A stretch of DNA of 64,000 bases from Paucidesulfovibrio longus DSM 6739 (lineage in GTDB: Bacteria > Desulfobacterota > Desulfovibrionia > Desulfovibrionales > Desulfovibrionaceae). The stretch covers positions 62,001-126,000 of the forward strand of contig NZ_ATVA01000011.1 of the NCBI RefSeq assembly GCF_000420485.1. Reading direction: 5' to 3'. This document shows, in pieces, positions 1 through 64,000 of this stretch. The notes beneath the pieces are model-generated. The model was not told where the DNA came from. It saw only the letters and a program-made list of their open reading frames with translations, and searched no databases. A program made the translations under genes and the position numbers. How positions within the stretch are numbered: the first letter of the stretch is position 1; every line of letters begins with the position of its first letter.

Positions 1-209
1 TCCAGCTCGAGCCGCAGGCCGGGGTTTTGCGCCGCCGCGAAAAGATCGCCGGGGGGGATGGGCTTGCCCGTGGCGGAATCCGTGGCCCGGCAAAGCGCCT
101 CCACTCCGAAGACCGAACCCCGTCGCAGGGAGACCAGAGGCTGGAAGTGGATTTCGATGCCGTCGGAGTCGAGCACTCCGCGAACCAGCTCGGCGTCGAG
201 GCAGAACAT
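1..209 (-). CDS. EAL-domain protein, N-terminal fragment cut by window edge
   Basis: Only the first 69 codons are in the window; the gene runs off the left edge. The start codon at 209 follows a clear AGGAG ribosome site. The protein begins almost directly with an EAL domain: IHFQPLVSL at residues 20-28 and the signature Glu-Ala-Leu at 37-39 (GVEALCRA). EAL domains hydrolyse cyclic di-GMP or, when degenerate, bind it. No N-terminal sensor or membrane segment precedes the domain, so any partner domain must be C-terminal. Whether the remaining metal-binding residues are intact cannot be seen. It lies in the same direction as amtB-glnB but beyond their terminator. Confidence 0.75.
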   Translation of the reverse strand, partial: MFCLDAELVRGVLDSDGIEIHFQPLVSLRRGSVFGVEALCRATDSATGKPIPPGDLFAAAQNPGLRLEL

Positions 210-239
210 GGCGGCTCCTGGAGGGGCTGGGTGTGGAAT

Positions 240-272
240 GAAAAAGGCCGGGACGAAAAGTCCGTCCCGGCC
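240..272 (-). terminator. Rho-independent terminator of amtB-glnB
   Basis: GGCCGGGAC at 246-254 pairs with GTCCCGGCC at 264-272, and on the minus strand the hairpin runs into five T residues. It lies just after the glnB stop. Confidence 0.85.
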
Positions 273-293
273 TCTGGTTGCACTTTCTCTCCG

Positions 294-629
294 CTAGGCC
301 AGGATGTTTTCCTCGCCGGTGCGGATGCGCACGGCCTTGGCCACGTCCAGGACGAAGACCACGCCGTCGCCTTCCTTGCCGGTCTGCGCGGATTCGCGGA
401 TCACGGCCACGGCCACGTCGGCCTTGTCGCTGGGCAGGCCCAGCTCGATGCGGACTTTCTTGAGCAGATTCACTTCCATGACCACGCCGCGGTAGGTTTC
501 GGTGAATCCCTTCTGACGACCGGACCCCAGGATGTTGGTCACGGAGATGGAGTAGAACCCCTCGGCGTAGAGCGCCTGCTTGACCAGGCTCAGCTGTTCG
601 GGGCGGATATAGGCGATTACGAGCTTCAT
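294..629 (-). CDS. glnB: Nitrogen regulatory protein PII (GlnB/GlnK family) lacking Tyr51
   Basis: This 111-residue protein matches the length and fold signature of PII signal transducers, trimers that bind ATP/ADP and 2-oxoglutarate and dock onto the ammonium channel AmtB. The T-loop (residues 37-54) keeps GRQKG and the conserved ETYRG segment with Tyr46, but the position of the classical uridylylation residue Tyr51 is Met. The B-loop TGKEGDG near residue 83 is present. The gene follows amtB by 40 bases with an AAGGAGG site, so the pair is one operon. I infer a GlnK-like role in blocking AmtB that works by ligand binding rather than by uridylylation. Confidence 0.93.
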   Translation of the reverse strand: MKLVIAYIRPEQLSLVKQALYAEGFYSISVTNILGSGRQKGFTETYRGVVMEVNLLKKVRIELGLPSDKADVAVAVIRESAQTGKEGDGVVFVLDVAKAVRIRTGEENILA

Positions 630-669
630 TATTGATGTCCTCCTTGTTGGCTTCGTTAGTCTGCGCCGT

Positions 670-2034
670 TTACTCGACCGTGAAGACCTGGAAGCCGTTG
701 TAGGCCTCGGAGCCGTGCTCGGAGATATCCAGACCCTTGCGTTCTTCCTCGGGGCTGACGCGCACTCCGAAGATGGCCTTGACGATGGAGAAGGTCAGGT
801 AGCCCATGCCGAAGGCCCAGACGAAGAAGGCGGCCACGCCCACGGCCTGCACGCCGAGCTGGGCCGCGCCGCCGCCGTAGAAGAGGCCGCCGTCCACGTT
901 GAACAGACCGCAGGCCAGGGTGCCCCAGGCGCCGCAGACGCCGTGCACGGACACCGCGCCGACCGGGTCGTCGATCTTGAGAACCTTGTCGATGAAGTCG
1001 ACGGACAGGACGACCAGCACGCCGGCGATCAGGCCGATGACGATGGACGCGGCCGGGGTTACCGTGGCGCAGGGCGCGGTGATGCCCACCAGGCCCGCCA
1101 GGGCGCCGTTCATGCTCATGGACATGTCGGGCTTGCCGTAGCGCAGCCAGGAGAAGATCAGGGCCGCAAGGGAGCCGCCGCAGCCGGCCAGGGAAGTGTT
1201 CATGGCGATCAGGCCGATGGAGCTGTCCGCGGTGGTGGTGGAGCCGGGGTTGAAGCCGAACCAGCCGAACCAGAGGATGAACACGCCGAGCGCGGCCAGG
1301 GGAATGTTGTGGCCGGGAATGGCGCGGGCCTTGCCGTCCTCGCTGTACTTGCCCAGACGGGGACCGACCACGATGGCGCCGGCCAGAGCGACCCAGCCGC
1401 CCACGGAGTGGACCACGGAGGAGCCGGCGAAGTCGCAGAAGGCCACGGAGAAGGTGGACTCAAGCCAGCCCGCGTCGCCGAAGAGGCTGCCCCAGGCCCA
1501 GTGGCCGGAGATGGGGTAGATCAGGCCGGTGACGATGCAGGAAACGATGATGTAGGAGCCGAACTTGGTGCGCTCGGCGATGCCGCCCGAAACGATGGTG
1601 GCCGAGGTGGCCGCGAACACGGACTGGAAGAACCAGAAGGTGTAGGCCCAGGGCAGGTCGGCCTCTTCCACGCCGCCGAGGGCGAAGTGCGAGAAGCCGA
1701 CGTACTCGGAGCCCAGGCCGAACATCAGGCCGAAGCCGAAGAGATAGAAGATGATCTGCCCGGCGCCGAAGTCCAGGAAGTTCTTCATCATGATGTTGCC
1801 GGCGCTTTTGGCGCGGGTGAAGCCGCACTCGACGCACGCGAATCCGGCCTGCATGAACATGACCAGGATGGCCGCGATGAGCGTCCAAAGAATGTTGGCG
1901 TTGTCCTGAGTGAGCATTTCAGGGGCGGCGTCCTGCGCCATGGCGAGGGACGGGATCAGGGTCAGGGCCAGGGCGATGGCCCCTGTGGCGAGTCCGGACG
2001 GGACTCCCTTGCGCGACCGATACAGGTTAAACAT
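670..2034 (-). CDS. amtB: Ammonium transporter AmtB
   Basis: The 454-residue product is a full-length Amt/Rh channel of the inner membrane that moves ammonium or ammonia into the cell. It starts with a cleavable signal sequence (residues 1-33, ending AMA) and carries the usual eleven membrane segments. The two pore histidines of the family are visible at H209 (SSVVHSVGG) and H364 (VSVHGVCG). The start has a strong AGGAGGAG site. It is the first gene of the amtB-glnB operon, under a sigma-54 type promoter 51 bases upstream, as expected for a nitrogen-limitation gene. Confidence 0.96.
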   Translation of the reverse strand: MFNLYRSRKGVPSGLATGAIALALTLIPSLAMAQDAAPEMLTQDNANILWTLIAAILVMFMQAGFACVECGFTRAKSAGNIMMKNFLDFGAGQIIFYLFGFGLMFGLGSEYVGFSHFALGGVEEADLPWAYTFWFFQSVFAATSATIVSGGIAERTKFGSYIIVSCIVTGLIYPISGHWAWGSLFGDAGWLESTFSVAFCDFAGSSVVHSVGGWVALAGAIVVGPRLGKYSEDGKARAIPGHNIPLAALGVFILWFGWFGFNPGSTTTADSSIGLIAMNTSLAGCGGSLAALIFSWLRYGKPDMSMSMNGALAGLVGITAPCATVTPAASIVIGLIAGVLVVLSVDFIDKVLKIDDPVGAVSVHGVCGAWGTLACGLFNVDGGLFYGGGAAQLGVQAVGVAAFFVWAFGMGYLTFSIVKAIFGVRVSPEEERKGLDISEHGSEAYNGFQVFTVE

Positions 2035-2084
2035 GCGACGACTCCTCCTGTTGGGGGGTTGGCGTTGGTTACTGCACTCCTAAG

Positions 2085-2099
2085 GCAATCGCCGTGCCA
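2085..2099 (-). promoter_or_regulatory. Sigma-54 (RpoN) promoter of amtB-glnB
   Basis: The minus strand reads TGGCACGGCGATTGC, a perfect -24/-12 element (TGGCAC, five bases, TTGC). It sits about 50 bases before the amtB start and is backed by AT-rich DNA (2105-2300) where an activator and IHF could bind. An NtrC-like activator is expected but not identified. Confidence 0.9.
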
Positions 2100-3032
2100 A
2101 CATTGATAATTGTCTGTATTTATTGAATTTGTTAGTATCTTGCCTGAAATACTTGTTTCAAAAATGTTAAAAAATGACAAAAATAGTCTCGCAAAAAATA
2201 AGAGAAAAACAAAATTGTAAATTCTAAAAGATATAAATCTGGCCTTGCTCGAGATATTGTTCGATTATGTAAATATCTTTTAATATTGAGCTGTTATCTT
2301 GGTATTTGCGTGTGGATTGCAATGGGCAACAGGAAGTGGATGCGTTACCGATCTCCGGATTCGAATCATTTCCGTAAAGAACCATTCGTTATGCCGCATC
2401 TTTTTTTGCCTCGAACATTTGTGGCGGCCAACGTGGAGAGCAGTTTGCATTTTGGTTTTTTGTTGATGGAGTTGGCTGATTTTGAGTATAATGTCTGTTT
2501 TATTGTTCGATTATATGCGCGATAGTGGTATGTAGTCATGATTTTGCGCGAATAAATGCGGTAAAATTGTCCGAATAGTCGCAAAATTGCTAGTCCAGAA
2601 CTTTTGCGGCGAATCCGCCAAGCGAGCGCCCAGCCTTGCGGATGCGCGCGTTTGCGTGTTCCTCACGGGCCGGTTCCGCCCTTTGCGGCGGGAAAACCAG
2701 AACGCACGGGCCTGGTCCGGCGTCCGGCAAATATGGAACGGGATCGCTGTCCGCTTCGGTGCGGCGGCAAGTCGAGGCGTGGAGTGGCCAGGCTGTAGCG
2801 TGCGAAGCTGGAGATCTGGATCGGTGGTCGAGGTCGTTGGGCAGGTTTGTCGGGCATGATTGCCGGGCGTGGGCGTTGGGCGGGGGCGGCATGGAAGAGC
2901 GTCGGCGGTTCGTTTTTGCCGGGCTTGGTTCTCCAATGCGTCCGATCCTTTTCTGCCAAGCGGGGCGGACCATTCGGGGCGTGCCGGGGAGCAGGCGTGT
3001 GAACGCTCGTTTCGGCTCGAAGACCCTGTTCT
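2100..3032. other. Long non-coding interval between amtB and the aromatic operon
   Basis: The first half (2105-2590) is strikingly AT-rich for this genome, with A and T runs; the second half (2600-3030) is GC-rich. Several frames are open in the GC-rich half on both strands (up to 170 codons), but their translations are Arg/Pro-rich, none has a good ribosome site with a recognisable product, and all frames are open together, as expected by chance at high GC. The left part probably holds enhancer sites for the sigma-54 promoter. No RNA gene is recognised. Confidence 0.5.
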
Positions 3033-3093
3033 TTGTGACTATTGTGTTCTTTCTAAAAAATGTGTTGACAGTATCGAGGCGTATGAAGTAGCT
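3033..3093 (+). promoter_or_regulatory. Candidate promoter(s) of the aromatic operon
   Basis: Two weak options are visible. TTGTGA at 3033-3038 lies 15 bases before TAAAAA at 3054-3059. A perfect -35 TTGACA lies at 3065-3070, but the hexamer 17 bases on (GTAGCT) is a poor -10, and its start point would fall almost on the leader ATG. The sequence does not decide between them. Confidence 0.35.
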
Positions 3094-3100
3094 CCAAACC

Positions 3101-3193
3101 ATGAACTCCCTCCGTGACCTCGGCGTCTTCGCCTCCTTTTATTTTTGGTATTGGTTTAGCCGCGTCTGCGGTCACGGGAGAGGTACAGCCTAA
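3101..3193 (+). CDS. Aromatic-rich leader peptide of the aro-trp operon
   Basis: A 30-codon reading frame (ATG 3101, TAA 3191-3193) precedes the operon by 111 bases. Codons 13-19 encode Phe-Tyr-Phe-Trp-Tyr-Trp-Phe, a density of the three aromatic amino acids that is very unlikely by chance; Phe10 adds one more. An in-frame TAG at 3089 fixes ATG 3101 as the only upstream start. The ribosome site is weak. The frame overlaps RNA segments that can form alternative hairpins with the terminator at 3220-3253, the arrangement of classical attenuation leaders (trpL, pheL). Here one peptide appears to sense Phe, Tyr and Trp together, matching an operon that makes all three. Confidence 0.85.
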   Translation: MNSLRDLGVFASFYFWYWFSRVCGHGRGTA

Positions 3194-3257
3194 CATACGG
3201 GTTTTGGGTAAATCTCTTCAAAGGGGCCGCAGGCGAAAGCCGGCGGCCCCTTTGTCT
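3111..3257 (+). promoter_or_regulatory. Transcription attenuator of the aro-trp operon
   Basis: Three pairings can be drawn by eye. Segment 1 (CCGTGACC, 3112-3119) pairs perfectly with segment 2 (GGTCACGG, 3170-3177). Segment 2 (3163-3173) alternatively pairs over 11 bases, two of them G-U, with segment 3 (3225-3235). Segment 3 also forms the terminator stem with segment 4: bases 3220-3230 with 3243-3253, plus GGC/GCC around a GAAA loop, followed by a T-rich stretch (TTTGTCTT). 1:2 favours 3:4 (stop); 2:3 prevents it (go). The aromatic codons lie between segments 1 and 2, so a ribosome stalled there would mask 1 and favour antitermination. Confidence 0.82.
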
Positions 3258-3304
3258 TGACGAGCCCCCGGTGCCTGCGGTCCGCAACCTAACGGAGTAG
3301 TGCC

Positions 3305-4102
3305 ATGCACATCGGGAAAGCGATTCGACTTGAGCGGATTTTCAACCGCGACACGGGCAGGACCATCGTGGTGCCCATGGATCACGGCATGACCGTCGGA
3401 CCCATCGAGGGCATCGAGGACATGCGCGAGGCCGTGAGCAGGATCGTGGAAGGCGGGGCCAACGCCGTGCTCGAACACAAGGGCAACGTCCGCTGCGGCC
3501 ACCGGGCCAAGGGCCGCGACATCGGCCTGATCGTTCATCTTTCCGCCTCCACCTGCATGTCTCCCCGTCCCAACTACAAGGGCCTCGTGGCCTCTGTCGA
3601 AGACGCCATCTGCCTCGGCGCGGACGCGGTCAGCGTGCATCTCAACCTCGGCGACGACAACGAGACGGACATGCTGCGCGACGTGGGCCGGGTGGCCACG
3701 GAGTGCAACCGCTGGGGCATGCCCATGCTGGCCATGGTCTACGCGCGCGGCCCCAAGGTCGGCAACGAGTACGATCCAAAGGTCGTGGCCCATTGCGCCC
3801 GCGTGGGCACCGAGCTCGGCGCGGACGTGGTCAAGGTCAACTACACGGGCGACCCCGAAACCTTCTCCAAGGTCACGGACGCCTGCTGCGTGCCCGTGGT
3901 CATCGCGGGCGGACCCAAGATGAACAGCACGCGCGAATTTTTGCAGATGGTGCACGACTCCCTGACCGCAGGCGGCGCGGGCCTTTCCGTGGGGCGCAAC
4001 GTCTTCCAGCACGCCGAGGTGGTCCGGCTGGTCCAGGCCCTGTCCAAGGTGGTCCACGAGGATCTGGATGTGGACGATGCCCTTGCCCTGGTCGAAAAAT
4101 AG
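3305..4102 (+). CDS. 2-amino-3,7-dideoxy-D-threo-hept-6-ulosonate (ADH) synthase, AroA'
   Basis: The 265-residue protein belongs to the class I aldolase family of archaeal ADH synthases. It condenses L-aspartate semialdehyde with a deoxy-ketohexose phosphate, replacing DAHP synthase as the entry to 3-dehydroquinate. Visible signatures are VPMDHGM at 23-29 with the family Asp26, and GADVVKVNY at 172-180 with the probable Schiff-base Lys177. The gene starts the operon just after the attenuator and is followed by its pathway partner, dehydroquinate synthase II. This pair is known from methanogens and Desulfovibrio-type bacteria. A generic fructose-bisphosphate aldolase is the alternative, but the neighbour makes that unlikely. 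Confidence 0.92.
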
Positions 4103-4120
4103 CTCCGCGAGTACAATGCA

Positions 4121-5104
4121 ATGAAAAAGATCATCTTCAAGGCCATTCCCTTTGACAAGCATCTGCTGACGCTGGCGCTGGAATCCGGCGTGGACGCGGT
4201 CATGGTCGAGCCGGACCGCGTGGACGACGTGCTCGCGCTGGGCCGGGTCCAGGTCGTGACCGAAACCGAGATGCCGACCCAGGCCGTCAACGAAAAGGCG
4301 GACGAGGAAGAGGCCGTGCGGCGCATGTGCGCCGGGGAAAATATCGTTCTCGCCGAGGGCTGGGAGATCATCCCCCTGGAAAACATCCTGGCCCAGGTGG
4401 CGGACGTGGCCGTGGAAGCGGATTCGCTGAAGCGGGCCAGGCTGGCCGCGGGCGTGCTGGAACGCGGCGTGTCCTGCGTCGTGGTCCTGCCCCAGGCCGC
4501 CGCCGATCTCAAGGCCATCGTATCCGAACTCAAACTCTCGCAGGGCAAGATGCAGCTTTCCAAAGCCACGGTCACGGCCATCGAGCCAGCGGGCCTCGGC
4601 CACCGCGTCTGCGTGGACACCATTTCCATGCTGCGGCGCGGCCAGGGCATGCTCGTGGGCAATTCCTCGGCCTTCACCTTCCTGGTGCACGCCGAAACCG
4701 AATCCAACCCGTATGTGGCGGCCCGGCCTTTCCGGGTCAATGCGGGAGCCGTGCACGCCTATGCGCAGATGCCCGGCGACAAGACTGCGTATCTGGAAGA
4801 GCTGGCCGCGGGCCGCGACGTGCTCATCGTGGACGCGCAGGGCGACACCTCCCTGGCCACGGTGGGCCGGGTCAAGGTCGAGGTCCGGCCCATGCTGCTG
4901 ATCAAGGCGCGGGTGGACGGTCCGGAGGGGCCGGTGGAAGGCCAGGTCTTTTTGCAGAACGCGGAGACCATCCGCGTGGTCCGCGCGGACGGCTCGCCCG
5001 TGAGCGTCGTCACGCTCAAGGAAGGCGACGAGATTCTCTGCCGCACGGACGCGGCGGGCCGCCATTTCGGCATGCGCATCAAAGAGGACATCAAGGAAGG
5101 CTAG
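4121..5104 (+). CDS. 3-dehydroquinate synthase II, AroB'
   Basis: The 327-residue product is a full-length archaeal-type dehydroquinate synthase, which uses NAD to deaminate and cyclise ADH to 3-dehydroquinate. The C-terminal half has the family pattern GMLVGNSSAF (near 184-193), SNPYVAARPFRVNAGAVHAY (near 200-219) and DTSLATVGRVKVE (near 245). It follows ADH synthase by 18 bases and is followed by pheA 2 bases after its stop, so the three are translated together. It replaces the unrelated classical AroB. The genes for the next three steps (dehydratase, shikimate dehydrogenase, kinase) are not in this window. Confidence 0.93.
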   Translation: MKKIIFKAIPFDKHLLTLALESGVDAVMVEPDRVDDVLALGRVQVVTETEMPTQAVNEKADEEEAVRRMCAGENIVLAEGWEIIPLENILAQVADVAVEADSLKRARLAAGVLERGVSCVVVLPQAAADLKAIVSELKLSQGKMQLSKATVTAIEPAGLGHRVCVDTISMLRRGQGMLVGNSSAFTFLVHAETESNPYVAARPFRVNAGAVHAYAQMPGDKTAYLEELAAGRDVLIVDAQGDTSLATVGRVKVEVRPMLLIKARVDGPEGPVEGQVFLQNAETIRVVRADGSPVSVVTLKEGDEILCRTDAAGRHFGMRIKEDIKEG

Positions 5105-5106
5105 CC

Positions 5107-6255
5107 ATGACCAAAAGCAGGGAACAAGATGACATCAGCGGTTGGCGAGGCGGCCAGGGCAAAGCCGGCGACGCGGGCGGGCTCGGCGGGCTGCGCGAGC
5201 GCATCGACTCCATCGACGAGAGCATTCTCGAGCTGCTCAACCAGCGGGCCGAGATCAGCCTCGAGGTCGGCCGCTGCAAGGCGGGATCGGACGACCCGAT
5301 CTTCAAGCCGAGCCGGGAGAAAGCCGTGATCACGAGGCTTCAGGTGCTCAACCCCGGCCCGCTGCCGGACCGCCACCTCTACAACATATACCGCGAGATC
5401 ATGTCCTCGTCGCGCCGTCTCCAGCGTCCGGAGCGCGTGCTCTACCTCGGACCGGAGGGTACTTTTTCCTATTTCGCGGGCATCGAGTACATGGGCCACC
5501 TCGCGGAACTGAACCCCAAGCCGAACCTGGAAGAGATCTTCCGGGCCGTGGCCGAGGGGGAGGCCGAGATGGGCATCGTTCCGCTGGAGAACTCGCTCCA
5601 GGGCACCGTGGGCCAGACCGTGGACCTGTTCATGCGCTACCAGGTCTCCATCCAGTCCGAACTCTACTCGCGCATCAGCCATGCGCTGCTTTCCAAGTCG
5701 CGCACGCTTTCCGGCGTCGCCAACGTGTATTCGCACTCGAATCCGCTGGGGCAGTGCGGCGACTGGCTCCAGGCCAACCTTCCGGACGCGCCGCGCCTGC
5801 CCATGTCCAGCACGGCCGCGGCGGCCCGTCTCTGCCAGACGGACGAAAGCGCTGCCGTGGTGGGCCATGTCCGGCTGGCGGAAATGTTCGGGCTGAACAT
5901 CCTGGCGCAGCACATCGAGGATCTGCCGGACAACTGGACCCGTTTCTTCATCATCGGCTCGCGGGCCTGCCAGGAGCAGCACCGGGACAAGACGTCGATT
6001 CTCTTCACCACGCCGGACAAGCCGGGCGCGCTGGCCAAGGCGCTGGAAATCTTCTCCCGCCGCAGCGTGAACCTGAGCAAGCTGGAATCGCGTCCGTTCC
6101 GGGGCGAGCGCTGGAAATACGTGTTCTTCGCGGACCTGGACTGCGACCTCACGGACCCGGCCTTCGACCCGCTGATCCGCGAGCTGCGCGATCATTGCCA
6201 CACCTTGCGCCTGCTCGGTTCCTACCCTGCCGGGCCGCATCTGGAGGGCGTCTAG
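5107..6255 (+). CDS. pheA: Bifunctional chorismate mutase / prephenate dehydratase (P-protein)
   Basis: The 382-residue protein has an N-terminal AroQ chorismate mutase (about 27-105, LRERIDSIDESILELLNQRAEI pattern), a prephenate dehydratase domain (about 110-285, YLGPEGTFS at 113-121 and the catalytic Thr-Arg-Phe at 278-280) and a C-terminal ACT domain (about 295-370) with the GAL and ESRP (327-330) motifs of phenylalanine feedback binding. It makes phenylpyruvate from chorismate. The ATG at 5107 is two bases after the preceding stop. Residues 1-26 are a polar, Gly-rich extension. The intact ACT domain implies allosteric control in addition to attenuation. Confidence 0.95.
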   Translation: MTKSREQDDISGWRGGQGKAGDAGGLGGLRERIDSIDESILELLNQRAEISLEVGRCKAGSDDPIFKPSREKAVITRLQVLNPGPLPDRHLYNIYREIMSSSRRLQRPERVLYLGPEGTFSYFAGIEYMGHLAELNPKPNLEEIFRAVAEGEAEMGIVPLENSLQGTVGQTVDLFMRYQVSIQSELYSRISHALLSKSRTLSGVANVYSHSNPLGQCGDWLQANLPDAPRLPMSSTAAAARLCQTDESAAVVGHVRLAEMFGLNILAQHIEDLPDNWTRFFIIGSRACQEQHRDKTSILFTTPDKPGALAKALEIFSRRSVNLSKLESRPFRGERWKYVFFADLDCDLTDPAFDPLIRELRDHCHTLRLLGSYPAGPHLEGV

Positions 6256-6256
6256 C

Positions 6257-7630
6257 ATGGAGGGGAATATGGAAATCGTCACGGTTACGGCTCCGGCCTC
6301 CAAGTCCCTTTCGCACCGCGCGCTCATCGCGGCGGCGCTTTCCAGGGGCGAGAGCGTCGTGGAGCAGGCCCTGCAGAGCGTGGACATCGAGATAACGCGT
6401 CACTGCCTGGAGGCCGCCGGGGCCGTGATCGTGGGCAGCGGCCCGGAACTGCGCGTTTCTGGATTCAAGGAAGGGCCGCTCGGCGGCGGCCAGGGCCAGG
6501 ACGCCAAGGGACGGGGAGAACCGATAGACATTTTCGTCAACGAATCCGGAACGTCCTGCCGCCTGCTCACGGCGGTGCTGGCCGCGGGCCAGGGCACCTT
6601 CAAGGTGCACGGCGCGGCGCGCATGCACGAGCGGCCCATCGGCGAGCTGGCCTCGGCGCTGGAAAAGCTGGGCACGCGCTTCCGGTGGCTGGACAAGCCG
6701 GGCTGCCCGCCCTGCGTCATCGAGGCGTCGGGCCTTTCCGGCGGCGAGGTGGAGATCAGCCTGGAGGAATCCAGCCAATACCTTTCCGGCCTGCTTCTGG
6801 CCGCGCCCCTGGCGCGGGGAACCGTGACCATCAGCCTGACCGGGAAGAAAGCCCTGTCCTGGCCCTACGTGGCCCTGACCCTGCGGGTCATGCAGGACCA
6901 CCGCATCGATTTCGAGGTCCAGAGCCTGGACGACGGCGGCGAGTGGGTCGCCGTGCCCTGGCGGGCGCTGAAGAGCGCGGAGCCGGGACGCATCCGCTTC
7001 GTTGTCCGGCCCGGCGAGTACGATGTCGCGGACTACCGCGTGGAAGGCGACTGGAGCAACGGCTCCTACCTGCTGGCCGCCGGGGCGCTCGGCCCCGCGC
7101 CGGTGCGGGTGGAGGGGCTGCACGCGGACTCGCTCCAGGGCGACCGGGCCATCCTGGACATCCTCGGCCAGATGGGCGCGTCCATCAAGACGGACTTCAC
7201 GGGCGTGACCGCCGGTCCTGCCCGGCTGCGGGGCGTTCGCGCGGACATGGGCCGCTGCCCGGACCTCGTGCCCACCGTGGCCGTGGCCGCCGCCTTCGCC
7301 CACGGCGAAACGGTCATCAGCGGGGTGCCGCACCTGCGCATCAAGGAATGCGACCGCTTGGCGGCCATGCGGACGCAATTGTCCCGCGCTGGCTGCGAGA
7401 TCGAGGAAACCGAGGAAGGGCTGCGCATCCTGGGACGGGGGCCGGAAGGCCTGCGGGCCGGGCGGGTCGAGCTGAGCACCTTCGGCGACCATCGCATCGC
7501 CATGAGCCTTTCCCTGCTTGCGTTCGCGGGCGTGGATGTGGTCCTGGACGATCCGCAGTGCGTATCCAAGTCCTACCCGGGATTCTGGCAGGACTGGGCC
7601 ATGGTCGCGCCGAAGGGCGGAAGGGAGTAG
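6257..7630 (+). CDS. aroA: 3-phosphoshikimate 1-carboxyvinyltransferase (EPSP synthase)
   Basis: The 457-residue protein transfers enolpyruvate to shikimate 3-phosphate. Family motifs are KSLSHRAL (16-23), NESGTSCR (95-102, a variant of the usual N-S/A-GT-x-x-R loop), RPIGEL, and HLRIKECDRL towards the C-terminus. A Gly-rich insertion (GGGQGQDAKG) lies before the GT loop. Two starts are possible: ATG 6257, directly after pheA, or ATG 6269, which has GGAGG five bases upstream and would remove four residues; the second looks slightly better. The gene sits between pheA and tyrA, so the common trunk is mixed with the branches. Confidence 0.94.
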   Translation: MEGNMEIVTVTAPASKSLSHRALIAAALSRGESVVEQALQSVDIEITRHCLEAAGAVIVGSGPELRVSGFKEGPLGGGQGQDAKGRGEPIDIFVNESGTSCRLLTAVLAAGQGTFKVHGAARMHERPIGELASALEKLGTRFRWLDKPGCPPCVIEASGLSGGEVEISLEESSQYLSGLLLAAPLARGTVTISLTGKKALSWPYVALTLRVMQDHRIDFEVQSLDDGGEWVAVPWRALKSAEPGRIRFVVRPGEYDVADYRVEGDWSNGSYLLAAGALGPAPVRVEGLHADSLQGDRAILDILGQMGASIKTDFTGVTAGPARLRGVRADMGRCPDLVPTVAVAAAFAHGETVISGVPHLRIKECDRLAAMRTQLSRAGCEIEETEEGLRILGRGPEGLRAGRVELSTFGDHRIAMSLSLLAFAGVDVVLDDPQCVSKSYPGFWQDWAMVAPKGGRE

Positions 7631-7637
7631 GGCGGCC

Positions 7638-8402
7638 ATGCGCGAGAGGTCCATCGGCACCATCAACACCATCGGCATCATCGGCGCGCGGGGACGCATG
7701 GGCACGCTCTTTGCCGGGCGCGCCGTGGCGGCCGGGCGCGGCGTGGTCGGGCTGGACCAGCCTCTGGAGCCCGAAGGGCTGGCCCGCCTCGGCGAGTGCG
7801 GCCTGGTGCTGCTCTGCGTGCCCGTGCCCGCCCTGGGCGAGGTGCTGGAAGCGGTCGCGGCGCACATGAAGCCGGGCACGATCCTTTCCGACGTCTGCTC
7901 GGTCAAGACCCTGCCCATGCGCCGCATGCGCCGCGCCTGGAGCGGACCCGTGGTGGGCACGCATCCGCTCTTCGGCCCGGTCATCCCGGACGGCTTCGAG
8001 CCGCGCGTGGCCGTGACCCCTGCGCAGGGCGACGATCCCGCTCCCGTGCTGGAGCTGCTCGAGGACATGGGCTTCGTGCCGTTCCTGTCCACCGCCGAGG
8101 AGCACGACCGCGCCGTGGCCTACGTGCAGGGCCTGAACTTCATCGGCACCGTGGCCCACCTCGCGGCCATGCGCCAGGTGGAGGGCATCGAGAATTATCT
8201 CACGCCCTCGTTCCAGCGTCGGCTTGATTCCGCGCACAAGATGCTCGTGGAGGACGCGAATCTTTTTGAGACCATTTCCGAATCCAACCCGCAACTCCAG
8301 GAAACCGTGCGTCAGTTCACGGGGTTCCTGAACATCGCCGCGGGCGGCGATCTCGACCTGCTGGCCGAGCGCGCCCGATGGTGGTGGCGTAACGAGTCCT
8401 GA
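7638..8402 (+). CDS. tyrA: Prephenate dehydrogenase
   Basis: The 254-residue protein has an N-terminal NAD-binding Rossmann fold (GIIGARGRMG, residues 13-22) and the prephenate dehydrogenase pattern VVGTHPLFGP, where His and the following loop contact substrate. It converts prephenate to 4-hydroxyphenylpyruvate for tyrosine. It lacks a fused chorismate mutase and any ACT domain and resembles the dehydrogenase half of the E. coli T-protein. The start ATG 7638 is seven bases after aroA. The next gene, trpE, follows only after 135 bases, the largest gap in the operon. Confidence 0.92.
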   Translation: MRERSIGTINTIGIIGARGRMGTLFAGRAVAAGRGVVGLDQPLEPEGLARLGECGLVLLCVPVPALGEVLEAVAAHMKPGTILSDVCSVKTLPMRRMRRAWSGPVVGTHPLFGPVIPDGFEPRVAVTPAQGDDPAPVLELLEDMGFVPFLSTAEEHDRAVAYVQGLNFIGTVAHLAAMRQVEGIENYLTPSFQRRLDSAHKMLVEDANLFETISESNPQLQETVRQFTGFLNIAAGGDLDLLAERARWWWRNES

Positions 8403-8537
8403 TTTTCGCCGGGGGCTCGCCGCCCTTCGGCGGCCCCCTTCCCGAATTCATCCTGCGCCGCCTCGCCGGGCAGGGGGCACCTGCAAAGAAATGCGAGCGG
8501 CAAAGCGAGCGGCGGGAGTGCCCGCCGGGGAGGGATC
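8403..8537 (+). promoter_or_regulatory. Structured spacer between tyrA and trpE
   Basis: This 135-base gap stands out in an operon whose other gaps are 0-18 bases. It can form a strong hairpin at 8411-8438 (GCCGCC with GGCGGC, then GGGG with CCCC across a bulge) and a second one, GGCGGG-AGTG-CCCGCC at 8511-8526, touching the trpE ribosome site. GGGGGCAC near 8473 could pair instead with the second hairpin's 3' arm. There is no T-run, so a terminator is not supported. A translational switch, processing site or remnant promoter is possible. Confidence 0.45.
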
Positions 8538-9945
<1,408 letters not shown>

Positions 9946-9965
<20 letters not shown>

Positions 9966-10533
9966 CTTCGATTCCTTCACCTTCAATCTGGTGCAGGCCT
10001 TCCAGCAGCTGGGGGCCGACCCCGTGGTGCTGCGCAATGACCGGGAGGAGCTTCTGGACCCGGACTTCGCGGCGAAATGCGGGCGCGTCTGTCTTTCGCC
10101 CGGCCCCAGCCACCCGGACAACGCCGGGTATTGCCTACGTTTTCTGGACAATCTGCCCAAGCGCACCCCGCTTCTCGGAGTCTGCCTGGGGCACCAGATC
10201 CTGGGCCGCTTCGCCGGAGCCGTGGTCAACCGCAACGAGCGGATCATGCACGGAAAGACCTCGCCCGTGGAGCACGAGGGCAAGGGCATCTTCGCCGGGC
10301 TGCCGCAGCCCTTCGAGGTCTGCCGCTACCACTCGCTGGTGGTGCGGCCCGAAGGAGCCGACCTGCTGAAGATCACGGCCCGCACCGCCGAGGGCGAGGT
10401 CATGGGGCTGGAATATGCGGACAGGCCCTGGCACGGAGTGCAGTTCCACCCGGAATCCATTCTCACGCCGGACGGGCCCATGCTGCTCGACAACTTTTTG
10501 AAGATTTCGAAATCACAGGGGGGAGAGAAATGA
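9946..10533 (+). CDS. trpG: Anthranilate synthase component II (glutamine amidotransferase)
   Basis: The 195-residue class I amidotransferase supplies ammonia to TrpE. The nucleophile is Cys80 in LLGVCLGHQ, and the His168/Glu170 pair lies in VQFHPES. The chosen ATG 9946 starts the family-typical sequence MFLLIDNFDSF and has a GGGAGG site; an upstream in-frame GTG is not needed. It overlaps trpE by 20 bases and trpD by an ATGA junction. Confidence 0.95.
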
Positions 10534-11528
10534 AGATCACGGTAGCGCAAGTGCTGGAACGCCTGCTTGAGGGCAAGGCGCTTTCGGACGACCAGGCGGA
10601 TTTGATGTTCGATCGTCTGCTTTCGGGCGAACTGGGACAGGCGGCCGCGGGCGCGTTCCTCATGGGCCTGCGGGCCAAGGGCGAGGATTCCACGGATCTG
10701 GCCGCGGGCGTCCGCGCCGGGCTGGCCCACGCCCGGCAGATCCCCGGCCTTTCCGGCCCGCGCATCGACACCTGCGGCACGGGCGGCGACGGTCAGCACA
10801 GCTTCAACTGCTCCACGGCGGTGTCGCTCTTCCTGGCGGACATGGGCCACAAGGTGGTCAAGCACGGCAACCGCGCCGTGTCCTCGTCCTGCGGCAGCGC
10901 GGACGCGCTGGAAGCCCTGGGCGTGAGCCTGAACACCGAGCCGGAGGACGTGGCCGGGGCGCTGGAGAGCAGCAATTTCGTGTTCCTCTTCGCTCCCGCC
11001 TACCATCCCGCCTTCAAGCACATCGCCCCGGTACGCAAGGATCTGGGCATCCGCACGCTCTTCAACTTCATGGGTCCGCTGCTGAACCCGGCCCGGCCCA
11101 CGCACCAGCTCCTGGGGGTGAGCGACCCGGACAAGCTCAACCTCATGGGCGAAACCCTGCTGCTCACGGGCGTGCAGCGCGCCCTGCTGATCCACGGGGC
11201 CGGAGGCTTCGACGAGCTGACCACCTTTGGCCCGGCGCGCGGCTACTTCATCGACAAGGGGCGCATGGACAAGACCGTGGTCGATCCGGATCGGCTCGGC
11301 TTTTCGCGCTTCTCGCCGGAGGCCGTGGAGGTGGACGGCAAGGACGAGGCCGTGGCCGTGCTGCGGGACATCCTCCAGGGCAAGGGACCGGAGGCCATGA
11401 TGCAGATGGTGGCCCTGAACCTCGCGGCTTGCCTGCACATCCTCGGAGAAGGGGAGCTGGAGCAGTGCTCGGCCACGGCGCGCGAATACGTCAAGGGCGG
11501 CCTGCGGAACGGAGTCGTGTCATGCTGA
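10530..11528 (+). CDS. trpD: Anthranilate phosphoribosyltransferase
   Basis: The 332-residue protein transfers phosphoribosyl from PRPP to anthranilate. The phosphate-binding Gly-rich loop CGTGGD (82-87) and the KHGNRAVSSSCGSAD segment (near 110-124) are intact. Its ATG 10530 overlaps the trpG stop (ATGA), with GGGGGGAGAG upstream. It is a separate gene, not fused to trpG as in enteric bacteria. Its end overlaps trpC by seven bases. Confidence 0.96.
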   Translation: MKITVAQVLERLLEGKALSDDQADLMFDRLLSGELGQAAAGAFLMGLRAKGEDSTDLAAGVRAGLAHARQIPGLSGPRIDTCGTGGDGQHSFNCSTAVSLFLADMGHKVVKHGNRAVSSSCGSADALEALGVSLNTEPEDVAGALESSNFVFLFAPAYHPAFKHIAPVRKDLGIRTLFNFMGPLLNPARPTHQLLGVSDPDKLNLMGETLLLTGVQRALLIHGAGGFDELTTFGPARGYFIDKGRMDKTVVDPDRLGFSRFSPEAVEVDGKDEAVAVLRDILQGKGPEAMMQMVALNLAACLHILGEGELEQCSATAREYVKGGLRNGVVSC

Positions 11529-12292
11529 ACCGTTTTCGCGAGGCCAAGCAGGCGGAAATTGCCGCGCTGCGGGCGCTTTCGGAGCGCGGGGAAATGCCCC
11601 GCGCCTGGTACGGACACCGCCCGCCCTTTGCGGCGCGGCTGCGCAGCCGCGGTCCCGCGGCGCTCATCGCCGAGTTCAAGCGCGCCTCGCCCAGCATGGG
11701 CGACCTGAACCTGGAACTCGGACCGCGCGAGGCCGCGATGCTCTTCGCCGCCAACGGCGCGGCAGCCATGAGCGTGCTCACCGAGGAGACCCACTTCAAG
11801 GGCAGCCTGGACTATCTGGGCGCCTGCGCCGGGGAGGCCCTGCCGCTCCTGCGCAAGGACTTCCTCTTCGACACGCTTCAGGTGGCGGCCACCGCCGCCA
11901 CCCCGGCCTCGGCCTACCTGCTCGTGGTGCGGATGTTCCCGGAGGGCGAGCAGCTGCGCGAGATGATCGAGACCGGGCGCGCCCTGGGGCTGGAAGCCGT
12001 GGTGGAGATATTCGACGAGCGCGACCTGGAGCTGGCCCGACAGGCCGGAGCCGAGATCATTCAGGTCAACGCCCGCGACCTGGACACCCTGGAGGTGGAC
12101 CACGGCAACGTGCGCAGGCTCATCAGCCAGGGCAGGCCGAGCGAGCTTTGGATCGCGGCCAGCGGGGTTTCCACCCCGGAGCAGGTGCGCGAGGCCGCCG
12201 AGGGCGGCTACGACGCCGTGCTCGTGGGCACGGCCATCATGACCTCCGACGATCCGGGCGCGGTGGTCCGCTCCCTGGCGGAGGCAAGGTGA
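11522..12292 (+). CDS. trpC: Indole-3-glycerol phosphate synthase
   Basis: The 256-residue TIM-barrel enzyme closes the indole ring. Conserved patterns are FKRASPSMGDL (a variant of the usual IKRxSPSxG), LLRKDFLFD with the catalytic Lys, VEIFDERDLELA, and VNARDLDTLEVD, where the family usually has INNRDL. It is monofunctional, about the size of other unfused TrpC proteins, and is followed by trpF overlapping by four bases (GTGA). The start overlaps the end of trpD. Confidence 0.93.
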   Translation: MLNRFREAKQAEIAALRALSERGEMPRAWYGHRPPFAARLRSRGPAALIAEFKRASPSMGDLNLELGPREAAMLFAANGAAAMSVLTEETHFKGSLDYLGACAGEALPLLRKDFLFDTLQVAATAATPASAYLLVVRMFPEGEQLREMIETGRALGLEAVVEIFDERDLELARQAGAEIIQVNARDLDTLEVDHGNVRRLISQGRPSELWIAASGVSTPEQVREAAEGGYDAVLVGTAIMTSDDPGAVVRSLAEAR

Positions 12293-12948
12293 ACGCCCTC
12301 CTGGTCAAGATCTGCGGCCTGACCAGCGTCCGCGACGCCGAGGCCTGCCGCGACGCGGGCGCGGACCTGCTCGGATTCATCTTCCACCCGGCCAGCCGCC
12401 GCAACGCGGCACCGGAGATGGTCCGGGCCGTGCACGCGGGCAAGGCCCGCAAGGTGGGCGTGTTCGTGGAGCAGGGGCCGGACGAGGTCGCGGCCCTGGC
12501 CGAGGCGGCGGGATTGGATTTCGTGCAGTTGCACGGCGGGCAGGACGAGGCGTTTTGCGCGGCGCTCGGCGCGGAGTTCGACCCCGGGCGCATCGTCAAG
12601 GTCTTCTGGCCGGAACGCTACGCCGCCGTCGCGGAGCTTCAGCCCGACCTGGACCGTTTCGCCGCGCATTGCAGCTATTACCTCTTCGACGCGGGCACGA
12701 GCGGCGGCGGGCACGGCAAGAGCTTCGACGCCGGGCTGCTCGCGGGCATCGCACCCGCGCGGCCCTGGCTGCTCGCGGGCGGTCTCGGACCGGACAACGT
12801 GGCCCAGGCGCTTCTGGCCGGGCCGCATGGCGTGGACATGAGTTCCGGCGTGGAATCCGCGCCCGGAACCAAGGATATGGAAAAAGTCCGCCGGGTCATC
12901 CGGCTGGTACGCAACGGCGCGCCGGGCCGACCGGCGGATGCGGAATAA
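12289..12948 (+). CDS. trpF: Phosphoribosylanthranilate isomerase
   Basis: The 219-residue protein has the TrpF N-terminus VKICGLTSVRDAEAC with the catalytic Cys, GFIFHPASRR, VQLHGGQDE, and the C-terminal LLAGGLGPDNV and GVDMSSGVE motifs. It isomerises phosphoribosylanthranilate to the deoxyribulose form used by TrpC. The start is GTG 12289, overlapping the trpC stop, with GGAGG five bases upstream. An upstream extension is open but has no family similarity. Confidence 0.93.
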   Translation: MNALLVKICGLTSVRDAEACRDAGADLLGFIFHPASRRNAAPEMVRAVHAGKARKVGVFVEQGPDEVAALAEAAGLDFVQLHGGQDEAFCAALGAEFDPGRIVKVFWPERYAAVAELQPDLDRFAAHCSYYLFDAGTSGGGHGKSFDAGLLAGIAPARPWLLAGGLGPDNVAQALLAGPHGVDMSSGVESAPGTKDMEKVRRVIRLVRNGAPGRPADAE

Positions 12949-12957
12949 GGAGCAACC

Positions 12958-14121
12958 ATGAAAAAAGGGTATTTCGGCGACTTCGGCGGGCAATTCGTGC
13001 CCGAACTGCTGATGCCGCCGCTGCTGGAGCTGGAAGAGGCTCTGGAGAATATCGTCGCCACCGAGGAATTCCACGACGAGCTGACCGCGATCCTTCAGGA
13101 TTACGTGGGCCGCCCGTCGCCCATCACCCTCTGCAAGAACCTCTCGACCCAGCTGGGCCTGGACCTCTGGCTCAAGCGGGAAGACCTCAACCATACGGGC
13201 GCCCACAAGGTCAACAACACCATCGGGCAAGCCCTGCTGACGAAGCGCATGGGCAAGACGACCCTGCTGGCCGAAACCGGCGCGGGCATGCACGGCGTGG
13301 CCACGGCCACGGCCGCCGCGCTCCTGGGACTGAAATGCGTGGTCTACATGGGCGCGGTGGACGTGGAGCGCCAGAACGTGAACGTGCGGCGCATGGAGCT
13401 GCTCGGCGCGGAAGTGGTGGCCGTGCAGTCCGGCACCCGGACCCTCAAGGACGCCATCAACGCGGCCATGCGTCGCTGGATCGCGGACCAGAAGGACACC
13501 CACTACTGCTTCGGCACGGCGGCCGGGGCGCACCCCTTCCCGCTGCTCGTGCGCAACTTCCAGGCCGTGATCTCGCGGGAGGCGCGCCAGCAGTTTCTGG
13601 ACAAGAACGGCAAGCTGCCGGACGTGGTCGCGGCCTGCGTGGGCGGCGGTTCCAACGCCATCGGCATGTTCCACCACTTCGTGCCGGACGCTTCCGTGCG
13701 CATCGTGGGCGTGGAGGCCGCTGGCACGGGCGAGCCGGGCTGCTACAATTCCGCGCCGCTGAACCTGGGCACGGACGGCGTGCTGCACGGCATGGTCACC
13801 AAGTTGCTCCAGACCAAGGACGGCCAGATCATGCCGTCGCACTCCATCTCCGCCGGGCTGGACTATCCGGGCGTGGGACCGGAACACGCGCAGCACCACG
13901 CTTCGGGCCGCGTGCACTACGGCATGTGCAACGACGCCCAGGCGCTGAACGCCTTCCTGACCCTCTCGCGCACCGAGGGCATCATCCCGGCGCTGGAAAG
14001 CTCCCACGCCGTGGGCTGGGTCATGGAAAACGCCGAGGAACTCAAGGGGAAATCCGTGCTGGTCTGTCTTTCGGGCCGGGGCGACAAGGACATGGGCATC
14101 GTGGAGGACTATCTCAAATGA
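12958..14121 (+). CDS. trpB: Tryptophan synthase beta chain
   Basis: The 387-residue PLP enzyme condenses indole with serine. The PLP lysine is K84 in LNHTGAHKVNN, and Glu106 in LLAETGAGMHG is the catalytic acid of the family. VGGGSNAIGMF forms the phosphate loop. The length is normal for TrpB1. It begins nine bases after trpF with an AAGGAG site and overlaps trpA by four bases, consistent with alpha2-beta2 assembly. Confidence 0.97.
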   Translation: MKKGYFGDFGGQFVPELLMPPLLELEEALENIVATEEFHDELTAILQDYVGRPSPITLCKNLSTQLGLDLWLKREDLNHTGAHKVNNTIGQALLTKRMGKTTLLAETGAGMHGVATATAAALLGLKCVVYMGAVDVERQNVNVRRMELLGAEVVAVQSGTRTLKDAINAAMRRWIADQKDTHYCFGTAAGAHPFPLLVRNFQAVISREARQQFLDKNGKLPDVVAACVGGGSNAIGMFHHFVPDASVRIVGVEAAGTGEPGCYNSAPLNLGTDGVLHGMVTKLLQTKDGQIMPSHSISAGLDYPGVGPEHAQHHASGRVHYGMCNDAQALNAFLTLSRTEGIIPALESSHAVGWVMENAEELKGKSVLVCLSGRGDKDMGIVEDYLK

Positions 14122-14885
14122 GCGCACCCGCAGACAAACTCACCCAGCGTATCGAAGAGGCCAAGGCCAAGGGCCGCCCGGCTCTTGTCCCGTTCCTGCC
14201 CGGCGGCTATCCCGAAAAGGAAACCTTCTGGCAGGAGCTGGTCGGCCTGGACACCAAGGGCGCGGCGATCATCGAGATCGGCATGCCTTTTTCCGACCCC
14301 GTGGCCGACGGCCCCGTGGTGGAGCGGGCCTCGCTGAAGGCCCTGGAAAACGGCGTGAACCTGGAATGGATTCTCACGGAACTCAAAAAACGCGACTTCC
14401 GCGCCGGCATCGTGCTCATGGGCTACCTCAACCCCGTGCTGCAATACGGGCTTGAGCGTTTCGCCAAGGACGCCGCGGCAGCGGGCGTGGGCGGGGTCAT
14501 TCTCGCCGACCTGCCCCACGAGGAGTCCGACGCTGTCCGCGCCGCGCTCGACGCCGAAGGCATCGCCCTGATTCCGCTCGTGGGCCTGAACACCAGCGCC
14601 GAGCGCATGGCGCTCTACGCCAAGGACGCCAAGGGCTTCGCCTATTTCGTGTCCGTGCTCGGCACCACGGGCGCGCGCGAATCCCTGCCCGCCGAGGTCC
14701 GCGCCCAGTTGGAGCTGGCCCGGTCCATCTTCGACGTGCCCCTGGCGCTGGGCTTCGGGCTCAAGCACCCGGACCAGCTCAAGGAGCTTGCCGGACTGGT
14801 GGACGCGGCCGTGTTCGGCTCCGCGCTCATCGCGCACATCGACGACGGCGGCACCGTGGGCGAGTTCATGGACCGCTGGAGATAG
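14118..14885 (+). CDS. trpA: Tryptophan synthase alpha chain
   Basis: The 255-residue TIM barrel splits indole-glycerol phosphate to indole. The catalytic pair is E53 (IIEIGMPFSDP) and D64 (VADGP). GYLNPVLQYG and LGTTGARESLP are also family-typical. ATG 14118 overlaps the trpB stop (ATGA). It is the last gene of the aro-trp operon and is followed by a hairpin at 14897. Confidence 0.96.
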   Translation: MSAPADKLTQRIEEAKAKGRPALVPFLPGGYPEKETFWQELVGLDTKGAAIIEIGMPFSDPVADGPVVERASLKALENGVNLEWILTELKKRDFRAGIVLMGYLNPVLQYGLERFAKDAAAAGVGGVILADLPHEESDAVRAALDAEGIALIPLVGLNTSAERMALYAKDAKGFAYFVSVLGTTGARESLPAEVRAQLELARSIFDVPLALGFGLKHPDQLKELAGLVDAAVFGSALIAHIDDGGTVGEFMDRWR

Positions 14886-14888
14886 GAC

Positions 14889-14920
14889 GAAAAAAAACGG
14901 GGGCCGCAAGGCCCCCGTCT
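14889..14920. terminator. Terminator between trpA and the bacteriohemerythrin gene
   Basis: ACGGGGGCC (14897-14905), a GCAA loop and GGCCCCCGT (14910-14918) form a perfect stem. On the minus strand it is followed by eight T residues, ideal for the hemerythrin gene. On the plus strand only a weak CTTCCGTTCG follows, so termination of the trp operon may be less efficient. Confidence 0.85.
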
Positions 14921-14949
14921 TCCGTTCGTCTCCCGCCCTGGAGAACAGG

Positions 14950-15357
14950 TCAGTCCAGTCCCTGGGTGCTCAGGAACTCCCCCAACTTCTTGTCCGTGTC
15001 GTTGATGTGCGTCACCAGCCAGTTGCTGAGGAAGTTGAGCACGTCCATGGACAGGGAAATCTTGCCCTGCCGATAGTCGCGTTCCACCTCGGCGGCCTTG
15101 GCGATGAAGTCGCGGTGTTCGGACTTGTGGGCGTCTCGATCCGGGTAGTTGCAGCGATCCATATACTGTTCCTCGGTGGCGAAATGCACTTCCGAGTATT
15201 CCCGCATGTCATTGACGATTTCGGTCAGCGCCTGCTTCGAGTGGTTCGCGGTCATGGCGTCGTAGAGCCGGTTGACCATGCCCACGAGACTCTTGTGCTG
15301 GGCGTCGATTTCCTCCACATGCACCGAGAGCGAATCGCTCCAGTCCAGCATTGCCAT
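14950..15357 (-). CDS. Bacteriohemerythrin
   Basis: The 135-residue single-domain hemerythrin binds O2 at a di-iron site. All ligands are in place: H21, H58, E62, H77, H81, H117 and D122. The start at 15357 gives the canonical length and has an AAGGGGAGA site; a longer frame upstream lacks similarity. It lies 28 bases downstream of the HD-GYP sensor on the same strand, so both are probably cotranscribed. In an anaerobe, oxygen scavenging, delivery or sensing is likely. Confidence 0.93.
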   Translation of the reverse strand: MAMLDWSDSLSVHVEEIDAQHKSLVGMVNRLYDAMTANHSKQALTEIVNDMREYSEVHFATEEQYMDRCNYPDRDAHKSEHRDFIAKAAEVERDYRQGKISLSMDVLNFLSNWLVTHINDTDKKLGEFLSTQGLD

Positions 15358-15385
15358 GTGTCTCCCCTTGTCTGTGGTTGACGGA

Positions 15386-18300
15386 TCAGTCCTTTCGCCC
15401 CAGGTAGTCCTCGACCTGGATATCGTCGATCTGCTCCGGGGCCAGATGCTGTTCCGCATATTGCCGGAAGACGCCCTTCCTGAGGAATATTTCGAACAGA
15501 TCGGCGTCGATGTGCTTGTCTTTGCACATGAAGCTCATGATGCGCAACGCCTCGGAGAGTCGCTTGGGCTGCTTGTAGGGACGGTCCGAAGCGGTCAGCG
15601 CCTCGAAGATGTCGGCGATGGCCAGGATGCGCGATTCGACGGAAAGGTTCTCCTTGCGCTTGTGCAAGGGGTAGCCGGTGCCGATGAGCGTTTCATGGTG
15701 TTCGGTGGCGATTTCCACGACGCGGCCCAGGTTTGCCGGGAAGGGAATCTTCTGCAGCATTTCCATGCCGCTGAGCGTGTGCTCGTTGATCTTGAAGCGC
15801 TCCTCCGCGGTCAGGGTGCCCCGCTGGATGCGCAGGTTGTAGAGTTCGCCTCGGTTGTATTCGTATTGCGGGGTTTCCACGGGATGTCCGGTGGCGTCCA
15901 GGATGTCCTTGTAATTCTTGTGCCGTGGGACGAGGTGTTCGGGCTGGTCGCTGAGCAGGCGCTCTGTGGCGGGCAGGGGCGGTTCTTCCTTGCCGCTCCG
16001 GGCGCGCTGCTCCTCGGAGGAGATGCCGAGGCGGTCGCTGAAGTGGCGTTGCCAGGTTCGCCCGGCAATGGCTTCGAGGCGTCTTTCGTGCTCTTCGGAA
16101 AGAAACTCCCCGCCGATGTTGCACTTGGCGACAAAGGCGAACTCCTCTTCCAGCTCCCGCAATGTTTCCTCCAGCCGCCGCAGCGAATCCACGGGTTCGC
16201 TGCCGCCATCCAGCAGCCTGCGCAGGTGCGCGATCTCGGCGTCCCGCCGCAAGACCTCGAAGCGCATGCGCACCTCATGGATGCGGTTGTAGATGGTCTC
16301 CAGCTTGGTGGCCTTGTCCACGACATATTCGGGCGTGGTGACCTTGCCGCAGTCGTGCAGCCAGGAGGCGATCCAGAGCTGGCGGCGATCCTCCTCGGAG
16401 TCCAGATGAAATGCGGCCAGCGGCCCGTCCTCGGTCTCGTTGGCGGCGTCTGCCAGCATCCCGGCCAGGACCGGCACCCGCGCGCAATGCCCCGCGGTGT
16501 AGGGAGACTTGGCGTCGATGGAGGTGGCGATGACCTGGATGAGGGCGTCGAAGATGTCCCGCAGGGAGTTGAGCAGGTTGCGGTTGTCCAGCGTCACGGC
16601 GGCCTGGGCCGTCAGGGAGCTGACGAAGTCGGCGACCTCGCCGCAGTCGTGCCCGGTGGCGAGACAGGTCGGATTGAAGAGCTGGACCACGCCGAGCACC
16701 TCATCCTGGCGCGTGACGATGGGGGCGGCGATCAGCGAGTGGATGGCATGGCCCGTGGGCTCCTCGGGCAGTCCGGTGGGAAAGAGCTTCAGGTCGGCCT
16801 CGCGGATCGTGATCATGTCCTTTGCGTTGTAGGCCTCGCAAGCGGAACGCAGTACGGAATTGGCGTTGAGAAAGGCCATGATGGCGGGCCGGACCATGAC
16901 CCGGGGCGCGGGGTGGCCGGAAAGGCCGCCGAGCACGACGCTCTCGGAACCGAGGGAGAGCATCTCCACGCCGAGTTCGTCGTTCTCCATGAGGTAGAGC
17001 GCGCCTCCGTCCGCGCCGGTCAGATCCCTGGCGGTTTCGAAGATCAGCGTCACCAGCGTTGCAAGGTCTTTTTCCGCGGAGAGGGCCACCCCCTCCCGGA
17101 CCAGCAGTTCCAGCCGCTCCTGGGTCTGGTGCAGCCTTTCGGTCCGGTCGCGTATGGTCTGCTTCATGGCTTCGCAGGCCTCGGCCAGCTGCCGCACTTC
17201 GCGCACGGGCGTTCGGAGCGGAGGAGAGGGCGAGAAATCGAAATTGGCGACGCGTTCCGCCTGGCGGACCAGGGCTTCCACGGAGCGGGAGGCGAGGCGC
17301 GAGACCAGCAGGAACGCGGGGGTGAGCAGCAGCAGGCAGGCTGCGGACGCCAGGGCGATGCGCCGGGTCATGCGGCTGATGTGCCCGGTGATGTCTTTGA
17401 GCGGCGCGGCCACGCCCACCACGAAGCGCAGGCCGTAACGGGCGTCGGTGGGGGTCAGGCTGACAAGGTGCGGCTCGCCCTCGACATCCAGATAGAATTG
17501 CCGGGGTTTCGAGATATCCTCGGAATCGAACCGCGCGGACACGGCCCGGATCACCGGATCGGCGACGTCGCCCGCCAAGGGAAGCTCTGCTTCGTCCCCG
17601 TAGGCTTCCTCGCGGCCCTGTCCCGGAAAGGCCACCAGGCGGTTCCGCTCGTCGAAAATCCAGATCCGCCCGTGCTCGGCCACGTGCTGCCGCGCAAGCA
17701 GCTCTCCGAGTTGCGCCAGGGCGACATCCACCCCGATCACGCCGCCGGGAAAGGCCTTGGCGCAGGTGATGCCCGGCAGACGGGAACTGCTGAAGACGTA
17801 TGGCGTCGTGAACGCGCTGTTGCGGCTTTCCCTGGCTTTGGCGAACCAGGGCCGCGAGCGCGGGTCATAGGTGACGGCGTCGTCCGTGCGGGTGGAGAGT
17901 TCCGCCAGGCTGGAATCCAGAAAGCGCCATGCCTGGGAGCGCCCCGACCCCTCGCCGGGGGCGATGGTCCGATCGATGTAGGCGCAGTGCTCCGGCGCGG
18001 CGTATTTCTTGAGCAGGAAGGCGTTGCCCCGTATGGCGATGAGCTGGTGGAACGCGCCGTCCCCGTAGCCGATGTAGGCCGACATGAGTTGTTCGTTGGA
18101 TTCGAGCAGCGCCTTCAGGGCCGGGGTGTCCCGGCGCATGGCTTCGTGGGTGGGCTCTTCCGCGAAGGCGGAGAAGGCAAGAGACGCCGTGTCGGTCAGG
18201 GTGGAGACGGAATCGAGGGCCAGGGCGGTGTCCAGGACCGTCTTGCCTGCTATTTCGGTGAAGAGCACCTGCGCGGACTTCAGCGATGTGGAGCGGCTTT

Positions 18301-18409
18301 CGACGATCATGATCGTCAGCAGGGCGGCGACCAGCAGGCCCGCCGAACCCAGGACGAGCCCGGCGAGCATGGACGATACGGACAATTTCGGGAGCTCGAT
18401 CCGGCGCAT
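15386..18409 (-). CDS. Membrane sensor with Cache, HAMP, GAF and HD-GYP domains
   Basis: The 1007-residue protein has a membrane helix near 13-35, a large periplasmic Cache-type region (about 40-335), a second helix near 345-367, a HAMP linker, a GAF domain (about 430-600) and a C-terminal HD-GYP domain. HD-GYP proteins hydrolyse cyclic di-GMP. HDCGK is at 685-689 and HHETLIGTGYP ends at 914. The HD and GYP parts are about 225 residues apart instead of the usual 60-70; a charged, partly coiled-coil insertion of about 150 residues separates them. Metal-binding residues look intact. Its downstream partner encodes bacteriohemerythrin, suggesting an oxygen or redox input. The start at 18409 has GAGAGGAA. 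Confidence 0.88.
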   Translation of the reverse strand: MRRIELPKLSVSSMLAGLVLGSAGLLVAALLTIMIVESRSTSLKSAQVLFTEIAGKTVLDTALALDSVSTLTDTASLAFSAFAEEPTHEAMRRDTPALKALLESNEQLMSAYIGYGDGAFHQLIAIRGNAFLLKKYAAPEHCAYIDRTIAPGEGSGRSQAWRFLDSSLAELSTRTDDAVTYDPRSRPWFAKARESRNSAFTTPYVFSSSRLPGITCAKAFPGGVIGVDVALAQLGELLARQHVAEHGRIWIFDERNRLVAFPGQGREEAYGDEAELPLAGDVADPVIRAVSARFDSEDISKPRQFYLDVEGEPHLVSLTPTDARYGLRFVVGVAAPLKDITGHISRMTRRIALASAACLLLLTPAFLLVSRLASRSVEALVRQAERVANFDFSPSPPLRTPVREVRQLAEACEAMKQTIRDRTERLHQTQERLELLVREGVALSAEKDLATLVTLIFETARDLTGADGGALYLMENDELGVEMLSLGSESVVLGGLSGHPAPRVMVRPAIMAFLNANSVLRSACEAYNAKDMITIREADLKLFPTGLPEEPTGHAIHSLIAAPIVTRQDEVLGVVQLFNPTCLATGHDCGEVADFVSSLTAQAAVTLDNRNLLNSLRDIFDALIQVIATSIDAKSPYTAGHCARVPVLAGMLADAANETEDGPLAAFHLDSEEDRRQLWIASWLHDCGKVTTPEYVVDKATKLETIYNRIHEVRMRFEVLRRDAEIAHLRRLLDGGSEPVDSLRRLEETLRELEEEFAFVAKCNIGGEFLSEEHERRLEAIAGRTWQRHFSDRLGISSEEQRARSGKEEPPLPATERLLSDQPEHLVPRHKNYKDILDATGHPVETPQYEYNRGELYNLRIQRGTLTAEERFKINEHTLSGMEMLQKIPFPANLGRVVEIATEHHETLIGTGYPLHKRKENLSVESRILAIADIFEALTASDRPYKQPKRLSEALRIMSFMCKDKHIDADLFEIFLRKGVFRQYAEQHLAPEQIDDIQVEDYLGRKD

Positions 18410-18643
18410 GGGTTCCTCTCTGTTCAGCCAGCCTTCGCAGAATAATTGCGCAATAACAGTCCATATTATGTCATCATCAAGCAGTCTATCACCCCGACGC
18501 GGAGGGCGCTATAGGGAGGAGGGATTTTCTTGAAAAAGAAGTAATTATTATCGGAAGGTACGAGTGGATCCGCAAGCGGACTCCCGATCGGAGGCGAGCG
18601 GAAATGGACAAACAACGGGAGAAGGACGGTGCGCGTGCCGGGG

Positions 18644-19462
18644 TCAGCGCATGACCCGCAGCCACCAGAGCCAGATTTCCTGGCCCCAGAGCACGTGGAT
18701 CATGCCCGCCAGGGAGAGGAACGGGCCGAAGGGAATGGGTGTTTTGCCGCCCTGGCCGGAGCGGAGCATGTAGATGACGCTGGCGAGCAGGGCGGTGATT
18801 CCGGCCAGCAGAAGCGTCAGGGGCAGTCCCTGCGGTCCCACGAGCGCGCCGAGCAGCAGCATCAGCTTGACGTCGCCCAGGCCCAGGCCCTCGGTTCCGC
18901 GCAGGAGCTTGTAGCCCACGCGCAGGAGCCAGAACCCGCCCCCGCCGATGGCCGCGCCCAAAAGCGCGGTCTTGCCGTTGGCCAGCCAAGCGTCCGGCCC
19001 GGAACCGGGGCCGAGCAGGAAGGCGGCCGACGCGAGCGCGAGCGCCGCGCCCGGCAGGGTGAGCACGTCCGGGAGCAGAAAGGATTCGAGGTCGATGAAG
19101 CTGGCGATGAGCAGCATGCCGCCGAGCACGAACAGGGCGGCGAAGGCCCAGCCCGGACCGTATTTCAGCGCCACGGCGAGCCCCCAGAGCCCGCAGAGCA
19201 GTTCCAGGGCGGGGTAGCGCCAGCCGATGGCTTCGCCGCAATGGCCGCAGCGGCCCCGCAGCAGCAGCCAGCTGACCAGGGGCACGTTTTCCCACCAGCG
19301 CAGGGTCGCCTCGCACTTGGGGCAGAACGAGCGCGCCGGACGCAAAAGCGATATCTCGTTCAGCCAGCGGTGCACGCAGGCCGTGCCGAAGCTGCCCATG
19401 ATCAGGCCGAGCAGGAAGGCGAGGGGCGCGAACAGCGCCGGAGGAAGCAACTGGTGGTTCAT
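18644..19462 (-). CDS. Prepilin peptidase (type IV leader peptidase)
   Basis: The 272-residue polytopic membrane protein cleaves and N-methylates type IV pilin-like precursors. It has the paired Cys motifs (C47, C50, C72, C75) of the cytoplasmic zinc loop and the two catalytic aspartates of the GxGD family: FIDLESFLLPD near 120 and GLGLGDVK near 195. About eight membrane segments are visible. The ATG at 19462 gives the family N-terminus and has CGGAG upstream; longer reading frames extend into antisense of the next gene. No pilus genes lie nearby. It is divergent from paaK. Confidence 0.9.
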   Translation of the reverse strand: MNHQLLPPALFAPLAFLLGLIMGSFGTACVHRWLNEISLLRPARSFCPKCEATLRWWENVPLVSWLLLRGRCGHCGEAIGWRYPALELLCGLWGLAVALKYGPGWAFAALFVLGGMLLIASFIDLESFLLPDVLTLPGAALALASAAFLLGPGSGPDAWLANGKTALLGAAIGGGGFWLLRVGYKLLRGTEGLGLGDVKLMLLLGALVGPQGLPLTLLLAGITALLASVIYMLRSGQGGKTPIPFGPFLSLAGMIHVLWGQEIWLWWLRVMR

Positions 19463-19573
19463 GGACGAACGCTCCGTGACTTGAAGAAAAGCTCGATTTG
19501 CTGCATGAATAACCGCACCTTCGGCGTAGCCGATTTCGCCGGAGGCCACAAGCCGACCCTGAAGGAGAGAGCC

Positions 19574-20869
19574 ATGGCAGGCAAATATCGTTTCATTCCG
19601 GAGATGAGCGAGGAACAGATCGCGGACGTTCAGCTGGAAGGGCTGAGGTGGACCGTGGCCCATGCCGCCCAGGGCAGCGAGTTCTACGCCGCGCGCCTGC
19701 GCGAGGCCGGGGTCGAGCCGGGCGGCATCGCCAGCCTGGATGATCTGCGCGGCCTGCCCTTCACCACGGCCGACGACCTCAAGGAAGGCTACCCTCTGCC
19801 GCTGCTTTCCGTGCCCGAGAGCGACGTGGTGCGCATCCACGGCTCCAGCGGAACCACGGGCAAGCGCAAGATTCTCTCCTATACGCAGGACGACATCGAT
19901 ACCTGGAAGGACATGTTCGCCCGCTGCTACGAGCTGGCCGGACTGACCACGCTGGACCGCGTGCAGATCTGCGTGGGCTACGGCCTCTGGACCGCGGGCG
20001 CGGGCTTTCAGCTCGGCTGCGAGCGCTTCGGAGCCATGGCCCTGCCCGTGGGGCCGGGCCTGCTCGACATCCAGCTCCAGATTCTCGAAGACCTCGGCAG
20101 CACGGTTCTGTGCTCCACGGCGTCCATGGCCCTGCTCATGGGCGAGGAGGTCCAGAAGCGCGGACTGGCCGGGAAGATCAAGCTGCGCAAGGCCATCTTC
20201 GGCGCGGAGGCGCACACTCCCAAGATGCGCAGGCAGTTCGAGGAATCCCTCGGCCTGGAGGACAGCTTCGACATTTCCGGCATGACCGAGCTCTACGGCC
20301 CCGGAGCGGGCCTGGAATGCAAGGCGCACAACGGCATCCACTACTGGGCCGACCTCTACATCGCGGAAATCCTCGATCCGGAGACGCTGTTGCCCGTGGC
20401 GCCCGGCGAAGTGGGCGAGCTTGTGGTCACCTCGCTGCGCAAGCAGGCTTCGCCCCTGATCCGCTACCGCACCCGCGACCTGACCCGGCTTTTGCCGGGG
20501 CGCTGCGAATGCGGCTGCGCCATGCCCCGGCACGACAAGATCATGGGCCGCTCCGACGACATGTTCATCTTCCGGGGCGTGAACATCTATCCCGGACAGA
20601 TCGCCTCGGTCATCGAGCATTTTCCGGAACTGGCCTCGGAATACCAGATCGTGCTCAGTAGGCGCGAGGGGCTCGACTACATGCTCGTGCGCGTGGAGCG
20701 CCTGCCCGACATTCCCGGCGACAACGACGCCAACCTCGCCAAGGCCCTGTCCGACGAAATCCGCAGGCATATTCTCGTGCGCACGCAGGTCGAGGTGCAA
20801 AAGCCGGGCGCGCTGCCGCGCAGCTTCGCCAAGACCAAGCGGGTGCAGGACGACCGGAGCGAAGACTAG
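19574..20869 (+). CDS. Phenylacetate-CoA ligase family AMP-forming enzyme
   Basis: The 431-residue adenylate-forming enzyme matches PaaK: HGSSGTTGKRK near 93-103 is the ATP loop, followed by YGLWTAGAGFQLG, GMTELYGPG (a GMTE motif), IRYRTRDL and GRSDDMFIFRGVNIYP. It should activate an aryl acid, such as phenylacetate, to its CoA thioester. In Desulfovibrio-type bacteria such enzymes are common alone and the substrate is often indolepyruvate-derived or unknown. The start has AAGGAGAGA. It is a single gene; no paa genes or indolepyruvate oxidoreductase lie next to it, so the substrate stays open. Confidence 0.85.
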   Translation: MAGKYRFIPEMSEEQIADVQLEGLRWTVAHAAQGSEFYAARLREAGVEPGGIASLDDLRGLPFTTADDLKEGYPLPLLSVPESDVVRIHGSSGTTGKRKILSYTQDDIDTWKDMFARCYELAGLTTLDRVQICVGYGLWTAGAGFQLGCERFGAMALPVGPGLLDIQLQILEDLGSTVLCSTASMALLMGEEVQKRGLAGKIKLRKAIFGAEAHTPKMRRQFEESLGLEDSFDISGMTELYGPGAGLECKAHNGIHYWADLYIAEILDPETLLPVAPGEVGELVVTSLRKQASPLIRYRTRDLTRLLPGRCECGCAMPRHDKIMGRSDDMFIFRGVNIYPGQIASVIEHFPELASEYQIVLSRREGLDYMLVRVERLPDIPGDNDANLAKALSDEIRRHILVRTQVEVQKPGALPRSFAKTKRVQDDRSED

Positions 20870-20875
20870 CGCAAG

Positions 20876-20904
20876 AAAAAGGCCGGCGCGCGCGGCGTCG
20901 GCCT
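20876..20904 (-). terminator. Terminator of the universal stress protein gene
   Basis: A long GC stem (AGGCCGGCGC with GGCGTCGGCCT) lies between two converging genes, and on the minus strand it ends in five T residues. It probably also slows transcription from paaK. Confidence 0.75.
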
Positions 20905-20933
20905 GAAAGGGGCGGTGTTGCCCGCTTGCGGGG

Positions 20934-21362
20934 CTACTTGACCACGAGCACGGGGCAGGACACGGACTGCATGACCTTGTGGGTCACGCTGCCGATGAGC
21001 AGCCCTTCGAGGTCGCTGCGGCCCTTGGATCCCATGATCACGAGATCCACGCCCTGCTCCTTGGCGAACTTGGGCACGAGGTCGCTGGGCCGCCCGCCGA
21101 GAATCTGCGTTTCGTATTCCACTTCCATCTCGCGCAAGGGCGCGGTCTGGCGTTCGATGATTTCCACGCGCGACTTGATCAGCTCGTCCATGGCGCGACC
21201 GAGGGTGTCGTCGTCGAACTGGGGCACCTTGTAGATGCGGTAGCAGGAGAGCACCACCACCTCGGCTCCGAAGTTTCTGGCGACCCGGGCGGCCATTTCC
21301 GCGGCGCGGGTGGAATATTCGGAATCGTCCACGGGCAGGAGTATCTTCTTGACGTTGATCAT
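20934..21362 (-). CDS. Universal stress protein, UspA family
   Basis: The 142-residue single-domain protein has the Usp N-terminus (ILLPVDDSEYS) and the complete nucleotide-binding motif G-x2-G-x9-G-S (MGSKGRSDLEGLLIGSV), so it should bind ATP or a related ligand. Usp proteins act in stress survival by unclear means. An AAAGGAG site precedes ATG 21362. It is a lone gene between paaK and a two-component kinase. Confidence 0.93.
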   Translation of the reverse strand: MINVKKILLPVDDSEYSTRAAEMAARVARNFGAEVVVLSCYRIYKVPQFDDDTLGRAMDELIKSRVEIIERQTAPLREMEVEYETQILGGRPSDLVPKFAKEQGVDLVIMGSKGRSDLEGLLIGSVTHKVMQSVSCPVLVVK

Positions 21363-21455
21363 GCGGGCTCCTTTGCTTGTTGTTGGCGCTTTGGCCCGGC
21401 TTCTTCAGCCTTCCAACAGATAGTTATTCATTCGAAGCGGTTCGGTCAATGCCAA

Positions 21456-23114
21456 TCACCGTTTGGCGTCGGAAGCCGGTGCGTTTTCCGGCAGGCGGAC
21501 GGTTACGGTGGTTCCTTCGGCCTCATCCGTGGTGAAGTCGATGTCGCCGCCCATGGTCCTGGTGATCAGCCGCGCGGAATAGGTTCCGAGCCCGCTGCCG
21601 CCGACCTTGCCCATGGTGGTGAACTTCTCGAAAAAATGTTTCCGGATGGTCTCGGGGACCACGCCGAGATTGTGCACGCTGATGGTGGTCCCGTCCGCGT
21701 CGTCGAGCCGCAGGGTCACGGTGCTCCCGTAGGGCGCGGCCTCCAGCGCGTTCTTCATGAGATTGGAGAGCATGGAGTAGACGAGCAGCTCCTCGCCCAG
21801 CAGGATGAAGGGGCGGTTGCCCAGGGGCTTGTCGTTGACGAGAATGCGCATTTCGACCTTTCGCGAGTGGATCAGGTCTTCCAGTTCCACGAGAATGGAC
21901 CTGAACAGCGGCGTCAGGTTCATTTTCGTGGGCGTATAGTGGTATTTTCCCGTCTCCATCTTGAAGAGGTCGTGGGAGAGGTTGATCATCCGGAGCATGC
22001 GCAGCCCGGCTTCCTTGATCATCCTGAGCATCCCCCTGGCCTCGGCGTCCTCCACGTTCCAGCGGTCGAGAATGATGTCCGGCAGGGCGATGATGCCGTT
22101 GAGCGGAGTCTTGAGATCGTGCCGTGTGATCTGTTCCACGTCCTCGCGAAGCTTGGCCAGCTTCTTGTGTTCGGTGATGTCCACGAAGCTGTCGAGCAGG
22201 TAGCGGCGTCCGCCGAGCACGACGGGCACGGCCGAGCGCATCACGTGGATGGTCTGTCCGTCCGGGCCGCGCATGGTCCTGTCGCAGGAGCGGTTGCACT
22301 TCCTGCCGTCGAGGCAGGGACAGCAGTCCTGGGCGCCTTCGCAGAAGCGTTCGCTGCACGGACGGCCCACGACCTCCTCGCGGGTCAGGCCGATCATCTT
22401 CAGGGCGGTGGCGTTGATTTCCGCGATGTTCTTGCTCTCGGAGTCCACCAGGACGATGCCTGCGGGCACGGTCTGGATGATGGCGTTCATCTGGGCGTTG
22501 GCTTCCTGAAGCTCGCGGGTTCTGCGCTCGATGCGGCTTTCCAGGTGGCGGTTGATTTCGCCCAGGCGGTTGTGCAGTTCGCAGTTCTCCAGGGCGTGGG
22601 CCGCGGAAGAGAAGACCACCGAGAGCAGGGCCAGGGTCGTGTCCGGAATCTCGTCGGGATTGCGGCCCATCAGCCCCACGAACATGCCCCGGATGCGCGA
22701 GCGCGTCGCGAGCACGTGCATGAGGATCTGGTGCTTGCGGTTGGCGGAGAGAAAGAAGACGGGGCCGCTTTGCTTCAACGCCCAGGCGAACGAATGGTCG
22801 CGGATCAGGGCGTCGGTTTCGATTTCGAGAATCTTGCTGGATTCGGGGTGCTGGGTGTGCGCAAGGCTGAAATCGTTGGTTTCCTCGTCGCTCAGATAGA
22901 CGCCCGAGTGACAGAAGTCGAGCATGTCCCCGATGCGGTGGGTCAGTTCGCGGATGACTCCTTCGGGCTCGGAGCAACTGCCCATGCCGATGTCGAAGGT
23001 GCCGAGGGAAGAGGCCAGTTCCAAGGCCCGCATGGCCGCGGTCTTTTCCCTGGTCAGGTTTTCGATGCGGCGTTCGAGCCGGAGAATCTGTTCTTCGGAA
23101 TTCGTTTTCGTCAT
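21456..23114 (-). CDS. Cytoplasmic sensor histidine kinase with GAF and PAS domains
   Basis: The 552-residue protein has no membrane segment. It begins with a coiled coil (1-45), a GAF-like domain (about 50-190), a second coiled coil, a PAS domain with a Cys-rich loop (near 250-320; CCPCLDGRKCNRSC pattern), then HisKA with HDLKTPLNGI and an ATPase domain (NLMKNALEAA, GSGLGTYSA). The Cys cluster inside the PAS region could bind a metal or sense redox state. Its ATG overlaps the stop of the HDOD gene upstream (ATGA), so the two are translationally coupled. No response regulator is adjacent. Confidence 0.88.
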   Translation of the reverse strand: MTKTNSEEQILRLERRIENLTREKTAAMRALELASSLGTFDIGMGSCSEPEGVIRELTHRIGDMLDFCHSGVYLSDEETNDFSLAHTQHPESSKILEIETDALIRDHSFAWALKQSGPVFFLSANRKHQILMHVLATRSRIRGMFVGLMGRNPDEIPDTTLALLSVVFSSAAHALENCELHNRLGEINRHLESRIERRTRELQEANAQMNAIIQTVPAGIVLVDSESKNIAEINATALKMIGLTREEVVGRPCSERFCEGAQDCCPCLDGRKCNRSCDRTMRGPDGQTIHVMRSAVPVVLGGRRYLLDSFVDITEHKKLAKLREDVEQITRHDLKTPLNGIIALPDIILDRWNVEDAEARGMLRMIKEAGLRMLRMINLSHDLFKMETGKYHYTPTKMNLTPLFRSILVELEDLIHSRKVEMRILVNDKPLGNRPFILLGEELLVYSMLSNLMKNALEAAPYGSTVTLRLDDADGTTISVHNLGVVPETIRKHFFEKFTTMGKVGGSGLGTYSARLITRTMGGDIDFTTDEAEGTTVTVRLPENAPASDAKR

Positions 23115-24334
23115 GGCAGAAAGAGGGTCAGAATGTCGTCGACTTGTCGCGCTCCGGCTCGGATCGAGGGGCCGAGGACGCTGACGGGAATGCCGAGACA
23201 TTCCCATGCTCCGGTGCTGAGCGGGGGCACCCAGGAGCTGCCGTTGAAGCCGTATTCGAGGGCGATGGCGATGATGTCCGCCACATGCAGCAGGGACGCG
23301 CTGCGCCTTTCCGTGGAGAGGGCCGGGGAATGGTGTCCCGCGGCGGTCTCCTGAAGGGTTGGCGGCAGATCCCAGGACTGGAAAAGTTCGCGTGCGAGGT
23401 CGGTGTGGTCCCAGCCCAGGAGCTGCCGCTCCGCCATGTACATCGGGATGCAGTCCTGCAAGGAGATGCGCATGGCTTCCGCGACCACGCCGGGGATTTT
23501 GCTGAGCATGACCAGCCGCCCCGTGTCGTGCAGGATGCCCGCGACAAAGAGGCTTTCTCCGGCGAGTCCCTTGACGTGGGACGCGAGAACGCGGGCAAAG
23601 ACTCCGCAGGCCAGGGAATGCGTCCAGACTTCGCGGGTGGAGAGCACGTCCGTGGAAATGCCCTTGAACGACTGCACGATGGTGATGCCCAGCGCGAGCT
23701 GCGACAGCTCCCGCGTGCCCACGAGGGCGACGGCCCGGTCCAGGCTGTCGATCTGCTGCGGAAAACCGTAGAACGGGCTGTTCACCAGCCGGAGCAGCTT
23801 CGCGCTCATGCCGGGATCCTTGCCGACCACGTTGGCGAGGTGTCCGGCGGTGCTCGCCGGGTCGTCGATGACTTCGAGAATGCGGAAAAATGTTTCCGGG
23901 AAGGAGACGAAGACGTTCGCGTCGAGAAGGAACTCGCGCAGGGAGGGCAGCGGCCTTTCCTGGGGGGGGATGAGCGGGCAGCGCCGCACCCGGTGCGGCT
24001 CGTGGCCTTCCAGCAGGGCTTGGGCCCGGAAGAGCACGCTCTGGCGCTGCAACTCGATGAGCGTTTCGTGCTGCGAGCCGCAGGGTTCGAAAAGGGCTTC
24101 GACGCGTATCCGGGCTTCGTGGAGGATCTCCGCCGGGAAGGCGTCCTCCGGCGCCGACGTTCCGTCGGGGTCGCCGAGGATCAGTGCCTCGGTGACGCCC
24201 CAGACGAGGAGCACGCGCAAGTGCCGCTTTTCGAGGATGGTGCTTGCCGCGAGCAGCAGGCGGCCGTCCGGTCCATGCACGTCTTCGGCCAGGATCATTC
24301 CCGGAGCGAGTTCGTCCGTGTTGACTGTCCTCAT
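23111..24334 (-). CDS. HDOD domain signalling protein
   Basis: The 407-residue protein carries an HDOD domain (about 130-330; LLRLVNSPFYGF and GILHDTGRLVML are typical), a relative of HD phosphohydrolases that usually lacks catalytic activity and serves as an output or scaffold module. Residues 1-125 contain a compact N-terminal part (DELAPGMILAEDVHGPDGRLLL) also found in front of HD-GYP domains. It overlaps the downstream histidine kinase by four bases. The ribosome site GGGGGTAG is moderate. Confidence 0.88.
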   Translation of the reverse strand: MRTVNTDELAPGMILAEDVHGPDGRLLLAASTILEKRHLRVLLVWGVTEALILGDPDGTSAPEDAFPAEILHEARIRVEALFEPCGSQHETLIELQRQSVLFRAQALLEGHEPHRVRRCPLIPPQERPLPSLREFLLDANVFVSFPETFFRILEVIDDPASTAGHLANVVGKDPGMSAKLLRLVNSPFYGFPQQIDSLDRAVALVGTRELSQLALGITIVQSFKGISTDVLSTREVWTHSLACGVFARVLASHVKGLAGESLFVAGILHDTGRLVMLSKIPGVVAEAMRISLQDCIPMYMAERQLLGWDHTDLARELFQSWDLPPTLQETAAGHHSPALSTERRSASLLHVADIIAIALEYGFNGSSWVPPLSTGAWECLGIPVSVLGPSIRAGARQVDDILTLFLP

Positions 24335-24516
24335 TCCGCCGAGCTACCCCCGTTGGTTTCTGCGAAGCGTAAAGAGACGACTGTTTACTGGATAGCACAG
24401 AGAGGGAACGACGTACAAGGTTTGCCGAAGAATAATCGCAGGGTTTTCTCGGCCTTGACGTTCATGGACTGCGGACCCTACACAACAGCTTTCCACACGC
24501 CAACAGGAGCGGATTC

Positions 24517-24783
24517 ATGGGGGAGTCAAACCCGTTTTATTCGGACAGCCGCTGGAACAACATGTATGCGTATGCGGCGACGCTCCAGGATTTGATTCAG
24601 GCGGGCGGTGATCCCGTGGAGGAATCGATCATGACGCTGTCCCTGGTGCTCCAGCAGTTTCCGGAAAGTCCGCCGCTGGACGAGGAGAGCCACCACGTCA
24701 ACTGCGTGAACGCGCTCCTGCGCAACGTGCTCGGCGCGTTGCGCAAATACAAGCTCGACGAGGCCCGCAAGGAGCGGAAATGA
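24517..24783 (+). CDS. Small protein of unknown function
   Basis: An 88-residue reading frame with a good AGGAG site nine bases before ATG 24517. The product is acidic to neutral, mostly helical in appearance, with Leu-rich segments (LSLVLQQF, VNALLRNVLGAL) and a charged C-terminal tail ending KERK. There is no signal peptide, membrane helix or recognised motif. It overlaps the next small gene by an ATGA junction, and its last codons form that gene's AAGGAG site, so the two make a coupled pair. It is transcribed away from the HDOD gene. Confidence 0.65.
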   Translation: MGESNPFYSDSRWNNMYAYAATLQDLIQAGGDPVEESIMTLSLVLQQFPESPPLDEESHHVNCVNALLRNVLGALRKYKLDEARKERK

Positions 24784-25061
24784 CGCAGGACGAACGCATT
24801 CGCCGCGTGGAATGCTGGCGGGATTGTTGAAGCGGATTTCGGGAGCTCGGTTCGGGGCTCCGCGCAGCCGATCCCGCGACGGTGTTCGAGGTGGAGATCG
24901 CACCGGACCAGCTGGAAATAGTGGCCCGCGTGATTCGCCATGCAAAGGCGCGCCTCGTGCGTCAGACGGCGGCGGGCCAAGGACGGCTGCTGTTGACGGT
25001 GCTGCCTCGGCCCGGTTCCGCAGCCCGGCGCGGGCAGGACGAGCAAGGTTCGCCTGCTTGA
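24780..25061 (+). CDS. Candidate selenoprotein gene with in-frame TGA at codon 17
   Basis: ATG 24780 is preceded by AAGGAG at ideal spacing and overlaps the upstream stop. Codon 17 (24828-24830) is TGA directly after Cys16, giving C12-x3-C16-U17 if read as selenocysteine. The same frame then stays open for 76 more codons with about 70 percent G or C in third positions, encoding an alpha/beta-like segment (VFEVEIAPDQLEIVARVIRH, then RLLLTVLP). Eleven bases after the TGA a five-base-pair stem (24842-24846 with 24857-24861) closes a ten-base loop containing GGU at +19 to +21, the layout of a bacterial SECIS element. Alternatives are a nonsense mutation or a 16-residue peptide followed by remnant sequence. 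Confidence 0.5.
24831..24863 (+). promoter_or_regulatory. Possible bacterial SECIS hairpin
   Basis: GGAGC (24842-24846) pairs with GCTCC (24857-24861) around the loop TCGGTTCGGG. The GGU of the loop lies 19-21 bases after the TGA, where, from memory, the E. coli fdhF element also has its SelB-contacting GGU. C24840 and G24862 can extend the stem past a bulged G. Confidence 0.4.
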
Positions 25062-25236
25062 GCGCGGCAGTCCCGGTTTCTTTGTCGTTTATTTTTTGCC
25101 CAACCTCCTCCTTTTCTTCGGCAACCGCGTGCAAATGCGGCGAAGCTGGGATATGCTTTTCCGCAAGGATTCTTCATGGCCCTGGTCGGGGCCGCAGGCA
25201 CGGACGGATTCGCGGGGGCTTGACGGAGGGAGGACT

Positions 25237-25809
25237 ATGAAACGAATGCCCGGAATGCTTCTGGCGGGCTTGATCTGCGCCGCCGTTGCGCTCGCCGTGG
25301 GTTCGGGCGAGGCCTTGGCCGACGACGGCAACACCATTCCCGGCGAGTTCGGGGGCGTGCGCATGGGCGCGTTCATGAGCGACCTTGGGGGAATGACCTT
25401 CGTGCGCACCGAGCACGTGCAGGACGAGGTCAGCGGCGACTACGACGTGATGTATTACACTTCCGCGACCGCACCCTCCATGTTCGGGAAGGTGCCGCTC
25501 GAACGCGTGGAGTTCGGTTTTTGCGATGACTATGTATGCGTCATCCGCGCGCAGGCGCGGGGCAGGGACGCTTATGACGAGCTGGTGCGCGAATATGCCC
25601 GGATATACGGCACCGAGGATCGTCGCGTCTATCTGTATGATTCGCTCTGGGATCGCTACTGCGACGAAGAGCGCACCAGGGACGGCGTCAGCACGCGCTG
25701 GATTCTCTGCGAGCATGAAACCGACAACTGCGCCGTCTTTTCCATCACCTACCATCGCGATGCGGATCTGGCCGTCCTGCTGCTGGGCGATCAATACGCC
25801 GAACCCTGA
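25237..25809 (+). CDS. Secreted protein of unknown function
   Basis: The 190-residue product begins with a clear signal peptide (MKRMPGMLLAGLICAAVALA, cleavage near residues 28-29 after EALA) and continues as a soluble acidic domain rich in Tyr and Asp, with six Cys after the signal (for example CDDYVC and the later DRYC, ILCEH and DNC), suitable for disulfides in the periplasm. No family is recognised; the pattern GVRMGAFMSDLGGM resembles small periplasmic proteins that pre-process a steep parameter, but this is not firm. A GGAGGGAGG site precedes ATG 25237; a longer frame upstream lacks the signal peptide. A terminator follows at 25852. Confidence 0.75.
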   Translation: MKRMPGMLLAGLICAAVALAVGSGEALADDGNTIPGEFGGVRMGAFMSDLGGMTFVRTEHVQDEVSGDYDVMYYTSATAPSMFGKVPLERVEFGFCDDYVCVIRAQARGRDAYDELVREYARIYGTEDRRVYLYDSLWDRYCDEERTRDGVSTRWILCEHETDNCAVFSITYHRDADLAVLLLGDQYAEP

Positions 25810-25851
25810 GCAGGTCGCGCCAGCTGTCCTTTGGCGGGACGAGCCGGGAAC

Positions 25852-25886
25852 GGCCCTGCGGACGCGCTGCTCCGCGGGGCCTTTTT
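25852..25886 (+). terminator. Rho-independent terminator after the secreted-protein gene
   Basis: GGCCC-T-GCGGA (25852-25862) pairs with TCCGC-G-GGGCC (25871-25881) with one mismatch and is followed by five T residues. Confidence 0.85.
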
Positions 25887-25927
25887 GCGCGCGCCCGCAG
25901 GAAGGCGCGTGGACTCGCGTCCGAGCG

Positions 25928-28456
25928 TCAGTCCGCAGGGTCCGGGGGCCATTCCTTTTGGGAGAGCGGCGGGGATTCCTCGCCCTGCGCTGGTTGCTGG
26001 CCGTTCGCGTTCCGACCGCCGTTGGCCGGAGGCTGGCCGGGCAGGGGGAATTCCACCAGCAGGCGCGTGCCTTTTCCCGGCAGGGATTGCAGATCGAATC
26101 GGCCGCCGAGCATGTCGGCGCGTTCGCGCATGCCGAGCAGCCCCATGCGCTTTTCGGAAAGCGCCTCCGTGGTCCGCAGCGCGGGGTCGAAGCCTTCGCC
26201 GTTGTCCTCGACGCGCAGGATCACGTTGGGATGGGAGGCCACCAGGCGCACCTTGACTTCGTCGGCTCGCGAGTGCTTGCGCACGTTGTTCAAGGCTTCT
26301 TGAAGAATTCTGAAGACATGGATGCCCGCATCCCCCTCGAGGCGGACATTGTCCATGCCCGCGGAGCTGAAGTCCACGCGCAGGCCGGTTGTCGCGCCGT
26401 AGCTGCGGCAGTAGTCCGCGAGGGTCTGCACGAGTCCGATCTGGTCGAGGCCGGAAGGGCGCAGGTCGTGGGCCATGTTGCGTACCGAGGCGATGGATTT
26501 GCCGAGGATGTCGGCGCAGCGCGTGGCCCGCTCCTGGGTACGCGGAGCCAGGCTGCCCTCGTCGTCGAAAAGCGTTTCAAAGGCGATCTTCAGGGCCGAG
26601 AGATCCTGGGCCACGTTGTCGTGCAGGTCGAGCGCCACGCGCCGTCGTTCGAATTCCTGGATCCGGATCAGCTCGCGGGAGAGAATCTTGCGATACTCCT
26701 CGGCGCGCTTGCGGTCCGTGATGTCGATCATGGACCCTTCGTAAAAGAGAACGTCGCCGCCGGTGCCCCGGACGGTCTTGGCGGTGCTTTCGACCCAGAT
26801 GATGGTCCCGTCCACGCGGCGCATCTGGAACTCAAAGGGTTCGGGCTTGTCGGTCTGCTCGACGTTGCGCCGGAACAGCTCCCGGTCCAGGGGATTGACG
26901 TAGGCCTGGGACGCGAGATCGACCATTTCGCTGACGCATTGGGCAGGGGAGGTGAATCCGAACATGTTGGCCATGGTCTTGTTGGCCGAGAGCAGCTGGC
27001 CGCTCGGAGTGGAGCGGTAGAGTCCCACCGTGGCGTTTTCGAAGAGGGTCCGGTACTTGGATTCGGCCCTGGCCAGGAAGGTCTGCTTTTCCGTGAGCCG
27101 GTCGGTCATGTCGTTGACCGCTTCGGCGAGTTCCGAAAGTTCGTCGTTCTGGCTGAGGTGCACGCGCGCGTCCATGTCGCCTCTGGCGACACGGCGGATC
27201 ACGTCGAGAATGCGGCGCACCGGGCTGAACAGGTTGCGCATGAAAAAGAACAGGGTCGTGGCGAAGCAGACGGGCAGGAGCAGGAGCGTCACCATCAGAA
27301 TGCTGCGCGTTGTGTCCACGCGGGCCTGGTCCAGGGCCTGGCGCGTGCGGTGCACCGAGGAGAGCAGCTCGTCCTCGGCGGCGACGTATCCCAGCCGCCA
27401 GTTCGTTGCAGGCAGGCGCTGAAAGGCCAGCAGGTAGGGTTCGCCGTCCAGCACCAGGGGCGCGATGCCTTCGTCTTCGGAGAGCATCCTCTTGGCCACC
27501 TGTCGGACCTGGATCGAGCTGGAGTCATTGAGCTTGTGGCGCAGAAGTTCGCCGGGCATGAGCTGCGTGTCCCGACCCAATCCGAAAAGGGCGAGCCGAC
27601 CGGCAGGAAAGGCGATGAGTTTGCCTTCCCCCGTGATCAGGAAGCTGAAGCCCGTGTCGCCGAGGCCCGCGAGCACTTTTCGGACCAGCCGCTGCACCGA
27701 GATGTCGATGCCCGTGGAGGCGAGAAAGCGCCCGTCCTTGCCGTAGGCGGGCATGCTCACCGTGACCACGAGCCCCTGCCCCATGGAGTCCTGGTAGATT
27801 TCGTTCCAGACCAGGCTCTTGGACGGATTGTGCTCGGGAGCCGCGCTGGTGAAGCAGATGTCGTCGCGAAAATCGTAGGTCTCGGGACGGGGCATGAAGT
27901 CCGCGTGGTGCACGTTCGGGAAATAGCGCGAATATCCGTCCGCCGTGATCGCCCAGGCGGCCACGGATCCGGCCGTGGAATCCTTGGCGTGGCGGAGGAG
28001 CGGGTCCACGTGCGAGAGGGCGTTGAATTCCTTGATGACCTTCGGGGTCACGGCGTCCGAATCCCAGTAGGTGCCGGAGGCGAGGCTGGAGTAGTCGTTG
28101 GTGAATACGCCGTTGACCGGATGTCGCTCTATCGTTTCCTTCTCGTTGAAATTCTTCGCACCGTAAAACTCTCTGTCGTCCAGGACGCGCCCCACGCCGG
28201 AGGCGATGAGCCGGGCCTCGCTTTCCGCCTGCTTGAAAACGGATTGGTAATGGCGGGCGCGCTCGGCGATGAGCGTGGTCAGGCCGTCGCGGGCCAGTGC
28301 GCGGATGTTCCGTTCGTTTTGCTCTGCGGAGAACTGACCGAGATCGTTGATTTGATCCAGGGAGACGAAGGCCACCAGTGCCGCCGTGGCCAGGATGGAG
28401 CCGAGAAGGACGAGGGAAAACCGGGTCCCAAGGCGCGAGAGCAGGGGTTTGAACAC
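25928..28456 (-). CDS. Membrane sensor histidine kinase, Cache-HAMP-PAS-HisKA_3
   Basis: The 842-residue kinase has an N-terminal helix (about 8-28), a large extracytoplasmic Cache region, a second helix (LLLLPVCFATTLFFF), HAMP, a PAS domain with the PAC tail, then a HisKA_3 dimerisation box (VALDLHDNVAQDLSALK, phospho-His in LHDN) and an ATPase domain (DNGEGFDP, GLLGMRERADMLGG). This NarX/DegS-type core normally signals to a LuxR-family response regulator, none of which is adjacent. The start is probably GTG 28456; a frame extending to 28957 overlaps the next gene and lacks similarity. The C-terminal tail is Pro/Gln-rich. The ligand of the Cache domain is unknown. Confidence 0.87.
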   Translation of the reverse strand: MFKPLLSRLGTRFSLVLLGSILATAALVAFVSLDQINDLGQFSAEQNERNIRALARDGLTTLIAERARHYQSVFKQAESEARLIASGVGRVLDDREFYGAKNFNEKETIERHPVNGVFTNDYSSLASGTYWDSDAVTPKVIKEFNALSHVDPLLRHAKDSTAGSVAAWAITADGYSRYFPNVHHADFMPRPETYDFRDDICFTSAAPEHNPSKSLVWNEIYQDSMGQGLVVTVSMPAYGKDGRFLASTGIDISVQRLVRKVLAGLGDTGFSFLITGEGKLIAFPAGRLALFGLGRDTQLMPGELLRHKLNDSSSIQVRQVAKRMLSEDEGIAPLVLDGEPYLLAFQRLPATNWRLGYVAAEDELLSSVHRTRQALDQARVDTTRSILMVTLLLLPVCFATTLFFFMRNLFSPVRRILDVIRRVARGDMDARVHLSQNDELSELAEAVNDMTDRLTEKQTFLARAESKYRTLFENATVGLYRSTPSGQLLSANKTMANMFGFTSPAQCVSEMVDLASQAYVNPLDRELFRRNVEQTDKPEPFEFQMRRVDGTIIWVESTAKTVRGTGGDVLFYEGSMIDITDRKRAEEYRKILSRELIRIQEFERRRVALDLHDNVAQDLSALKIAFETLFDDEGSLAPRTQERATRCADILGKSIASVRNMAHDLRPSGLDQIGLVQTLADYCRSYGATTGLRVDFSSAGMDNVRLEGDAGIHVFRILQEALNNVRKHSRADEVKVRLVASHPNVILRVEDNGEGFDPALRTTEALSEKRMGLLGMRERADMLGGRFDLQSLPGKGTRLLVEFPLPGQPPANGGRNANGQQPAQGEESPPLSQKEWPPDPAD

Positions 28457-28523
28457 GTTCTGGCTACTCCGGGGACGAATATAGCGTTGATCTAACAGTG
28501 AAAACAAGTGCTGTCCAGGCGGC

Positions 28524-28973
28524 TTACGGCAGCGGGGAGTCCTGGACCAGTTCTTTTCTGAGTACCGCGTAGAATCCGGCGAGCACGGCTTCGGCGGCGT
28601 CGTGGCGAAGGGAGGTGGGGCGGCGCGCACCGGACCATTCCACGACCTTCCGTGCGGCTTTGTCTGCGGAACGTTTAGCCGTCTTGCCGTCGATCCTTTC
28701 GCGCGGCAGAAGCAGCACCTCGCGCCATTGCTCGGCGCTGATCTGCATGGTTTCCATTCCAAGGGACGCGGCTTCGTCCAGCCATATTTCCGCGAAAACG
28801 CCTCCCCCTTCCACGACCAGCAGTTCCGGCGAATATTCCCGCAGCAGCCCGGCTGCGGCGCGCCGCAGCCGGGAGGCGCGGCCGAGGTTGTGGGAGCGGC
28901 ACCAGCGCAGCCGACCGTCCGGGCCGAACAAGGCCAGTCCGGTGCGCAGGCCCGCATCCACGGCGAGAATCAA
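28524..28973 (-). CDS. RuvC-like (RNase H fold) predicted nuclease
   Basis: The 149-residue protein has the layout of a RuvC-type resolvase fold: ILAVDAGLRTGLAL with D6 at the first strand, LLVVEGGG with E55 at the end of the fourth strand, and a C-terminal helix RHDAAEAVLAG with D125 and E128. These acidic residues are the expected metal ligands. The size is near that of RuvC, yet sequence similarity to RuvC itself seems low. It starts with TTG 28973 after GAGAGG and lies between a small membrane protein gene and the sensor kinase, all on one strand with gaps of 15 and 67 bases. Assignment is by motif only. Confidence 0.65.
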   Translation of the reverse strand: MILAVDAGLRTGLALFGPDGRLRWCRSHNLGRASRLRRAAAGLLREYSPELLVVEGGGVFAEIWLDEAASLGMETMQISAEQWREVLLLPRERIDGKTAKRSADKAARKVVEWSGARRPTSLRHDAAEAVLAGFYAVLRKELVQDSPLP

Positions 28974-28988
28974 GGTCGGCCTCTCGAA

Positions 28989-29201
28989 CTAATCGTCGTC
29001 GGAGCCGCCGGAATCAGCAGGGGTGTCCGGTTCCGGATCCATGCTGTCCGGAATCCCGTCGCCGTCCCGGTCGCCGTCGGCGCCCTGGTGATAGGTGCTG
29101 TAGTAGGCGGAGTTGTAGCTCCTGCCGCGGCGCTTCTTGGACCGCATGGCCAGCCAGATCAGTCCGATGACGACCAGAAGACCTATGAATCCTTCGCTCA
29201 T
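28989..29201 (-). CDS. Small membrane protein with calcium-binding-like acidic tail
   Basis: The 70-residue product has one N-terminal membrane helix (about 4-20, GFIGLLVVIGLIWLAM), a basic stop-transfer segment (RSKKRRGR) and a tail with GADGDRDGDGIPDSMDPEPD, the Asp-rich pattern of thrombospondin type 3 and similar calcium-binding repeats. The basic cluster would place the tail in the cytoplasm by the positive-inside rule, which is unusual for such repeats. ATG 29201 has GAGAGG. It is the first of a possible three-gene run with the RuvC-like protein and the sensor kinase. Confidence 0.65.
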   Translation of the reverse strand: MSEGFIGLLVVIGLIWLAMRSKKRRGRSYNSAYYSTYHQGADGDRDGDGIPDSMDPEPDTPADSGGSDDD

Positions 29202-29320
29202 GTGCCTCTCTCCTTGACGTGGTTCGGTCCCGGTGACGATATCTCGGATATCGCTTTGAAAGTACACGATAAGGGAAAAGACTGCCAGCGTCCGGGGAAT
29301 CGGGAGAATCCCCCGGAAGG

Positions 29321-29348
29321 AAAAGGCCGGGCTTTTCAGCCCGGCCTT
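29321..29348 (-). terminator. Terminator of the RND efflux operon
   Basis: AAGGCCGGGCT (29323-29333) and AGCCCGGCCTT (29338-29348) form a perfect 11-base-pair stem; on the minus strand it ends in TTTT. Confidence 0.85.
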
Positions 29349-29361
29349 GCATCATGATCCG

Positions 29362-29862
29362 TTATTCTTCCTTGCCGTTCAGCCCGTAGATGCGTGATCG
29401 CATCCGGAGAAGAATGCCATGGCACAGCGCGAGTTCCTTTTCCTCGAATCCTCCCAGCACTTCCTTTTCCACCTCGAAGCAGATTCGGGTAATGCTCTCC
29501 AGGAGTCTGTCGGCCTTGGGCAGCAGGCTGACGAGCTTGACGCGGCGGTCCTGGTCGGAAACCCGGCGGCGCACCCAGCCGTCCTTCTCAAGCTGATCCA
29601 GCGCCCGGACCAGTGTCGGTCCTTCCACGCCCATGCTCTCGGCGATTTCCTTCTGGGAAGCCTGGCCTCCGAAGAACTGCACGGACTTCAGGGCCATCCA
29701 GCGGCTGTTGCTCAGCCCCAGGGGGCGCAGGCGCTGGTCGAGCAGGGCGCGCCACTCGCGGGAGATTTCGTAGATGGTCAGGCCGAGGAGGTTCGAGCCC
29801 TCGCGCTTGCCCCATTCGATGCACTCCCGTCCGCAGCAGGCCGGCAGCTTTTCCGGGATCAT
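29362..29862 (-). CDS. MarR family transcriptional regulator
   Basis: The 166-residue winged-helix protein has the MarR arrangement: SQKEIAESMGVEGPTLVRALDQLEKDGWVRR followed by the wing SDQDRRVKLVSLLP. An N-terminal CCGREC pattern (residues 9-14) is unusual and could sense oxidants. ATG 29862 overlaps the stop of the RND permease gene, so it is the third gene of the efflux operon. The palindrome upstream of the first gene (34225-34242) is its probable operator, giving autorepression relieved by a ligand. Confidence 0.92.
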   Translation of the reverse strand: MIPEKLPACCGRECIEWGKREGSNLLGLTIYEISREWRALLDQRLRPLGLSNSRWMALKSVQFFGGQASQKEIAESMGVEGPTLVRALDQLEKDGWVRRRVSDQDRRVKLVSLLPKADRLLESITRICFEVEKEVLGGFEEKELALCHGILLRMRSRIYGLNGKEE

Positions 29863-32800
29863 TTGTCCTCGCCTCCGCCGCGCAGCCGTTCCGTGAGCCC
29901 GATGATCATCTTGAAGAAGGCCGGGATGAAGAAGGTGGCGATGAAGGTCGCTGCGAGCATGCCGCCGATGACGCCCGTGCCGATGGCGTGGCGCGAGGAC
30001 GCGCCCGCGCCGGAGCTGATGGCCAGCGGGACCACGCCGAGCACGAACGCCAGGGAGGTCATGATGATCGGCCGGAAGCGGAGGTGGGCCGCTTGGGCCC
30101 CCGCCTCCACGATGGAGAGTCCCTGCTTGTGCAGCTGGACCGCGAATTCCACGATCAGGATGGCGTTCTTGGATGAGAGGCCGATGAGCGTGAGCAGGGC
30201 GATCTGGAGGTAGACGTCGTTGGAGAGCCCGCGCATCCATGTGGCCGTGATCGCTCCGAAGAGCGCAAAGGGCACGACCATGATGACCGCCAGCGGCAAG
30301 GTCCATTTTTCATACTGGGCCGCCAGGATCAGGAAGACCATGAGCAGGCCGAGCAGGAAGATGTAGGTGGAGCTGTCTCCCGCGGAGATCTCCTGGTAGG
30401 CCGAGCCGGTCCAGGCCAGGGCGTAGTCCTGGCCGAGCACCTCGTCGGCCACGTCCTGCATGACCGCGAGGGCCTGTCCGGAACTGTAGCCGTCTGCGGG
30501 GCTGCCCATGATCTTGGCCGCCGGGAAGACGTTGTAGCGCTGCACGCTGTAAGGGCCGGTGGTCTGCTGCACGCTGACCAGGGCGCTGAGCGGGATCATG
30601 TCGTCGTCGTCCGAGCGCACGTAGACGCTGTTCAGGTCGCTGACATTGTCGCGGTAGTTCGATTCCGACTGGAGGTTGACCTGGAACGTCCGCCCCATCA
30701 GGTTGAAGTCGTTGACATAGCTTGAACCGAAGGTGGCCTGCATGGTCGTGAAGACCCGGCTGACGGGCACGTTCATGGCCTTGCAGCGTTCACGGTCGAG
30801 GTCGATGCGAAGCTGGGGCCAGTTGGCCGAGTAGGTCGTGGAGATGCGTCCCAGTTCAGGCCGCTTGGAGGCCGCGGCGATGAATTTCTGGGTCGCGTCG
30901 GCCAGGTCGGCGGCGCTGCCCCCGGAACGGTTCTGGATGTAGCCCTCGAAGCCGCCCGTGTTGCTCATGCCGTTGATGGCGGGCATGCCGAAGCAGAGCA
31001 CGTAGGCGTCGGTCACGGGGTAGCCCAGGCCGAAGACCTTCTTGACGAAGCTGAAGGAGCTGTGCTCCGCGCCGGGGCGTTCCTCCCAGGGCTTGAGCCG
31101 CACGAACATGGTCACGGTGCTGGACTTGTTCGTGCCGGAGAGCAGGTCCAGGCCGGCCAGGGAGATCAGGGTGTCCACCTCGGGCTGGGCCATGAGCTTT
31201 TTGGTCATGTCGTTCGCTACCGCTTCCGTCCGGCTCAGGGAGGAGCCGTCCGGGAGCATGGCGTAGGCGATGACGTAGCCCTTGTCCTCGTCGGGCACGA
31301 GTCCGCCGGGAACGTGCTGGAAAAGGCTCCAGGTGCAGCCGATGAGGGCGGCGAAGAGCAGCACGACCAGGAAGCCCCGCTTGAGCAGGAAGCGGACGCC
31401 CGCGGTGTAGCGGTTGGTGAGGCGGTCGAAGAAGACGTTGAACCACATCAGGGGCCGGGGCGGCGCGCCGTGCTTGTCGCGCAGCATCAGGGCGCAGAGC
31501 GCCGGGGTCAGGGTCAGGGCCACGATGCCGGAAATGACCACCGAGACCGTGATGGTCACGGCGAACTGCTTGTACATTTCTCCGGCCAGGCCGCCCATGA
31601 AGGCCACGGGCACGAACACGGCGCAGAGCACGAGCACGATGGCCACGATGGCCCCGGAGACCTCGTTCATGGCCTTGATCGTGGCTTCCTTGGGTGGAAG
31701 CTTGTCCACCCGCATGACGCGTTCCACGTTTTCGATGACCACGATGGCGTCGTCCACCACGATGCCGATGGCGAGCACGAGGCCGAACATGGTCAGGGTG
31801 TTGATGGAGAATCCGAGCATCTCCATGCCCGCGAAGGTGCCGATGATGGACACGGGCACGGCGAGCACGGGGATGACCGTGGCGCGCCAGTCCTGAAGGA
31901 AGAGGAAGATGATCAGGCAGACGAGCAGGAAGGCCTCGAACAGGGTCTGCCGGACCTCCTCGACGGAGATGCGCACGAAGGTGGTGGTGTCGTAGGGCAC
32001 CGTATATTTGATGCTTTCGGGGAAACGCTGGGCCAGTTCGTCCATCTTGGCGTTGACGAGCTCGGCCGTGGCCAGGGAGTTCGCTCCCGGAGCCAGATAG
32101 ATGCCCATGGCCACGGAGGGGTTTTCCTCGCGCTTGGAGGTCATGCCGTAGGACTTGGCTCCCAGTTCCACGCGGGCCACGTCCTTGAGGCGCAGGATGG
32201 TGCCGTCGGGATTGGCGCGCAGGATGATGTTGCTGAATTCCTCGGCGCTGGCGAGGCGGCCCTGGGTCGTGACCGTGTATTGCAGCTCCACGGGGGATGC
32301 CTGGGGCTGGGCGCCGATGGAGCCCGCCGCGAACTGGGCGTTCTGCTCCTGGATGGCGCTGGCCACGTCCGCCGGGGTCATGCCCAGCTGGGCCAGCTTG
32401 TCCGGCTGGAGCCAGACGCGCATGGAGTAGTCGCGCGAGCCGAAGACCGAGGCGTCGCCCACGCCGGGCAGGCGCTTGAGCTCGTCGATGATGTTCACGA
32501 GCGCGTAGTTGCTCATGTAGATCGTGTCGTAGCGGCCGCCCTCGGATTCCAGGTTGATGACCTCGAGCATGCTGGCCGACTTCTTGCGCACGGTGACGCC
32601 CTGGGCGCGCACCTCTTCGGGCAGGCTGCTCTCCGCGGCCTGGACGCGGTTGTTCACGTTGATGGTGTTCTGGTCGGGGTCCGTGCCCACCGCGAAGGTC
32701 ACGGTCATGCTCATGGTGCCGCTGTCCGCGCTGGTGGAGTTGATGTAGAGCATGTTGTCCACGCCGTTGATCTGCTGCTCCAGGGGCGCGGCCACGGTGG

Positions 32801-32978
32801 AGGCGATGACCTCGGCGCTGGCGCCGGGGTAGTTGGCCGAGACTTCGACCTGGGGCGGCACGATCTCCGGGAACTCCGCTATGGGCAGGTTCCAGAGGGA
32901 AATGCCGCCCGCGAGGCAGATGACCAGCGAGATGACCGTGGCGAAAATGGGTCGGTTGACGAAGAAGCGCGAGAACAT
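29859..32978 (-). CDS. RND multidrug efflux permease, AcrB/MexB (HAE-1) type
   Basis: The 1039-residue inner-membrane pump has normal HAE-1 length, with twelve membrane helices and two large periplasmic loops. The proton-relay aspartates in helix 4 are present (IGIVVDDAIVVIENV). The N-terminus FSRFFVNRPIFATVISL is family-typical. It forms a trimer that exports hydrophobic drugs with the adaptor encoded four bases upstream. No outer-membrane TolC gene is in the operon, so a channel encoded elsewhere must serve. The start has GGAGTAG. Confidence 0.95.
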   Translation of the reverse strand: MFSRFFVNRPIFATVISLVICLAGGISLWNLPIAEFPEIVPPQVEVSANYPGASAEVIASTVAAPLEQQINGVDNMLYINSTSADSGTMSMTVTFAVGTDPDQNTINVNNRVQAAESSLPEEVRAQGVTVRKKSASMLEVINLESEGGRYDTIYMSNYALVNIIDELKRLPGVGDASVFGSRDYSMRVWLQPDKLAQLGMTPADVASAIQEQNAQFAAGSIGAQPQASPVELQYTVTTQGRLASAEEFSNIILRANPDGTILRLKDVARVELGAKSYGMTSKREENPSVAMGIYLAPGANSLATAELVNAKMDELAQRFPESIKYTVPYDTTTFVRISVEEVRQTLFEAFLLVCLIIFLFLQDWRATVIPVLAVPVSIIGTFAGMEMLGFSINTLTMFGLVLAIGIVVDDAIVVIENVERVMRVDKLPPKEATIKAMNEVSGAIVAIVLVLCAVFVPVAFMGGLAGEMYKQFAVTITVSVVISGIVALTLTPALCALMLRDKHGAPPRPLMWFNVFFDRLTNRYTAGVRFLLKRGFLVVLLFAALIGCTWSLFQHVPGGLVPDEDKGYVIAYAMLPDGSSLSRTEAVANDMTKKLMAQPEVDTLISLAGLDLLSGTNKSSTVTMFVRLKPWEERPGAEHSSFSFVKKVFGLGYPVTDAYVLCFGMPAINGMSNTGGFEGYIQNRSGGSAADLADATQKFIAAASKRPELGRISTTYSANWPQLRIDLDRERCKAMNVPVSRVFTTMQATFGSSYVNDFNLMGRTFQVNLQSESNYRDNVSDLNSVYVRSDDDDMIPLSALVSVQQTTGPYSVQRYNVFPAAKIMGSPADGYSSGQALAVMQDVADEVLGQDYALAWTGSAYQEISAGDSSTYIFLLGLLMVFLILAAQYEKWTLPLAVIMVVPFALFGAITATWMRGLSNDVYLQIALLTLIGLSSKNAILIVEFAVQLHKQGLSIVEAGAQAAHLRFRPIIMTSLAFVLGVVPLAISSGAGASSRHAIGTGVIGGMLAATFIATFFIPAFFKMIIGLTERLRGGGEDK

Positions 32979-32982
32979 GCGA

Positions 32983-34185
32983 CTACTCCCCGCCCTCGGG
33001 CTTGGCTTCGTCCTTCTTGCCCTCGGCGGGAGCGGCCTTGCCGCCGTCCGCGGGCTGGTCCGGGGCGACGTTCACGGGAGTGCCCGGACGGACCTTGATG
33101 ACGCCCTCGCTGACGATGCGGTCGCCGGGCTTGAGTCCGGCCTCGACCACGAAGTCCTCGCCCACCTCGATGCCCAGGGTCAGGGGATGGGGCGTGGCCA
33201 CGTTGTCCTTGTCGAGCACGTAGGCGATGGGGCCTTGCTGGGTGAAGAGCACGGCCCGCTGGGGAACGAGCAGGGCCTGGTTGAGCACCGCGCCCTTGAC
33301 GAAGACGCGCACGTACTGGCCGGGCAGCACGATCATCTCCGGGTTGGGGAACTGGCCCCGCACGCGGATGGAACCGGTTTGCGGATCGACCTTGGTGTCG
33401 GAAAAGTTGATGAAGCCCTTGGGGGCATACATGCTGCCGTCCACGAGCCGCAGCTCCAGCGAGTAGCCCTCCTCCGGAAGGCTCATCTTGCCCTCGGCCA
33501 GCCAGCGGCGATTGCGCAGCGCCTCGGCTCCGGGCATGGAGAAGTTCACGTAGAAGGGATCAAGCTGGATGATGGTGGTCAGCACGCTGCTGTTGGCGAT
33601 GACCAGGCTGCCCTCGCTCACGGCCTCCTTGCTGGTCACGCCCGCGATGGGCGCGCGGACTTCGTTGTATTTCAGGTCGATGCGTGCGTCGCGGACCTTG
33701 GCTTCGGATTCCTGGACATTGGCAAGGGCCGTCTCGTAGGCGGTCACGGCGTCGTCGCGCTCCTGCGCGCTGATGGCTCCGTCCTTGTAGAGCTTGACGA
33801 TGCGGTCGCGCTCGCGCCGGGAGTTTTCCAGGGTGGCCCTGGCGCTGGCCAGGGTGCTCGCATACTGGGCGAGATTGGCGTCGGACTTTTCCGGGTCGAT
33901 GGTGAAGAGCAGGTCGCCCTCGTCCACGAAAGAGCCTTCCATGTATTTGCGTTCGAGCAGAATGCCGCCCGTGCGCGCGGTCACGTCGATCTCCCGTGCG
34001 CCCGCGGTCTGCCCCATGTACTCGAAGGTCAGGGGCTGGTCCTTGGGCTCCAGGGTCATGGCCTTGACCATGGGCGGGGGCATCTGCGCCTGCTGCTGGC
34101 CGTCTCCGCAGCCGGAAAGGGCGAGGCCGAGGGCCAGGAGCGACAGGAGGCCTAGACAATAAGGGCGGAGGCTGGTGATCTTCAC
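32983..34185 (-). CDS. RND efflux periplasmic adaptor (membrane fusion protein) lipoprotein
   Basis: The 400-residue AcrA/MexA-type adaptor starts with a lipoprotein signal whose lipobox LALSGC ends at residue 26. The lipoyl/barrel-sandwich hybrid, a helical hairpin (ARATLENSRRERDRIVKLYKDGAISAQERDDA region) and beta-barrel domains follow in normal order; the C-terminal tail is Lys/Glu/Pro-rich. The start is a GTG at 34185 with a weak GGGA site. It is the first gene of the adaptor-pump-MarR operon, downstream of a palindromic operator. Confidence 0.93.
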   Translation of the reverse strand: MKITSLRPYCLGLLSLLALGLALSGCGDGQQQAQMPPPMVKAMTLEPKDQPLTFEYMGQTAGAREIDVTARTGGILLERKYMEGSFVDEGDLLFTIDPEKSDANLAQYASTLASARATLENSRRERDRIVKLYKDGAISAQERDDAVTAYETALANVQESEAKVRDARIDLKYNEVRAPIAGVTSKEAVSEGSLVIANSSVLTTIIQLDPFYVNFSMPGAEALRNRRWLAEGKMSLPEEGYSLELRLVDGSMYAPKGFINFSDTKVDPQTGSIRVRGQFPNPEMIVLPGQYVRVFVKGAVLNQALLVPQRAVLFTQQGPIAYVLDKDNVATPHPLTLGIEVGEDFVVEAGLKPGDRIVSEGVIKVRPGTPVNVAPDQPADGGKAAPAEGKKDEAKPEGGE

Positions 34186-34224
34186 GTTTATTTCCCGATG
34201 AACTGAGCTGAGGGTTGTATGAAA

Positions 34225-34242
34225 TAATTAGCGTGCTAATTA
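34225..34242. promoter_or_regulatory. Probable MarR operator of the efflux operon
   Basis: TAATTAGC-GT-GCTAATTA is a perfect inverted repeat of 8-base arms, 40 bases upstream of the adaptor start. Its size and AT-rich half sites suit a MarR dimer, and the operon encodes one. Confidence 0.8.
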
Positions 34243-34449
34243 ATAGAAGAGCAGGGACTAACGCCGCGACGAAGGAATGTCAAGAGATGTGAACGCGAAG
34301 AAAGCTTGAATGAACCTGCCGATACGAAAGGATATTTCCGGTTTGCCGAAGAGCTGTGACGCGAACGGATGAGGAAATATCACAAGGCGCGGAAACGGAT
34401 GGCCGATGCGCAGGCCCCGCAGCTTGAACGGAGGAATATTGCCGGACGC
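34243..34449. other. Non-coding interval between metK and the efflux operon
   Basis: Together with the operator, about 270 bases separate the metK terminator from the efflux adaptor gene. The stretch is richer in A and T near the operator. Apart from the operator nothing else was recognised; short open frames on both strands show no ribosome site or family pattern. Confidence 0.5.
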
Positions 34450-34481
34450 AAAAAAAGGGCGGAAGCCGAAGCTTCCGCCCT
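34450..34481 (-). terminator. Terminator of panC-panD-metK
   Basis: GGGCGGAAGC (34457-34466), CGAA loop and GCTTCCGCCC (34471-34480) form a perfect stem followed on the minus strand by seven T residues. Confidence 0.9.
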
Positions 34482-34515
34482 GGATGGTCCGGGTCGGGCC
34501 GCAGCGCGGTCCGCT

Positions 34516-35691
34516 CTACAGCTTGCAGGCGGTCTTGAGATCGTCCGCGGCGTCGGTCTGCTCCCAGGTGAATTCGGGAAGCTCGCGACCGAAGTGGCCG
34601 TAGTTGGTGGTCTTCTGGAAGATGGGACGGCGCAGGTCGAGACGCTTCTGGATGAAGTAGGGGCGCAGGTCGAAGACTTCGCGCACGGCCTTGGTCAGGG
34701 TCTCGTCGTCGCACTCGCCGGTGCCGTGGGAGGTCACGACCACGGAGACGGGGTCGGCCACGCCGATGGCGTAGGCGATCTGCACTTCGCACTCGCGGGC
34801 CAGGCCGGAGGCGACCACGTTCTTGGCCACGTAGCGGGCCATGTACGCGCCGGAGCGGTCCACCTTGGAGGGATCCTTTCCGGAGAAGGCGCCGCCGCCG
34901 TGGGCTCCGGCTCCGCCGTAGGTGTCCTGGATGATCTTGCGTCCGGTCAGGCCGCAGTCGCCCACAGGGCCGCCGATGACGAACCGGCCCGTGGGGTTGA
35001 CGTAGACCTTGAGGTCGTCGTCGAGCAGGTTTTGGGGCAGCGTGTGGAAGATGACTTCCTTCTTGATGGCTTCCACGAGGTCGGCGTAGGCGATGTGCTC
35101 GTCGTGCTGCGAGGAAACGACCACGTTGTCGATGCGCACGGGCTTGCCGTCCTTGTACTGCACGGCCACCTGGGTCTTGCCGTCCGGACGGAGGAAGTCG
35201 AGGATGCCCTGCTTGCGCACGTAGGTCAGGCGGCGGGAAAGCTGGTGGGCCAGAAAGATCGGGGTCGGCATCAGGGGTTCGGTTTCGCTGGTGGCGAAGC
35301 CGAACATCATGCCCTGGTCGCCCGCGCCCTGCTCTTCGGGCTTGGTGCGGTCCACGCCCTGGGCGATGTCCGGGGACTGCTTGTCGATGGAGGAGATCAC
35401 CGCGCAGGTCTGCCAGTCGAAGCCCATGGTGTCCGAGGAGTTGTAGCCGATGTCCTTGATGGTGCCGCGCACGATTTCGGGCAGGTCGGCGTAGGCCGTG
35501 GTGGTGATTTCACCGGCGATGAAGGCCATGCCCGTGGTCACGAGCGTTTCGCAGGCCACGCGGGAGTTGGGGTCCTGGCCGATGAGCGCGTCGAGGACGG
35601 CGTCGGAAATCTGGTCGGCGACTTTGTCGGGGTGTCCTTCGGTCACGGATTCCGAAGTGAAGATGTATTTTCCTTTCGGCGAAAAAAACAT
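34516..35691 (-). CDS. metK: S-adenosylmethionine synthetase
   Basis: The 391-residue enzyme makes SAM from methionine and ATP. Signatures are [20 protein letters not shown] near residue 12, [10 protein letters not shown] and [16 protein letters not shown], all intact. The ATG at 35691 gives the canonical N-terminus and has AAGGAGGAG. It follows panD by 25 bases on the same strand, so panC-panD-metK probably form one unit, an uncommon grouping. Confidence 0.97.
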
Positions 35692-35716
35692 GCGTGCTCC
35701 TCCTTCAAGGATATGG

Positions 35717-36088
35717 TCAATCGCAGGGGCGTTGTTCCAGAATCTTTTCGATTCCGTTCTTGTCGTCCACGAGCACGACCCGCGCCACGTGGTTCTCGAT
35801 TTCATCCGGTGCGAGCCAAGCGTAGGCCGCGATGATGACCTTTTGTCCGGCTTCGCCCCGCAGCGCCGCAGCGCCGTTGAGGCAGATTTCTCCGGGGCCT
35901 CCGGGAATGGCGTACGTGGTGAGGCGTTCGCCGTTGCCGAGGTTGTAGACGTCTATCCGCTCGTACGGAAGAATCCCGGCGGCCTTGAGCAGCACGGGGT
36001 CCACGGAAAGGCTGCCGTGGTACTTCGGGTCAGAGCGGGTCACGGTCGCGCCGTGCAGCTTGGCGTTGAGAAAGCTCCTTCCGGGCAT
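35717..36088 (-). CDS. panD: Aspartate 1-decarboxylase
   Basis: The 123-residue pyruvoyl enzyme converts aspartate to beta-alanine for pantothenate. The self-cleavage site Gly25-Ser26 lies in [18 protein letters not shown] holds the conserved Lys10. GGAGG lies upstream of ATG 36088. It follows panC by five bases, as expected for two enzymes of the same pathway. Confidence 0.95.
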
Positions 36089-36093
36089 GTTCC

Positions 36094-36942
36094 TTACACC
36101 TCCAACAGAAAATTGTCTATCAGTCGTGCATTCTTCATCTGCACGGCGACAGCGGCCAGCGCTTTCTTCCGGACCTCCGACAGGGGAGCCAGGGTCACGG
36201 GGTCCACGATGGCGATGTAGTCCACTTCGCCCAGGGGCAGATGCGCGTCGAAGTGCTCGTGCAGCGCGGCTTGCAGCCGGGCCGCGGAACGCTCGCCGCC
36301 GGAGGCCAGCTCCTGGAGCATGAGCAGGCCCTGCCGGATCTGCGGGGCCTGGGCGCGTTCGGCCTCGTCCAGGCGGACGTTGCGCGAGCTGAGGGCCAGT
36401 CCGTCGGCCTCGCGCACGATGGGCTGCGCCTCGATGCGCACCGGGAAATCCAGGTCGCGGACCATGCGCCGGATGATGGCGAGCTGCTGCCAGTCCTTCT
36501 CGCCGAAAACGGCCACGTCCGGGCCAGCGAGATGGAACAGCTTGGCCACCACGGTGCAGACGCCGCGAAAGTGGCCGGGCCGCGAAGCGCCGCAAAGACC
36601 CTTGGCCAGGTCCGGAACCTCGATCCAGGTGCCGTGGTCCGGGGCGTACATGGCTCCGGGCGGCGGCGAGAACAGCACGTCCGCGCCCCGGCTTTCGGCC
36701 AGGGCCGCGTCGCGCTCCGGGTCGCGGGGGTAGCTGTCCAGGTCTTCGCCCGGCCCGAACTGGGTCGGATTGACGAAGAGGGAAACCACGAGCCTGTCGG
36801 CCAGGGGACGGGCGCGGTCCATGAGCGCCAGGTGTCCGGCGTGGAAATAGCCCATGGTGGGAACCAGGGCCACGCTCAGGCCCTGTGCGCGCCAAGCGCG
36901 GCAAACGGCCTGCAATTCTTTGGGGTCTTGAATGGTAATCAT
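36094..36942 (-). CDS. panC: Pantothenate synthetase
   Basis: The 282-residue enzyme joins pantoate and beta-alanine with ATP. It has the nucleotidyltransferase HxGH signature (VPTMGYFHAGHLALM, H34 and H37), SLFVNPTQFGPGEDLDSYPR, VFGEKDWQQLAIIRRMVRDL and ALSSRNVRL. AGGAGG precedes ATG 36942. It is the first gene of panC-panD-metK; panB is not nearby. Confidence 0.96.
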   Translation of the reverse strand: MITIQDPKELQAVCRAWRAQGLSVALVPTMGYFHAGHLALMDRARPLADRLVVSLFVNPTQFGPGEDLDSYPRDPERDAALAESRGADVLFSPPPGAMYAPDHGTWIEVPDLAKGLCGASRPGHFRGVCTVVAKLFHLAGPDVAVFGEKDWQQLAIIRRMVRDLDFPVRIEAQPIVREADGLALSSRNVRLDEAERAQAPQIRQGLLMLQELASGGERSAARLQAALHEHFDAHLPLGEVDYIAIVDPVTLAPLSEVRKKALAAVAVQMKNARLIDNFLLEV

Positions 36943-37043
36943 TGGGAATGCCTCCTGCGAGGGTCAAAGCGCTATTCCATTTTGCCCCGGTTGTCCAGCA
37001 GAGTGCTTGAGAAATGCGGGGTCCGGGGGTAAGGTGCCGAAAT

Positions 37044-39458
37044 ATGAGCGCGATACGCAACGATCCGATGCGGGGAACCCCCCGGCTGAGCGGCAGGGAC
37101 TTGGTGGAGCTCGAACATGCGCTCAAGGACGCCCTGCGCGTCCATGTGCCGTTCGAATCCTACAGCCTCTTTTTCCCGGAGTCACTCCCCGAAGGGGTGG
37201 GCGGCCCGGTTCCTTCCTACCGCGCCTCGGCGCGCGAACTGCTCCTGCCGCTCGTGCTGCACAACGAGCTGCTCGGTTGGTTCGTGGCGCGCGGCGTGCG
37301 GCTGAGCGCGCCCAAGAGCGCGCCGCTCTACCTCGCGGCCCTGGCCCGCGCAGAGCTGGAGAAATTCGCGCTCTACAAGCGCAGCATCACGGACCCGCTC
37401 ACGGGGCTCTACAACCGCGACCACTTCCTGGGCGTGCTCGAACGCGAGATAGAACTCGTGGACGGCGCGCTCATGGCCGGCGGCGCGGGCGAGATCGGCG
37501 GGGCCGGAGGCTTTTCCGGCGGTCTGGGGGTCATCTCCCTGGACCTGGACCGCTTCATGTGGATCAACGAACGCTACGGCTATACCGTTGGCGACGCCAT
37601 CGCCGCCGAGGCGGGCCGCACCATGCTGCGCATCTGCCCGCGCCACGCCGTGGCCGCACGGCTGATCCACGATCGCTTCGCCGTGATCCTGCCGGACGCG
37701 CGGCCCCGCGCCTGCTTCCAGCTCGCGGAGCTGATTCGCTCCGGCATCTCGCGGCTGGTGCACAAGGACGCCGTCACCGGCGACGCCATTTCCGTCACGG
37801 CCAGCCTCGGCCACGTCTGCTACCCGCAGGGCATGAACGGCCAGCAACTGCTGCGCGACACGCCCGAACGGGCGCGCATCCTGCTGCGCAAGGCCAACAA
37901 GGCCGTTTCCACGGCCAAGCACCACGGACGCAACCGCGTGTTCGGCTTCGCCGACATCCTGCCCAAGGGCGGCAAGGTGCTCGAGGTGCTGCCCATGGGC
38001 CGGCTGACCGTGAGCCTGGGGCGCGACGTGGAGGCCCGCGTGGGCCAGCGTTTCCTGCTCCTGCCGCCCGGCCCGCCGCGCAGCGTGCTCGCCGAGGTCA
38101 CGGAGGAGGAGCGCCTCTCCGGCTCCAGCCCCGTCACCCACAAGGGCGAAGCCGTGCTCATCGAGGTGCAGGAAGACATGGCCTTCGCCGAGGTGCTCCA
38201 CCCGGCGGACCCGTCCGTGCCCATCGCAACGGGCGACCGGCTCGTGCTCGTGGCCGAGGAGGGTGCCGGATACGACCGCCAGCAAGCAGGAGACGACGTG
38301 CCGCACAAGGACGACGTGACCGGACTCTTCGCCCATAGGGATTTCATGGCCCGCTGGCCCGGACTGCGGCGCGGCCCGGAACGCTTCGCCCTCGGCCTGT
38401 TCAAGGTGCTCTCCGGCGCGGACGGCTACGCGCGCGGCTACGAAAACGCCATGCGCTCGCGCATGGGCACCCTGGCCGAACTGGTGGAGGCGCGCGCGCC
38501 CCAAGGCTCGGTGGGCGGCGAATTCGGCCTGGGCAGCGTGGTCTGGTTTCTGCCCGGCCTGGAACGCGGCGAGGCCGAAACGCTCCTGCGCGAGGTGGTG
38601 GCGGACGCGGAACGGCGCGGACTGGAACTGGCCGCCGGAGCGGGCGTCTACCCTTATATGTCCTTCACCCGCGCGGACATGCTCGAAAACGCGCGCAAGG
38701 CCCTGGATCACGCGCTGCTCCTGCCCCATCCGCGCGCAGCGGCCTTCGACTCGGTGTCGTTGAACATCTCGGCGGACAGGCTCTACATGCAGGGCGACCT
38801 CTTCGGCGCAGTGGAGGAGTTCAAGCTCTCGCTGCTCGCGGACGAGGCCAACGTGCTCGCGCGCAACTCGCTGGGCATCTGCTACGCGCAGCTCGGCAGG
38901 CACGAACAGGCGCGCGGCCAGTTCGAGGAGGCCCTGCGGCATGCGCCCGACGACCTCATGGCCCTCTACAACCTGGGCTGGATCAGCCAGCGCATGGGCG
39001 ACGCGCAACGGGCCAAGACGAGTTTCGAACGCTGCCTGGAGCTGGACCCGGCGCACGTCTACAGCATGCTGCGGCTGGGCGCGCTGGCCGAACAGGCGGG
39101 CGACCCGGACAGGGCGGAGCAGTGGTACCTCAAGGCCGCGGGCCTGCCCGGCGGCGAGCCGCTGACCATGCGGCACCTGGCCCGGCTGGCCGTGGACCGG
39201 GGCGACAAGGAACGCGCCCGCGAATGCCTGCACCTGGCGCTGAACGCCAACCACAACGACCACTTCGCCATGTTCCTGCTGGCAAAGCTGTATCTGGATT
39301 CGGGCGAAGACCCGCAGATCGCGGAAGTGCTGGCGCGCCAGTGCTCGGCACTGGCCCCGGAAAGGGATGACTATTGGGATCTGCTCGTCCGCGCCCTGGA
39401 GATTCAGGGCAAGGAGGACGAGGCGAGGTCGGCGGAAGCGCGGAAAATGGCGGGGTGA
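37044..39458 (+). CDS. TPR protein with two degenerate GGDEF-like domains
   Basis: The 804-residue protein starts with a small GAF-like region, then a GGDEF domain opening with DPLTGLYNR (117-125). The active-site loop that should read GGDEF is LIHDRF (207-212), so diguanylate cyclase activity is unlikely. A middle beta-rich region (about 310-430) follows, then a second GGDEF-like domain with GGEFGLG (near 491) in place of the signature, and about six TPR units (580-790). No membrane segment is seen. It probably acts as a scaffold or c-di-GMP-independent signalling protein. ATG 37044 has GGTAAGG upstream. It stands alone, divergent from panC. Confidence 0.85.
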   Translation: MSAIRNDPMRGTPRLSGRDLVELEHALKDALRVHVPFESYSLFFPESLPEGVGGPVPSYRASARELLLPLVLHNELLGWFVARGVRLSAPKSAPLYLAALARAELEKFALYKRSITDPLTGLYNRDHFLGVLEREIELVDGALMAGGAGEIGGAGGFSGGLGVISLDLDRFMWINERYGYTVGDAIAAEAGRTMLRICPRHAVAARLIHDRFAVILPDARPRACFQLAELIRSGISRLVHKDAVTGDAISVTASLGHVCYPQGMNGQQLLRDTPERARILLRKANKAVSTAKHHGRNRVFGFADILPKGGKVLEVLPMGRLTVSLGRDVEARVGQRFLLLPPGPPRSVLAEVTEEERLSGSSPVTHKGEAVLIEVQEDMAFAEVLHPADPSVPIATGDRLVLVAEEGAGYDRQQAGDDVPHKDDVTGLFAHRDFMARWPGLRRGPERFALGLFKVLSGADGYARGYENAMRSRMGTLAELVEARAPQGSVGGEFGLGSVVWFLPGLERGEAETLLREVVADAERRGLELAAGAGVYPYMSFTRADMLENARKALDHALLLPHPRAAAFDSVSLNISADRLYMQGDLFGAVEEFKLSLLADEANVLARNSLGICYAQLGRHEQARGQFEEALRHAPDDLMALYNLGWISQRMGDAQRAKTSFERCLELDPAHVYSMLRLGALAEQAGDPDRAEQWYLKAAGLPGGEPLTMRHLARLAVDRGDKERARECLHLALNANHNDHFAMFLLAKLYLDSGEDPQIAEVLARQCSALAPERDDYWDLLVRALEIQGKEDEARSAEARKMAG

Positions 39459-39564
39459 GGGAGCAAATAAAGACATTGCTTTCGTGTATCTTTTTATCTA
39501 TTGGGTGGGTGCTTGCTTTTGCGGTCTAATATGATTGCCTATTAGCTGTGGAGGATTGGGCGAC

Positions 39565-40587
39565 ATGGCTGCACCGAAAGTTCGCAACGAGAAGATCAAA
39601 GAGGCCCAAGAATTATTAGCGCAATTGGAAAGTGTTGATGCGAAGGGGCTAGCTCGCACCGAGGAGTTGACGAGAGAGATAAACTTCGAAGATGCCGTCC
39701 CTCATTTTGAGAAGATGCTTGATGTGGTAAAGCAACTGCACCAAAGGCAGATAAATCGGCTGCCGCTTCAGCATGTTGAGGGCATAATAAATTCTTGCAA
39801 ATTGCTTTTAGCAAATATTGCTAAGGTGAAAGATTTTGATATAAATCAGAATACACCTGCAAACGTGTGTAAAGCAATAGTTCAAGATGTTAAAAATTCT
39901 TATGACGATTTTGTGGAGCCACTTGTTCTCCCCTTGGCGTTTACAGCGACTCAGGCAACTGACTATTCCAAAATAGAGAGAGAAGCTAAGGGGTATCGCG
40001 CTACAATAGAAGAAGAGTATCTCAAATTTAAGAAGCTGCTAGAACAGCAAAGAGAAGAGGCAGAGGCTGCGTTACAGGCGGTCAAGGAGCAAGCCGCTGA
40101 AGCAGGAGTCTCTTCTAATGCCCATATATTTAAGTCGGCTTCCGATTCTTATGCCGATCTTTCCAAATGCTGGATGTGGGCGACTATTGTTTCGTCAGTT
40201 ATAACTTTAAGTGTTGCTGTCGGGTATGTTGTTATGAGTTTTTATGTCAACATTGACACAACTCCGAAAGTAATCCAGTACACAGTAAGCAAGGTTATAT
40301 TGTTGTCGACATTGTCCTTCGGAGTATTTTGGTGTGCAAGAAATTACAAATCTTGTCTGCATAATAAGGTGCTAAATGAGCATAGAGCAAATGCTCTGAT
40401 GACATTCCGTGCTTTTGTCGAGGGGAGCGGTGACCAGCAAGTTAAGGAAGCTATACTGTTACAGGCTTGCCAGGCAGCCTTTGTAAATCGTCCCACTGGG
40501 TATGAGTCCCAAGAGAAAGAAGCTCAAACGATTAACCCGGTCGTCGAAATTCTGGGTAAGGCTGCGATGAAGTCTGAACCCACTTAA
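39565..40587 (+). CDS. AT-rich gene for a two-helix membrane protein of unknown function
   Basis: The 340-residue product has a helical N-terminal half, a coiled coil (about 135-182), two membrane helices (about 203-227 and 241-258) and a C-terminal cytoplasmic part with HNKVLNEHRANALMTFRAFV (near 266-285). GGAGG precedes ATG 39565. Base and codon use (many A/T third positions, AAT, ATA, TTA) differ sharply from all neighbours, a sign of recent transfer. It sits alone between a chromosomal gene and a toxin-antitoxin-like pair. I do not recognise the family; related stand-alone membrane proteins are often found in accessory regions, but function is open. Confidence 0.8.
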   Translation: MAAPKVRNEKIKEAQELLAQLESVDAKGLARTEELTREINFEDAVPHFEKMLDVVKQLHQRQINRLPLQHVEGIINSCKLLLANIAKVKDFDINQNTPANVCKAIVQDVKNSYDDFVEPLVLPLAFTATQATDYSKIEREAKGYRATIEEEYLKFKKLLEQQREEAEAALQAVKEQAAEAGVSSNAHIFKSASDSYADLSKCWMWATIVSSVITLSVAVGYVVMSFYVNIDTTPKVIQYTVSKVILLSTLSFGVFWCARNYKSCLHNKVLNEHRANALMTFRAFVEGSGDQQVKEAILLQACQAAFVNRPTGYESQEKEAQTINPVVEILGKAAMKSEPT

Positions 40588-40657
40588 AGCGAGGGGGTTG
40601 CTACTTAAGTCTCTCGTCGTCCCTACGTCCTGAGTCCCCTCTTTGCATCGGGAGCAG

Positions 40658-41098
40658 CTACCTCCCCAATTCCGCTTCCGCCCCCTTGCAGGCCAACCGG
40701 ACATACTTCGGGATGATCCGCTCGCCCTTGTCGTAGTAAGCGACCATACGGCGGCTCAGTCCGAGGGTCTGGGCCGCGCTTGAGAGCGAAAGGCCGTGGC
40801 GCTTTCGCCAATCGCGGAACTCCTCGGCGCGCATGGCTTCACCCGCCTGTTCCAGCGCGAGCCGCCAAAGCGTGCTGACGGAAATGTCCATGTCGCCACC
40901 CCAGGTGATGTCCCAGCCCCATTCCCCTACCTTGGCCTGCCTAAACAATGCAGGCTCTTCGCGCAGCGGCCGGAATATCTTGTAGGTATGCAGGAACGCT
41001 GAGAGGTCCACTTCGTTAATGGAGCCGTCCCGCCATTCGATTCGAAGACGGAAGGGCTCCAGGGGGGCGATGCTCTTGATGCGCGGTTGTTGCTTCAT
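40658..41098 (-). CDS. DUF2442 plus helix-turn-helix protein (antitoxin-like)
   Basis: The 146-residue protein combines a DUF2442 domain (about 8-85; RLRIEWRDGSINEVDLSAFL, DISVSTLWRL) with a C-terminal helix-turn-helix (LSLSSAAQTLGLSRRMVAYYDKGERIIP) of the Xre type. DUF2442 proteins are regularly paired with DUF4160 proteins in a layout like type II toxin-antitoxin modules, the HTH member being the repressor. ATG 41098 lies four bases after the DUF4160 stop; an in-frame ATG at 41116 would overlap it and seems less likely. Confidence 0.85.
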   Translation of the reverse strand: MKQQPRIKSIAPLEPFRLRIEWRDGSINEVDLSAFLHTYKIFRPLREEPALFRQAKVGEWGWDITWGGDMDISVSTLWRLALEQAGEAMRAEEFRDWRKRHGLSLSSAAQTLGLSRRMVAYYDKGERIIPKYVRLACKGAEAELGR

Positions 41099-41102
41099 GG
41101 CG

Positions 41103-41336
41103 CTATCCTCTCTCATTCAGGTCGGACCATTTTGCGAGCAGGTCATGTTGGTGCTCTCGCGCCCAATCCATGACGGCTCGGTAGTGTTGTGGAAGCCGCC
41201 CGCCCTCCAGAATTGAAAACGACCTAAGATCGACCTGGAAATGCCCGTCGGGTCCCAGGATATGAAAGTGCGGCGGGGCATGGTCGTCTCCGTAGATGCA
41301 CAGCTTGAGGCCGTTGATCACGATGATGGTCGGCAT
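41103..41336 (-). CDS. DUF4160 protein (toxin-like partner)
   Basis: The 77-residue protein matches DUF4160: MPTIIVINGLKLCIYGDDHAPPHFHILG with the conserved HAPPHFH, and a C-terminal MDWAREHQHDLLAKW. It is the first gene of a pair with a DUF2442-HTH protein. Biochemical activity is not established in my knowledge; the pairing suggests a toxin or a small regulatory enzyme. AAGGGAAG lies upstream of ATG 41336, and a promoter with an embedded palindrome is located just before it. Confidence 0.85.
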   Translation of the reverse strand: MPTIIVINGLKLCIYGDDHAPPHFHILGPDGHFQVDLRSFSILEGGRLPQHYRAVMDWAREHQHDLLAKWSDLNERG

Positions 41337-41351
41337 GACTTCCCTTGGTTT

Positions 41352-41380
41352 AAGCTAGTGCACTGGTTGCACCATGTCAA
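41352..41380 (-). promoter_or_regulatory. Promoter and operator of the DUF4160/DUF2442 pair
   Basis: On the minus strand TTGACA (41380-41375) is followed after exactly 17 bases by TAGCTT (41357-41352). The spacer contains GTGCA-N5-TGCAC (41358-41372), a dyad where a bound repressor would block RNA polymerase. The HTH protein of the pair is the obvious candidate. Confidence 0.65.
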
Positions 41381-41390
41381 TGCTTGGCCA

Positions 41391-41415
41391 GCAAAAAGGG
41401 AGCCGAGCGGCTCCC
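41391..41415 (-). terminator. Terminator of pgm
   Basis: GGGAGCC-GAGC-GGCTCCC (41398-41415) is a perfect stem, with five T residues on the minus strand directly after it. Confidence 0.85.
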
Positions 41416-41441
41416 ATCAATAATGCGGTTTGTTGTCCCCT

Positions 41442-43091
41442 CTACGCCCCGGCGGCCTGGAACGCCGCGCCGACAATGGCCTTGGCCTCGTCCTGAATCC
41501 GGGCCAGGTGCTCCGTCCCCAGGAAGCTCTCCGCATATATTTTATAGATATCCTCCGTGCCTGAGGGCCGCGCCGCGAACCAGCCGTTCTTGGTCGTGAC
41601 CTTGAGCCCGCCGATGGACGCACCGTTGCCGGGCGCGCTGGTCAGCCGCGCGAGGATGGGTTCGCCCGCCAGCTCGGACGCGGCGACCATCTCCGGGGTG
41701 AGCTGCTTGAAGGCGGCCTTTTGCGCCGGGGACGCGGGCGCGTCGATGCGGGCGTAAACGGGCTCGCCGAAGCGTTCGGTCAGTTCGGCGTAGCGTTCGC
41801 TCGGATTCTTGCCCGTGGCCGTGATCTCGCAGGCCAGCAAGTCCATGATGATCCCGTCCTTATCTGTGGTCCAGGCGGCGCCGTCCAGGCGCAGGAAGCT
41901 CGCGCCCGCGGATTCCTCCCCGCCGAAGCCCAGGGAGCCGTCCAGCAATCCCTCCACGAACCACTTGAAGCCCACGGGCACTTCGTACAGCTCGCGGCCT
42001 AGGTGCTCGGCCACGCGGTCGAGCATGGAGGAGGACACGAGCGTCTTGCCCAGGCGCGCGCCCTTGGCCCAGCCCGTGCGCGTGGTGAAGAGGTGTTCGC
42101 AGGCCACGGCCAGATAGTGGTTCGGGTTCATCAGCCCCTGGGGCGTGACGATGCCGTGGCGGTCGAAGTCCGGGTCGTTGCCGAAGGCCACGTCGAAGCG
42201 GTCCTTGAGGCCGATGAGCCCGGTCATGGCGTAGGGCGAGGAGCAGTCCATGCGGATCTTCAGGTCGTGGTCCAGGGGCATGAATCCAAAGGTGGGATCC
42301 AGGGTGCGGTTCACGACCTCGATGTCCAGGCCGTACAGCTCGGCGATGGGATCGAAATAGGCCAGGCCGGACCCGCCCAGGGGGTCGGCCCCGATCTTCA
42401 GTCCCGCGCCCCGGATGGCGTCCATGTCCACCACGCTCGCGAGGTCGCGCACGTAGGGCATGACGAAATCATAGGGCCGCACCAGCCCGGACTTGAGCGC
42501 GCGCTCGTAGCGCATGCGCTTGACCCCGGCGAGGCCGTTTTTCAGGAGTTCGTTGGCGCGCTGTTGGACCGGGCCGGTGATTTCCGGTCCGGCCGGGCCG
42601 CCCGAGGGCGGGTTGTACTTGATGCCGCCGTCCGTGGGCGGGTTGTGCGAGGGCGTGACCACGACGCCGTCCGCGGTGCCGCCGCTGCCGGCGCGGTTCC
42701 AGGTCAGGATGGCGTGGGAGATCACCGGGGTGGGGGTGTGGCCCTGGTTCTGCTGAATGAACAGGCCCACGCCGTTGGCCGCGAAGACCTCGATGGCGTT
42801 GCGCTGCGCGGGTTCGGAAAGGGCGTGGGTGTCCATGCCGAGGAAGAGCGGCCCGGTGATGCCCGCTGCGGCGCGGTGTTCGCAGATGGCCTGGGTCACG
42901 GCCAGGATGTGGGCCTCGTTGAAGCTCCCGGCCAGGGAGCGGCCGCGATGGCCGGAGGTGCCGAAGGCGACCTGCTGGGCCTGGTTTTCCGGGTCGGGCG
43001 CGATCTCATGATAGGCCCGGAGCATTTCGGTCAGGTCCGGAAGCAGTTCGGCCGGGGCCTTGTGGCCGGGGCGCATCTGGATATCGCTCAC
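41442..43091 (-). CDS. pgm: Phosphoglucomutase, alpha-D-glucose type
   Basis: The 549-residue enzyme interconverts glucose 1- and 6-phosphate. The phosphoserine loop [24 protein letters not shown] is intact, as are the metal loop ([10 protein letters not shown]), the sugar loop GGEESAG and the C-terminal phosphate loop [15 protein letters not shown]. Length fits the E. coli Pgm type. The start is GTG 43091 with AAGGAG. It links glycogen metabolism (compare malQ in this window) with glycolysis. It follows the CNB-domain gene by 27 bases on the same strand. Confidence 0.96.
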
Positions 43092-43118
43092 GCTGTCGCT
43101 CCTTGGAGTCGTTCGGGA

Positions 43119-43628
43119 TTATTGTTCTTCGTCGTCGAGCAGGCCGTGCTCGGCGAGGCGGCGTTCCATGTCGGCGGCGCGCTTGCTGGTGTCGCGCAGG
43201 CGCACGGCCAGGATTTCCGCGAAGATGCGGTAGAACACGGCCTGGGCGATGAGCTTGTCCGCGCCCTGGAGTCGGTCCATGAACGCGCCGTCCACCGCGA
43301 GGCAGAGGCTGGGGCCGACGGCCCGGATGGTGGCCGAGCGCGGGCTGCCGTCGATGATGCCCATCTCGCCGAACACGTCGCCCAGGCGGCGGATGTGGCC
43401 GACCTCGGTGCCATTGCTCTCGATGGCGAGGTCGCCGCCGATGAGGAAGTAGATGTACTGGTCGTATTCCCCTTCCTGGATGAGCACTTCGCCGGGGTCG
43501 TATTTTCGCAGCCGGGAAAGCTTGATGATTTCCATCATCTGGCGGTCGCCGAGCGTATCGAAGACGCGCATGCGCCGCAATCGGGAGATGATCTCCTCGT
43601 TTTCATGGTCGAGCTGTTTTTCGATCAA
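43119..43628 (-). CDS. Cyclic nucleotide-binding domain protein
   Basis: The 169-residue protein has a complete cAMP-binding-type beta-roll (about 20-135; YDPGEVLIQEGEYDQYIYFLIGGDLAI, GDVFGEMGIIDGSPRSATIRA), including the phosphate-binding GEM...RSAT cassette, so nucleotide binding is plausible. There is no DNA-binding domain after it; a helical C-terminus rich in charge ends the protein. The start is TTG 43628 with AAAGGAG. It probably acts as a stand-alone sensor or partner protein. Confidence 0.88.
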   Translation of the reverse strand: MIEKQLDHENEEIISRLRRMRVFDTLGDRQMMEIIKLSRLRKYDPGEVLIQEGEYDQYIYFLIGGDLAIESNGTEVGHIRRLGDVFGEMGIIDGSPRSATIRAVGPSLCLAVDGAFMDRLQGADKLIAQAVFYRIFAEILAVRLRDTSKRAADMERRLAEHGLLDDEEQ

Positions 43629-43710
43629 GCCGTGCTCCTTTCACGTTGGCTGTCTGAATCCACGGCAGTATGGCCCAAACCCGGAAACGCGGCAAGAAAA
43701 ACGGCGCGGT

Positions 43711-44985
43711 TCAGGGCTGGTCGGCGTTTTCGGCCAGTGCGTCCAGGGCCGCGAGCCGCTCCGGCAGGGGCGGGTGCGAATGGAAAAGAAAGACGCTCAG
43801 CGGGTGGGGCGTGAGATTGGCGAGGTTCTGGCGCACGAGTTTTTTCAGGGCCGAGGACAGTGCCAGGGGCGCGCCCGTGGCGCGGGCGGCGAAGCGGTCG
43901 GCCTGGTATTCGTGCCGACGGGAAAGGGCGTTGGTCAGCGCGCCGAGCAGCAGGGAAGCGGGAGCCAGGAGCAGGGAGAAGAGCGCCAGCCCGGCGTGGC
44001 CGCTGGCGGGCAGGCCCAGGTCCGCGAAGAGCGTGTTCCAGCCGAGCAGCAGCGAGAGCAGCCAGAGCAGCGCGCCGAGCCGGAGGATGCCGATGAGGAT
44101 GCGCGTGCGGATGTGGCCCAGTTTCCAGTGGCCGACCTCGTGGGCCAGCACGCCGAGGATTTCGTCGCGGTTCATCTTTTCCAGCAGGGTGTCGAAGAGC
44201 GCTATGCGCTTGCGTCGCCCCAGGCCCGTGAAAAAGGCGTTGCCCTTGGCGCTGCGGCGCGAGCCGTCCATGACGAAAAGACCGGACAGGGCGAAGCCTT
44301 CCTTTTGGGCCAGGGCTTCTATGTCCGCTCGCAGGGCGTCGTCTTCCAGCGGGCTGAATTTGTTGAACAGCGGCAGAATCCAGGTCGGGGCAACATAGGC
44401 CAGCAGGAGCGAGACCGCGGCGGCGATGGCCCAGCAGCCGACCCACGCGCCAGGTCCGAAGACCCGCAGCAGCCAGAGGATCACGGCCAGGAGCGGTCCG
44501 CCGATGAGCGCGGCCAGGAGCCAGCCCTTGAGCCGGTCCAGTACGAAGGTGGCCGGGCTGGTGCGGTTGAAGCCGAATCTGTCCTCAAGCACGAAGGTGT
44601 GGTACAGGCTGAAGGGCAGACCGGCGAGGTCGTGGGCGAGGCCGAGCATGGCGAAAAAGACGAGGCCCGTGGCCGTTTCGGCCCAGGCTCCGGCCAGTCC
44701 GAGGCCCTGGGCCGCCTGCCGGGCCAGCTCGTCGGCCAGGGGAAAGCCGCCGAGGATCAGGAATCCCGCCACGAGCAGCGTGTCCCAGGTTTCGGCCAGC
44801 GCGCCGAACCGCAGCCGGGCGCGGGCGTAGCGCTGGGAGCGGGCGTATTCTTCCGGGTCGTAGATGTCTTCCAGGCCCTGGGGCGGCGCGGGCGAGAGGC
44901 GGCGCGCGTCGAGCAGGGAGGAAAGCGTGTTTGCGAACCAGGCGGCCAGGATGCAGCCGAGCAGGAGCAGGAGAGAAGCGTTCAT
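43711..44985 (-). CDS. M48 family (Ste24-like) membrane zinc metalloprotease
   Basis: The 424-residue protein has six to seven membrane helices, the zinc motif HEVGH (near 278) and the downstream ligand region RRHEYQADRFAA (near 353), as in Ste24/CAAX-type and HtpX-like peptidases. Such enzymes degrade or process membrane proteins. Its start CAT/ATG at 44983-44985 shares a CATG with the start of the divergent Mut7-C gene. The ribosome site is weak, so a slightly different start is possible, although the first residues form a good membrane helix. Confidence 0.9.
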   Translation of the reverse strand: MNASLLLLLGCILAAWFANTLSSLLDARRLSPAPPQGLEDIYDPEEYARSQRYARARLRFGALAETWDTLLVAGFLILGGFPLADELARQAAQGLGLAGAWAETATGLVFFAMLGLAHDLAGLPFSLYHTFVLEDRFGFNRTSPATFVLDRLKGWLLAALIGGPLLAVILWLLRVFGPGAWVGCWAIAAAVSLLLAYVAPTWILPLFNKFSPLEDDALRADIEALAQKEGFALSGLFVMDGSRRSAKGNAFFTGLGRRKRIALFDTLLEKMNRDEILGVLAHEVGHWKLGHIRTRILIGILRLGALLWLLSLLLGWNTLFADLGLPASGHAGLALFSLLLAPASLLLGALTNALSRRHEYQADRFAARATGAPLALSSALKKLVRQNLANLTPHPLSVFLFHSHPPLPERLAALDALAENADQP

Positions 44986-45772
44986 GGCGACCCGTATGGA
45001 GTTTCGAGCGGTTTCGGAGGCTGTGCTGCGGTTCCGCGGCGACCTGCCGGAACTCCTGCGCAGGGCGCACTCCGATGGCGAAATACGGTATCCCGTGACC
45101 CGCAGGGCGTCAATCAAGGACGTGGCCGAGAGCCTGGGCGTTCCGCATACCGAAATCCACGGATTGCTGCTTCTGACGGCAGCGGGAGCGCCGCGCGAGG
45201 TGGGGTTCGGCCATGCGTTGCAGCCGGGAGAAGTCCTGGATATCTCAGGGCCGGGCGGCCCCGTGGATGCCATGCGGGACGGACTCCTGCGCCCGGCGCT
45301 GCCGCACGGGCTGCGTTTCGTTGTGGACGAAAACGCGGCCGGGCTGGTGCCGCTGCTGCGCGGGCTGGGCCTGGACACGGCGTATGATCGCTGCTGGACG
45401 GACGAGCGCATCGCGGAGATCGCCGAGGCCGAGGGGCGCGTGGTTCTCAGCCGCGACCGCGCCCTGCTCAAGCGTTCGTGCATCGCGCACGGCAGGCTGG
45501 TGCGCGCAAACCTTCCGGACGACCAGTTGCGCGAAGTGCTCGCGCTCTATCCGATTCCATCGGAGGCGGTCCGTTTTTCGCGCTGCCTGCGCTGCAACGA
45601 GCTGCTGCGGCCCGTGGAAAAGGCGGCGATCCTGCATCGCCTGGAGCCGAGAACGAAGCGGTATTATCATAGATTTCAGATGTGTCCTTCGTGCGAGCGG
45701 ATCTACTGGCCGGGCTCGCACCAGGAGCGCATGCTGGAGCGGTATGCGCGATTGGGGTTGTCTTTTCCCTGA
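44984..45772 (+). CDS. Mut7-C RNase domain protein with ubiquitin-like N-terminus
   Basis: The 262-residue protein combines an N-terminal ubiquitin-like fold (about 5-85; ASIKDVAESLGVPHTEIHGLLL) with a Mut7-C domain (about 100-250), a PIN-like RNase fold with FVVDENAAGLVPLLRGLGLDT and VVLSRDRALLKR and a C-terminal zinc ribbon (C201, C204, C234, C237). It is a predicted RNase, perhaps in RNA turnover. AGGAGAG lies nine bases before ATG 44984; ATG 44996 is an alternative. It is divergent from the M48 protease, with overlapping start codons. Confidence 0.88.
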   Translation: MATRMEFRAVSEAVLRFRGDLPELLRRAHSDGEIRYPVTRRASIKDVAESLGVPHTEIHGLLLLTAAGAPREVGFGHALQPGEVLDISGPGGPVDAMRDGLLRPALPHGLRFVVDENAAGLVPLLRGLGLDTAYDRCWTDERIAEIAEAEGRVVLSRDRALLKRSCIAHGRLVRANLPDDQLREVLALYPIPSEAVRFSRCLRCNELLRPVEKAAILHRLEPRTKRYYHRFQMCPSCERIYWPGSHQERMLERYARLGLSFP

Positions 45773-45849
45773 ATGCCGCTTCCCGCCTTGATTAAGTGCC
45801 CGTGGTATATTATTTGAACAAAATACGTTCCCAGGAGGGCGCAGAACGC

Positions 45850-46737
45850 ATGTCCGTGACGGCCAAGGAAATACGCGAAGACATCGCCCGCGCGCGGGCC
45901 GCCTGTCAGAAAGGCGACCTGTTGCGCTGTCTCGGCTGCCTGCGCGACGCAGTGGACGGGCTCGTGGGCAACAAGGTCTTCGGGCGCGAGAAGTTCGAGA
46001 TCGAGGCGCTGATCGTGGAAGCCCTGCGCGACCTCAACGGCCTGCGCACCATGCAGCGCGTCATGCCGCGCGGCGTGCACTACGTGCGCGGCAAGGAGCG
46101 GGAGCTGCACGCGAAGCTCTCGCACCTGCACGCGAAGCTCAAGGAAGCCATCGACCGCGCCCGGCTGGAAAAGCTGCGCAAGCGCATGCTCGACCTGGAC
46201 GAGAGCCTGCTCGCGGCCCAGGTGCACCTGAAGAAGAAAGAGGAAATGGAGGCGCGCAAGCTCTTCCGGCGCGCGGCGGACCAGTTCGCGGGTCAGCCCG
46301 GCCTGCTTTCGGACATAGGAACGCGCATGCTCATGGGCGGCCTCGTGCAGGAGGCCGTGGAATACCTGCGCAAGGGCCTGGAGGAAAACTCCCGCGACGA
46401 GCGCGCCCACAGTTCCCTGATCATGTGCTACGAGGTGCTCGGCCAGATGGACAAGGTCGAGGAAGCCATCAAGAACGCCATCCGCATGCTCGGCCCGCGC
46501 GAGGATCTCTACATTCGTCTGGGCAAGGTGGCGCTTTCGCGCCGCAACTGGTCCACGGTCCTGAACGTGGCCGAGGCCGTGCTCAAGAAAAATCCGCTGA
46601 ACGTGGAGGCGCGCAAGCTCCGCAACCAGGTCCGCCCGAAAATTTACGGAAAGGGCGCGGCGTCCGGAGCCGCCGGGGCCGAAGCTCCGAAGCCCGCTCC
46701 GGCCAAGCCCAAGAAATCCATCAAGCTCGACATGTAG
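45850..46737 (+). CDS. TPR-repeat protein of unknown role
   Basis: The 295-residue soluble protein is almost entirely helical. The first part (1-125) is charged, with a coiled coil around 80-125; TPR-like repeats follow (about 140-265; LLSDIGTRMLMGGLVQEAVEYLRKGLEEN and LIRLGKVALSRRNWSTV-type units). The tail is Ala/Pro/Lys-rich (KPAPAKPKKSIKLDM). AGGAGG precedes ATG 45850 by about eleven bases. A strong terminator follows. It looks like a scaffold protein, possibly with pilus or c-di-GMP systems, but nothing shows this directly. Confidence 0.8.
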   Translation: MSVTAKEIREDIARARAACQKGDLLRCLGCLRDAVDGLVGNKVFGREKFEIEALIVEALRDLNGLRTMQRVMPRGVHYVRGKERELHAKLSHLHAKLKEAIDRARLEKLRKRMLDLDESLLAAQVHLKKKEEMEARKLFRRAADQFAGQPGLLSDIGTRMLMGGLVQEAVEYLRKGLEENSRDERAHSSLIMCYEVLGQMDKVEEAIKNAIRMLGPREDLYIRLGKVALSRRNWSTVLNVAEAVLKKNPLNVEARKLRNQVRPKIYGKGAASGAAGAEAPKPAPAKPKKSIKLDM

Positions 46738-46757
46738 CGACCGCAGCGCAATAGACG

Positions 46758-46792
46758 AGCCCCCGCCCGGAGTGTCCGTGCGGGGGCTTTTT
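46758..46792 (+). terminator. Terminator after the TPR-protein gene
   Basis: AGCCCCCGC (46758-46766) pairs with GCGGGGGCT (46780-46788) and runs into TTTTT. Confidence 0.9.
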
Positions 46793-46848
46793 CCTTGGCG
46801 CGGGGATGGGAAGAGCCGGGCTCAGGCCCCCTCCGCGCCCCAGGGCGC

Positions 46849-47958
46849 TCAGCCTTTGGAATGAGTCTTCGTGAACCGCTTTTGCAGCCTGCTCAGTTTT
46901 TTTTCCCGTTGTTTCGCTTCCAGGTCCGGGGTGCTGGCCCGGGAACGCTCCAAGCGTTCGGCCTCGCGGCGCAGCTTGAGGAAGGAGCGGTAGCGTTCCG
47001 CGTCCAGGTCGCCGCGCTCCACGGCCTCCTTGACGCCGCAGCCGGGCTCGGCTTCGTGGCGGCAGTCCTGAAAGCGGCAGCGGACGGCGAAGCGTTCCAC
47101 GTCCGCGAAGAGGTCTTCCACGCCGTCGCCGCCCGTGAGCCCGAAGGCGCGCAGGCCGGGCGTGTCGATGAGCAGCCCGCCGCCGGGCAGCAGGAACAGC
47201 TCGCGGTGGGTGGTGGCGTGCCGTCCGCGCGAGTCGGCTTCGCGCACCTCGATGGTGCGCTGGCGCTCGCAGCCGAGCAGCCGGTTTACGAGCGTGGATT
47301 TTCCCGCGCCGGAAGAGCCGAGCAGGACCGCCGTGACCCCCGGAGCAAGCAGCGCGCGCAGTTCGTCGAGCCCTTCCCCGGTATGCGAGCTGAGCGAGAG
47401 GACGTGCGCGCCGGGAACGGCAGCCATGACCCGCGCCAGCTCGCGGCGGCGGTCCGGCCGCAGATCGGCCTTGGTCAGGACGACCACGGGTTCGGCTCCT
47501 GCCTCTCGCGCCAGCGCCGCACCCCGTTCCAGGCGGCGCGGGTTGAAGTCGTGGTCCAGTCCGGCGGCGAGCAGCACGAGATCGGCATTGGCCGCCAGGG
47601 CCTGGCGCGCGTTTCCGTGGGAAGGGTCGAGCCGAGCGAGCAGGGTGCGCCGGGGCAGCACTGCCTCGATCCGCGCCGCGCCGCGCTGCGGCCCGGCTGT
47701 TTCGTTCGCGCCGGGTGCGCTGCCCGTGCGCGCGGCGACCCAGTCGCCCACCACGGGCAATTGGCCGGGGGCGAGGGCTTCATGCCGCAGCCTGCCCGCG
47801 AGCACGGCCTGCGACATGCCTTGCTCGTGCAGGAGAAGATAGCGCTCCCGCTCGGCGCGCGCCACGCGCGCGGGCAGCAGTCCGCAGCTGTTCAGGGAAT
47901 CGAATGACGCAGAATAGAAAGACGACCAGCCAAGGTCGATGAGGTCGTGAAACGACAT
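46849..47958 (-). CDS. rsgA: Ribosome small subunit-dependent GTPase A
   Basis: The 369-residue protein is the circularly permuted GTPase RsgA (YjeQ), which checks late 30S assembly. It has an OB-fold (about 60-125), then motifs in permuted order: TKAD (G4), GSSGAGKST (G1), DTPG (G3), and a C-terminal zinc finger (CRFQDCRHEAEPGC). ATG 47958 has GGAGC; ten further in-frame residues upstream are unlikely. The C-terminus is Lys/Arg-rich. It is a lone gene. Confidence 0.94.
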   Translation of the reverse strand: MSFHDLIDLGWSSFYSASFDSLNSCGLLPARVARAERERYLLLHEQGMSQAVLAGRLRHEALAPGQLPVVGDWVAARTGSAPGANETAGPQRGAARIEAVLPRRTLLARLDPSHGNARQALAANADLVLLAAGLDHDFNPRRLERGAALAREAGAEPVVVLTKADLRPDRRRELARVMAAVPGAHVLSLSSHTGEGLDELRALLAPGVTAVLLGSSGAGKSTLVNRLLGCERQRTIEVREADSRGRHATTHRELFLLPGGGLLIDTPGLRAFGLTGGDGVEDLFADVERFAVRCRFQDCRHEAEPGCGVKEAVERGDLDAERYRSFLKLRREAERLERSRASTPDLEAKQREKKLSRLQKRFTKTHSKG

Positions 47959-48124
47959 GGCGTAGCTCCATGGAAAAAGGCCGCACAAAAGCGTCCTCCG
48001 GGAATGTTCGCGGAGGCGGTGGCCAGGGGACGTCGGGGTCCGGGTATGGTGCTACGCAAGATCCAGCATGAAGGGCAGCAATTACGCCTTTTCGCCTGCG
48101 CGCGTCAAGCGGCGCGGGCGCGCG

Positions 48125-48736
48125 TCACCGCGCGGGAGGAGAGGGTTGCGGGCGTTCCACGCGGTGCAGGCTGCCGTCTCCGCAGGCGACCCAGATGCCC
48201 CCGTCGCGGTCCAGCGCCAGGGTTGCCGGACGGTCCAGGCCGCGCGCCAAGACCGTGCGCTTGCCGTTCTTGTGAATGCGCAGGATTTCGCCGGAACCGC
48301 GAAGCGCCACCAGCAGGCCGCCGTTCTGGTCCACGGCCAGGGCGGCGGGAGAGTCGAGTCCGTCCGCGATGAGAATGGTCTCGTTGTCCGGGGTGCGCAG
48401 GATTATCCGTCCCGCGCCCCGCGTTTCGCCCTGCTCCGCGACGTAGAGATTGCCGCGCCTGTCGAAGGCCAGGGCCGCAGGCCGCGCAAGGCCGCGCAGG
48501 CTCGTGCGTTCAGGAGCGGGAACGGCCTTTGGTCCCGCTCCCCCGGCAAGAGCGGCCGCCGATGCGCAAACAAGGGCCAGCACGGAGACAGAAAGAATGG
48601 CGGGCAGGCTGCGGAAGAAGCCGCGTCCCCGGCTTGGCCGCAGGGCGTTTCGCTTCTGCCGCGCGCCCTGTTCCGTATGGATCCCGCTGTTCATTCCCTT
48701 TTGCCCGCGCGCTGCTTGTTCGGAAAGACGGTTCAT
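48125..48736 (-). CDS. Secreted or anchored NHL/SMP-30-like beta-propeller protein
   Basis: The 203-residue protein has a long basic N-terminus, a hydrophobic segment (about 43-65, LPAILSVSVLALVCASAAALA) acting as signal or anchor, and three to four propeller blades repeating RPAALAFDRRGNLYVAE, SPAALAVDQNGGLLVALRG and RPATLALDRDGGIWVACG. Too few blades are present for a full propeller, so it may be truncated, or may oligomerise. GGAGGAAGC precedes ATG 48736. It is divergent from the lysR-type gene. Function unknown. Confidence 0.75.
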   Translation of the reverse strand: MNRLSEQAARGQKGMNSGIHTEQGARQKRNALRPSRGRGFFRSLPAILSVSVLALVCASAAALAGGAGPKAVPAPERTSLRGLARPAALAFDRRGNLYVAEQGETRGAGRIILRTPDNETILIADGLDSPAALAVDQNGGLLVALRGSGEILRIHKNGKRTVLARGLDRPATLALDRDGGIWVACGDGSLHRVERPQPSPPAR

Positions 48737-48798
48737 GCTTCCTCCGTGGTTGGGGTTTCTGGAGAAATGCTATGCCTGGGCTCCGTAAGAGGTCCAAT

Positions 48799-48833
48799 AT
48801 ATCTTTACGCACGCATTGAGACGTAATAGATAT
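48799..48833. promoter_or_regulatory. Imperfect palindrome before the LysR gene
   Basis: ATATCTTTACG (48799-48809) is mirrored by CGTAATAGATAT (48822-48833) with one inserted base and a 12-base spacer. It lies five bases before the lysR ATG in the divergent region, where LysR proteins usually autoregulate. No ribosome site is visible behind it. Confidence 0.5.
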
Positions 48834-48838
48834 CGATC

Positions 48839-49744
48839 ATGGAGCTACGACAATTGCGCTATTTTCAGGCCGTGGCCGAGGAGCTGCACTTCGGGCGTGC
48901 CGCCGAGCGCGTGCATATCGCCCAGCCGCCGCTCTCGCAGCAGATCAAGCGGCTGGAGGAAGAGCTGGGCGTGCCCCTGCTTCGGCGCAGCAGCCGCAAG
49001 GTGGAGCTGACCCCGGAGGGAGCGCGTTTTCTGGACTCGGTGCGTGAAATACTCGAGCGGGTGGAAGGGGCGGCGCACGCGGTGCGGGCCATGGCGCGCG
49101 GCGAGGAGGGACGTCTGCGCGTGGGCTTCGTGGGGGCTGCCTCGGACACGCCGTTTCCGGATGCCGTTCGCGACTATCGAGAAAAATATCCGGCTGTTCA
49201 CCTCGTGCTTCGCGACATGTGCACCCTGCGGCAGCTCGAAGAGCTGCGGCGCGGGGAGATCGACGTGGGGGTGATCCGGCTGTTCGGGCAAAACCTGCGC
49301 GGCTACCGCCACGAGACGCTGCTGCGGGAACAGTACGTGCTGGCCATGCCTCGGAACCATGTTCTGGCGAAGCTGAAACGCGTTCCCCTGGAGGCCCTGG
49401 ACGGCATCCCGTTGGTGCTCTATCCCCGCTCCTCCCAGCCCGCGCTCTACGATACGATCATGACCCGCCTGCGCGAGCAGGGAGTGCGGCCCGTCATCGC
49501 CCAGACGGCGAGCACGAAGCAGACCATGAGCGCGCTGGTGGCCGCAGGCATGGGGGTCGCCTTTCTCCACGGCTCCGCCGGGAGGATGCCGCACTCCGGC
49601 GTGGAATATCGGCCCCTTGTCGGCGAGTTCCCGGATGTGGAGCTGGTCATGGCCTGGCGACCGGAAAACGACACCGTTCTGGTACAGCGTTTTCTCGAGG
49701 CGCTGCGCCGCCGGGTCCATTCCGAGACGGCACCTGGGCGCTGA
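48839..49744 (+). CDS. LysR family transcriptional regulator
   Basis: The 301-residue protein has the N-terminal LysR helix-turn-helix (MELRQLRYFQAVAEELHFGRAAERVHIAQPPLSQQIKRLEEELG pattern, residues 1-60) and an effector domain of the type 2 periplasmic-binding fold. The AQPPLSQQI form resembles CatR/BenM/HcaR regulators of aromatic compound degradation. Targets are unknown; the divergent propeller protein and the uptake genes downstream are candidates. There is no clear ribosome site before ATG 48839. Confidence 0.93.
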   Translation: MELRQLRYFQAVAEELHFGRAAERVHIAQPPLSQQIKRLEEELGVPLLRRSSRKVELTPEGARFLDSVREILERVEGAAHAVRAMARGEEGRLRVGFVGAASDTPFPDAVRDYREKYPAVHLVLRDMCTLRQLEELRRGEIDVGVIRLFGQNLRGYRHETLLREQYVLAMPRNHVLAKLKRVPLEALDGIPLVLYPRSSQPALYDTIMTRLREQGVRPVIAQTASTKQTMSALVAAGMGVAFLHGSAGRMPHSGVEYRPLVGEFPDVELVMAWRPENDTVLVQRFLEALRRRVHSETAPGR

Positions 49745-50130
49745 GCCGATCCGCCGTGCAGGAAAGAGTAAAATATTTTTCAGTAAACCCCTGGCACAGA
49801 GTGAATAAAATTTTGTTTCAGACGGGCGATAGTGATGTTCTTCCCTGTTCTTATTGAATGGATTACAGCTTCCGTTGAACGAGCGGGGCTGCGCCGGGCA
49901 GAAGGCTGAACGGAGGCGCATCCTCCCCTGGAAGCGGCGGGTCTATTGTCACAAAGCTGTTTCAAAGGCTATGGAGAGCGATCGGTTTTCGCGCCGGATG
50001 CGTCGGTCCCGCCACGGGTGGCCTGGCCGCATTCCGAGGGGCGCGGACCGGACAGATTTTTCCGGGCACCCTCCGGGCGGGGGGCGCGCCGCTGGTACCT
50101 AACCGCAGTCATCGCTCACAGGAGGAAGTA
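49745..50130 (+). other. 386-base leader region of the amino-acid uptake genes
   Basis: The first 120 bases are AT-rich (49770-49860), the rest GC-rich. It should contain the promoter of the binding-protein gene, but no convincing -35/-10 or sigma-54 site was found; TGGCAC at 49796 lacks a matching -12. A strong AGGAGG stands at 50120-50125, before ATG 50131. No small gene is supported. Confidence 0.5.
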
Positions 50131-50877
50131 ATGAACAAGGTCGTCTCCATCGTCCTGGCCGCTTGTCTGGTGCTTTCCGCCGGACTGGCCTCGGCGTCCA
50201 CCTGGGCCCAGATCAAGGAAAAAGGCGTAATCACCGTGGGCAACGCCCCGGACTATCCCCCCTTCGAGTCCATCGACGACAAGGGCGAGCGCGTCGGCTT
50301 CGACATCGATCTGGTCCGGGCCGTGGCCAAGCGCATGGGCCTCAAGGTCGAGTTCGTGACCCTGGGCTTCGAGGTCATCGTCACCGCCGTGCAGAGCGGC
50401 CAGGTGGACCTGGGCGTTTCCGGCATGAGCATCAACGACGAGCGCAAGCAGTTCGTCAACTTCACCGATCCGTATTTCACCGCCGGTCAGGTCGTGGTCA
50501 CCACCCCTGAATCGGGCATCAAGACCCTGGCCGATCTCAAGGGCAAGCGCGTTTCCGCTCCCGTGGGCACCACGAGCTACGCCGCGGCCGAGAAGCTGGA
50601 AGGCATCGAGCTGACCGCGCCCGAAGACTACAACATGTCCTTCGCGCTGCTCAAGGGCGGCGGATGCGACGCGGCCGTGGCCGACATCCCCGTGGCCGAG
50701 GAATACGTCAAGCAGGGCGGCTTCACCATCGTGGGCGAGCCCCTGACCTTCGAGGAATTCGCCATGATCGCCAACAAGGACAACGCGGACTTCATCGTCG
50801 AGCTGAACAAGGCCCTGGCCGAGGTCAAGGCGTCCGGCGAGCACGAGGCGCTGATGAAGAAGTGGGGCCTGAAGTAG
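50131..50877 (+). CDS. Amino-acid ABC transporter periplasmic binding protein
   Basis: The 248-residue family 3 solute-binding protein has a 22-residue signal peptide ending ASA and the typical NAPDYPPFESIDDKGERVGFDIDLVRAVAKRMGL start of the mature protein, followed by SGMSINDERKQFVNFTDPYF. It should deliver a polar amino acid or related compound to the permease encoded downstream. AGGAGG precedes the start. A terminator directly after the gene suggests it is made in excess over the permease. Confidence 0.94.
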   Translation: MNKVVSIVLAACLVLSAGLASASTWAQIKEKGVITVGNAPDYPPFESIDDKGERVGFDIDLVRAVAKRMGLKVEFVTLGFEVIVTAVQSGQVDLGVSGMSINDERKQFVNFTDPYFTAGQVVVTTPESGIKTLADLKGKRVSAPVGTTSYAAAEKLEGIELTAPEDYNMSFALLKGGGCDAAVADIPVAEEYVKQGGFTIVGEPLTFEEFAMIANKDNADFIVELNKALAEVKASGEHEALMKKWGLK

Positions 50878-50893
50878 GCCCGAAGGCATGAAC

Positions 50894-50924
50894 ACGGGCC
50901 GGGACGCGTTCCCGGCCCGTTTTT
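50894..50924 (+). terminator. Intercistronic terminator between binding protein and permease
   Basis: ACGGGCCGGGA (50894-50904) and TCCCGGCCCGT (50910-50920) form a perfect 11-base-pair stem followed by TTTTT. It probably lowers permease expression relative to the binding protein. Confidence 0.85.
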
Positions 50925-50975
50925 GGATTCAACCCGCCCGCACCGGGCACGTCATTTCGGCACGCTGGAGGCAAG

Positions 50976-51647
50976 GTGGATTTTTCGCTCGTCTGGAAAC
51001 ACAACGCCCTGATGTTCAAGGGCATGCTCACGACCCTGGAATGCACGGGCGGGGCCATCAGCATGGGGCTTGTCCTGGGCATCGTCGCGGGCATCGCGAT
51101 CATCTCGGAAAAGCGGCTGACCCGCTGGATCGCCGACGCCTACGTGCAGATCATCCGCGGCACGCCGCTCCTGCTGCAAATATTTTTCTTCTACCTCGGC
51201 GGCCCGCAGATCTACCGCGCCATCACCGGGGACTCCATCTCGCCGGACCCCTTGATCACGGGCATTCTGGCCCTGGGCGTGAACAGCGGGGCCTACACGG
51301 CCGAGATCATCCGCGCGGGCATCCAGTCCATCGGCAAGGGCCAGACCGAGGCCGCCATGTCTTCCGGCCTGACCCGCAACCAGACCATGATCTACATCAT
51401 CCTGCCCCAGGCCCTGCGCCGCATGATTCCGCCGCTCTTCAACGAACTGATCGTGCTGCTCAAGGACTCCTCGCTGATCTCCACCATCGGCGTGGCCGAC
51501 CTGATGTTCTCGGCCAAGCTGCTCGGCTCCAAGTATTACAACTACGTGCCCTTCCTGCTCGGCGCGGCCTGCGTCTACCTCGTGCTGACCATCAGCTTCT
51601 CCCGCGTGATGAAGTACCTGGAAAACCGCTGGCCCGTGCGGCTCTAG
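50976..51647 (+). CDS. Amino-acid ABC transporter permease
   Basis: The 223-residue HisM/GlnP-type permease has about five membrane helices. The EAA loop that contacts the ATPase is clear (TEAAMSSGLTRNQTMIYIILPQALRRMIPPL). IRGTPLLLQIFF is typical for polar amino-acid uptake systems. The start is GTG 50976, with GGAGG upstream. It follows the binding-protein gene, separated by a terminator. No ATPase gene follows, so one must be shared or encoded elsewhere. It acts as a dimer. Confidence 0.94.
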   Translation: MDFSLVWKHNALMFKGMLTTLECTGGAISMGLVLGIVAGIAIISEKRLTRWIADAYVQIIRGTPLLLQIFFFYLGGPQIYRAITGDSISPDPLITGILALGVNSGAYTAEIIRAGIQSIGKGQTEAAMSSGLTRNQTMIYIILPQALRRMIPPLFNELIVLLKDSSLISTIGVADLMFSAKLLGSKYYNYVPFLLGAACVYLVLTISFSRVMKYLENRWPVRL

Positions 51648-51678
51648 CGCTCAGAACCGCAGAGCGCCCAGCACGCCG

Positions 51679-51713
51679 AAGCCCCCGCCGGATGATTCCA
51701 GCGGGGGCTTTTT
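51679..51713 (+). terminator. Terminator after the permease gene
   Basis: AAGCCCCCGC (51679-51688) pairs with GCGGGGGCTT (51701-51710), followed by T residues to 51713. Confidence 0.9.
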
Positions 51714-51734
51714 CATGGGCCTTGCGCGGCTTGG

Positions 51735-52154
51735 CTAGAACTTGATCAGGTTCAGGCCGATCTTCTCGTCGAAGTAGCGGTCGATGCCGCCTTCCACCGC
51801 GTCGATCCAGATTTCGGCGGTGGCGCTGACGTCCGCCTCATTGAGGTGGCCGCCGAAGCACTGGTGCTTCTCGTCCGCGAGGTTGGCGTGCAGGTGCAGG
51901 TAGGTCTTGCCGTCCATGGTGCTGACGTTGCCGAGCAGGGAAACGATCTCGAACGCGCCCTTGAGCTCGCTCTTGATGTAGACCTTGGTGTCCGTGCGGA
52001 ACAGGCCGATGACGGCGCGGCCCACCGCGCCGATGCCGCTGACCATGCCGAGCTTCACGCCGTATTCTTCGCAGGCCCGCATGACCGAGGCGACCACCTC
52101 GTCGCCGGGATCGAGCCGGACCAGTATCCGGGTGCCGAATTGTTTGCTTTCCAT
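51735..52154 (-). CDS. PPC/DUF296 domain protein
   Basis: The 139-residue protein is a stand-alone PPC (DUF296) domain, known from plant AT-hook proteins and bacterial homologues that form trimers. LVRLDPGDEVVASVM, VSGIGAVGRAVIGLF and YLHLHANLAD...GGHL are typical; the His residues could bind a metal. It has no AT-hook, so direct DNA binding is doubtful. AAGGAG lies before ATG 52154. It stands alone, downstream of groEL on the same strand but behind a terminator. Confidence 0.9.
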   Translation of the reverse strand: MESKQFGTRILVRLDPGDEVVASVMRACEEYGVKLGMVSGIGAVGRAVIGLFRTDTKVYIKSELKGAFEIVSLLGNVSTMDGKTYLHLHANLADEKHQCFGGHLNEADVSATAEIWIDAVEGGIDRYFDEKIGLNLIKF

Positions 52155-52257
52155 AATCGCTCCTTGTGGTTGTCGCTTGCTTCCAGAGTATGGAATCTCG
52201 CGGGCCGTGCGTCAACCGTCCGCGTGCTGCGCTGCGCGGGCAGGAGGAAGAGGCCTC

Positions 52258-52380
52258 CGGCGGCTGGGGCCCGCGGCCCCAGACCCCTTTCTCCGCTCGC
52301 GCTGCGCGCGGCGGGGGGGGAGGGATGAGACAGGCTTGCAGGGAGTGCGTCAAGCGGCTCGCGCTGCGCGCGGCGGGGGC
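52258..52380. repeat. GC-rich intergenic palindrome and short direct repeat
   Basis: CTGGGGCC-CGC-GGCCCCAG (52264-52282) is a perfect hairpin. Next to it a 23-base GC-rich unit occurs twice (52295-52317 and 52357-52379). Such palindromes resemble dispersed repeats of Desulfovibrio-type genomes, but only one copy lies here. Confidence 0.45.
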
Positions 52381-52383
52381 GCA

Positions 52384-52412
52384 TAAAAAAAGCCCCCGCC
52401 GGAGCAGGGGGC
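52384..52412 (-). terminator. Terminator of groES-groEL
   Basis: GCCCCC (52392-52397) pairs with GGGGGC (52407-52412); on the minus strand seven T residues follow. Confidence 0.85.
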
Positions 52413-52444
52413 CTTGGTAATCAAGCAAAGGGTGCCGGGTCGGC

Positions 52445-54136
<1,692 letters not shown>

Positions 54137-54424
54137 TTACTCGACGATGGCGAGGATGTCTTCCTCGCGCATGACCAGATGCTCTTCGCCGTCCAGCTTG
54201 ATTTCGGTGCCTGCATACTTGGCGAAGAGAACCACATCGCCGGCTTTCACGGTCATGGGCACGACCTTGCCGTCGTCGCCGGCCTTGCCGGGACCAGCGG
54301 CGACAACCTCGCCGCGCATGGGCTTTTCCTTGGCGGAATCGGGAATGATGATGCCTCCCGCAGTTCTCTCTTCCATCTCGAGGCGCTTCACCAGCACTCG
54401 GTCGCTCAAGGGCTTCAGCTTCAT
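54137..54424 (-). CDS. groES: Co-chaperonin GroES
   Basis: The 95-residue co-chaperonin has the classic [35 protein letters not shown] start, the mobile loop (about 17-32) and [32 protein letters not shown] precedes ATG 54424. Upstream (54425-54600, minus strand) I see no CIRCE repeat; CTTGACA near 54549-54555 could be a sigma-32 or sigma-70 -35 element, but its -10 partner is poor. Confidence 0.97.
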
Positions 54425-54589
54425 GCTATTACTCCTCCAACAGAATGTAATTAGTTTGTGATTCTTGGGCGCCGTCATCGCCGAAAACGTCGGCGGACCC
54501 TGTCGGGCCCGGCGCTGTCTGACAAGTAAACACGAAGCCCGGACTGTCAAGCGCGGTCGGGGCATTTTTTTTGGGAAGCAAACTCCCCG

Positions 54590-55303
54590 TCAAAATAAGC
54601 GAAAATCGAGTCCAAGCTCGGCGCAGAGCATCTCCGCGAGCTTCTCGGCGGGCGTCCAGCCGCCGCAGCACTCCGGGGAAAGGCTCACTGTCAGGCAGGC
54701 GAGCTGCCCGGCCTCGTGCGCGCGGACCACCGGGGCGGCCACGGCCCGGACGTATTCCTCGGAAAACAGGGGGCGCATTTCCGCGTCCGGCCCGCGGAAG
54801 AAGAAATAATCCACGTCCAGGTTGACCAGCCAGGGACCGCCCTGGGTCAGGTCCAGCAGGGGCAGCTGCCAGGGCTGCATCTCGAAGATTTCCACCGCGT
54901 CGGGGCGCAGCCCTTTTCCGTGCGTGGCAAAGGCCCAGTCGTGGACAAGCTCCGGCCGCGCGCCCATGAGCAGCCCGATGTAGTTGTCCCAGCGGAACAG
55001 GGGCGTGCTGGTCAGAAAGTCCGTTTCCAGGGCTTCGTCCAGATAGCCGTCGAGGCTGAAATCCAGGAGGCCGCGCCCGCCGAGATGCGCGAGGTCGCGC
55101 CGGGAGAGCACCGCATCGTAATGCTGGTCCACGTGCAGCAGGCCGTAGCTCCGGCCGGGGGCCATGTGCCGGGACCAGCACCAGAGCGCGGCCCGGTGGT
55201 TGTCCATGACGTAGGCGTTGCCGTCGTTCCAGAGGAAATTCATGTGCAGGGCCGCGGAATCGGCCCGGCCGGTGAAGGGGATCAGCCAGTGGGCATCGGT
55301 CAT
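54590..55303 (-). CDS. UPF0489 family protein, arginase-like
   Basis: The 237-residue protein fits UPF0489: AYVMDNHRAALWCW with D34-N35-H36, LLHVDQHYD with H57, D59, H61 and D63, and LVNLDVDYFF with D163 and D165. These are the metal-ligand patterns of the arginase/deacetylase fold. Members of this family include peptide arginases that turn Arg into ornithine in ribosomal peptides, but no peptide cluster is seen here. The gene begins 16 bases after malQ on the same strand with CGGAG, so it is probably in its operon. The substrate is unknown. Confidence 0.75.
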   Translation of the reverse strand: MTDAHWLIPFTGRADSAALHMNFLWNDGNAYVMDNHRAALWCWSRHMAPGRSYGLLHVDQHYDAVLSRRDLAHLGGRGLLDFSLDGYLDEALETDFLTSTPLFRWDNYIGLLMGARPELVHDWAFATHGKGLRPDAVEIFEMQPWQLPLLDLTQGGPWLVNLDVDYFFFRGPDAEMRPLFSEEYVRAVAAPVVRAHEAGQLACLTVSLSPECCGGWTPAEKLAEMLCAELGLDFRLF

Positions 55304-55319
55304 GGTCGCTCCGTGCGGG

Positions 55320-56879
55320 CTAGTCGTGCCGGGGCGAATATTCGCCCAGTTCCAGGTCTTCCCCGGTGCGGCCGTAGAAGATCGTTTCCTCGGCCAGCCT
55401 GTCGGCCAGGGCCGCCTCGTCCGAGGGGTGCAGCTCGCCGGGCAGCAGACGCCAGGACCAGTTGCCCTCGGCCAATCCGGGGACGTTCATGCGCGCTTCG
55501 GGGCCGAGGCCGAGCACGTCCTGCGCCGGGACGAGGGCCTGGGCCGCCGGGCTGGCCAGGGCCAGCCGGAGCAGGGCCGCGGGCGCGTCCGCCGCGCTCA
55601 CGCGGGAGCCGACGAAGCGTTCCAGGCGTTTTTTGCCCTGGGCGTCCAGCTCCTGCTCGAACCAGCCCCGCGTCGTGTTGTTGTCGTGGGTTCCGGTATA
55701 GACCGCGCCCAGGGGCTCGTGGCGGAAGGGCGCGTTGGGCGTGCGGGCGGCTCCGGGGCTGAATCCGAACTGGAGCACGTGCATGCCGGGCAGGTCGAAC
55801 TCGCGGCGAAGCTCTTCCACGTCCGGGGTGATGATGCCGAGGTTCTCGGCCAGGATGGGCAGCCGGGCCGGGTTTCCCGTACGCTTGCGCAGGGTCCGCA
55901 GCAGGGCGCTTCCCGGCGCGGGAACCCAGCGTCCGCGCACGGCGGTGCGCTCCTCGGCGGGGATTTCCCAGTAGGCGGCGAAGCCCCGGAAATGGTCGAG
56001 GCGGACCTGGTCGTGCAGTCCGAAATGGTGCAGCAGCCGGGCCGTCCACCAGGCGAAGTCCTGGGCCTGGTTCGCGTCCCAGTCGAAGACCGGGTTGCCC
56101 CAGCGCTGCCCGGTTTTGGAAAAGTAGTCCGGCGGCACGCCCGCCACGCAGGTGCGGCGGCCCTCGGCGTCGAGCTTGAAAAGGGCGCGGTTGCACCAGA
56201 CGTCCGGGCTGTCGTGGGTCACGTAGATGGGCACGTCGCCCACGAGTTCGACGCCGTGCTCGGCCAGCCGGGCGCGCAGCCGCCCCCACTGCCGGAAGAA
56301 GCGGTGCTGGCAGAATTTGTGGAAGAGGATTTCGCGGGCCAGCTTTTCGCCGTATTCGCGCAGGGCCTCATCCCGGCGGTCGCGCAGGGGGGCGGGCCAG
56401 TCGTACCATGCGGCCTGGGCGTGGTGCTCCTTGCAGGCCAGGAACAGGGCCAGATCGTTGGCCCAGTGGCCGTTCGCCGCGAGAAAGCCGTTGAAGTCCG
56501 CGTCGTCCAGGAGGCCGTGCTCGGCGCGGGCAAAGGCGCGGCGCAGCAGGTCGTTCTTGGCGGCCCTGGCCAGGGCGTAGTTCACGCTCCGGCCGGGCGC
56601 GGCCGCTGCCTTGTCCAGTTCCGAGGCGTCGAGCAGGCCCTCCTCCCGCAGCAGTTCCGGGCTGATCAGCAGCGGCTCGCCGCCGAAGGCGGAAAAGCCG
56701 GCATAGGGCGAGTCGCCCACAAAGGAAGAGCTGGGCGCGAGCGGCAGGATCTGCCATTGGCGCTGCCCGGCCCGGGCCAGGAACGCGGCGAAACGCTCGG
56801 CCTCCGGGCCGAGGTCGCCCACGCCGAAGCGCGAGGGCAGCGAGGTCAGATGCAGAAGCAGGCCGCTGGTGCGTTTCAT
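55320..56879 (-). CDS. malQ: 4-alpha-glucanotransferase (amylomaltase)
   Basis: The 519-residue GH77 enzyme moves maltodextrin chains between glucans. It shows RTSGLLLHLTSLPSRFGVGDLG, YAGFSAFGGEPLLISPELL, DVPIYVTHDSPDVW, the nucleophile region VRLDHFRGF (Asp), ILAENLGIITPDVEELRREF with the acid Glu, and THDNNTTRGWF. The short bacterial form without N-terminal extension is typical. GGAGACG precedes ATG 56879. It points to glycogen use, as does pgm. It is the first gene of a pair with a UPF0489 protein. Confidence 0.95.
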   Translation of the reverse strand: MKRTSGLLLHLTSLPSRFGVGDLGPEAERFAAFLARAGQRQWQILPLAPSSSFVGDSPYAGFSAFGGEPLLISPELLREEGLLDASELDKAAAAPGRSVNYALARAAKNDLLRRAFARAEHGLLDDADFNGFLAANGHWANDLALFLACKEHHAQAAWYDWPAPLRDRRDEALREYGEKLAREILFHKFCQHRFFRQWGRLRARLAEHGVELVGDVPIYVTHDSPDVWCNRALFKLDAEGRRTCVAGVPPDYFSKTGQRWGNPVFDWDANQAQDFAWWTARLLHHFGLHDQVRLDHFRGFAAYWEIPAEERTAVRGRWVPAPGSALLRTLRKRTGNPARLPILAENLGIITPDVEELRREFDLPGMHVLQFGFSPGAARTPNAPFRHEPLGAVYTGTHDNNTTRGWFEQELDAQGKKRLERFVGSRVSAADAPAALLRLALASPAAQALVPAQDVLGLGPEARMNVPGLAEGNWSWRLLPGELHPSDEAALADRLAEETIFYGRTGEDLELGEYSPRHD

Positions 56880-57020
56880 GGCTCGTCTCCGTTGCTGGTT
56901 GATCCTGGAGAGTATTGCCCGCTGCGGAGTCGGCTGTCCAGCGTTCCGGACCGGGCCGCGCGGGTTCGGCTTTTGTCCGTTGCCGCTGCGGCATGCGCAG
57001 ACGCGGCCCTGCCGCGATCT

Positions 57021-57038
57021 TTGTCACGAGAATGACAA
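57021..57038. promoter_or_regulatory. CRP/FNR-like dyad between malQ and the acyltransferase gene
   Basis: TTGTCA-CGAGAA-TGACAA is a perfect inverted repeat with 6-base arms and a 6-base spacer, the geometry of CRP/FNR-family sites. It lies about 140-150 bases from each of two divergent genes. Confidence 0.5.
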
Positions 57039-57169
57039 CTTGGCCGCGCCGCGTGAAAGCGCAAGCACTTGCGGCTTTGCGGCGAACATGATTCCATCGT
57101 GTTGCGATTTACTGGCGGTTCGGCCTGTGCTAATGAACCGCACCCACGCTTTCGTTACAAGGAGCACAC

Positions 57170-59017
57170 ATGCAAGGAAGGGAGCGGCAATTGGAACACT
57201 CGAAAGATCTTTTCAGCAAGGATCTCTTCACGCTGGGCCAGCCTTCCGGAGACCCGTTGCGCAAGGCGTTTTTCGCATTGATGAAACGCCCCCTGGCTCG
57301 GCTGCTCTGTTTCAAGAAGATGAATAGCATCTATAGCGAGACTTGCGGCGGCATGAAGGACGGAGATGATTTCGTGGACGTGGTCCTGGACCGTCTCAAC
57401 GTCCATGTGAACATCAACGAGGAATATCTCAGGAACATTCCCGCCAAGGGACCGGTCTTCGTGGTCGCGAACCATCCCTTCGGCATCATCGACGGCCTGA
57501 TCCTGATCAAGGCCATGCGCACGGTGCGGCCCGACTCCCTGATCATGGCCAACAGCATGCTCGGCATGATCCCGGAAATGCTTCCCTATCTCATCGAGGT
57601 GGACCCCTTCGGAACCTCGGATTCCGTCAAGCGCAACATCAACGGGCTCAAGACCGCCATGCGCTGGCTCAAGCAGGGCCACATGATCGGAACCTTCCCG
57701 GCGGGCGAGGTGGCCTCGCTGCGGCTGCGCAAGCGCATGGTCCGCGACCCGCAGTGGAGCACCACGGTGGCCGGGATCATCCGCAAGACCGGAGCCCAGG
57801 TCGTGCCCATGTTCTTCAAGGGGCGGCACGGCCCGCTCTTCCAGGCCCTGGGCCTGGTCCATCCCCGGCTGCGCACGGTCATGCTGCCCCGCGTGAACCT
57901 CAAGCAGGTCAACCAGACCGTGGACGTGACCGTGGGCAAGCCCATCACCGCTGCCAAAATGGCTTCCTTTGCCAGCGACGAGGAGGCGATCAACTATCTG
58001 CGTTTCCGCACGCACGTCCTGCGCCGTTTCGACAAGAAAAAAGAAAAGGAACGTGCGGATCTGAGCGTCTCGACGCCCATTGCCCGGCCCTGGCCCCGCG
58101 AGGAATTGCTCCGCGAAATCGAATCCCTGCCCGAAGACCGCATTCTGGTCAGCTCCGGCCCGTTCGTGGTCTTCGAGAGCGGCGTGGCCCAGCGTCCTGG
58201 GCTGCTCCACGAGATCGGCCGCCTGCGCGAGGAGACGTTCCGCCCGGTGGGCGAGGGCACGGGCCGCGAGCTGGACACGGACCGCTTCGACATGACCTAC
58301 CGCCACCTCGTGCTCTGGGACAGCGAAAACCAGCGTCTCGCCGGGGCCTACCGCTTCGGCAAGACCGACGAGCTGCTGGCCCGGCAGGGCATCAAGGGGC
58401 TGTATTCCTCGACGCTGTTCAAGCTGCGCCCGGAACTCTTCGAGCAGATGGGGCCGGCCATGGAAATGGGCCGCTCGTTCATCTGCTCGGAGTACCAGCG
58501 CAGCTACCAGCCGCTGCTGATGCTCTGGAAGGGCATCGCCGAGTATGTTTGCCGCAATCCGCGCTACAAGACGCTGTTCGGATGCGTGAGCGTGTCCAGC
58601 GACTACACCCAGGTTTCGCGCGAGCTGATGGTCCGCTTCCTGGAACGGCACTGCTCCGCGCCGGAGCTGGCGAACTATGCCGTTCCCAAGCGTCCGCCCA
58701 AGATCAAATACATGAAGCGGCTGGACATCTCCCTGCCGGAGACCGCCTTCAACGATATCGAGGACATCGGGGTCGTCGTGGGCGACATCGAAACGGACAA
58801 GTCCATCCCGGTGCTGCTCAAGCAATACCTCAAGCTTGGCGGCAAGATCCTGGCCTTCAACATCGACCCGGACTTCAACGACTGCATGGACGGGCTGATT
58901 CTCGTCGATTTGCGCAAGACCGAACCGCGCATGCTCAACCGCTTCATGGGAGCGGACAAGGCCGCGGCGTTTCTGGAATATCATAAGGTCACGGGCGAGC
59001 CGGACAAGGCCGCGTGA
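57170..59017 (+). CDS. Bifunctional acyltransferase, OlsF-like (ornithine lipid synthesis)
   Basis: The 615-residue protein fuses two acyltransferase modules. The N-terminal half (about 75-300) is a PlsC-type domain with NHPFGIIDG (H102, D108) and the substrate motif FPAGEV. The C-terminal half (about 340-590) resembles OlsB, a GNAT-like N-acyltransferase that acylates ornithine (RELDTDRFDMTYRHLVLWD, GRSFICSEYQRSY, FGCVSVSSDY). This is the layout of OlsF, which makes ornithine lipids in one protein. AAGGAG lies before ATG 57170. It acts at the inner membrane, perhaps under phosphate limitation, and is divergent from malQ. Confidence 0.85.
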   Translation: MQGRERQLEHSKDLFSKDLFTLGQPSGDPLRKAFFALMKRPLARLLCFKKMNSIYSETCGGMKDGDDFVDVVLDRLNVHVNINEEYLRNIPAKGPVFVVANHPFGIIDGLILIKAMRTVRPDSLIMANSMLGMIPEMLPYLIEVDPFGTSDSVKRNINGLKTAMRWLKQGHMIGTFPAGEVASLRLRKRMVRDPQWSTTVAGIIRKTGAQVVPMFFKGRHGPLFQALGLVHPRLRTVMLPRVNLKQVNQTVDVTVGKPITAAKMASFASDEEAINYLRFRTHVLRRFDKKKEKERADLSVSTPIARPWPREELLREIESLPEDRILVSSGPFVVFESGVAQRPGLLHEIGRLREETFRPVGEGTGRELDTDRFDMTYRHLVLWDSENQRLAGAYRFGKTDELLARQGIKGLYSSTLFKLRPELFEQMGPAMEMGRSFICSEYQRSYQPLLMLWKGIAEYVCRNPRYKTLFGCVSVSSDYTQVSRELMVRFLERHCSAPELANYAVPKRPPKIKYMKRLDISLPETAFNDIEDIGVVVGDIETDKSIPVLLKQYLKLGGKILAFNIDPDFNDCMDGLILVDLRKTEPRMLNRFMGADKAAAFLEYHKVTGEPDKAA

Positions 59018-59045
59018 ACCTCTGAATTGCGAATTTGAAGAAGAT

Positions 59046-59077
59046 GGGGGCGCGTCCGGAAGGGCGCGCCCTTTTTT
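59046..59077 (+). terminator. Terminator after the OlsF-like gene
   Basis: GGGCGCG (59048-59054) pairs with CGCGCCC (59065-59071), followed by six T residues. Confidence 0.88.
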
Positions 59078-59657
59078 ATATGCTCTCCGCCAGGAACAAG
59101 GCCCGCAGCGGTTCCCAGCCAAGCAGCTTTGCGGCCATCTTGTCGTATCCGATGACGTCGGGATGGGCGCCGTCCCCGCGCTTGAGCGCGGCCTTGTAGG
59201 TTCCGGAAGCGTCCAGGGCGGAGAAGAGATCGAAGGCGGGCACCTTCCGCTCCTTGGCAAGGGCGAGAAAGCCTGCGGCCAACTCCCGGATGTGTTCGTT
59301 GACCGACGGGTCGGCCACGGGAGGCGGCGTCAGCAGGAAGGTGGGCGCCAGTGCCGGAGCCGCGCTCAGAATCTCGCGGCAGGCGGCGAAACTGTCCTCC
59401 CGGGGGAGATTCTGGTTCGCGTCCGCCGTGCCGAAGCAAAAAACCAGGCCGGCGGGGCGCGCCTTGAGCCGGGCTCCGGCTTCGGCGCGCCAGCGCGTGC
59501 GGATTGCGGGGGCGGTGTCCGCACGGATGCCGAGGTTGTAGCAGGACACGCCCCTTCCGGCGCTCATGGAGGCGGCGCAGAGCCTGCCGGGCCAGCCCCG
59601 GCCGGTCGGGTCCGCGAATCCCAGGGTCAAGGAATCTCCGAAGCAGCAGATGATCAT
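59076..59657 (-). CDS. SGNH/GDSL family hydrolase
   Basis: The 193-residue protein is an SGNH hydrolase: GDSLT with nucleophile Ser9 (residues 7-11), a block II Gly, FGTADAN in place of the usual GxND (Asn78 region) and a C-terminal DGAHPDVIGY with the catalytic Asp-His pair. It has no signal peptide, so it is a cytoplasmic esterase or lipase-like enzyme. GGAG precedes ATG 59657; a longer frame upstream is not family-like. It is convergent with the OlsF-like gene and may act on lipids, but this is only proximity. Confidence 0.9.
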   Translation of the reverse strand: MIICCFGDSLTLGFADPTGRGWPGRLCAASMSAGRGVSCYNLGIRADTAPAIRTRWRAEAGARLKARPAGLVFCFGTADANQNLPREDSFAACREILSAAPALAPTFLLTPPPVADPSVNEHIRELAAGFLALAKERKVPAFDLFSALDASGTYKAALKRGDGAHPDVIGYDKMAAKLLGWEPLRALFLAESI

Positions 59658-59905
59658 GTGTTTTTCTCCGTGGCGAATCCTAGACCGCTTCGGCTCTGCT
59701 GCCAAGGGGCTGAGGCTTGCGCTCGGAGCGTCGTCTCGGCGGGGAGTGAAATTCGTGTTATGTTTTTCTTCGTCTTTCCTTGTACTCATCTCCACAAGTG
59801 TGTATTAAATGAAACGTATCGTCAGGGATAGTCATCCCGGCCCCTGTAGCAGATTCAATTCCCGGCCGGGCGAGAAAGGGACATGCAAATGGAGGATGCA
59901 CTCAG

Positions 59906-61972
59906 ATGCTCAAAAATCTGAAACTGGGCGTCAAGCTCGGAGCTGGATTCGGCCTGCTGATGCTGATCGCTGCGACGTTGGGAGGCATTGCGACCTACAA
60001 CATGCTCAGCGTTGGGGCGCAGTCGAAAGTTCTTGCGGAGGAGTATGTCCCGGAAGTCGATATCGCCAACAACATTGAGCGGCATTCCCTTCTGACCATG
60101 TTCGCCATGCGGGGCTATGCGCTGAGCATGGAACCGAAACTTTGGGAAGAGGCTCAGAGCGGATTGGAAGAGGTTCGCAATTATCTCGCCCAGGCCAAGG
60201 CCCACAGCGAAAAGTATAGGGATCTGGTCAAGCTGCGGGAGGGGGTGGAAATCGCCACGAGCAAGGTGGACCAGTATGACAAGCTGGCCCAGCGAACCAA
60301 CGAGCTGATCGTGGTCATGGAGCAGGACCGAACGGCCATGGACGCCGCCGCGGCAGCCTACATGAAGAACTGTGCGAATTTTCTCGAGTCCCAGACCAAC
60401 GCCATGATCGAGGAGGTCAACCAGGGACAGCCTGCACCCAAGCTGCTTGAGCGTCTGAACAAGGTTTCCTGGGTCAACGACATCATCGACCTCGGCAACG
60501 ACACGCGGGTGCGCAACTTCAAGGCGCAGGCCATGCGTGATCCGGAGATGCTGGAAGCGGCCCTGGGCAACTTCGCGCGCATGGACGAGCTGTTCAACAA
60601 GCTCCGGACCGTCACTCGCCGGGAGGACAACCTCAAGCAAATCGAGGCCACCCGCGCCGCGGCCAACGACTATCGTCAGGCCATGGAATCTTTCCTGAAG
60701 AATCTCAAGGAACTCGCCGAGGTGGGCAAGGGCAGGGAAACCTCTTCCGCCGACGTGCTCAAGGCCGCCCAGGATACGGCGGCAGCGGGCATGGCCCTGA
60801 CCAAGGAACGCGCCGCGGAGTCCGTGGCCGCGTTGAACACCGCGTCCACGGTCATGGTCATCGGCCTGGTCGTGGCATTGCTGCTCGGCGTGGTCGTGGC
60901 CGTGCTGCTGACGCGGATCATCACCAAGCCCGTACTTCTCGGCGTGACCTTCGCCGAGAATATGGCTCAGGGCGACTTCACCCAGAACCTGGACATCGAC
61001 CAGAAGGACGAGGTCGGCGTGCTGGCCGGCTCGCTCAACGACATGGTCGCCAAGCTGCGCCAGGTGGTCCACGACGTGCAATCCGCCACCGAGAACGTGG
61101 CTTCCGGCAGCGAGGAGCTTTCCGCCTCGGCCCAGACCCTTTCCCAGGGCGCGACCGAGCAGGCCGCGAGCATCGAGGAAGTCTCTTCCTCCATGGAGGA
61201 GATGACCGCCAACATCAAGCAGAACGCCGACAACGCCCGCCAGACCGAGGCCATCGCCCAGCAGGCCGCGCGCGACGCCGCCGAGGGCGGGCAGGCCGTG
61301 AATCAGGCCGTGGACGCCATGAAGAACATCGCCGAAAAGATCTCCATCATCGAGGAGATCGCCCGGCAGACCAACCTGCTCGCGCTGAACGCCGCCATCG
61401 AGGCGGCCCGCGCAGGCGAGCACGGCAAGGGCTTCGCGGTCGTGGCAGCCGAGGTCCGCAAGCTGGCCGAACGCAGCGGCGCCGCCGCCGGGGAGATCAG
61501 CGAACTCTCCTCCAACACGGTTCAGGTCGCGGACAACGCCGGGCAGATGCTCGCCAAGCTCGTGCCGGACATCCAGAAGACGGCCGAGCTGGTCCAGGAA
61601 ATCACGGCGGCCAGCAACGAACAGAACGCGGGCGTCGAGCAGATCAACCGGGCCATTCAGCAGCTGGATCAGGTCATTCAGTCCAATGCCTCGGCCGCCG
61701 AGGAAATGGCCTCCACTTCCGAGGAGCTCTCCAGCCAGTCCCAGATGCTCCAGCAGACCATGTCCTTCTTCCGTGTCGGCCAGTCCGAGTCGCGGAGGAT
61801 GGTCGTGCGCAAGCAGAAGCCCAAGCAGCTGGAAGCCGGCGTCTCGAAGCGCGGTCTGGCCGCTGAAGCCAAGCGTCCCGCCAAGAAGGAGCAGGACAGC
61901 GGCGGCAAGGGCGGAGGCGTGGACCTGAGCCTCGGCGAAGACCACAACGACGAGGAATTCGAGCGCTTCTAG
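59906..61972 (+). CDS. Methyl-accepting chemotaxis protein
   Basis: The 688-residue receptor has an N-terminal helix (about 11-33), a four-helix-type periplasmic domain (about 34-305) with long helices, a second helix (about 311-335), HAMP and a full signalling domain. The hairpin tip [41 protein letters not shown] is intact, with methylation-type Glu/Gln heptads on both sides. A Lys/Gly-rich linker and acidic C-terminus follow; there is no NWETF pentapeptide. GGAGG lies before ATG 59906. The ligand is unknown. It is a single gene with its own terminator. Confidence 0.95.
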
Positions 61973-62000
61973 TTCGCGGTCATACGCAACGGTTTTGACA

Positions 62001-62035
62001 ACACGTCGGCTTCTTTCGAGGCCGACGTGTTTTTT
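62001..62035 (+). terminator. Terminator after the chemoreceptor gene
   Basis: ACACGTCGGC (62001-62010) and GCCGACGTGT (62021-62030) form a perfect 10-base-pair stem followed by TTTTTT. Confidence 0.92.
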
Positions 62036-62116
62036 GTTGGAATCACGGTTGCTTCCCGCTGTGCTCTGGTGTAATGTTCATCAACGATCACCGATGTTTG
62101 ACCGGGAGCCGAGCGA

Positions 62117-63367
62117 ATGAGCGGAAGAGTGCACCCCCCCCAGTCCGATTGCGACGGCATGTTTTTGATCCGGCGTCCTGTCCTGGATCGAAACCATAAC
62201 GTCTGGGGATACGAGATGGCTGCGGGAGGCGGTGTGGGCACCGTGGAGGATGCCGGAGATTGCGTGCTCGGAGAAGGCGTCGAGGTCGGTCTGGCCGGAG
62301 TGGGCGAGGCAGCGGCGATACTCGCGCCCTTTACCCGGAACATGCTTCTGGGCGGACGATACCTTGATCTTCCCGCTGGCCGCGCCTTCATCCAGCTCGG
62401 CCCCGAAGTGGACGAGGACGGGGATGCCCTCGCCGCGGTCCGGGAGGCCAAGGAAGCGGGATACGGCCTTGTTCTGGACAGCTACTTGCCGGACATGGGC
62501 AGGGAGGGCTTCGCCGTCCTGGCGGACATGCTCAAGATTCCCGTGTCCGGACGCACTCCCCGCGAGGTCATCGCCACCGCTTCCCGCCTGAAAAAACATC
62601 CGGCCAAGATGGTGGCCATGGGAGTGCAGGACTGGCAGACCTTCGAGGGAGTGCGGGCGCTCGGCTTCTCCTTCTACCAGGGCCCTTACTTCGGCCAGCC
62701 GCGCGTGGAGCCGGGCAGCAAGCTATCCGGAAACACCCTGAGCAAGCTGCGCACACTGGGGGAGCTTCTCCAGCCCGGCCGGGATCTCAAGGAATTCGCC
62801 CCCATCATCGCTTCCGATCCCATGCTCAGCTATCGACTGCTCCGGTTCATCAATTCGGCGGCCTTCTGCCTGGTGCAGCGCGTGGCCTCCGTGGAACAGG
62901 CGGTGAATCTTCTCGGCATGAGCGCCCTGCGCCAATGGGCCATGTTCATGGTCGTTTCCGACCTGGACGGCACGGGCAAGGGGGAAGAGCTGGCCTATCT
63001 CGCGCTCCAGCGCGGACGTTTTCTGGAACAGTGCTCGGACGATGTCGATGTCCGTCCGGTTTCTTCGCAGGCCATGTTCCTGGCGGGCCTGTTTTCCATG
63101 CTCGACGCCCTGCTCGGACTGCCCATGCGCGAAGCGCTGCGCGACCTGCCACTGGAGAAGCCTATCCTGGACGGCCTGTCGGGCAAGCCCGGCTGGGTGC
63201 GCCAGTGGCTCGACCTCGTGGCGGCGGTGGAGGGCGGAGACTGGCCTCGCGCGATCCAGATCTGCGACCAGCTCGGAGTCGTGCCCCGCATCGCCGCCGT
63301 GAAGTATCTCAAAGCCTCGGCCTGGGCCGGGGAGAGGTTTTCCTTCTCCCGCAAGGATGAGGGCTGA
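62117..63367 (+). CDS. EAL-like/HDOD (YuxH-type) signalling protein
   Basis: The 416-residue protein starts with an EAL-like domain (about 10-205) and ends with an HDOD domain (about 215-410; LSYRLLRFINSAAF, VEQAVNLLGMSALRQWAMFMV). In place of the EAL signature it reads GYEMAAGG (near residues 35-42), and the catalytic metal ligands are missing, as in other YuxH proteins. It is therefore probably a binding or scaffold protein rather than a phosphodiesterase. GGGAG precedes ATG 62117. It is the second HDOD gene in the window; no operon partner is seen. Confidence 0.88.
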   Translation: MSGRVHPPQSDCDGMFLIRRPVLDRNHNVWGYEMAAGGGVGTVEDAGDCVLGEGVEVGLAGVGEAAAILAPFTRNMLLGGRYLDLPAGRAFIQLGPEVDEDGDALAAVREAKEAGYGLVLDSYLPDMGREGFAVLADMLKIPVSGRTPREVIATASRLKKHPAKMVAMGVQDWQTFEGVRALGFSFYQGPYFGQPRVEPGSKLSGNTLSKLRTLGELLQPGRDLKEFAPIIASDPMLSYRLLRFINSAAFCLVQRVASVEQAVNLLGMSALRQWAMFMVVSDLDGTGKGEELAYLALQRGRFLEQCSDDVDVRPVSSQAMFLAGLFSMLDALLGLPMREALRDLPLEKPILDGLSGKPGWVRQWLDLVAAVEGGDWPRAIQICDQLGVVPRIAAVKYLKASAWAGERFSFSRKDEG

Positions 63368-63376
63368 CAGGCTCTG

Positions 63377-63823
63377 CTAGTCTTTGATCCGTGCCGTGAC
63401 CTCGATCATCTCCAACGCGAAGACCGCCGTGATCTTGAGCATGTCCTCATTCATGGGCAGGCTTTCGCCCGCATAGCGCCGGACCACGATATCCAACGCT
63501 GCGGCGCGTTCCGATTCGTCCAGTAGAATTTTCGACACCGCCTCGCCCCGAACGCTCTTGAAGCGATAGCCCCACTTGCAGGCCTTGTCCGAGGTCTTGG
63601 GTTCCATGTCGGTCACAGCGGAAAAGCCCAGCCTGCCGTTCTTCAGGGCTGCGGCCTTGCGGCCATCGAGGCCGGAATGCACGAACAGGGTGCGGCCCGA
63701 GCGGGCGAAATTCACGGGCACGCAAAAGGGGCCGTCATCGTCGCACAAGGCGAGATGCAGCACGTCGGCGCGGTCCAGGATGTCGTTGATGACGGTTTCT
63801 TCTCGAGTGACGTTTTTGCGCAT
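63377..63823 (-). CDS. Pyridoxamine 5'-phosphate oxidase family (FMN-binding) protein
   Basis: The 148-residue protein has the split-barrel flavin fold: LHLALCDDDGPFCVPVNFARSGRTLFVHSGLDGRKAAALKNGR is typical of the NimA-like PPOX group, whose members are nitroreductases or flavin/deazaflavin binding proteins. KWGYRFKSVRGEAVSKIL follows. CGGAGAG lies before ATG 63823. The substrate cannot be told from sequence. Confidence 0.88.
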   Translation of the reverse strand: MRKNVTREETVINDILDRADVLHLALCDDDGPFCVPVNFARSGRTLFVHSGLDGRKAAALKNGRLGFSAVTDMEPKTSDKACKWGYRFKSVRGEAVSKILLDESERAAALDIVVRRYAGESLPMNEDMLKITAVFALEMIEVTARIKD

Positions 63824-63899
63824 GATCTCTCCGTAGGATCGTGGTTGGGCTAGCTCCCTGCGCTTTTCATCCGCAGGCAAACGGATTACTACCCCAGAC

Positions 63900-64000
63900 A
63901 TGTCCCAAAGCAAAGCGCCGCAACTTTCCGTGATCGTTCCCGTCCTGCACGAGGAGGGGCGCATCGGATTTCTGGCCGGACACGTGGCGGAGCTTGCCCG
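63900..64000 (+). CDS. Family 2 glycosyltransferase, N-terminal fragment
   Basis: The first 33 codons are in the window; the gene runs off the right edge. After a short polar start the sequence LSVIVPVLHEEGRI matches the beta-1 strand and nucleotide-sugar loop of GT2 glycosyltransferases (usually SVIIPxxNE). There is no clear ribosome site before ATG 63900, but no earlier ATG or GTG is available in frame nearby. It is divergent from the PPOX-family gene. Confidence 0.65.
   Translation, partial: MSQSKAPQLSVIVPVLHEEGRIGFLAGHVAELA

Follow-up and report, generated by a model that had tools for sequence, protein, structure and literature searches.

How a single operon leading to phenylalanine, tyrosine and tryptophan is regulated, and whether one small open reading frame in front of it could report on the supply of all three amino acids, is the question that this locus raises. 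Comparison strongly supports a single ribosome-mediated attenuator whose codons cover Phe, Tyr and Trp and whose stems exclude one another; we put the probability that it pools the supply of the three amino acids, on an RNA with a probable leaderless start, at about 0.9. The window (the whole analysed stretch of 64,000 nucleotides) comes from a 3.7 Mb genome and carries the following genes, in the order adhS, dhqS2, pheA, aroA, tyrA, trpEGDCFBA and all in one direction:

3305–4102, + strand: adhS, 2-amino-3,7-dideoxy-D-threo-hept-6-ulosonate synthase (TIGR01949, above cut-off)
4121–5104, + strand: dhqS2, 3-dehydroquinate synthase II (NF002628, above cut-off)
5107–6255, + strand: pheA, chorismate mutase / prephenate dehydratase / ACT (Pfam)
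6257–7630, + strand: aroA, EPSP synthase (TIGR01356, above cut-off)
7638–8402, + strand: tyrA, prephenate dehydrogenase, start codon uncertain (PF02153, above cut-off)
8538–9965, + strand: trpE (best match TIGR00564, below its cut-off)
9946–10533, + strand: trpG (TIGR00566, above cut-off)
10530–11528, + strand: trpD (TIGR01245, above cut-off)
11522–12292, + strand: trpC (PF00218)
12289–12948, + strand: trpF (best matches phosphoribosylanthranilate isomerase, below cut-offs)
12958–14121, + strand: trpB (TIGR00263, above cut-off)
14118–14885, + strand: trpA (PF00290)

The preliminary description of this DNA had spoken of a complete aromatic operon of 12 genes; the 12 genes are there, but 'complete' is too strong because aroC, aroD, aroE and aroK are missing from them. 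A search for TrpR as an alternative regulator found no match in the window's genome. At some of the related loci compared below (L036, L038, L047, L049, L053, L061, L062, L068, L071, L097, L193 and L195), the operon is headed by tandem adhS genes.

Upstream of adhS lie the elements of the candidate attenuator:

3101–3193, + strand: leader ORF, 30 codons plus stop (ATG at 3101, stop at 3191–3193)
3112–3119, + strand: segment 1, CCGTGACC, pairs with 3170–3177
3137–3157, + strand: regulatory codons FYFWYWF (TTT TAT TTT TGG TAT TGG TTT), assigned from sequence and comparison
3163–3177, + strand: segment 2, coding; core 3164–3172 pairs with segment 3, and 3170–3177 with segment 1
3225–3235, + strand: segment 3, 5' arm of the terminator; core 3226–3234, with A3231 pairing with T3167
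3219–3254, + strand: intrinsic terminator 3:4, with mismatch A3231–G3242, followed by TCTTGACG

The leader reported in the preliminary description, with FYFWYWF at codons 13–19, is present in the sequence as claimed (translation: MNSLRDLGVFASFYFWYWFSRVCGHGRGTA), and so are the 2:3 and 3:4 pairings. In 2:3, the stretch 3163–3173 (CGTCTGCGGTC) forms 11 pairs, two of them G-U, with 3225–3235 (GGCCGCAGGCG). The 3:4 hairpin (−31.3 kcal/mol, with the single internal mismatch noted above) ends just before the first gene, adhS. The proposed 1:2 pairing holds as far as complementarity goes, 3112–3119 being the exact complement of 3170–3177 (GGTCACGG), but folding support for it is mixed. In folding, the region 3160–3260 surpassed all 200 shuffles (z −4.10), and the longer region 3085–3275 surpassed 195 of 200 (z −2.28). 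At Rfam gathering scores the window matched neither the amino acid leader models (Trp_leader and others) nor the T-box model, and the latter gave no match up to E 5 at 3060–3310; the five matches up to E 5 in that region were weak and to unrelated RNAs, none of them an amino acid leader.

To place the leader among its relatives, stretches around dhqS2 were taken from 60 of the 181 genomes of the window's family with a match, and 39 further dhqS2 loci of the order were added, 27 from five other families and 12 from the window's own family, these 12 mostly from trp-lacking genera chosen on purpose. With six further contigs and the window itself this gave 106 loci, of which L033 and L034 were dropped as copies of L040 and L064. 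Upstream regions were tested for a small ORF with at least six aromatic residues in eight codons. By this measure an aromatic small ORF precedes adhS-dhqS2 in 92 of 102 Desulfovibrionales upstream regions (two of which, L038 and L071, are the same contig). The reverse strands gave one such ORF, and dinucleotide shuffling, repeated 10 times, gave 0.5 on average; the aromatic run predicted to be conserved in relatives is thus conserved. Once copies and loci lacking a called leader had been set aside, the comparison comprised 95 leaders, drawn from 46 genera in six families of the order, and a terminator lies between leader and operon in all 95. Nine of the 106 loci gave no leader at the threshold, namely L036, L037 (archaeal), L038/L071, L077, L078, L180, L192 (at a contig end) and L195; weaker aromatic ORFs (four in eight) are found at L038/L071, L180 and L195.

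The leaders extend beyond the order. Among 57 genomes with dhqS2 from other orders of Desulfobacterota, 40 loci were analysed; 26 have an aromatic leader, each followed by a terminator, and 14 gave none. Beside these 26 leaders trpE was not seen; trp genes do occur at L250, with trpBA upstream of adhS, and downstream at L257, which has 263 nt upstream and no called leader. Many of the terminators after the aromatic leaders of these orders (L227–L266) are of a GCCGTGG type.

Within the run, F, Y and W replace one another from leader to leader, which points to tRNA supply rather than to a fixed arrest peptide. The Phe and Tyr codons of the 95 runs mostly end in U (TTT for 266 of 299 Phe, TAT for 160 of 231 Tyr), opposite to the usage in adhS of the same loci (TTT 90/390, TAT 88/351); this bias may reflect slower wobble decoding, an unpaired loop, or both. 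A leader with such a run, three aromatic amino acids side by side, is very probably an attenuator that pools the supply of Phe, Tyr and Trp.

The W content of the run appears to vary with the genes behind it. Where the operon holds trp genes (63 leaders), every leader has F, Y and W, with means of 4.48, 2.86 and 1.63; where it lacks them (25 leaders), F and Y persist and W averages 0.84, being present in 21 and absent from four. Six leaders at contig ends and that of L089 were excluded from this comparison. Averaged by genus, W is 1.72 with trp genes and 0.71 without (34 and 9 genera; p 7e-5). On the tree the link between W and trp genes goes in the expected direction but, with three independent starred pairs, this test is underpowered and not significant. 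These figures bear on the most serious alternative, a Phe/Tyr attenuator whose Trp codons play no part in sensing, so that Trp shortage is no trigger. That F and Y outnumber W even before trp-holding operons, that they persist where trp genes are lacking, and that the leaders outside the order are F/Y-rich, with W absent from 10, single in 13 and double in three of 26, would all suit such a device; the presence of W in every one of the 63 trp-holding leaders, together with the genus means, makes it unlikely, and we prefer an attenuator that counts all three residues.

The best evidence for a switch comes from the antiterminator. An antiterminator that excludes the terminator, as expected of a ribosome-mediated attenuator, was found in the 87 of 95 leaders that could be anchored (8 could not be), a count that leans towards pairing because the best-pairing candidate was chosen. 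Segment 2 is coding and starts 0–12 nt past the last aromatic codon, at 6 nt in 60 of the 87. The best 2:3 helix scores 25.3, versus 16.8 for shuffled segment 2 regions, 4.3% of which reach the score of their own leader. In 61 genus-distinct rows, 539 of 549 core-pair cells are formed, compared with 525.5 (sd 1.9, maximum 533 in 5000) when partners are permuted.

The signal is clearest at the fourth of the nine core pairs, which is a standard pair in all 87 anchored leaders (U-A in 61, C-G in 15, U-G in seven, A-U in four) and in 61 of 61 genus-distinct rows, versus 49.8 on permutation (sd 1.5, maximum 55 in 5000). In the window it is U3167-A3231, and in the congener L039 it is A-U. The segment 3 base of this pair is mismatched in the terminator stem of 71 of the 87 leaders, so that covariation in those leaders cannot come from the terminator. 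Compensatory change in the stems, which the preliminary description had proposed to look for, is therefore present in 2:3, and gives the alternative fold unusually clean support. Changes at the fourth pair alter the leader residue, mostly among Cys, Arg and Ser, which indicates that the RNA is kept and not the peptide. This is hard to reconcile with nascent-peptide arrest, in which the peptide would sense a small molecule as in TnaC: the C-terminal part of the peptide does look conserved (e.g. ACG or ARG), but its changes track base pairing and the run residues swap among F, Y and W, leaving this explanation very improbable.

Leaders of related design stand before other aromatic genes. We examined 30 trpE loci from 40 genomes that were selected because their aro operon lacks trp genes or may lack them. 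The leaders of these separate trpE loci have three W in six codons in 26 cases and two W in three, the remaining locus having just 214 nt upstream; for three W, reverse strands gave none and shuffles a mean of 0.25, and two W occurred in four reverse strands. All 29 Trp-run leaders are followed by a terminator. For 18 of the 30 the aro locus was examined and lacks trp genes; among these 18, the leader shows three W in six codons in 17 cases and two W in the remaining case. The Trp-run leaders and terminators of this set (L129–L158) include, for example, that of L139, MNSFSNTISNSFKGWWWRIQLRGGDVRA.

The opposite extreme is a leader with Phe as its sole aromatic residue. The window's own genome has two examples. 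One (MNTRIRNAFFFSFFFFRCACGLGVSL; L267:460–540, C15 near 19659–19739), followed by a terminator, precedes an adhS paralogue that stands alone; the other (MKTTQLGHNFFSFFFFFIFTLACGLEGTV) precedes a sodium-solute symporter, leader and symporter region together lying at C11 291828–293812:

L271:1829–1918: Phe-only leader preceding a symporter accessory protein and the symporter
L271:2218–3816: sodium-solute symporter region behind this leader

The Phe-only leaders of the window's genome are built like the F+Y+W leader, with its segment 2 and terminator motif, and one genome thus holds leaders of both kinds. Phe-rich leaders precede the symporter in four of five other genomes (L273, L274, L275 and L277, not L276), two of them also holding Y or W. 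From its leader, the symporter is predicted to transport phenylalanine or a related compound.

With these sister leaders in view, the usual Trp attenuator with incidental Phe and Tyr codons, for which the trp genes of the operon and the WxW-like spacing of the window's run might speak, appears still less probable than peptide arrest: separate trp operons use Trp-run leaders of their own, and aromatic leaders in which W is scarce or absent precede operons without trp genes (25 leaders, four of them with no W). Least probable of all is that the ORF arose by chance ahead of an ordinary terminator, or encodes a small protein with no part in control: the leader recurs far above the reverse-strand and shuffle controls, with 2:3 covariation and with a terminator in 95 of 95 cases.

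On the release step, the preliminary description had cautioned that the stop codon lies beyond segment 2, and this proves both right and general: when segment 2 was sought without restriction over the whole stretch between the leader start and segment 3, the top site fell past the run but ahead of the stop in all 87 anchored leaders. The stop begins 7–28 nt (median 15) past the segment 2 core, and the median distance from the stop to segment 3 is 30 nt, so that a ribosome halted at the stop would stand between the two segments. For the candidate 1:2 pairing, the mean energy is −26.8 kcal/mol versus −20.2 for shuffles. In 31 of 95 leaders it is better than in every one of 40 shuffles (2.3 expected), with 15.9% of codon-shuffled segment 1 regions matching or beating the energy of their own leader. 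The overlap of 1:2 with the segment 2 core in 87 of 87 says little because the searched region was short.

When the ribosome was modelled as a wall standing in the run, the 2:3 value averaged over the codons exceeded 0.5 in all 87 leaders. Mean values were 0.98 for a ribosome at the first aromatic codon and 0.43 at the last (above 0.5 in 20 of 87), where the ribosome would mask part of segment 2, and late codons may therefore signal poorly. With the ribosome at the stop, 1:2 exceeded 0.5 in 50 of 87 leaders and was 0.14 in the window; the zero 2:3 at this position is built into the model and hence is no evidence. Ribosome-free RNA ending after segment 3 favoured 2:3 (above 0.5 in 72 of 87, versus 11 of 87 for 1:2), so that without translation the operon might be read unless 1:2 has a kinetic advantage, and naked full-length RNA favoured the terminator (above 0.5 in 85 of 87). 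We would therefore assign release chiefly to the terminating ribosome, with 1:2 in a supporting role.

A feature that the preliminary description did not mention is a predicted promoter that ends shortly before the leader ATG:

3065–3070, + strand: −35 element TTGACA of the predicted promoter, assigned by comparison
3089–3094, + strand: putative weak −10 element TAGCTC, 18 nt after the −35 element

A generic promoter scan of 2700–3500 found none and missed the weak −10 element, so that the window promoter is recognised solely by comparison. The pattern used (TTGACA in at least five of six positions, 16–19 nt, then TA, with the −10 element ending 4–9 nt before the leader ATG) is found in 57 of 95 leaders, which span 33 genera in five families. 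Composition shuffles gave a mean of 1.0 and a maximum of five; with the anchor slid by at least 6 nt the pattern was left in at most 13 leaders. A pyrimidine (C or T) directly precedes the ATG in 91 of 95 leaders, including all 57 with the promoter pattern. A Shine-Dalgarno-like motif precedes three of these 57, versus 21 of the other 38, whose promoter often lies further upstream. The predicted transcription start in the window is the A of the ATG at 3101, and the leader transcript would probably be leaderless.

The attenuator pooling Phe, Tyr and Trp supply could then operate as follows. RNA polymerase would start, probably, at the A of the leader ATG, and ribosomes would load on the leaderless 5' end. 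A shortage of any one of the three charged tRNAs would halt the ribosome in the FYFWYWF run, keeping segments 1 and 2 apart; 2:3 would pair, the terminator would be blocked and the operon would be read. When all three are plentiful, the ribosome would pass the coding segment 2 to the stop and there separate segment 2 from segment 3, while 1:2 could re-form behind it; with 2:3 barred, 3:4 would form and transcription would end. In a wider reading, to which we give somewhat better than even odds as a whole, one attenuator design serves throughout Desulfobacterota as a tunable gauge of aromatic amino acids, mostly leaderless in Desulfovibrionales and released, unusually, by the terminating ribosome as a barrier between segments 2 and 3, its codon mix suited to each target: F+Y+W before aro-trp operons, mostly F/Y where trp is lacking, a Trp run before separate trp operons, and Phe only before the lone adhS and the symporter.

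An attenuator at this place has been listed before. Table 7 of a 2005 study gives, from an automated database, a putative attenuator before D. vulgaris aroA'>aroB'>aroQ-pheA>aroF>tyrA>[trp operon] (Song et al., 2005, PMC1173090). Gene order and place are the same and the device is probably the same, although the entry, as given in that table, names no leader peptide, codons, covariation or distribution. The accessible text of a study treating Rfam leaders, including those of Desulfovibrionales, holds nothing on this operon (PMC3766115), and the open literature yielded neither a description of the leader peptide nor a three-aromatic leader; an earlier description may exist in the subscription literature, which this search did not cover. 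The locus would be a clear natural example of a single sensor that follows all three products of a branching pathway, in a group whose aromatic pathway has an unusual beginning, with adhS and dhqS2. Different codon mixes before different targets in one genome, together with the Trp-run leaders of separate trp operons, allow a direct test of codon-operon matching, and the Phe-only leaders provide a substrate prediction for the symporter and point to a role for the adhS paralogue.

In the trpL, pheL and hisL leaders of E. coli, codons for the product amino acid lie in a short ORF, followed by exclusive 1:2, 2:3 and 3:4 stems with a terminator before the first gene. The leader described here likewise has product-cognate codons, an intrinsic terminator, a 2:3 stem that excludes it and a candidate 1:2 stem, but places three aromatic amino acids in one run and its codons between segments 1 and 2. 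In trpL the ribosome at the stop covers segment 2; here segment 2 is coding, the stop lies 7–28 nt past its core, between segments 2 and 3, and the start is probably leaderless. In Sinorhizobium meliloti trpL, as given in the accessible part of one report, the RNA likewise begins at the ATG of the leader ORF, but the operon is a Trp operon, the peptide has 14 residues, and RNA and peptide also act in trans (PMC7298713). Ribosome-mediated attenuation itself is classical. The ilvGMEDA leader of E. coli reads Ile, Val and Leu. Its peptide has 15 branched-chain residues among 32, according to the accessible part of one account (PMC6123439), so that the preliminary statement limiting the classical leaders to no more than two amino acids is incorrect. 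The pathway and the bacterial group differ; in both cases, one leader stands before genes for several end products of a branched pathway.
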